From positions 1-23,985 of the IMG/VR virus record IMGVR_UViG_3300037153_000131: a stretch of 23,985 bases of DNA; one strand, written 5' to 3'. Every line of letters begins with the position of its first letter. Position 1 is the stretch's first letter. Positions 1-23,985 of this stretch are shown here, piece after piece. This DNA is from a virus. Position numbers and translations under genes: made by a program. A model generated the notes under the pieces. It saw only the letters and a list, made by a program, of their open reading frames with translations, made no database searches and had not been told where the DNA came from.

Positions 1-127
1 TACGGCGGCGTCGATCCGGGCGGCGGCGGGACGCTGGTCGGGCCGGGCGCGGGGCCCTCGGCGGCCCCGTCGGCGGTCGCCGCGGCGACGGCGGGATCGT
101 TGTCGGAGGGCACCTATCAATACGCGT
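1..127. repeat. Left copy of 127-bp exact terminal direct repeat (circular overlap)
   Basis: Bases 1-127 are identical to bases 23859-23985. The repeat lies inside a coding frame, and joining the two copies keeps that frame open. This indicates a circular molecule or circular assembly of 23,858 bp. The length of exactly 127 matches the largest k-mer commonly used by de Bruijn assemblers, so an assembly overlap is more likely than a real terminal repeat. Confidence 0.97.
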
Positions 128-1560
128 ATACCTTCGTGACGGCGTCTGGCGAATCCAAACCGTCACCCATCGGCAGCGGAGCCACGACACGCGTGGCCGA
201 TCCACCGAACGCGACGGGGGGCAATCCGCCGACGGGTGGCTATCCCGCGTTGGTCTTCACCTATCCACCAGCGGCGCAAGGTTCTCAGATGCCGTACGGC
301 ATGTGGATCCGTTTCGCTTACACCTACAGCACGAACGCCAGCAGCGCCATTGACGGTGTTGGGGAAACGCTGTTAAGTCCCGTGTTCTCCGGCTTCATTC
401 AATTGCCCTACGACAACGATCCCTACAATCCCAACAACACGAAGAAGCTGGTCACGTCCGCCTGGACCAGTAACGATCCGCGCGTGAAGTGGATTCGCGT
501 CTACGCGGAAACACTCAATGCGGACGGGACACCGTTGTCTGGGGGAATGCAATACTACCAACCGTTGCAGAACGTCCCCGGTGGGATCGGGGGCAATAAT
601 CAGCTGCAAATCACCAATCAAGGCAGCCATTGGACCGGCGCAGGCGTCAATCGTCCGCCGCCGACCACGAATACGACCGTGCTGACCTCGATGGCCGTCA
701 CGGGCATTGCGATCGGTCAAGCAGCGGTGACCGCACGGAAGCTGTATCGGACGGCGGCGAACGGCGCGCAGCTGAAACTGCTCGCGACGCTGGCCGACAA
801 CACGACGACGACCTATACGGATACGATCGCCGACGCGTCACTGGGCGCGAATGTGCCGGCGACGGATACCTCGGGCTTGCAAATGCCGGCGGGCACAGTC
901 CCGGCCGGGTCGACGTCGTTGATCGTCGCCGGCGCCGGCGCGTTTCGGTCCACGGGCGGCTGGGCCGTGATTGGCAACGGCCAACAGGTGATCCGCTATA
1001 CCGGGATCGCGGCGGGCACGCTGACGGGGATCCCGGCGAGCGGCAACGGCGCGATCACGGCGAGCGTCGCCTATAACTCGACGGTCACGGCGGCACCGAT
1101 GCTGACCGGCGTGCCGGCGAGCGGGGCCGGCGCGATCCTGTACGCGATCGAAGCCGGCGACGACGTCAACCTGCTCGTGACGGTCGACGACGCGGCGGCG
1201 CAAGCCAATCTCGCGGCGCTCATCGGCGGGACGGGCATCAAGGAATCGTACATTCAAGACCGGCGGCTCGGCTCCGCGGAATCGACGGCGCGCGGCAAGG
1301 CCCTCCTCGCGCAACGATCCACGGAGCTCCTGACGCTCGCGTACCGCGTCCGCGATCCGAACACGCGATCGGGCCGGACGGTGCATGTCGCCCTGCCGGC
1401 GCCCGTCAATCTCACCGCGGATCTCAAAATTCAGGACGTCACGATCAGCCAGTTCTGGCCGGTCGCCGGCGTCGGGCCGACGATGACGGTCACGGCCTCG
1501 AGCAATTTCTATTCACTCGCGGATCTGCTGCGCGTCGCGCGCAACCGCGTCGGAGCGTAA
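1..1560 (+). CDS. Tail hub / baseplate-like protein, C-terminal two thirds (continues from 22989-23985)
   Basis: This is the continuation of the gene that starts at 22989. Across the circular join the protein is 809 residues (870 nt before base 1 plus 1,560 nt here, same frame). A TTG at base 100 is not the true start. After a Gly/Pro/Ala-rich linker (about residues 291-325) comes an insertion containing beta-rich, Fn3-like segments (for example YRTAANGAQLKLLATL) and an internal repeat, LTGIPASGNGAI near residue 631 and LTGVPASGAGAI near residue 658. The last ~110 residues (YIQDRRLGSAE onwards, RDPNTRSG, IQDVTISQFW, ASSNFYSLADLLR) resemble the closing domain of siphophage tail hub proteins. 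The role is inferred to be a tip structure that holds the fibre. Bases about 110-720 are visibly less G+C-rich than the rest, which suggests module exchange. The next gene starts 3 nt after the stop. Confidence 0.8.
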   Translation, partial: YGGVDPGGGGTLVGPGAGPSAAPSAVAAATAGSLSEGTYQYAYTFVTASGESKPSPIGSGATTRVADPPNATGGNPPTGGYPALVFTYPPAAQGSQMPYGMWIRFAYTYSTNASSAIDGVGETLLSPVFSGFIQLPYDNDPYNPNNTKKLVTSAWTSNDPRVKWIRVYAETLNADGTPLSGGMQYYQPLQNVPGGIGGNNQLQITNQGSHWTGAGVNRPPPTTNTTVLTSMAVTGIAIGQAAVTARKLYRTAANGAQLKLLATLADNTTTTYTDTIADASLGANVPATDTSGLQMPAGTVPAGSTSLIVAGAGAFRSTGGWAVIGNGQQVIRYTGIAAGTLTGIPASGNGAITASVAYNSTVTAAPMLTGVPASGAGAILYAIEAGDDVNLLVTVDDAAAQANLAALIGGTGIKESYIQDRRLGSAESTARGKALLAQRSTELLTLAYRVRDPNTRSGRTVHVALPAPVNLTADLKIQDVTISQFWPVAGVGPTMTVTASSNFYSLADLLRVARNRVGA

Positions 1561-1563
1561 ACG

Positions 1564-2379
1564 ATGCCGATTACACGGACGCCGATTATCGACGACGACG
1601 GATCGGGCACCACGGGCACCACGATCGACAACGCCTGGAAACAGGAATTCTACGATCAGATCGATGGGGCGCTGGTCGGGGGCGAATCAGCGGAATTTAT
1701 CGATTGCACGGCCGGTGGAAACTTCGCCTTATCGGCCACGAATGCCGTGCATATCCTTCAAGGCAACGCCGCTACCACGCCACCCAACCTGACGTGGACG
1801 GGTGGCACTGGCAAACCGGGAGAGCGGCTGTATGTCATGAACCGCAATGTGGGTGTCTTGCGCGTGCCGCATCTTAGCAGTGCGGGCACGATTCTTAACA
1901 TGGTCATCAGCGCGCCCACACCAATCGGCCAATTCGGATCCGCCCACTATCTCCGCTACGGTAACGTCTGGGTTTTACAGAACCACGAACAAGGCGCGTG
2001 GATTACGCCCGCATTCAGTGCGGCGAATTTTACGGCAACCGGAGGCATGACGTGGACGGTGGCGGCTGGCAATGTCAGCGCCAGTCGCTACCGGCTGGAT
2101 GGCCGCACGCTCTGGGTCGCGATGGTCCTGGCATCCACGACCATCGGTGGGACCATGTCGCAGGCGCTGTTTGTCTTGAACGCCAACTATGGCAGTTTTA
2201 CGTCCGCTGGCTCGATGTATCTCCCGGTGGGCAGACTGGCGGATTCAACCGGCATACCGCAGGCCACGCTCGTGGTGGATCCGTCCGCGACGTCTTTCCG
2301 TATCCTAAAAAGCACGTTCGGTAATTTCTCGGCTGGTGCCTGCGACGTAGGATTCACCGTGGCCTTTGAGGTGCAATAA
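1564..2379 (+). CDS. Probable tail fibre / receptor-binding protein
   Basis: This 271-residue protein directly follows the tail hub gene. The N-terminus (MPITRTPIIDDDGSGTTGT, then NAWKQEFYDQID) looks like the attachment segment of small phage fibre proteins. The rest is rich in Gly, Thr, Ser, Ala and aromatic residues in alternating beta-like patterns, with no enzymatic motif. It contains a few stretches such as WTGGTGKPGERLYVMNRN that would suit a trimeric beta-fold. Composition is less G+C-rich than in the head genes, as expected for a host-range gene that is exchanged between phages. The assignment rests on position and composition; I recognise no named family. An alternative is a tail-tip accessory protein. 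Confidence 0.55.
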   Translation: MPITRTPIIDDDGSGTTGTTIDNAWKQEFYDQIDGALVGGESAEFIDCTAGGNFALSATNAVHILQGNAATTPPNLTWTGGTGKPGERLYVMNRNVGVLRVPHLSSAGTILNMVISAPTPIGQFGSAHYLRYGNVWVLQNHEQGAWITPAFSAANFTATGGMTWTVAAGNVSASRYRLDGRTLWVAMVLASTTIGGTMSQALFVLNANYGSFTSAGSMYLPVGRLADSTGIPQATLVVDPSATSFRILKSTFGNFSAGACDVGFTVAFEVQ

Positions 2380-2432
2380 GTGCCGCAAGAATTTCGGATC
2401 CCTGCGACCTAAGCGGATACACCGGAGGCGCC

Positions 2433-2618
2433 GTGCTGGATCTCCTCTCGCTCGTCGTCGGCGTCGCGATCCTCGGGTTCGTGCTCTGGTTGATCGCGAC
2501 ATACATCCCGATGCCGCCGCTCTACAAACAGGTTGTGACGGTCGTCGTCGTGATCCTCGTCGTCGTCTGGCTCGTGCGGGTGCTGCTTGGTCCCGTCGTC
2601 CTGGCGCCGATTCGGTGA
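2433..2618 (+). CDS. Small two-helix membrane protein, Thivi_2564-like; holin candidate
   Basis: The 61-residue product starts at GTG 2433 with GGAGG four bases upstream (2424-2428). It has two hydrophobic segments, about residues 3-24 (LLSLVVGVAILGFVLWLIAT) and 33-52 (VVTVVVVILVVVWLVRVLL), separated by a short turn with YIPMPP and a lysine. The YIPMPPLYKQ turn followed by a Val/Ile-rich second helix matches my memory of the Thivi_2564 family of small membrane proteins. Because it sits between tail genes and a small lipoprotein, it could act as the holin, but this is inference; membrane location is clear from sequence. It overlaps the next gene. Confidence 0.7.
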   Translation: MLDLLSLVVGVAILGFVLWLIATYIPMPPLYKQVVTVVVVILVVVWLVRVLLGPVVLAPIR

Positions 2619-2835
2619 GCTCGTCGCGGCGATCGGGATCGCCCTGACGGCGGCGGGCTGTCGGACGAGCGGCGTCTACACCGAATTCGAACGCGAAGTC
2701 GGGGTCCGCGCGCTGCATCCGCCGCCGTCGTTGACGTGCAAGGATGGCCGGCCGGTCAAGCTCCTCGTCGGGATGGAGTGCGCGATGGGGATCTGCGGGT
2801 GGACGTGCGCGGCCGATCGGTGGCGGGAACCTTAG
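2587..2835 (+). CDS. Small putative lipoprotein, possible lysis accessory (spanin-like position)
   Basis: The 82-residue frame begins at TTG 2587, overlapping the end of the membrane-protein gene. Residues 1-25 form a signal-like segment (arginines, then VAAIGIALTAAGC) that ends in a plausible lipobox with Cys at about residue 25. The mature part has four more cysteines, one in LTCKDG and three in the cluster ECAMGICGWTC, which could form disulfides outside the cytoplasm. Outer-membrane lipoproteins next to holin-like genes suggest a spanin-type job, but it lacks the Pro-rich makeup of Rz1, so function is open. The start is uncertain because no ATG or GTG is available in frame. It converges with, and overlaps by four bases, the repressor gene on the other strand. 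Confidence 0.55.
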   Translation: MVPSSWRRFGELVAAIGIALTAAGCRTSGVYTEFEREVGVRALHPPPSLTCKDGRPVKLLVGMECAMGICGWTCAADRWREP

Positions 2836-3191
2836 CGATGCGCGCGCCGTTTCTGTTTCGGCGGCCGCCGGCGGACGATCTCGAGGGTTTCCTGAAAGGC
2901 GGCGATCCATTTCGCCCGGGCCGACGATCGCAGGCCCCGCGCGAGCTCGAGGATCGCGGCCTCCTGGGGATCGGGCGGCGAATCGAGCAGATCGCCGATG
3001 GTATGGCCAAACACGCGCGCCAGGGTTTCGAGTTGATCGAGCGCGAGGCGCCCGTCCGGATTCCGCAGGTACCGGCTGATATAGCTCTGATGTTTGCCGA
3101 TGGCCGACGCGAGGGTGTCCTGAGTGATCGTGTCGCTCAGGTCCAACCATAGTTGCAGGCGCGCCCGCGCGCGATCGTCCAGTCGTCCCAT
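2832..3191 (-). CDS. Phage repressor, Xre/CI-like HTH
   Basis: This minus-strand gene encodes 119 residues from ATG at 3191; a GTG at 3227 would give 131. The segment TQDTLASAIGKHQSYISRYL followed by DQLETLARVFGHTIGDLL is a clear HTH_3 domain (about residues 25-70). The C-terminal half is basic, ends in KQKRR, and lacks an obvious S24 protease/dimerisation domain, so it is a short repressor. It is transcribed away from the early genes and shares a control region with them, which is the standard arrangement of a lysogeny switch. I prefer ATG 3191 because the dyad at 3206-3237 would otherwise lie inside the coding region; neither start has a good Shine-Dalgarno sequence. Confidence 0.8.
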   Translation of the reverse strand: MGRLDDRARARLQLWLDLSDTITQDTLASAIGKHQSYISRYLRNPDGRLALDQLETLARVFGHTIGDLLDSPPDPQEAAILELARGLRSSARAKWIAAFQETLEIVRRRPPKQKRRAHR

Positions 3192-3403
3192 AGGCGGCGA
3201 GCGGTATTGTGTGTGACGGCTCGACACGGTTCACAATCTGACTCCGGATATCCGTATGCAGTCAAATGCAAGCCCGGCCGCACATAAAAAGATCAAGGGG
3301 CGCCGAACGGCGCGTACGCGAGGGCTTGCGGGCGGATCCGTCGGCGTTCGCCCTAATAGCGATCGGCCAATCTATTGTTGGGATGCCTTCCGATTTTGCA
3401 GTC

Positions 3404-3433
3404 TTGACGAAAAATTTTCGCGGCGTTTACCGT
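3404..3433 (+). promoter_or_regulatory. Candidate early promoter with overlapping A-tract palindrome
   Basis: TTGACG at 3404-3409 matches five of six bases of a sigma70-type -35 box. TACCGT at 3428-3433, 18 bp further on, is a weak -10. The -35 overlaps CGAAAAATTTTCG (3408-3420), a perfect 13-bp inverted repeat that stands out in GC-rich DNA and could be an operator. A related half-site, CGAAAAATT, occurs at 8419-8427 in the other non-coding region. Confidence 0.4.
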
Positions 3434-3458
3434 GAAGCCCTCGGCGACGTGCTCCGGT

Positions 3459-3474
3459 TGTGATCCCAGTCACA
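3459..3474. promoter_or_regulatory. Perfect dyad TGTGA-N6-TCACA (candidate operator)
   Basis: The sequence TGTGATCCCAGTCACA is a perfect 5+5 inverted repeat, 27 bp upstream of the first early start codon. The same arms occur near the repressor start. It equals the core of the E. coli CRP consensus, but the recurrence of the arms on both sides of the switch makes a phage operator the simpler reading. Confidence 0.5.
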
Positions 3475-3501
3475 GCCGACGACCGAACGGAGGCGGCGAC
3501 G

Positions 3502-3771
3502 ATGGCTAACGATCCGCGGCGGGGCTTTCTCTTTCGGCCGGCGGCGTCTCGCCTCGAGGCCGATCCCATCTGCAGTCCGGTGGAACGGGCGACGGTCAAA
3601 CGGATCAGCGGGGCGCTCTATTGCGCCGCGGACGCTGATCCGCTCCGGCGCGGCGTCGTGCTCGGCGCCGCCCTCGAGCTTGTGCATCTGCTTCAGCGTG
3701 AACGCGACGAGACGGCGGCGCGCGCCGCGCGCGCGCTCGAACCGTCGCCCGACGATCGATCGCCATGCTGA
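3502..3771 (+). CDS. Small early protein, unknown function
   Basis: The 89-residue product starts at ATG 3502, preceded by GGAGG at 3489-3493 with 8-base spacing, the best ribosome site in this part of the genome. It is the first gene after the control region and so is probably immediate-early. The sequence has a basic N-terminus, a segment SPVERATVKRISGALYCAA and a helical, charged C-terminus (LVHLLQRERDETAARAARAL). No family is recognised; its position would suit an antirepressor or Cro-like role, but there is no visible HTH. Its last codons overlap the start of the next gene (ATG at 3765). Confidence 0.6.
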   Translation: MANDPRRGFLFRPAASRLEADPICSPVERATVKRISGALYCAADADPLRRGVVLGAALELVHLLQRERDETAARAARALEPSPDDRSPC

Positions 3772-3932
3772 CGGGGATCCCGGCGTGGCTCGTCCGGCTC
3801 GTCACCGTCTGTCGCTGTACGCATCACTGGATCGTGCGCGGCGACGGCGACGGGATCCTGTGGCTCGAATGCGCGTACTGTGAAACGCGATCCGTCGGCT
3901 GGATCGTCCACGCGCCGCGGGGGCGATCGTGA
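3765..3932 (+). CDS. Small zinc-ribbon-like protein
   Basis: A 55-residue frame starts at ATG 3765, overlapping the upstream stop, and ends with TGA at 3930-3932, which overlaps the GTG start of the next gene. Cys16, Cys18, His20/His21 and the pair Cys36-x2-Cys39 form a plausible zinc site, with tryptophans around it (HHW, LWLECAYC, GWIV). Small zinc ribbons of this shape are common in phage early regions, but their role is usually unknown. The tight overlaps on both sides support real translation as part of the early operon. Confidence 0.6.
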   Translation: MLTGIPAWLVRLVTVCRCTHHWIVRGDGDGILWLECAYCETRSVGWIVHAPRGRS

Positions 3933-4291
3933 CGGCCTGGCCGTGGTTCCGGTTTTTTGCGCGAGACTGGATCGCGGACGGCCGGGTCCGGGAAATGTCA
4001 CTCGAAGCGCAAGGCGCGTATGTGCGGCTGCTCTGTTACTGCTGGCTCGAGCGGCGCGTCCCGGCCGATCCGACGAAGCTGGCGCGGCTCGTGGAAGTCT
4101 CGCCGCGGCGCTTTCGCCGATCGATCTGGCCGGCGCTCGCCGAGTGCTTTCAGGTCGTTGATGGCCGGCTGATTTCGCCGCGGCTCGAGCAGGAACGGCG
4201 CCAGGCCTCGAGCCGCTCCGCCCATGCGGCGAAGGGCGCCGGCGGCCGCTGGCTGCGGGCGATCAAGGATGCCCGGCCGATGCCCAGTTGA
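3929..4291 (+). CDS. DUF1376-type replication-associated protein
   Basis: The 120-residue product from GTG 3929 begins PWFRFFARDWIADGRVREMS and continues SLEAQGAYVRLLCYCWLE, the signature of DUF1376 (YdaU-like) proteins found at the replication-initiator position of many temperate phages. The middle part (DPTKLARLVEVSPRRFRRSIWPALAECFQ) looks like a winged-helix-type DNA-binding segment, and the tail is basic (LEQERRQASSRSAH). It is about the length of the N-terminal domain alone; many family members carry a longer C-terminal extension. The gene's last 24 bases are part of a tandem 11-bp repeat array, an arrangement comparable to lambda O, which contains its own origin. A role in origin recognition is therefore inferred. 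Confidence 0.75.
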   Translation: MTAWPWFRFFARDWIADGRVREMSLEAQGAYVRLLCYCWLERRVPADPTKLARLVEVSPRRFRRSIWPALAECFQVVDGRLISPRLEQERRQASSRSAHAAKGAGGRWLRAIKDARPMPS

Positions 4292-4322
4292 TGCTCAATC
4301 GATGCTCAAACGATGCGAGTAC
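4268..4322 (+). repeat. Five tandem 11-bp repeats, candidate replication origin (iterons)
   Basis: Five consecutive units of 11 bp each begin with GATGC: GATGCCCGGCC, GATGCCCAGTT, GATGCTCAATC, GATGCTCAAAC and GATGCGAGTAC. They start at 4268, 4279, 4290, 4301 and 4312. The period of one helical turn would put bound proteins on one face of DNA. The array straddles the stop codon of the DUF1376-type gene, so only part can be explained by coding. A shorter 7-bp tandem (GAGTACA twice, 4317-4330) follows. Confidence 0.65.
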
Positions 4323-4414
4323 AGAGTACAGAGATCGGGGTACTTAGATCAGCAACGAGGTAATTAGGGCGTGTGGATCCTGTGGAAAACCGATCCCGAT
4401 CGAGGCCGCGGCTG
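4292..4414. other. Intergenic stretch after the repeat array
   Basis: This 123-bp gap holds the last two and a half 11-bp repeats, the tandem GAGTACA repeat, and a less G+C-rich stretch (TACTTAGATCAGCAACGAGGTAATTAGGG in pieces, about 4341-4370) that could be the unwinding element of an origin. GTG 4373 inside it is an alternative start of the resolvase gene. No hairpin terminator is visible. Confidence 0.5.
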
Positions 4415-4996
4415 ATGGCGAACGCTCGAGTGCAAGTGACGGCCCGTCAGGCTGCAAGCGGATCGCGGCGGCGATCGCCGGCGACGCGGCGTCGGCCTGT
4501 GCAAAAGCTGTCGACACGGGAAACGGTCGTGTTCCAACGTGCGATCGCGACGCTCGATCACGCGCGCGAACGCTGGACGATCCATCTTCCGCGGCTCCTC
4601 CGATCGCCGAATGCCACGCTCTGGAAACATTGGCGCGTCAAGCAACGCGAGCGGCGCATCTGGCAAGGCCTCGTGTCGACGGCCTTGCTCGACGCCGGCT
4701 CGTACGGCGCGCGGCTCGTCGCGGCGACCCTGCAAGGCCGGCGGCGCGTCTGGTCGACGCAGCCGCAACGGCTGACGATCGAACGCCACTGCGCCCGGCC
4801 GCAACAGCTGATCCGCGATCCCGATAACCTGGCTTTTTGCGCCAAGCATCTCGTCGACGCGCTCGTCGCCGTCGGCCTGTTGCACGACGATACGCCGCGC
4901 TGGTGTCAGCGCGAGCCGCCCGTGCAGATCGTCGATGGCCAGGCGTCGACGGTCGTCATTCTCGAACCGATCCCGAAAGGAGATCCGACGCCATGA
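4415..4996 (+). CDS. rusA: RusA-family Holliday junction resolvase
   Basis: The 193-residue product is a RusA-type endonuclease, which cuts four-way junctions and is common in temperate phages without a full replisome. The key region is RDPDNLAFCAKHLVDALVAV followed by GLLHDD: Asp135, Asp137, Asn138, Lys144 and Asp158/159 match the conserved acidic and lysine positions of the family. The N-terminal ~60 residues are very basic and probably unfolded, and the protein is longer than the ~120 residues of E. coli RusA. I chose ATG 4415 because GAGG lies nine bases before it; GTG 4373 would add 14 residues. It follows the repeat array directly and ends four bases past the start of the next gene. Confidence 0.8.
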   Translation: MANARVQVTARQAASGSRRRSPATRRRPVQKLSTRETVVFQRAIATLDHARERWTIHLPRLLRSPNATLWKHWRVKQRERRIWQGLVSTALLDAGSYGARLVAATLQGRRRVWSTQPQRLTIERHCARPQQLIRDPDNLAFCAKHLVDALVAVGLLHDDTPRWCQREPPVQIVDGQASTVVILEPIPKGDPTP

Positions 4997-5301
4997 GTAG
5001 TAACTACGCCCTGTTCCACGATCCGTTGTCGCCGTTTGGCGGGCTGAGCGAACCGCTGCCGAATTCGCAATTTCAGTCGTTCGACGACCAGGGCGACGGC
5101 CTCGTCGGCCTGAAGCGCGCCGATGGCTCGTACGTCTCGCAGAACCCGAACGAGTACGGCGTGTTCTCGAGCGCGCCGGAATGCAAGGCCTACGAGACGT
5201 TTGGCGGCGGCGCCGGCGTCGGCGTCAAGACCAGCTGGACCCGGCCGGCGCAAGGCGATCGGATTTTTTCGTACTTCTGCTGTCAACTGCCGAACTGCTA
5301 G
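4993..5301 (+). CDS. Hypothetical small protein with C-terminal cysteines
   Basis: A strong ribosome site (AAAGGAG, 4977-4983) precedes ATG 4993. The 102-residue product is rich in Ser, Gly, Phe and Asn (LFHDPLSPFGGLSEPLPNSQ at the start) and has Cys in SSAPECKAY and three near the end (FCCQLPNC). No family is recognised and there is no signal peptide or membrane helix. Its Gly-rich middle (FGGGAGVGVK) and spacing of only nine bases to the TIM-barrel-like gene suggest the two act together, possibly as a secreted or virion-associated pair; this is inference. It overlaps the resolvase gene by four bases. Confidence 0.65.
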   Translation: MSSNYALFHDPLSPFGGLSEPLPNSQFQSFDDQGDGLVGLKRADGSYVSQNPNEYGVFSSAPECKAYETFGGGAGVGVKTSWTRPAQGDRIFSYFCCQLPNC

Positions 5302-5310
5302 GAGGCGATC

Positions 5311-6435
5311 ATGCGGACGGTCTTACTACAGCCGACGGCCGCGGGCGCGATCGTGGTCCCGCCGATCGTCCGGCCGCCGCTGCCGCTGCCGCTCCCGCGG
5401 CCGGATCGCGACGGCGTCCCGTGGGCGACGACGCTCCCGTGGCCGAACGGCCAGGCGCCGCGCGATCGCGACTACTGCCGGGCGGATGCCTGGGGCGTCA
5501 CCATTCCCGGCCTGCCGTGGGTCCCGGGCGCCTCGAGCAGCTATCCCGAACGGGTGCTGACGTGGTTTCTCGATCGCTGGTCGCTCGACTGGCAACGGAC
5601 GATCCTGTCGACGTACGTCGGCCTCGGGTACACGCATTTTTTCCTGAGCGTGGGCGATAGCCTGGCGGCCGTCGATCAACCGCCCGGCTCGCCGCCCGGC
5701 GCCGGCCGATCCCTCGCGCAGTTCCGCTCGACGTGCGAGCTCGTGCGGTCGTACGGCCTGTACGTCGGCGTCATGCTCGGATCGAAATACTTCGCGACGT
5801 TTCCGACGGAACCGACGCTCTACGCGCCGCCGAACATGGATCCCGATCAATGGGCGGCGTATGCCGATCCGCTACTCGACGCGCTGCTCCCGGTCGTCGA
5901 CGAAGTTGTGCCGGCCTGGGAGTGGAATCTGTGGAATCGCACGGCGCCGGATGCGATCACGGCGATCACGCACATCGGCGATCGCTGTCACGCGGCCGGG
6001 GTCAGCTGCTGGCTCCATTTCTCGCCGCATTACACGAGTTGGTTTGCCGACGGCGATCCGCGCGGCCGGTTCGGGTTCTATGACGATCTCAACACGTCGA
6101 TCGACGGCCTGAACTATCAGGGCGTGAGCGACTGGACGACGCAGGACGCCGCCGATCGCGCCGTGGATACGCTGTGGCAATTCGCGCAGCAACCCTACGG
6201 GCACAAGTTCCGGTACTGGGAGGATCTCGCGTTTCTCATGTTCGACGGCAACCCGCAATGCGGGACGCCGCCCGACTACACCGATGGCGTCGCACGGGGG
6301 CCGGCCTGTACGCCGGAGGATGCGAATTGCCGCGGCTGGTACCTGGCCTGCACGTACGACAACGTCAAGCACACCGACGGAAAAATCTGGGGCTTTGGCA
6401 ACGGCGCCCGGATGCCGGACGGCTCGCGGATCTGA
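5311..6435 (+). CDS. TIM-barrel-like putative glycoside hydrolase
   Basis: The 374-residue protein opens with a Pro-rich stretch (VPPIVRPPLPLPLPRP, about residues 16-32) and then shows beta/alpha-barrel features: THFFLSVGDS, GLYVGVMLGSKYF, EVVPAWEWNLWNR, GVSCWLHFSPHY, SIDGLNYQG and HKFRYWEDLAF. Glu204 in WEWNLWN and Glu304 in YWEDLAF lie exactly 100 residues apart at probable strand ends, as acid/base and nucleophile do in many retaining hydrolases. The C-terminus has three cysteines (CTPEDANC, LACTY). The genome has no canonical endolysin, so this could be the lysis enzyme or a capsule/polysaccharide hydrolase, although its site among early and integration genes is unusual. AGGAGG (5300-5305) lies five bases before ATG 5311. 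Catalytic assignment is inferred, not proven. Confidence 0.55.
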   Translation: MRTVLLQPTAAGAIVVPPIVRPPLPLPLPRPDRDGVPWATTLPWPNGQAPRDRDYCRADAWGVTIPGLPWVPGASSSYPERVLTWFLDRWSLDWQRTILSTYVGLGYTHFFLSVGDSLAAVDQPPGSPPGAGRSLAQFRSTCELVRSYGLYVGVMLGSKYFATFPTEPTLYAPPNMDPDQWAAYADPLLDALLPVVDEVVPAWEWNLWNRTAPDAITAITHIGDRCHAAGVSCWLHFSPHYTSWFADGDPRGRFGFYDDLNTSIDGLNYQGVSDWTTQDAADRAVDTLWQFAQQPYGHKFRYWEDLAFLMFDGNPQCGTPPDYTDGVARGPACTPEDANCRGWYLACTYDNVKHTDGKIWGFGNGARMPDGSRI

Positions 6436-6437
6436 TC

Positions 6438-6734
6438 ATGCCGCCGATTGGCCGGCTCGACGACGACGGCGATCGCTATCTGCGCCTGAGCGATCTCGTG
6501 CGGTACTCGACGCTCTCGATCCGCACGCTACGCCGCTACATGCACGACGCGCGCGATCCGCTGCCGGTCCACCGGATTGGCGGCTGTCTGCTGGTCAAAC
6601 GCTCGGAGTTTGACGGGTGGCTGCGTCGCCGGGAACAACCCACCGCCGATCGCGGGCCGGCGCCGGCGCCCGGCCTGGCGCGGGCGCAACTGCTCGAGCG
6701 CGTGGCGCGCGCGGTGAAGGCCACGCGCGGGTAA
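6438..6734 (+). CDS. Excisionase-like HTH protein (MerR/HTH_17 type)
   Basis: The 98-residue product begins three bases after the previous stop. Residues about 14-55 (YLRLSDLVRYSTLSIRTLRR, then MHDARDPLPVHRIGGCLLVKRSEFDGWL) form the winged-helix fold used by phage excisionases and AlpA-like regulators: a recognition helix followed by a small wing carrying the conserved lysine/serine turn. The C-terminal third is Ala/Pro/Arg-rich. It is the first gene of a three-gene run ending in the integrase, which supports a role in directing excision and probably autoregulating the module. Confidence 0.7.
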   Translation: MPPIGRLDDDGDRYLRLSDLVRYSTLSIRTLRRYMHDARDPLPVHRIGGCLLVKRSEFDGWLRRREQPTADRGPAPAPGLARAQLLERVARAVKATRG

Positions 6735-6760
6735 TGGTGCCGTTGTGATACACTCTCGGC

Positions 6761-6925
6761 ATGAAACACACCGAGACGGTCAATCTCCGGATCCCGGCGG
6801 AGATGCGCGCGGCCTTGGACGCGATCAAGGCGCGCGACGGCATCCCGTACAGCGAACAATTGCGCCGCGCGCTGCAGCTCTGGCTGGATCAGAAGCTGCC
6901 GGCGACGAAGAAGGCGAGACGCTGA
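6761..6925 (+). CDS. Small ribbon-helix-helix protein
   Basis: This 54-residue frame from ATG 6761 reads KHTETVNLRIPAEMRAALDA then a helix ending SEQLRRALQLWLDQKL, a classic CopG/Arc-type ribbon-helix-helix: one beta strand with basic residue, a helix, the IPYSEQLRRAL second helix, and a basic tail. Its stop overlaps the integrase start (TGATG at 6923-6927), so the two are translationally coupled. The motif TTGTGATACACT at 6743-6754, just before the start, contains a GTGATA core like the repeats at 8251-8294 and may be a binding or promoter element. A function as regulator or directionality cofactor of integration is inferred. Confidence 0.75.
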   Translation: MKHTETVNLRIPAEMRAALDAIKARDGIPYSEQLRRALQLWLDQKLPATKKARR

Positions 6926-8169
6926 TGGCGCGCGTGCGTGGGATCGTCGTCACGCTCTACCACGACAAAACGCCCGGCCGCAAGAAGCCGTGGGCGCTGC
7001 TGTGGCGCGCCTACAAGCCGGGCCGCACGGGACCGGGTAAACGGCTCTCGATGTGGTTTACGACGGAGGCCGAGGCGAACGAAGCCAAGGTCGAGCTCGA
7101 GAAAGGACTCGCCGCCGACGCGCCACGGCCGGAGGTCCCGACGGTCAGTCTGCGCCGCGTCGATTCCCTGGCCGCGCTCGCCGGTGAACATCCGGACAAG
7201 ACCAAGCTCACGGGGTGGCTCGCCGATTGTCAACGGACCTTGGCCGGCGCGACGCTCCGCGGGTACCGCAGTGCCCTGCGGAACTACCTGGCGCCGGAGC
7301 CCGGCCATCGTCGGTATCCTGGCCTCGGCGATCTCGTGATCAGTGACGCGACGTGCTCACCGATCGTCTTCCACGAGTATCTGCTCGAGCTCCACGCGGC
7401 CGGCGTGAGCCTGAGCATGCGGCGCCGGCTGCAACGGGTCCTGAGTGCGTTCTGCACCTGGGCGAAGTTTGCCGGCAAGCTCACGGGCCACAATCCCTGC
7501 TTCGATCTCGGCCGCAAGATCCGCCAGAAGGGCGAGCTCGTCGTCGAACATCCGCCGAATCCGTTCACGGCGGCGGAGGTCGGGCAGTTGTTCGATCAGA
7601 TCGCGGCCGTCGAACCCGACTATGTGCCGTACTTCCAATTTCTGTTGGATATCGGCGTGCGCGTCGGCGAGGCCGGCGCGCTGCCGTGGACGGCGATCGA
7701 CTGGCCGGCGCGGACGGCGACGATCGCGGCGAGCTACAGCCCGACGGAGGGCGCCGACAAGGACACGAAAACGCATCGGGTGCGCGTCGTCCAGTTGAGC
7801 GGGCGCGTGCTCGAGCAGCTCGAACGCTGGCAGGCGGATCAGCGGAAAGAAGCGTTTCGGCGAGGTCGGCCGACGCCGCGCCATGTCTTTACGACGCGCC
7901 GGCTCGCCCGATTGACGCCGAACAGTAGCGTCCGCGACGTGCTCACGCGGTCGATGACGGCCTGCGGGATCGCCGGCCATACCCTGCACGACTTTCGCGA
8001 TACGTTCGCCACGTCGCATTTAGTCAAGAACTGGGATAGCAAGCTGGCCTGGGTCAGCAATCAGCTCGGCCACGCCGATCCCCAGGTGACGGCCAAGCAT
8101 TATTACCGCTACCGGCCGACGACGGCCGCGGCGAGCTTTGCCGACGATATCGTGACATGGACGACGTGA
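6925..8169 (+). CDS. int: Tyrosine recombinase integrase
   Basis: The 414-residue protein has the three parts of phage integrases: a basic N-terminal arm-binding domain (about 1-65), a core-binding SAM-like domain (about 85-205) and a catalytic domain. Catalytic residues visible are Arg246 (GVRVGEA), a beta-hairpin Lys in TKTHRVRVV, His355 and Arg358 (HDFRDTF), His383 (QLGHADP) and nucleophile Tyr393 (KHYYRY). The start ATG 6925 overlaps the stop of the RHH gene; an upstream in-frame extension would overlap that gene completely. It ends five bases before the 3' end of a tRNA gene on the opposite strand, the usual arrangement of int next to attP. It should integrate the phage into a host tRNA-Thr gene. 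Confidence 0.95.
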   Translation: MARVRGIVVTLYHDKTPGRKKPWALLWRAYKPGRTGPGKRLSMWFTTEAEANEAKVELEKGLAADAPRPEVPTVSLRRVDSLAALAGEHPDKTKLTGWLADCQRTLAGATLRGYRSALRNYLAPEPGHRRYPGLGDLVISDATCSPIVFHEYLLELHAAGVSLSMRRRLQRVLSAFCTWAKFAGKLTGHNPCFDLGRKIRQKGELVVEHPPNPFTAAEVGQLFDQIAAVEPDYVPYFQFLLDIGVRVGEAGALPWTAIDWPARTATIAASYSPTEGADKDTKTHRVRVVQLSGRVLEQLERWQADQRKEAFRRGRPTPRHVFTTRRLARLTPNSSVRDVLTRSMTACGIAGHTLHDFRDTFATSHLVKNWDSKLAWVSNQLGHADPQVTAKHYYRYRPTTAAASFADDIVTWTT

Positions 8170-8174
8170 AGGAC

Positions 8175-8247
8175 AGCCGGCGCGCGGACTTGAACCGCGA
8201 ACCCCCGGTTTACGAAACCGGTGCTCTACCGATTGAGCTACGCCGGC
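8175..8247 (-). tRNA. tRNA-Thr (anticodon CGT); likely attP core
   Basis: Read on the minus strand the sequence folds into a complete cloverleaf. It has a perfect 7-bp acceptor stem (GCCGGCG/CGCCGGC), a D arm GCTC-AATCGGTA-GAGC and an anticodon stem CCGGT/ACCGG with loop TTCGTAA. A 5-base variable loop and T arm CGCGG-TTCAAGT-CCGCG complete it. Anticodon CGT reads ACG. The second base pair is C-G and the anticodon carries G35-U36, as threonyl-tRNAs need. No CCA is encoded. The 3' end lies next to the integrase stop, so it probably serves as the attachment site and restores the host gene after integration. An intact tRNA, not only a 3' fragment, is present, so it may also be expressed. Confidence 0.93.
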
Positions 8248-8250
8248 GCG

Positions 8251-8300
8251 GTGATAACTGGCGATCGGGGCAAAGTGATAACTAAGTGATAACTGGCGAT
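8251..8300 (+). repeat. Three GTGATAACT direct repeats (candidate integrase arm sites)
   Basis: GTGATAACT occurs at 8251-8259, 8275-8283 and 8286-8294. The first and third extend to the 15-mer GTGATAACTGGCGAT (8251-8265 and 8286-8300). They lie next to the putative attP core. Repeated 9-10-bp sites flanking a core are typical arm-type sites bound by the N-terminal domain of tyrosine integrases, or excisionase sites. Confidence 0.6.
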
Positions 8301-8684
8301 GAGTGCTTGTCCCCTAAATCCTGTCGCAAGTAAGCGTTACGAGATTTACGCAATTTTCTCGAAGACGCTTACGAAAGCTCGCCGATTTCACACGTTTCCT
8401 GAGCAAATTTCACTCTCCCGAAAAATTGACCGCGCCTGCGATTGCATGGCCGCGCCCGCGCGCCAGTCTGTTGCGGTCGCCGCGCGCCCGTTTGTCGCTA
8501 ATTCGGCCCCCGTCGTCCTTAATTCGGCCCTGTTCGTCGGGACCCGTTTCGTGCGAGGCGGCCGCAGGACGCGCGATCGGCGTGCGCCGGATCCATCCTC
8601 GCCGGCGGCGCCGATCGTCGCCGGCGCGCCACGCCAGGCGGCCGGCTGGCCCAATCGTCGACGCGCGCGGGAGGGCGCCCCATC
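8301..8684. other. Non-coding stretch downstream of attP
   Basis: No convincing protein gene is seen. A frame that could cover it (8299-8688) shows no domain and its composition changes abruptly within it. Bases 8301-8430 are clearly AT-richer than the genome. They hold an 8-bp inverted repeat, GTAAGCGT (8330-8337) and ACGCTTAC (8365-8372), and CGAAAAATT (8419-8427), which resembles half of the palindrome at 3408. Bases 8499-8530 hold two copies of TAATTCGGCCC. The region probably contains the second attP arm and the promoter of the accessory genes. Confidence 0.5.
8499..8530 (+). repeat. Direct repeat TAATTCGGCCC x2, 21 bp apart
   Basis: The 11-mer occurs at 8499-8509 and 8520-8530. Start-to-start distance is 21 bp, two helical turns, so both copies face the same way on DNA. 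This is a typical layout for an activator or repressor site upstream of the operon beginning at 8685. No matching regulator can be named. Confidence 0.5.
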
Positions 8685-8981
8685 ATGAAACGTCGAGAAC
8701 TGTTTGCGCTGTTCGCTGGCGCCGGCCTGCCCGACGCGCGCGTCGAGGCCATCCCGGCAACGCCTGGGCGCCCGGCGCTGATCGTGATCGAGTGCACACA
8801 CCCGATCTCCGATAAGGTGGCTCGAGGGCTGAAGGAAGCCTTCGAACACCACGTCTGCAAATCTGGCTCGGCATTCGCCGGCGTGCCGGTCGTTGTGATG
8901 TGTGAGGGTCTGCGCGCCGTGTTTTACGGCGCCGACGGCCGCCGCCTGAATCAGCCGCTCGAGAATCGGGACGATGAGTGA
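8685..8981 (+). CDS. Hypothetical small protein (accessory operon, first gene)
   Basis: The 98-residue product starts at ATG 8685 with GGGAGGG about ten bases upstream. It begins MKRRELFALFAGAGLPDARV and contains two hydrophobic beta-like strands (ALIVIECTH, VPVVVMCEG), a helix VARGLKEAFEHHV, and ends acidic. Two cysteines (IECTH, VMCEG) and HH could bind metal, though spacing gives no known motif. I recognise no family. It overlaps the next gene by eight bases, so the two are probably co-expressed. Location just after attP is a frequent site of lysogenic-conversion or defence genes, but nothing in the sequence proves that. Confidence 0.6.
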   Translation: MKRRELFALFAGAGLPDARVEAIPATPGRPALIVIECTHPISDKVARGLKEAFEHHVCKSGSAFAGVPVVVMCEGLRAVFYGADGRRLNQPLENRDDE

Positions 8982-9318
8982 CGAATCCGAGCGCGATCGC
9001 GGCGACGCGCCCGACGGCCCGATCGAGGCAATTGATTTTTCGTTTCGGACGGATACGGCGCATGGCGCCGGCTCGGGACAGACGCGGCTCGTCGTCGCCG
9101 GCCAGGATCTCACGCGCTACTGCCGGCGCTGCGCGTTTACCGCCGACGTGCACAGCCTCAACACCGTGGAGCTTGAGCTCTACGCGCGCCAGGGCTTCGA
9201 GCTCGTCGCGCCCGTGTCCGTCGTGTACGTCGCCGTCTACGCCGTCCCGGGCTACCGGCTCGTGCAGCAAGGCGCCGGCGATCGCGTGATCTATCACGTC
9301 GAAGCGGAGGATGCATGA
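8974..9318 (+). CDS. Hypothetical phage protein, unknown function
   Basis: The 114-residue product has an acidic N-terminus (SDESERDRGDAPDGP) and a beta-rich core: IDFSFRTDTAHG, TRLVVAGQDLTRYCRRCAFT, NTVELELYARQGFEL, VYVAVYAVPGYRLV and a C-terminal VIYHVEAEDA. The CRRC pair at about residues 50-53 is the only possible metal site. The fold looks like a small beta-sandwich or adaptor. Its ATG is inside the previous gene, and its stop overlaps the start of the nuclease-like gene (ATGA at 9315-9318), so all three are coupled. No family is recognised. Confidence 0.6.
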   Translation: MSDESERDRGDAPDGPIEAIDFSFRTDTAHGAGSGQTRLVVAGQDLTRYCRRCAFTADVHSLNTVELELYARQGFELVAPVSVVYVAVYAVPGYRLVQQGAGDRVIYHVEAEDA

Positions 9319-9968
9319 GAGCGATCCAACGAATGAAGGCGCCAGGCGCGAAAATTCCTGTTTCCCACGATCGCGCCGCGCTCTATGTGAAGTCAAACGC
9401 CTCGGGTTTCTTGCAACATGTCGCACCCGTAGCAGGCGGGTACGATTTCATCGATGCTCGGCTCGAGGCTCCGCTGTACTCGCACTGGTATTTGGGAGAA
9501 CCGCAGATCGGCGGATGGATTGACGTTCAAATCGCTGCGTGTCCGAAGTTTCGCAGTATCAGCCGTGATTGCGCCGGCGAAACGAGCTACGAAACCCTCG
9601 TGAAGCATGGAAGACTCTTACGGTTAGGTCGGGAATTGTCCGAGCGCGCGCCGATCTCTGCTTGGGATTTCGACTTGTTCTTCGTCGAAATTAAACCGCG
9701 TGGCGAGTCGATCGGGCAAACACTGAGACAGATGCAGTTCTATCAACATCTCTGGGCGCAAGAATGTAACTCGTACGCCACCGACGCCGCCGGAGAACAA
9801 AGAAGCCAATCTCGGCCACACCGATACGACGGCGTTCATTGGATTCTGGCAATGGTCAACGCGCCGCAACCGCACGAGGTTTTGGAGTGCCAGAGGATCG
9901 GCGTTGTTGTAGCGCAACTCAACGAGCAACGTGTCGAGATGATGGCTGCGCTCGAGGCGATCAGATGA
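9315..9968 (+). CDS. Predicted PD-(D/E)XK-like nuclease, accessory gene
   Basis: The 217-residue protein has the core WDFDLFFVEIKPRG at residues 117-130 (Asp118/Asp120, Glu125, Lys127). This is followed by Gln139-x3-Tyr143 in RQMQFYQ. An acid, an E-x-K on a beta strand and a QxxxY helix is the pattern of PD-(D/E)XK nucleases such as VRR-NUC or Cas4-like enzymes. The N-terminal ~100 residues match nothing I know and could recognise DNA or a partner. Base composition is near 54% G+C in the samples I counted, clearly lower than its neighbours, suggesting recent acquisition. It is translationally coupled to the gene before it. Possible roles are recombination/repair, or attack on competing phages or host DNA. 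The fold call rests on short motifs only. Confidence 0.5.
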   Translation: MRAIQRMKAPGAKIPVSHDRAALYVKSNASGFLQHVAPVAGGYDFIDARLEAPLYSHWYLGEPQIGGWIDVQIAACPKFRSISRDCAGETSYETLVKHGRLLRLGRELSERAPISAWDFDLFFVEIKPRGESIGQTLRQMQFYQHLWAQECNSYATDAAGEQRSQSRPHRYDGVHWILAMVNAPQPHEVLECQRIGVVVAQLNEQRVEMMAALEAIR

Positions 9969-10000
9969 CGCCGGCGCAAGTCGTCGCGCTGACGCCGTGA
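9965..10000 (+). pseudogene. Possible gene remnant: 11-codon frame MTPAQVVALTP
   Basis: An ATG overlaps the previous stop (ATGA, 9965-9968) and opens a frame of eleven codons before a TGA. The sequence reads like the start of a helical protein cut short, in a region where neighbouring composition changes. It may be a remnant, a leader peptide coupling to the next gene (GAGGTGAA, 9999-10006, then ATG 10010), or chance. Confidence 0.25.
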
Positions 10001-10009
10001 GGTGAACGC

Positions 10010-10270
10010 ATGGCACTAGGCTCGATCGAAGTCTTCGCGGCGTCGATTCAACGCGCGCAGTGTCGCGGCTGCCAGGCGGCGATCGTCTGGGCGACGATCG
10101 TGAGCTCGGGCCGGCGAATGTGTTTCAACAGTCTGCACGTCCTCGAGACGAAGCTCGAGCGCGCGGCGCCGTTTCGCGTGATCAAAGTCGTCGATCTGAC
10201 GTTGAACCATTGGGCGACGTGTCCGAACGCTGATAGCTTTCGCCGGCGCGAACGGAGTCTGATCCAGTGA
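10010..10270 (+). CDS. Zinc-ribbon phage protein
   Basis: The 86-residue product has CRGC (Cys18, Cys21) followed by IVWATIVSSGRRMCFN and, near the end, HWATC (His67, Cys71) with a final proline. This CxxC...HxxxC layout with an I-x-W strand and a GKRM-like turn is a zinc ribbon seen in many phages and actinobacterial proteins, of unknown role, often proposed to bind nucleic acid. GAGG (9999-10002) lies seven bases before ATG 10010. Its stop overlaps the GTG of the next small gene. Confidence 0.65.
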   Translation: MALGSIEVFAASIQRAQCRGCQAAIVWATIVSSGRRMCFNSLHVLETKLERAAPFRVIKVVDLTLNHWATCPNADSFRRRERSLIQ

Positions 10271-10398
10271 TCGCGATCGCGTATGCGATCTGTTACGTGG
10301 CCGGCGTCGCCGGCGTCGTCGTCCTCGTCCTGCACGGGCACGCGGTGTTCGCCGGCGTCCTGCTGCTCGTGACGGTGGGCTTGCGATGGCTGCACTAG
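10267..10398 (+). CDS. Small membrane protein, 43 residues
   Basis: A frame from GTG 10267 to TAG 10396-10398 encodes 43 residues of almost entirely hydrophobic sequence (IAIAYAICYVAGVAGVVVLV and VFAGVLLLVTVGLRWL), with a short polar HGH turn. Two membrane helices are predicted. Its start overlaps the zinc-ribbon gene by four bases and its end overlaps the HNH gene, consistent with a real, coupled gene. Function unknown; its position beside the packaging genes and its shape would also allow a holin role, as an alternative to the gene at 2433. Confidence 0.5.
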   Translation: MIAIAYAICYVAGVAGVVVLVLHGHAVFAGVLLLVTVGLRWLH

Positions 10399-10778
10399 GG
10401 CCGGTCAAACCGTGCGCGGTTCCGGGTTGCGCGGCGCTGCTCGCGCCTGGCGAGGCCTACTGTGTCGTGCATCGGCCGGCGATCCGGCGAGCCGCTGACG
10501 CCGGCCGCCGCGGCTCGCAACGCGCGCGCGGCTATACGTGGGCTTGGGAGAAACGGCGCAAGCTATTCCTGCAGCTGTACCCGCTGTGTGGGATGCGGCC
10601 AGGCGGCCGGCCGCCGGTGATGAGTGCCTGCCATGCGGGCGGCCGGGTGACGCCGGCCACGCAAGTGGATCACGTCGTCCCACACAAGGGCGATCAGGCC
10701 TTGTTCTGGGACGAGCTCGGCAATTGGCAAGCCTTGTGCGCGTCGTGCGGCTGGAAGAAAACGGCGGCCGGCCTGTGA
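10386..10778 (+). CDS. HNH endonuclease (packaging-associated)
   Basis: The 130-residue protein has an N-terminal zinc ribbon (Cys10, Cys15, Cys26, His29), then RGYTWAWEKRRKLFLQLYPL, typical of phage HNH proteins. The catalytic part follows: VDHVVPHKGD (Asp95, His96, His100) and LGNWQALCASC (Asn113, Cys118, Cys121). Together with Cys68 these give the HNH/zinc core. HNH proteins next to terminase genes are associated with cos-type phages and stimulate terminase cutting. It starts inside the small membrane-protein gene. It precedes a G/C-tract region that could be the cut site. Confidence 0.9.
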   Translation: MAALGPVKPCAVPGCAALLAPGEAYCVVHRPAIRRAADAGRRGSQRARGYTWAWEKRRKLFLQLYPLCGMRPGGRPPVMSACHAGGRVTPATQVDHVVPHKGDQALFWDELGNWQALCASCGWKKTAAGL

Positions 10779-10912
10779 CCGAGCCGGTCCCTCGTGCGCG
10801 TGGGCGGAATCAGGCCGAGGGGGGGGGATCCCCAAGTTTGCCCGGGAGCGGTCTGTAACCTGCTCCCCCCCCATTTGCGCGCGGTCGCGAAATTCAGCAA
10901 GGGGTTAGCGTC
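10779..10912. other. Intergenic candidate cos / packaging region
   Basis: Between the HNH gene and the packaging operon lies DNA with G9 (10819-10827), the 10-bp palindrome GGGGATCCCC (10824-10833), an inverted repeat GGGAGC (10844-10849)/GCTCCC (10862-10867) and C8 (10865-10872). The G9 and C8 tracts are themselves complementary, so the elements are nested around a centre near 10846. No gene is seen. Location and symmetry suit the terminase binding/cutting site, and a bidirectional hairpin terminator is the alternative. Confidence 0.45.
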
Positions 10913-11077
10913 ATGACGGATCCCGTGCTCGATCTGCTGCTGGCGTTACTCGTCGTCGTGCTCGCCGCGTGTGCGTTCGTCGGGACCTGGGTGCACGTCG
11001 AGCTGCGCGCGATCCGGTGGGCGTTACGCGAGAGTCTCGAGCGGTTCGTGCTGTGGTCCGAGCGCGATCGGGAGTAG
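10913..11077 (+). CDS. Small single-helix membrane protein
   Basis: From ATG 10913 a 54-residue frame has one strong hydrophobic helix (VLDLLLALLVVVLAACAFVG, residues 5-24) and then an amphipathic charged tail (ELRAIRWALRESLERFVLWSERDRE). The tail could form a coiled coil or bind a partner. The upstream AAGGGG at 10899-10904 is a modest ribosome site. It is the first gene of the packaging operon, five bases before the terminase small-subunit start. No family is recognised. Confidence 0.55.
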   Translation: MTDPVLDLLLALLVVVLAACAFVGTWVHVELRAIRWALRESLERFVLWSERDRE

Positions 11078-11081
11078 ATCG

Positions 11082-11552
11082 GTGCGTGGTCGCAAGCCGG
11101 TCCCGACGCAGTTAAAACTCCTGCGGGGCAACCCGGGCCGACGGCCGCTGCCGACGCACGAACCGACGCCGGCGCTCGTCGACGTCAACACGGCGCCGCC
11201 GGCGTGGCTCGACAAGATGGCGCGCCAGGAATGGCGACGCGTCGCGCCGCTGCTCGCGAAAAACGGCCTGCTCTCCGAGCTCGACGGCAACGCCCTGGCG
11301 GCCTATTGCGTCGTCTTTGCGGAGTGGCGCACGGCCGCGCGCCAGGCGCGCCGGATGCCGACGGTCGTCGGGCCGAACGGGTTTCTGATGGCGTCGCCGT
11401 TTGTCGCGCAGGCGCGCCAGGCGTTGGCACTGCTGCGATCGCTCATGACGGATTTCGGCATGACGCCGAGCGCGCGCGCGCGCGTCACGAAGATCGCCGC
11501 GCTGGCGCCGGCGCCGCCGACGAATCCGCTCGAGAAGTTTTTGCGGCGATAG
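11082..11552 (+). CDS. terS: Terminase small subunit, P27 family
   Basis: The 156-residue product from GTG 11082 begins RGRKPVPTQLKLLRGNPGRR, the typical opening of P27-type small terminases (PF05119): P-T-x-L-K-L-L-x-G-N-P followed by basic residues. The rest is helical (LDKMARQEWRRVAPLLAK, ELDGNALAAYCVVFAEWR) and ends NPLEKFLRR, also typical. It binds the packaging site and loads the large subunit. It lies between the HNH endonuclease and TerL, the canonical trio. An upstream in-frame extension to 10971 would overlap the small membrane-protein gene and lacks the family's usual start. Confidence 0.92.
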   Translation: MRGRKPVPTQLKLLRGNPGRRPLPTHEPTPALVDVNTAPPAWLDKMARQEWRRVAPLLAKNGLLSELDGNALAAYCVVFAEWRTAARQARRMPTVVGPNGFLMASPFVAQARQALALLRSLMTDFGMTPSARARVTKIAALAPAPPTNPLEKFLRR

Positions 11553-11560
11553 GAGGCCGT

Positions 11561-11959
11561 ATGTTTCATGTCCCGGAGCGCGCACGCATTCGCGAACATC
11601 CGCTCCTCGGTACCACGTCGGCGGCCGGTCACAATGGCGCGTTCGATCTCGAGTCGACGGAACCGGGTTGGCGGCTCACGCTCATTTGTTCGGACGGGAC
11701 GGAGCGCGACGTCCCCGAAGGCCTCGACTGGGAACATGTCAGCGTTCACGCCTATCGCTACGGCGGCCGATCGCAACGCTGTCCGACGTGGCGCGAAATG
11801 TGTTTCGTCAAGGATCTCTGTTGGGATCCGGAAGACCTCGTGATTCAGTACCATCCGCGGCGCTCAGAGTACGTCAACAATCATCCGTTTACGCTGCATC
11901 TCTGGCGGCCGCGGCACGTCGCGATCCCGACGCCGCCGAAGCTCCTCGTCGGCGTGTAA
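11561..11959 (+). CDS. DUF7694-like conserved phage protein
   Basis: AGGAGG (11551-11556) four bases before ATG 11561 gives a strong start. The 132-residue product contains CPTWREMCFVKDLCWDPEDL and IQYHPRRSEYVNNHPFTLHL, then PTPPKLLVGV at the end. That YHPxxSEYVNNHPxxLHLW pattern is a recurring phage family (I recall it as DUF7694) of unknown function, often near packaging or early genes. The conserved His, Tyr and Asn residues suggest a binding or catalytic site. It sits between TerS and TerL, and its stop abuts the TerL start, so it is likely made with the terminase and might modulate it. Confidence 0.75.
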   Translation: MFHVPERARIREHPLLGTTSAAGHNGAFDLESTEPGWRLTLICSDGTERDVPEGLDWEHVSVHAYRYGGRSQRCPTWREMCFVKDLCWDPEDLVIQYHPRRSEYVNNHPFTLHLWRPRHVAIPTPPKLLVGV

Positions 11960-13792
11960 ATGGCGCGGCGTATCGGGCGGCGTCGCGTTCGTGTTCGTGC
12001 TCAACGGGCGCCGAAGCCGCGGAAACAACCCTCTAACAATGCCATTGTTACGCCGCCGCCGCCGCTGATCGATCCCGTCACGCAGTACGCGCGCGATGTG
12101 GTCGACGGGCGGATCGTCGCCGGCCGGCTCGTGCGGCTCGCGTGCGCGCGCCATCTGCGCGATCGCGAGGCCTCGCCGGCGAACGGCCTCGAGTGGCGAC
12201 CGGCGGAGGCGATCCGCGTGATTGAGTTTTTCGCGGAGGTGCTCTGTCTGCCGGAAGTCACCGACGCGAACGAGACGCTCGCCGACGACGCCGATCCCGC
12301 CGACGGCCGGCCGTTTGTCCTGGAACCCTGGCAGGCCTTCATCGTCGGATCGCTCATGGGCTGGTACACGGCCGCCGGGACGCGCCGGTTTCGCGACGGG
12401 TACGAGGAGATCGGCAAGGGGAACGGCAAAACGCCGACGGGCGCCGGGCTGATGCTCTATTTGCTCGTGGCCGACGGCGAGCCGGCCGCGCAAGTCTATT
12501 TCGCCGCCGTCTCGCGCGATCAGGCGCGGATCGCGTTTGCCGACGCCGAAAAGATGGTCAAGGCCTCGCCGGCGCTGCGCGCGCTCGTGCAGCAAACCGC
12601 CAATAACCTGGCCGTCGTCGAGACGGCGTCGTTTCTGCGCGCCATCTCGAGCGAGAAACGCGGGCTCGACGGCAAACGCGTCCACGGCGCGCTCATCGAC
12701 GAAGAACACGAACACAGCTCGAATGTGGTCGTGTCGAAAATGCGCCGCGGGACGAAAGGCCGCCGCAACGCGCTCGTCCTCCGGACGACCAATAGCGGTT
12801 TCGATCGGACGTCGATCTGCTGGCACGATCACGACTACTCGCGCCAGGTGCTCGAGGGCGTGCGCGACGATCCGACGTGGTTTGCCTACGTGTGCGGCCT
12901 CGATCCGTGCGCGCGCTGCCTGGCGGCCGGCAAGGAATTTCCGAGCGACGACTGCGCCGACTGTGACGACTGGCGCGTCGAAGGGCCGCATTGGCTCAAA
13001 GCCAATCCGAACCTCGGCGTCTCGCTGCCGTGGGCGTATCTGCGCGAGCTCGTGACGCAGGCGCTCGGGCGCGTGGATGCGGTCGCCGATCTGCTCCGGT
13101 TCAATTTCTGCGTCTGGACGCAGGCGATCACGCGCGCGATCTCGATCGCGGCCTGGTCGGCGTGCCTGGCGCCGCCGGCCGACGCCGAGCTCGTCGGCGT
13201 CCCGTGCTACGGCGGCCTCGATCTCGGCCAGTCCGATGATTTTTCGGCCTGGCTGCGCGGCTGGATGCTTGACGACGGCCGACTGGTCGTGAAGTGCCGG
13301 TTTTGGATTCCAGAATCGGCCATCACGAAATATCCGACGCGGCCGTATGGCGACTGGCGGCGATCGGGCGCGCTCGTCGTGACGGAAGGGCCGACGACGG
13401 ATTACGGCGTGATCGAGGCCGCGGTCGCGGCTGACTGCCAGGCCGACGGCGTGCGCGAGGTCGCGTATGACAATCGCTTCGCGGAGCAGATGGCGCAGAA
13501 TCTCGCCGGACAGGGGATTACGATGGTGCACACCGGCCAAGGCTTTCAGCTGAACGAAGCGATTCGGCGTAAGCTCGAGCTCGTGCAGCTCGGCACGCTC
13601 TGCCACGGCGGCGATCCGATCCTCGCCTGGATGGCGAGTAACTACGTCGTGCGGCACGGGACGAAGGGCGACATGCGGCCCGCCAAGGAACGCGCCAGTG
13701 AAAAGATCGACGGCCAGGTCGCGCTCGACATGCTGATCGATCGGATCGTCCGGCGGCCGAAGGATCCGGAGTATCAGGTGCTGATTTTCTGA
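11960..13792 (+). CDS. terL: Terminase large subunit
   Basis: The 610-residue protein is an HK97-type TerL, which combines the packaging ATPase and the nuclease. Walker A is GKGNGKT (Gly152-Thr158) and Walker B is ALIDEE (Asp247, Glu248/249). A coupling motif RTTNSG follows. The RNase H-like nuclease has Asp421 (GLDLGQSDD) and an acidic C-terminal site near Asp590 (VALDMLID). Between the two domains is an unusual four-cysteine insert (Cys317-x2-Cys320 and Cys332-x2-Cys335) that could bind zinc. The first ~35 residues are basic and probably disordered. It starts directly at the stop of the preceding gene and is about the usual family length. Confidence 0.95.
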   Translation: MARRIGRRRVRVRAQRAPKPRKQPSNNAIVTPPPPLIDPVTQYARDVVDGRIVAGRLVRLACARHLRDREASPANGLEWRPAEAIRVIEFFAEVLCLPEVTDANETLADDADPADGRPFVLEPWQAFIVGSLMGWYTAAGTRRFRDGYEEIGKGNGKTPTGAGLMLYLLVADGEPAAQVYFAAVSRDQARIAFADAEKMVKASPALRALVQQTANNLAVVETASFLRAISSEKRGLDGKRVHGALIDEEHEHSSNVVVSKMRRGTKGRRNALVLRTTNSGFDRTSICWHDHDYSRQVLEGVRDDPTWFAYVCGLDPCARCLAAGKEFPSDDCADCDDWRVEGPHWLKANPNLGVSLPWAYLRELVTQALGRVDAVADLLRFNFCVWTQAITRAISIAAWSACLAPPADAELVGVPCYGGLDLGQSDDFSAWLRGWMLDDGRLVVKCRFWIPESAITKYPTRPYGDWRRSGALVVTEGPTTDYGVIEAAVAADCQADGVREVAYDNRFAEQMAQNLAGQGITMVHTGQGFQLNEAIRRKLELVQLGTLCHGGDPILAWMASNYVVRHGTKGDMRPAKERASEKIDGQVALDMLIDRIVRRPKDPEYQVLIF

Positions 13793-13801
13793 GGGCCGCC
13801 G

Positions 13802-13999
13802 ATGGCGAAACGGGCCGGCCGGCCGCGGGTCGATACAGACGCGGATCGCGCGACACGGTTTACGCTGACGCTGACGACACGTCAGTACGATGCCGTCGCC
13901 CTGACGGCGATCCGAACGGCGCGCAGCATGGCGGCCGTCCTTCGTCAACACCTCACGAATTTTGAACCACAAACCCGCCGTGATGCCGGAAAGCGGTAG
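13802..13999 (+). CDS. Small ribbon-helix-helix-like DNA-binding protein
   Basis: The 65-residue product has a basic N-terminus (MAKRAGRPRVD), then RFTLTLTTRQYDAVALTAIR and SMAAVLRQHL, the strand-helix-helix order of Arc/CopG-type regulators. GAGGG (13793-13797) precedes ATG 13802. It lies between TerL and the capsid fusion, and 18 bp after its stop there is a perfect 20-bp palindrome over the capsid start codon. RHH dimers bind such symmetric sites, so it may regulate structural gene expression; this is inference. Confidence 0.65.
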   Translation: MAKRAGRPRVDTDADRATRFTLTLTTRQYDAVALTAIRTARSMAAVLRQHLTNFEPQTRRDAGKR

Positions 14000-14017
14000 G
14001 CGGCCCGGCATACTCGA

Positions 14018-14037
14018 GCGCGATCCATGGATCGCGC
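14018..14037. promoter_or_regulatory. 20-bp palindrome centred on the capsid start codon
   Basis: GCGCGATCCATGGATCGCGC is a perfect 20-bp palindrome whose central ATG (14027-14029) is the start of the capsid fusion gene. As RNA it would form an 8-bp stem with a CAUG loop exposing the start codon. As DNA it is a symmetric protein site. No Shine-Dalgarno sequence is visible in the usual window. Confidence 0.6.
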
Positions 14038-15847
14038 ATACGCGCGCCTCGAGCTGAAGGCGCTCGCTGGCGGGAAATTCGCCGGCATTGCCACGACGCC
14101 CACGCCCGATCGCGACGGCCAGGTGATTGATCTCGCCGGCGTCACGTTTAAGAATCCCGTTCCGCTCCTCTGGCAACACGATCAACGGCAACCGATCGGA
14201 TCGGCCTGGCTGACGAAGACCGCAACGGCCGTCACGTTCGAGGCCGAGATCCCGGACGTGACGGAGGCGGGCGCGCTCAAGCTCCGGACAGACGAAGCGC
14301 GGCAGAGTGTCGCGGCGAACGTGATCCGCGGCGTGTCGATCGGGTTCCGGATCCTCGATCACGCGATTGAGCGCCTGGCGTCCGGTGTCCTGAAGCTCGC
14401 GAAGATCGAGATCTGCGAGCTCTCGCTGGTGACGATCCCGGCGAATATGGACGCGACGATTCTGCACATTAAGGCCGCGGCCGGCCTGCCTTCTCCCGGC
14501 GATTCGGGATTACCGCGAACAGGTCCACCAATGACAACCGCTGAATCCCTGACCGTGTGGGAAAACAAACGCGCGGCGACGGCCGGCCTCATGGCCTCGC
14601 TGATGACGAAGTCCAATGACACCGGCGTCGCGCTCGAGGGCGACGAGGCCACGAAGTACGACGAGTATGCGGCCGAGATCAAATCAATTGACGCGCAGCT
14701 GGAGCGCCTGCGCGATCTCGAGCGCCTCCAGGTGAAAACGGCCACGGCGGTGCCGATGACCCCGCGGACGGCGATCGTCCCGCCGACCGTGACAGTCCGG
14801 CCGACGGTCGAGCCGGGGATCCGCCTGGCGCGCGCGGCCTCGTGCCTGCTCCGATCGAAGGGCGATCGGATGCTCGCGATCGAGATCGCGAAGGAATACA
14901 AAGACACGCCGGAGATCGGGCTCTATCTCAAGGCGGCCGTGGCGCCGGCGACGACGACGGATCCGACCTGGGCCGGCGTCCTCGTCCCGACGGCGAACAT
15001 CACCGGCGAGTTCATCGATCTCCTCCGGCCGGCGACCGTGATCGGCCGCGTGCCCGGCCTCCGGACCGTCCCGTTCAATGCGTCGGTCCCGATGCAGACC
15101 GGCGGCGGGACGTACAACTGGGTCGGCGAGGCGAAGGCCAAGCCGGTCACGGCCGCCGCGTTTGGCTCCGTGAAGTTGAGCGTCTCGAAGGCGGCCGGGA
15201 TCATCGTCTTGACGGACGAGCTCGCGCGCCTCTCGGTGCCCTCAGCTGAAGCCATCATCCGAGACGAGATGGTCAAGGGGATCGCGGGATTCCTCGATCA
15301 GCAGTTCCTGGATCCGACCGTGGCCGCGGTCGCCGGCGTGCATCCGGCCTCGATCACCAACGGGATCGCGGGGATCCCGGCGACGGCCGATCCGGTGAAC
15401 GACGTCCGGACGCTCCTGGCATCTTTCACGGCGGCGCATGTGCCGCTGGCGTCGCTCGTCGTCGTCATGTCGCCCACCAACGCGCTCACGCTCGCGATGA
15501 AAACCAACGCGATGGGGCTCCCGGAATTTCCGGGGATGACGCCGACCGGCGGGACGTTGTTCGGCGGGATCAGCGTGATCACGTCGAGCGTCGCCGGGAC
15601 GAATATCATCGCCTTTGATCCGAGTTACATCCTGATCGCGGATGAAGGCGGCGTCTCGATCGACGTGTCGCGCGACGCCTCTGTGCAGATGGACTCGGCG
15701 CCGGCCTCGCCGGCGGACGCGACGACGGTCCTCGTGTCACTCTGGCAGAACAACCTGATCGGGCTCCGGGCCGAACGCTACATCAACTGGAACCGAGCCA
15801 TGGCGGCGGCGGTCAACTACATCTCCGGGACGGCGTACCCGGTCTAG
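14027..15847 (+). CDS. Prohead protease fused to major capsid protein, HK97 family
   Basis: One 606-residue frame carries both functions. Residues 1-~150 are an HK97-type (U35/S78) prohead protease: GKFAGIATTPTPDRDGQVID, His51 (LLWQHDQRQPIG), Ser104 (IRGVSIGF) and Glu131 (ICELSLVTIPAN). Residues ~169-250 form a charged helical, coiled-coil delta/scaffold-like region, and ~265-606 an HK97-fold capsid protein (for example GTYNWVGEAKAKPVT, IIVLTDELARLS, FLDQQFLDPT, and near the end NLIGLRAERYINWN). An in-frame ATG at 14531 (Met169) opens the scaffold domain, so the capsid could also be made separately by internal initiation, though only a weak AGGT precedes it. Proteolysis between the parts is expected. 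There is no separate protease gene in the genome. Confidence 0.93.
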   Translation: MDRAYARLELKALAGGKFAGIATTPTPDRDGQVIDLAGVTFKNPVPLLWQHDQRQPIGSAWLTKTATAVTFEAEIPDVTEAGALKLRTDEARQSVAANVIRGVSIGFRILDHAIERLASGVLKLAKIEICELSLVTIPANMDATILHIKAAAGLPSPGDSGLPRTGPPMTTAESLTVWENKRAATAGLMASLMTKSNDTGVALEGDEATKYDEYAAEIKSIDAQLERLRDLERLQVKTATAVPMTPRTAIVPPTVTVRPTVEPGIRLARAASCLLRSKGDRMLAIEIAKEYKDTPEIGLYLKAAVAPATTTDPTWAGVLVPTANITGEFIDLLRPATVIGRVPGLRTVPFNASVPMQTGGGTYNWVGEAKAKPVTAAAFGSVKLSVSKAAGIIVLTDELARLSVPSAEAIIRDEMVKGIAGFLDQQFLDPTVAAVAGVHPASITNGIAGIPATADPVNDVRTLLASFTAAHVPLASLVVVMSPTNALTLAMKTNAMGLPEFPGMTPTGGTLFGGISVITSSVAGTNIIAFDPSYILIADEGGVSIDVSRDASVQMDSAPASPADATTVLVSLWQNNLIGLRAERYINWNRAMAAAVNYISGTAYPV

Positions 15848-15864
15848 ACGCGCGGACGCGACGC

Positions 15865-15906
15865 CGCCGCGATCCGGGAAGGCGCTACTCCTGAAGGATC
15901 GCGGCG
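15865..15906 (+). terminator. 11-bp GC-rich stem-loop between capsid and portal genes
   Basis: CGCCGCGATCC (15865-15875) and GGATCGCGGCG (15896-15906) form a perfect 11-bp inverted repeat with a 20-base loop. It lies between the capsid stop (15847) and the portal start. There is no following T-run, so it is not a standard intrinsic terminator. It may weaken read-through or protect capsid mRNA, giving far more capsid than portal. Confidence 0.5.
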
Positions 15907-15914
15907 CGCGTCTC

Positions 15915-17342
15915 GTGCTCGAGGAGATGATGCAGCTGTTCGGACGCGCGATCTCACTCCGCTCGCCCATTCGCCTCACGCGGATGCCGACCACCTTTGA
16001 ACCGATCCGGCGTGGCGTGGGCGGCGGCAGCTGGTTGTCGATCCGCGAACCCTACACGGGCGCGTGGCAGAACAACGACGAGCTCACCGTGGACTCGCCG
16101 ATCGCGAACCCGACGGCGTTCTCCTGTATCACGCTGATCGCAACCGACGTCGGCAAACTCGAGCTCCGCCTGGTGCAGGACGAGAACGGCGACGGCGTCT
16201 GGATCCCGACCACGAACCCGGCGTACTCGCCGCTGCTCCGCCGGCCGAATCGCTACCAACTGCCGACGAAGTTTGTCGAGCACTGGATGCTCTCGAAACT
16301 GACGAACGGGAACACCTACGCGCTCAAGGAACGCGACGGCCGCGGGATCGTGATCGCGCTCTATATCCTCGATCCCTCCAAGGTCTGGCCCGTGGTCGCC
16401 AGTGACGGCGGCGTGTACTACGAGCTCACCTCGGGCATGTGGGCGACGGGCGGCGTGGGCATCTTTCCCGGCCTCGAGCTCCCGCACGAGCTCGCCGGGC
16501 CGCGCGGCGGATTCCTGGTGCCGGCGCGCGAGATCATCCACGATCTGATGTATCCGCTCTTTCATCCGCTGATCGGCGTCTCGCCCGTGTTCGCCGCGGC
16601 GGCGCCGGCGATCCAGGGGCTCACCATTCAATCGACGTCCACGAAATTTTTCGGCCAGGGCAGCAAACCGTCCGGCGTGCTCTCGGCGCCTGGCAACATT
16701 TCGCAGGACACCTCGGACCGGATCAAGAACTACTGGCAAACGGAATTCACCGGCAACAATGCCGGGAAGGTCGCCGTCCTTGGACAGGGCCTCAAGTACG
16801 AACAACTGAGCGTCTCGGCCGTGGACGCCGACCTGATCAAGCAACTGCAATGGACGACGGCCGAGATCTGCAAGTGCTATCACGTCCCGGTGTCGCTGAT
16901 CGACACGTCGCAACAACCGCCCTACGGCAAACAGGAGTATCTGTTTCGCCAGTACTACTCGCAGTGTCTCCAGACGCTGCTCGTCAACTTCGAGGCCGCG
17001 CTCGACGATGGCTTGGAGCTCGCGCCGAATCTCGGCGTGGAGCTCGATATCGACGGCCTAATCTGGATGGATACGGAAACGCGGACGAAGGCGGCCGCCG
17101 ATTCCATCGGCGCCGGTGCGCTCGCGCCAAACGAGGCGCGCTACAAGTACTTCGGGGTCGGGCCGGTCAAGGGCGGCGATTCGCCGTACCTGCAACAGCA
17201 GTACTACTCGCTCGAGGCGCTCGCCGCGCGCGACGACGAGGATCCGTTTGCGAAGCCGGCGCCGCCGCCGCCGGCGGACGGCGAGCTGCTCGCGGCGATG
17301 GTGTCCACATTCCAGACGAAGGCGTTCCCGCATGACTCCTGA
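15915..17342 (+). CDS. Portal protein, HK97 family
   Basis: The protein of up to 475 residues shows the HK97-type portal pattern: NPTAFSCITLIATDVGKLEL near the start, a wing with FVEHWMLSKLTNGNTYALKE, LVPAREIIHDLMYPLFHPLI, and the stem/clip motif TTAEICKCYHVPVSLIDTSQ followed by EYLFRQYYSQCL. Residues in the C-terminus become Pro/Ala-rich. It forms the dodecameric ring through which DNA enters. The start is uncertain: GTG 15915 has little support, while GAGGA at 15921-15925 lies four bases before ATG 15930, which would remove five residues. It overlaps the next gene by 11 bases. Unusually, it lies after the capsid gene, not before it. Confidence 0.93.
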   Translation: MLEEMMQLFGRAISLRSPIRLTRMPTTFEPIRRGVGGGSWLSIREPYTGAWQNNDELTVDSPIANPTAFSCITLIATDVGKLELRLVQDENGDGVWIPTTNPAYSPLLRRPNRYQLPTKFVEHWMLSKLTNGNTYALKERDGRGIVIALYILDPSKVWPVVASDGGVYYELTSGMWATGGVGIFPGLELPHELAGPRGGFLVPAREIIHDLMYPLFHPLIGVSPVFAAAAPAIQGLTIQSTSTKFFGQGSKPSGVLSAPGNISQDTSDRIKNYWQTEFTGNNAGKVAVLGQGLKYEQLSVSAVDADLIKQLQWTTAEICKCYHVPVSLIDTSQQPPYGKQEYLFRQYYSQCLQTLLVNFEAALDDGLELAPNLGVELDIDGLIWMDTETRTKAAADSIGAGALAPNEARYKYFGVGPVKGGDSPYLQQQYYSLEALAARDDEDPFAKPAPPPPADGELLAAMVSTFQTKAFPHDS

Positions 17343-17859
17343 GCAGGCCGGTGAGGCGCTCCTTGTGACGGTCAAGGCGCTCCTGGCGCCGCTCGAGACG
17401 CGGATCGCCATACTTGAAGCCGCCGGCCGGCCGCTCGAGACGCTGGCCGCCGATCTCGTCGGCGTCCGCGAACGCCTGGCCGCGGTGGAAGTGAAACCGC
17501 TCCTCGCCGGGCCGCCCGGCGCCGCCGGGCACGACGGGAAGGACGGCGCGGACGGGCGAGACGGCCTGAGCTACGAGGATCTCGAGGTGGAGCTCCGCGG
17601 TGCACGCGGATTCGCGATCGTGGCGCATCGGGACGGCCAGACGAAAACGATCGGCGAGATCGTGCTCCCGGTGCCGACCTATCGCGGCGTGTACTCGGCG
17701 GCGTTCCGCTACACGCCCGGGGATCTCGTCACCTGGGCCGGCTCGCTCTGGCATTGCGATCAGGCGACGCAGACGCGGCCGGAAACGGCGGAAGGCGCCA
17801 CGGCGTGGACGCTCGCCGTCAAACGCGGCCGGGATGGCCGGGATCGGCGTGGGGAATGA
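17332..17859 (+). CDS. Collagen-like protein with carbohydrate-binding-like C-terminus
   Basis: The 175-residue product has three parts. An N-terminal helix (about 5-52, rich in Leu, Ala and Glu) could be a trimeric coiled coil. Seven Gly-X-Y triplets follow (residues 60-80, starting GPPGAAGHDGKDGADGRDG). The last domain contains YRGVYSAAFRYTPGDLVTWA, GSLWHCDQATQTRP and AWTLAVKRG. This resembles the small ChiA1-type/CBM5-12 chitin-binding fold, in which aromatic residues bind sugar. It may be a trimeric head decoration or neck fibre that sticks to glycans or mucus. Its position between portal and connector supports a virion role. It starts inside the portal gene and its stop overlaps the connector start. 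Confidence 0.65.
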   Translation: MTPEQAGEALLVTVKALLAPLETRIAILEAAGRPLETLAADLVGVRERLAAVEVKPLLAGPPGAAGHDGKDGADGRDGLSYEDLEVELRGARGFAIVAHRDGQTKTIGEIVLPVPTYRGVYSAAFRYTPGDLVTWAGSLWHCDQATQTRPETAEGATAWTLAVKRGRDGRDRRGE

Positions 17860-18239
17860 CCGTCCCGACGCCGCCCACGCTCGTGTTTCCGATTGAGGGG
17901 GGGCCGCTCGTGAGCCAGGACCAGGCGCTCGCGCATCTCCGGCTCGTCCTCTCGAGCGCGCAACCGGAAATTCAGGCGGATCTCACGGCCAAGATCGCGC
18001 AATCGTCCGAAGCGATCCGCCGGTTTGTCGATCACGCGAACGATCCCAGCTGGGATGAAACGTCCGCGCCGAAGTGTATCCAGCAGGCCGTCTTGCTGCA
18101 TCTCGGCTGTGCCTGGGATCACCGGGGCGACACGGGCGCGGCGCCGAGTGGGATGAGTGGCGCCCGCGATGCCTGGGCCGGGACGTGGGAGACGATCAGT
18201 CAGGTGCTCATGCAGTTGCACGATCCGGCGGTGAGCTGA
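17856..18239 (+). CDS. Head-tail connector (gp6-like adaptor)
   Basis: The 127-residue helical protein contains SQDQALAHLRLVL, EIQADLTAKIAQSSEAIRRF, and a later hydrophobic helix IQQAVLLHLGCAW, the layout of gp6-like/phage connector adaptors that form a ring under the portal. The 'L..hl......d..i...i..A...i' pattern at residues 20-60 is the main clue. ATG 17856 overlaps the previous stop (ATGA). Gene order (portal, this gene, closure, neck, terminator) is the standard head completion order and strongly supports the assignment. Confidence 0.8.
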   Translation: MTVPTPPTLVFPIEGGPLVSQDQALAHLRLVLSSAQPEIQADLTAKIAQSSEAIRRFVDHANDPSWDETSAPKCIQQAVLLHLGCAWDHRGDTGAAPSGMSGARDAWAGTWETISQVLMQLHDPAVS

Positions 18240-18652
18240 TGCGCGACCTGCCCTTTCGCACACGACCGGAAGCGCCGGGGACGCCGATCCCCGACGGCCT
18301 GGGCGGTTGGCGGGAGGCCTGGACGCCGCTCGATCCGCCGGTCTGGTGGTGTGCGATCGAAAACGCAAACGCGCGCAATATCGAACGCGTGATCGCCAAA
18401 ACGGTCGAAGCCTCGGCGACACATTTGCTCCGCGGCGATTACCATCCGGGGCTGACGACGCTCTGTCGGATCTGGGTCCCGGATCTCGAGGATCCGACGA
18501 TCGAACACCGGTACGACGTGCTCGGCGTGGAGATCGTCCACACGCGCCGGCGCTACCTCGTGGTGACGGCGGCGGAGTACATCGCGGAGCGCGATCCGCG
18601 GGGCCTCGGCGATCGGACGGGCTCGACGTTCCCGGAGACGCGGCCGGTATGA
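18239..18652 (+). CDS. Head closure / head-tail joining protein
   Basis: The 137-residue protein begins with a short loop (MRDLPFRTRPEAPGTPIPDG) containing a WREAWTPLDPPVWWCAIENA segment, then beta strands ending in YDVLGVEIVHTRRRYLVVTA. A short beta-barrel of this type, with sequence ...HRYDVLGV...R..YL.., is typical of SPP1 gp16-like head closure proteins that plug the connector after packaging. ATG 18239 overlaps the previous stop, and its own stop overlaps the next start. Confidence 0.75.
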   Translation: MRDLPFRTRPEAPGTPIPDGLGGWREAWTPLDPPVWWCAIENANARNIERVIAKTVEASATHLLRGDYHPGLTTLCRIWVPDLEDPTIEHRYDVLGVEIVHTRRRYLVVTAAEYIAERDPRGLGDRTGSTFPETRPV

Positions 18653-19137
18653 GTGTCTCGGTGTCCTGGGAAGGGCTCTCGGCGTTTTCCGAAGGCCTGC
18701 GCAATCTGCCGGAGGCGCTCGCCGGCGACGCGTCCGCCATCATTCGGCGGACGACGGAGGAGACGAAAGCGGAGCTCCTCCGCGGGTACCCGGTCGGGCC
18801 GGGCTACAAGGCCTCGACGACGCGCGGCACGCGGACCCGGTCGGCATATCCCGGCGGGAACCTGCGGGCCGGCGTCTCGAGCAATGTCGCGCGGAGTGGC
18901 GTCGCGACCGTCGGCCATGTGTTCTCGCTCGCGCCACACGCGCATTTCTGGGAGCTCGGCACGGTGGATCGGTTCACGAAACAATGGCGGCCGGGATCGC
19001 ATCGGGGCGTGATGCCGGCACACCGGAGTCAGAGTCTTCACGCGATCGCCGATCGGCGCCGCGCGACGATGAACATGCAACTCGCCGATCTCGTCCGGCG
19101 GGCGGGCTTCACGGTGTCGGGCAATGCCGAAGAATAG
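18649..19137 (+). CDS. Neck protein, HK97 gp10-like
   Basis: The 162-residue protein starts VSVSWEGLSAFSEGLRNLPE and continues with ALAGDASAIIRRTTEETKAELLR, the amphipathic helix typical of HK97 gp10-type neck proteins. Later it has AYPGGNLRAGVSSNVAR, FSLAPHAHFWELGT and a terminal helix (LADLVRRAGF). The PHAHFWELGT motif (aromatic/His/E-x-G-T) is a hallmark of this family. It connects the head closure ring to the tail terminator. Start and stop overlap its neighbours. Confidence 0.85.
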   Translation: MSVSVSWEGLSAFSEGLRNLPEALAGDASAIIRRTTEETKAELLRGYPVGPGYKASTTRGTRTRSAYPGGNLRAGVSSNVARSGVATVGHVFSLAPHAHFWELGTVDRFTKQWRPGSHRGVMPAHRSQSLHAIADRRRATMNMQLADLVRRAGFTVSGNAEE

Positions 19138-19561
19138 CGGGGCGATTGACGCAGCCATCGTCCAGGCGCTCACGAGCGATAGCGAGCTCGCGGCGCTGAT
19201 GCCGGACGGCGTCTATTTCGGCCGGGCGCCGCAGGGCAGCTCGCAGTTTGTCGTCGTCTCGCTCGTGCCCGGCACGGCGGACGCGTACGCGTTTGACGGC
19301 TATGCGGTGGAAACCCTGATGTACCGCGTGGAGGCGATCGCGCTCGGGACCAATCTCGACGCCGCGGCGGCCGCGGCCGTCCGCATTGATGCCGTGCTGC
19401 ACGATCGCCGGCCGGCGGACTGGCCGATCAGCGGCTACAAGGTGCTGCGCACGGAACGCTCGGAACCGATCGAGGACGGGATGGACGATCCGGACAATAC
19501 GTCCGTCCGCTGGGCCGATCGGGGCGGGTACTATCGCGTGGTCGTACAACCGGACGTCTAG
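19124..19561 (+). CDS. Tail terminator / tail completion protein (DUF3168-like)
   Basis: The 145-residue protein overlaps the neck gene by 14 bases and precedes the tail tube gene, the usual position of the terminator. It has a helix at the start (AIDAAIVQALTSDSELAALM), then PDGVYFGRAPQGSSQFVVVS, a mid region ETLMYRVEAIALGTNLDAAA and a beta-rich end DRGGYYRVVVQPDV. This alternation fits the terminator ring fold, here with a long ALG-type helix and a Gly-Tyr-Tyr C-terminal strand. Family assignment rests on pattern and order. Confidence 0.8.
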   Translation: MPKNSGAIDAAIVQALTSDSELAALMPDGVYFGRAPQGSSQFVVVSLVPGTADAYAFDGYAVETLMYRVEAIALGTNLDAAAAAAVRIDAVLHDRRPADWPISGYKVLRTERSEPIEDGMDDPDNTSVRWADRGGYYRVVVQPDV

Positions 19562-19577
19562 ACACGAGGACACAACG

Positions 19578-20018
19578 ATGAACCGCATACATGGATCGCA
19601 TGGTGAGATCGGCGTGGATCGCGCGGCCTCCACGACGACGCCGACGTACACGCCGCTCGGCTCGATGAACAAGTGGACGCTCAACCTCGCCCGGGACCGG
19701 GCGGACAGTACGTGCTTCGGCGATACCACGAAGCAGTACGTCCAGGGGCTCCCGGACGTCAAGGGCAGTCTGGCCGGCATTTTCGATACGGACGATCTCA
19801 CGATGCTCTACATTGCGCTGGGCGAGTCCAAGGTCGGGCTCAAGCTCACGCCGTCCAGTCTCACGCCGACGGTCTTCTTCTCCGGCCTGGCGTATCTCGA
19901 CGGGGCCGTGGATGTCGCCGTGAACGGCGTGGTGACGGTGACGGGCACGTTCGTGGGCGCCGGCGATTGGGCGCTCGAGCCGGCCGACACGTACACGCCG
20001 GCCGCGGCGGCGGCGTAA
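19578..20018 (+). CDS. Major tail tube protein
   Basis: The 146-residue product follows the terminator and precedes the tail chaperones. It contains the beta-sandwich pattern of tube proteins: GSMNKWTLNLARDRADSTCF, TTKQYVQGLPDVKGSLAGIF, LYIALGESKVGLKLTPSSL, GLAYLDGAVDVAVNGVVTVT and GTFVGAGDWAL. The 'G.w.l....d...vT.f.d..k..v.glpd..g...g.fd' sequence is typical of siphophage major tail proteins. GAGGAC lies a few bases before ATG 19578. It should be one of the most abundant virion proteins. The C-terminus is a short Ala-rich tail. Confidence 0.88.
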   Translation: MNRIHGSHGEIGVDRAASTTTPTYTPLGSMNKWTLNLARDRADSTCFGDTTKQYVQGLPDVKGSLAGIFDTDDLTMLYIALGESKVGLKLTPSSLTPTVFFSGLAYLDGAVDVAVNGVVTVTGTFVGAGDWALEPADTYTPAAAAA

Positions 20019-20034
20019 ACCCCGGGCGCGCGGC

Positions 20035-20301
20035 GTGCCGCTGGGGATCTCCGGCGTGAACGGCGAGATCCGCTGGTCGTACTTCACGGCCGCGCGCATC
20101 CAGGGCTACACGCTCGCGCGCAAGCAGCAGCAGTGGCGCCTCGTGGCGAACGTGGTGGAGCGCGACGCCTTCAAGCTCGCGCAACGCCCGCTCATCTTCA
20201 CGGCGCCGACCCAACGGGCGACCTGGCGTTGGCCGATCGTCCACTACACCCTGACGGCCGCCGGGCGCCTCGAGGCCGAACTCGGCGCGCCGCTCCCGTA
20301 A
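20035..20301 (+). CDS. Small tail-module protein, unknown function
   Basis: The 88-residue frame from GTG 20035 (or GTG 20056, which has GGGGA eight bases upstream and loses seven residues) contains GEIRWSYFTAARIQGYTLAR, WRLVANVVERDAFKLAQRPL and TWRWPIVHYTLTAAG. Similar small proteins occur next to tail tube genes in related phages in my memory, but no function is known. Conserved aromatics (WSYF, WRW) suggest a small beta fold that binds a protein partner such as the tube or tape measure. Confidence 0.6.
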   Translation: MPLGISGVNGEIRWSYFTAARIQGYTLARKQQQWRLVANVVERDAFKLAQRPLIFTAPTQRATWRWPIVHYTLTAAGRLEAELGAPLP

Positions 20302-20311
20302 CGAGGATCGT

Positions 20312-20710
20312 ATGCACAGTTTCGTCAACCCGCAGATTGATCGGATCCCGCTCGCCGACGGGAACTGGATCGACGTCAAGCACGAGCTCACGGCCGGCGA
20401 GTATCGGGCCATGCAAGGCGAGATGCGGCGGCGCTTCGGGCCGGGCGAAATGCCGGTGCTCGATCCCATCCGGGTCGGGCCGGCCCGCTGCCAGGCGTAC
20501 ATCGTCGGCTGGTCGCTCACGGATGCGACCGGCGCGCCGGTCCCGTTTTCCCTCGGCGCGCTCGACTCGCTCAGAGTGCCCCGGTTTCTCGAGATCATCC
20601 GGGCGATCGATACGCACGAGGCCGCCCGCGAGGAGGAGGCCGAGACGGAAAAAAAAACGATCCGCAATCCCGAACCGACCTCCGATCACGGTTTGCGATC
20701 TGTCAGCTGA
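20312..20710 (+). CDS. Tail assembly chaperone, short form (gpG-like)
   Basis: The 132-residue product starts after GAGGA (20303-20307). It has a beta-rich beginning (IDRIPLADGNWIDVKHELTA), helices AGEYRAMQGEMRRRF and LRVPRFLEIIRAI, and an acidic end (THEAAREEEAETEKK). It precedes the tape measure gene, the fixed place of tail chaperones that coat the tape measure during assembly. Near its 3' end is an A9 run (20649-20657), where ribosomes could shift to -1 and make a longer form. The normal stop is TGA 20708-20710. Confidence 0.8.
   Translation: MHSFVNPQIDRIPLADGNWIDVKHELTAGEYRAMQGEMRRRFGPGEMPVLDPIRVGPARCQAYIVGWSLTDATGAPVPFSLGALDSLRVPRFLEIIRAIDTHEAAREEEAETEKKTIRNPEPTSDHGLRSVS
20630..20700 (+). 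promoter_or_regulatory. Programmed -1 frameshift signal (SD-like, A9, hairpin)
   Basis: The A9 run 20649-20657 is read in the 0 frame as G-AA AAA AAA A, so two tandem AAA codons slip easily to -1. GAGGAGGAGG at 20630-20639 lies about 10 bases upstream, the place of the stimulatory internal Shine-Dalgarno of E. coli dnaX. Downstream, CGCA/TGCG and AACC/GGTT arms (20663-20697) could form a bulged hairpin. Nine A's in a row are rare in this GC-rich genome. Confidence 0.85.
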
Positions 20711-20811
20711 TGGGCTGGACGCTCGCGGAGCTGGACGCCTTGCCGATCCGGGTCTATCACGAGCTCGTGTTGTATCTGAACGAACGCTATGAGGCGCACG
20801 AGGCCGCCTGA
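20656..20811 (+). CDS. Tail chaperone frameshift extension (gpGT-like)
   Basis: The -1 frame after the slip is open from AAC 20656 to TGA 20809-20811. It adds 51 residues to the first 115 of the short form, giving about 166. The added part contains FAICQLMGWTLAELDALPIR and HELVLYLNERYEAHEAA, a helical domain like lambda T, which binds the tape measure. Its stop overlaps the tape measure start (TGATG). An alternative is separate initiation at ATG 20710, which overlaps the short-form stop and would give only 33 residues. Confidence 0.8.
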   Translation, partial: NDPQSRTDLRSRFAICQLMGWTLAELDALPIRVYHELVLYLNERYEAHEAA

Positions 20812-22985
20812 TGCCGACCGCGAAATTTGAGGCGGATTTCTCCTCCTTCCTGAACGCGGTGGACGCCGCCCAGTTCAAGCTCGCCGATCTGAGCAAGGGC
20901 TCCGAGAAAGTCCAGAAAACGCTGGACGCGATGAGCGATCAATTCTCCGGGCGCGCGCTCATCCAGGAAGCCTCGCTCATGACGATCGCCGTCGAGAAGC
21001 TGGGGGGCGTCTCGAAACTCACGGCCGACGAGCTCGCGAACGTCTCCAGTAAGGCGCAGGCGGCCGTGGAGAAAATGCAGGCGCTCGGGTACGACGTCCC
21101 GAAAGGCCTCGAGAACCTCGCGAAGGCGACGGAAGCGAACGCGAAGGCCTCGAGCGATTGGAGCTCGTCGCTCTCGACGCTGACCGGCGTGCTCGGGGCG
21201 ATTGGCATCGACGCCTCGATCCGCGGCGTGATCAATTTCGGGAAGGCCATCATCGACACGGCCGACCAGGTGCAGAAGATGTCGGACCAGACCGGCATCT
21301 CGGCCGAGAACATTCAGCGGTTGCAGTACGTCGCCTCGCAGACCGGGACGTCGATGAGCTCGATGGTGTCGGCCGTGCAAAACCTGCAGGAGAAACTCGG
21401 CTCGGGCGATAAGAACCTGAACAAGGCGCTCGACGACCTCGGCCTCTCGCTCGAGGAGATCAAGCATTTGGACGCCTATGCGGCCTTCACGGCCATTGCC
21501 GACGCGATCGGGCAGATTGCCGATCCGACGCGTCGGGCCGCCGATGCCCAAGACGCGTTTGGGCGCAATTGGAAGGAGCTGCTCCCGGCGATTACGGCCG
21601 GTATGCAGGACGTCGCGAGCGAGGCCGCGGTGATGAGCAACGAGACGATCGCCCGGCTCGATGCGATCGGCGATGAGTGGGAGAAGCTCAAACAGCGGAT
21701 CGTGGTCGTCGGCGGCGAGATCATCGCGGCCGGCGAGTCCTGGAGCGAGAAGTTTGCGACGAATTTCGGGAAAGCGAATCCGTTGTCCTGGCTCTACCAG
21801 GGCGCGACGCTCGCGAAGTCGGCCATGGAGGATCTGGTCAATCCGATCGATCAGGTGGTGGCGCGGCAAAACGCGCTCGACACGGCGACGACGAATTACG
21901 CGGCGAAGCTGCCGAAGGCCTTGCAACCGGCGATGGATGCCTGGCAAGCCCTCGCCGAGTCCGACAAGGCGCAGACGAAGATCGACGCGGACCACGCGCA
22001 GGCGGCGGCGCGGCTCGAGGCCGCGTATGCGGAGCTCGCGCAAGCCGGCGAGGGCTGGCGTGGGACGATCGACAAGATCAACGGCGACACGGTCGAGGCG
22101 ATCGCGTACTACCGCGACGCCGGCGTCTCCGTCTCCGCGCTCAAGCAGGTGTACTCCGATCTCGGGGATACGGCGTTCGCGGCGATCGACAAGATGCGCG
22201 CGGCCCGCGCGAAACAGACGGCCGCCGATACGAAGTACTACGAGGATCTCGTCAAACAGGACCAGGGCGCGTACGCGGCGCTCGAGAAGGTCAACAAGGA
22301 GTACAACGACTACATTAACAAAAATTCGATGGATTCGACGACCTACCAGATCACCAAGATCCGGGAGCAGGCGGACGCGGATATCAAGGCGTACGAGGCC
22401 AAGTACGGCAAGTCAGTTGAGTACACGAACGCGCGCAATGCCCTTGCCGACGCCGAAACCCAACACGTCATGGACGCCGTCGCCAAGGAAACCGCCGCCA
22501 GCGATGCCGCGATGCAGAAATCGATCAACGCCGCGGCGTCGGCGGCGAACGCGTGGTACAAAGCCCTCGACGTGATCAACGGCCAGGTGGTGGCGGCGGC
22601 GGTTGGGCAAAAAACGTCGCCTCTCCAAACGGTCGGGATCGATCGCGGGCAAACGATCGGCGGGCTGACCGGCGTGCATCCGGGCGGGATGATCGGCGGG
22701 ACGGGCGGGGCGCTCCTGGGGAACACCGATCCGCGCGTGATCGGGCTCATGGGCCAGGGCTACACGGCCGGCGAGGCCGCGGCGATCGTCGGCGGCTACG
22801 GCGGGATGATCAGTATTCCGTTCGGGCAACGGCAAACCGCGCTCGCGCAAGCGGGCGGCCTGGGCGGCGTGAATATCACCGTGAACGGCTCGGTCCTCGG
22901 ATCGAAGGACGAGATCGCGCGGGTCGTCGGCGATTCACTCGAGGATCTCCTGCGGCGCCAGGGCTACACGCTGCCGGGCGGGTGA
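20811..22985 (+). CDS. Tail tape measure protein
   Basis: The 724-residue protein is the tail length ruler. It begins with FEADFSSFLNAVDAAQFKLADL, typical of tape measure N-termini, and is dominated by long charged helices and coiled-coil-like segments. ISAENIQRLQYVASQTGTSM with nearby NLNKALDDLGLSLEEIK marks the TMP core domain. The Gly-rich part (MIGGTGGALLGNTDPRVIGL, then GYGGM) and the final GSVLGSKDEIARVVGDSLED with LLRRQGYTLP are common C-terminal features. By the usual ~0.15 nm per residue, the tail would be about 110 nm. No lytic domain is visible. It starts at the chaperone stop; its stop is three bases before the tail hub start. Confidence 0.93.
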   Translation: MPTAKFEADFSSFLNAVDAAQFKLADLSKGSEKVQKTLDAMSDQFSGRALIQEASLMTIAVEKLGGVSKLTADELANVSSKAQAAVEKMQALGYDVPKGLENLAKATEANAKASSDWSSSLSTLTGVLGAIGIDASIRGVINFGKAIIDTADQVQKMSDQTGISAENIQRLQYVASQTGTSMSSMVSAVQNLQEKLGSGDKNLNKALDDLGLSLEEIKHLDAYAAFTAIADAIGQIADPTRRAADAQDAFGRNWKELLPAITAGMQDVASEAAVMSNETIARLDAIGDEWEKLKQRIVVVGGEIIAAGESWSEKFATNFGKANPLSWLYQGATLAKSAMEDLVNPIDQVVARQNALDTATTNYAAKLPKALQPAMDAWQALAESDKAQTKIDADHAQAAARLEAAYAELAQAGEGWRGTIDKINGDTVEAIAYYRDAGVSVSALKQVYSDLGDTAFAAIDKMRAARAKQTAADTKYYEDLVKQDQGAYAALEKVNKEYNDYINKNSMDSTTYQITKIREQADADIKAYEAKYGKSVEYTNARNALADAETQHVMDAVAKETAASDAAMQKSINAAASAANAWYKALDVINGQVVAAAVGQKTSPLQTVGIDRGQTIGGLTGVHPGGMIGGTGGALLGNTDPRVIGLMGQGYTAGEAAAIVGGYGGMISIPFGQRQTALAQAGGLGGVNITVNGSVLGSKDEIARVVGDSLEDLLRRQGYTLPGG

Positions 22986-22988
22986 CGC

Positions 22989-23985
22989 ATGGCGACACTC
23001 GCGCCCGGCGAGAAGGCCCGGATGTTCGCGCTCGGCAAGATCGCGCGCGGCGGCGCGACGCGCGGCGGGTACACGTCGATGCAACCGTTCATCACGATCA
23101 ACGGCGTACACGTCGGGACGGCGCCGGCCGATCCCGCCAAACGCGTCCTCGTCTCGAATCTCACGATTCACGACACGCTCGACGAGGCGCCGAATACCCT
23201 GCAGATGACGGTCAAGGGCTTTCAACCGCTCACGGGCCAGGCGATCGTCGTCACGCTCGGATCGAAAAATTCGCTGACACGGTGGTTCGGCGGCGTCGTG
23301 CTCTCCACGACCGAGGGCTATCTCGTGGAGAACCCGGCGAACGTGGTCTATCAGGTCAACGGCATTGATTATCACTGGCCACTGGCGAACCATCTCGCGA
23401 TCCGGCGCTACACGGGCTGGACGGCCGGCGCCGTGATTCGCGATCTCGTCGCGTCGTTTGCGGAAGGCTTTACGACGAAGGCCGTGGCGGCGGAGCTCGA
23501 CGCGTTTCCGCTCGACGAGATTACGTTCACGAATACCGCCGTCCCGGATGCGATCACGCAGGTGTGCGACCGGGTCGGCGCGTACTGGTACGCCGACTAT
23601 TTCAAAGACGTCCATGCCTTCATCACCTCGGAGACAATCTACGCCCCGCCGCCGGCCCTGACGCCGGCGCATCCCTCCTTGGCGGACGTGAAAGCCAATC
23701 GCGATCTCTCGCAAATTGTCACGCGCGCGATCGTCGAAGGCGGTGGCGGGACGGCGGCCTCGGCCCTGGTCGTCGGCGAGACGTTGATGCCCCTCGATAC
23801 GGTGGCGTGGTATCAGACGGCGGGCGGCGTCGTCGTCTCGGGGCCGCAACGGATCACGTACGGCGGCGTCGATCCGGGCGGCGGCGGGACGCTGGTCGGG
23901 CCGGGCGCGGGGCCCTCGGCGGCCCCGTCGGCGGTCGCCGCGGCGACGGCGGGATCGTTGTCGGAGGGCACCTATCAATACGCGT
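22989..23985 (+). CDS. Tail hub / baseplate-like protein, N-terminal part (runs over right edge)
   Basis: The gene starts at ATG 22989 three bases after the tape measure stop and is open to the window edge. It continues at base 1 (frame preserved) to the stop at 1560, for 809 residues in all. The N-terminal ~290 residues contain QPFITINGVHVGTAPADPAK, ILTIHDTLDEA-like strands (SNLTIHDTLDEAPNTLQM), RWFGGVVLSTTEGYL, VYQVNGIDYHWPLANHLAIR and DAITQVCDRVGAYWYADYFK. These are the signature of gp27/gpD-like hub domains, which form the trimeric ring at the tail tip. The last 127 bases repeat bases 1-127. Annotating the window as linear would split this gene in two. Confidence 0.85.
   Translation, partial: MATLAPGEKARMFALGKIARGGATRGGYTSMQPFITINGVHVGTAPADPAKRVLVSNLTIHDTLDEAPNTLQMTVKGFQPLTGQAIVVTLGSKNSLTRWFGGVVLSTTEGYLVENPANVVYQVNGIDYHWPLANHLAIRRYTGWTAGAVIRDLVASFAEGFTTKAVAAELDAFPLDEITFTNTAVPDAITQVCDRVGAYWYADYFKDVHAFITSETIYAPPPALTPAHPSLADVKANRDLSQIVTRAIVEGGGGTAASALVVGETLMPLDTVAWYQTAGGVVVSGPQRITYGGVDPGGGGTLVGPGAGPSAAPSAVAAATAGSLSEGTYQYA
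23859..23985. repeat. Right copy of 127-bp exact terminal direct repeat
   Basis: These bases are identical to 1-127; see the left copy. Counting this segment once gives the circular length of 23,858 bp. Confidence 0.97.

Follow-up and report, generated by a model that had tools for sequence, protein, structure and literature searches.

The five 11-bp direct repeats at the end of a DUF1376 gene in the viral record IMGVR_UViG_3300037153_000131 (analyzed at its full length of 23,985 nucleotides and hereafter called the window) are likely to constitute the initiator-binding part of a phage replication origin, at which the DUF1376 protein binds the array, an AT-rich stretch opens, and DnaA helps to recruit the helicase. 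Many unrelated phages show the same layout in their corresponding genes, so that the repeats are very probably landing sites of the initiator. Mechanistically, the stand-alone winged-helix DUF1376 protein would bind the five repeats, which, being one helical turn apart, all face the same side of the helix. The complex formed in this way would strain and open the adjacent AT-rich stretch with its 7-bp repeats, and host DnaA on two downstream boxes would probably help to bring in the host helicase. This role of DnaA is proposed because most relatives have a C-terminal part of roughly 150 residues that is missing from the window initiator, and because no helicase loader gene was recognized adjoining it. 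Taken as a whole, we infer binding, strand opening, helicase recruitment, and origin activity.

Within the window, the units, each led by GATGC, follow one another in exact 11-bp steps (Table 1). TRF reported a repeat at 4268-4316 with period 11, 4.5 copies, and 81% matches; the pattern GATGC(N6 GATGC)x3 occurred twice (overlapping) in the window vs not at all in 100 dinucleotide shuffles. Among lags 4-29, examined over the whole window, lag 11 gave the top signal with 33/44 identities at 4268, the next best reaching 29. The original prediction had described five repeats of perfect period extending beyond the coding region. Their number and exact period stand, but the unit sequences are not identical and unit 5 retains little except GATGC; likewise, the array does run past the coding end, but with the DUF1376 stop codon at 4289-4291 about 2.8 units, rather than the claimed two and a half, are non-coding, the first two units lying within the last 24 bases of the gene. 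Repetition of the protein cannot explain the arrays: neither 11 nor 7 is a multiple of three, and the encoded peptide thus cannot be what is selected. Single-strand folding of 4260-4400 was no better than that of shuffles (z +0.66), which does not suggest a hairpin origin or an RNA element.

Table 1. Coordinates of the array and of further features of the window.
Feature	Position	Strand	Basis or remark
Five 11-bp direct repeats (GATGC + 6), proposed initiator-binding iterons	4268..4322	+	DUF1376 stop codon inside
Unit 1, GATGCCCGGCC	starts at 4268	+	
Unit 2, GATGCCCAGTT	starts at 4279	+	
Unit 3, GATGCTCAATC	starts at 4290	+	
Unit 4, GATGCTCAAAC	starts at 4301	+	
Unit 5, GATGCGAGTAC	starts at 4312	+	
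DUF1376 replication initiator gene, 120 aa, N-terminal winged-helix domain only	3929..4291	+	PF07120, PHROG, AF2 model
GAGTACA x2.4, 7-bp repeat	4317..4333	+	TRF; counterpart of the 6/7-bp arrays after 11-bp arrays in homologues
AT-rich patch, candidate unwinding element	4317..4390	.	base composition
RusA-like Holliday junction resolvase gene, neighbor in the replication/recombination module	4373..4996	+	phrog_34, E 2.3e-8
DnaA box TTTTCCACA	4381..4389	-	exact motif match
DnaA box TTTTGCACA	4498..4506	-	inside RusA-like ORF
Cro/C1-type regulator gene	2832..3227		
374-aa ORF	5311..6435		
11-bp direct duplication, AAGTGATAACT x2	8273..8294		
127-base direct terminal repeat	1..127 and 23859..23985		

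The identity of the neighboring genes was confirmed. The putative initiator matched PF07120 with an E value of 5.2e-13 and 49.6 bits (curated cut-off 30.1) and fell into the PHROG class of primosomal proteins (E 9e-13), and the following gene encodes the RusA-like resolvase. Neither the RepA_N profile PF06970 nor the lambda O profile PF04492 (Phage_rep_O) matched the initiator at E up to 0.1, leaving DUF1376 as the only match, and direct search of IMG/VR returned no close relatives of this protein or of the RusA-like protein. An AF2 model based on a 63-sequence alignment showed a winged-helix topology at a pLDDT of 85.6; the model from the single sequence was unusable (pLDDT 48). The best solved matches of the model in both aligners were the RepA_N plasmid initiators 4pta, 4pql, and 5kbj, with values that are weak, in a fold that is common (Foldseek E 0.03; VIA-align Z 6.6, rmsd 3.4 over 82 residues) and thus support the class of DNA-binding domain without proving descent. 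A sequence profile search of the PDB gave no match.

The recurrence of the array beside homologous genes was evaluated in loci collected from bacterial genomes by the Pfam profile and from IMG/VR by three domain alignments, yielding 316 loci with 229 non-redundant tails. An array was scored wherever, within the 400 bp after the domain, a 33-bp stretch had 22 or more lag-11 identities. On this basis 63/229 non-redundant loci carry an 11-bp array after the domain, vs one in the 400 bp before the gene, none in the 400 bp after the stop codon, and 0.15 on average (at most 1) in codon-shuffled tails. The original prediction had proposed looking for this spacing beside homologous genes of other phages, and the outcome of that check is strongly in its favor. 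Relaxing the threshold to 20 identities raised the count to 95/229 and left 134/229 loci without a clear 11-bp array, while 156/229 had an 11-bp array, a short array, or both. Lag 10 was essentially absent (1 of the 229 tails); further prominent lags were 7 (71 tails) and 6 (56), their multiples, and 22, 23, and 33. Unit counts showed an apparent mode at four, which was not used as evidence because the 44-bp detection window forces a floor of that size. A lambda-O control family comprised only two loci, both without an 11-bp array and too few for a conclusion.

Beyond its recurrence, the array is embedded in a two-part layout. Its median distance from the domain start is 356 bp in homologues (327 bp in the window), and it is accompanied by short arrays with a period of 6 (68) or 7 (62), 130 of which were observed vs 0.5 predicted by codon shuffling. 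In 46 of the 47 loci with both classes the short array lies 3' of the 11-bp array, mostly starting 40-65 bp after the start of the latter. The window follows this order, with five 11-mers preceding GAGTACA x2.4 at +48 in an AT-rich patch (57.5% AT in the best 40 bp at a window mean of 34%, 99.5th percentile); the 7-bp repeat, absent from the original prediction, overlaps unit 5 and continues the array. On the coding strand, the short arrays of homologues are rich in A and C (A 38%, C 40%, T 12%, G 10%); ACC is present in 84% of their units, a motif missing from the GAGTACA repeat of the window. An overlap of the array with the gene end was found among the surveyed cases in the window only, the array being presumably pushed there because the initiator is only 120 aa long. 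CAG occurs in about half of the short units of homologues; its reverse complement, CTG, is the start triplet of the E. coli primase.

This placement also bears on the reading of the array as an operator, by which the DUF1376 protein or a Cro/C1-type repressor regulates transcription with no part in initiation. A winged-helix protein with cognate repeats could indeed autoregulate as well, and a Cro/C1-type regulator gene is located close by. We regard an operator as improbable nevertheless, considering that in homologues the arrays are located 3' of the domain within the coding sequence, a long way from the gene start, and are followed by a second repeat class, and that no cluster of units was found upstream of the DUF1376 gene.

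Comparison of unit sequences among lineages (AATGCGAACGC, CGTTCAACGNC, GATGCTCAAAC, and others, as well as the CGTTCAAC type) revealed a co-variation with the adjoining domain. Unit similarity rose from 7.8 of 11 positions in pairs with 60-70% domain identity to 8.6 at 70-80%, 8.8 at 80-90%, and 9.9 above 90%; in pairs below 60% it was at chance (5.7-6.2 of 11; shuffled 5.8). In pairs at 60-80% domain identity the array block was 61-68% identical, with 42-49% in the blocks before and after it and a background of 42-45%. Conservation of the array together with the domain and beyond its flanks is what one expects of a binding site retained along with its reader. The window unit itself is not clearly similar to any other surveyed unit (best 8 of 11), and it is through its layout and its gene family, rather than through the sequence of its repeats, that the window belongs to this class.

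The same data weigh on a neutral origin of the array, namely replication slippage in a tolerant linker yielding a tandem repeat devoid of function. Although linkers tolerate repeats and 11-bp GATGC arrays also occur at unrelated sites of bacterial genomes, slippage hardly accounts for arrays at the same place in 63/229 homologues with 0-1 in controls, for a period fixed at 11 instead of mixed periods, for unit sequences conserved with the domain beyond the flanks, and for a fixed order relative to the short repeats, and we give it a low probability. Binding of a host protein (DnaA, IHF, or another) rather than the phage protein is very unlikely: exact DnaA boxes are close by, but the array units do not resemble them and their sequence follows the phage domain. 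Just two exact boxes (TTWTNCACA) occur in the window vs 0.19 expected, a count that is partly post hoc as the motif was searched after the first box had been noticed; they lie downstream of the array at distances of 58 and 175 bp. DnaA boxes were not enriched in the DUF1376 homologues and are therefore specific to the window.

The ends of the window are identical, forming a direct terminal repeat, so that the record is probably a complete circularized genome of about 23.86 kb. Given the presence of a tyrosine integrase gene, an integrated prophage is likely. About 100 bp downstream of this gene, the perfect direct duplication AAGTGATAACT x2 was noticed, which is possibly part of an attachment site, and directly after the replication module an ORF without Pfam or PHROG match is located. 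Cumulative GC skew, which the original prediction had suggested as a further check, displayed only a local rise around 4.5 kb, lacked a global extremum, and is uninformative.

In length and number, the repeats equal the 11-bp ParR-binding repeats of plasmid R1 parC, and direct repeats in helix phase would suit a segregation centromere as well. Among the 18 scanned ORFs of the window, though, no ParM, ParR, ParA, or ParB family scored above cut-off, the HTH_ParB similarity of the Cro/C1-type regulator being sub-threshold; the likely integrated state and the tracking of an initiator-type domain by the homologue arrays further argue against partitioning, making a centromere highly improbable.

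The spacings of known iteron plasmids amount to about two helical turns (19-22 bp); the window iterons differ from these by their one-turn spacing and by the family of the initiator. An iteron origin is typically built from iterons in phase with the helix, an AT-rich region, and DnaA boxes (PMC5043065), and helix-phased direct repeats with an AT-rich region and DnaA boxes are what the window has in common with the plasmids P1, RK2, F, and pSC101 (PMC5043065). Direct repeats in helical phase, an overlap with the initiator gene, and an adjacent AT-rich region were all found in the window. Ori-lambda offers another parallel: its iterons lie inside the initiator gene O, 3' of the DNA-binding domain, and a stretch that opens easily comes next (PMC5043065; PMC7466680). 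Lambda iterons, however, are 19 bp long, internally inverted, and bound by O dimers, whereas DUF1376 loci have direct repeats of 11 bp and, after them, repeats of 6/7 bp; moreover, the window array straddles the gene end, unlike ori-lambda, and DUF1376 does not belong to the Phage_rep_O family.

RepA_N initiators (pSK41, pTZ2162; phage satellite PLE) have a winged-helix N-terminal domain of ~120 residues, to which the domain modeled for the window protein is weakly similar. They bind Rep boxes inside their own gene, where the linker specified by the repeats is not needed as protein (PMC5703833), and in PLE the origin and the RepA_N domain vary together (PMC8263062); in-gene repeats and domain-repeat co-variation are thus common to both groups. 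RepA_N iterons differ in being semi-palindromic with poly-A (PMC7145576), and DUF1376 lacks a RepA_N sequence match. Interpretation of the array as an iteron origin, put forward by the original prediction, is accordingly supported by the recurrence in 63/229 loci, the unit-domain co-variation, and the modeled winged helix; its comparison with the longer iterons of lambda and plasmids was incomplete, since RepA_N plasmids keep short repeats in the initiator gene (PMC5703833). Overall, the system appears to work like an initiator-binding origin of the lambda or RepA_N style, its protein being assigned by sequence to DUF1376 and not to RepA_N or lambda O.

Among named phages, the Sinorhizobium phage phiLM21 presents the layout clearly, with GGACGTTCAAC repeats followed by CCAGAAG repeats (lag-11 score 27/33), and its DUF1376 gene adjoins a DnaB helicase and a DnaA-like gene. 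The DUF1376 gene of phage Pkon1 also adjoins a DnaB helicase. The layout was further found in Bordetella phage IFTN2 (lag-11 score 24) and Moraxella phage Mcat18 (23), and in Xanthomonas Rb1, Thalassomonas BA3, and Acinetobacter Ab105-1phi only the 7-bp part is clear. None of ten named phage records contains annotated repeats at the DUF1376 gene, and no open-access paper linking DUF1376 to iterons was found. In the Rac prophage of E. coli K-12, ydaU (L484:5620-6477) is a DUF1376 gene. It resembles the window in carrying repeats after the domain and differs in the weaker array, a degenerate GRTGTTnAA series with 11/12/13 and 33-bp steps (P about 0.004). Rac has an active origin, oriJ (PMC3945230), which ydaU may contain or adjoin.

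DUF1376 is a common unnamed gene in the replication regions of temperate phages, mostly annotated as hypothetical, and it gains a probable function in origin recognition, with iterons spaced by a single helical turn in place of two. The layout provides a simple rule for finding origins in DUF1376 phages and prophages, and because arrays can be matched to domains by sequence, initiator specificity is directly testable by swaps of domains and repeats in laboratory phages; Rac ydaU is a ready laboratory case. Lin1244_N genes of Bacteroidota represent another phage initiator-like family, in which one locus (L479) was observed to combine an 11-bp array with subsequent 5-bp repeats (28/33) and a second one (L477) 22/11-bp arrays with 5-bp repeats in the linker. 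Hence, the layout may extend beyond DUF1376. We see an even chance that the small winged-helix phage initiators (DUF1376, Lin1244_N) share an undescribed origin architecture, consisting of in-gene 11-bp one-turn iterons read by the cognate domain and a following strand-asymmetric, mostly A+C-rich track of 5-7-bp repeats serving as a single-stranded platform or priming region.

As a diagnostic, the bare GATGC motif was discarded after a pattern search of bacterial genomes had returned many arrays unrelated to replication genes. Numerous 11-bp GATGC-type tandem arrays, including a GATGCCTAGAT and a GATGCAACTTT family, were dispersed in single bacterial genomes of the Bacteroidales MAG CAMHDJ (L035, L059, L122, L134, L148, and others) and of Lachnospiraceae (L041, L061, L144, L149), apparently unrelated to phage replication genes.
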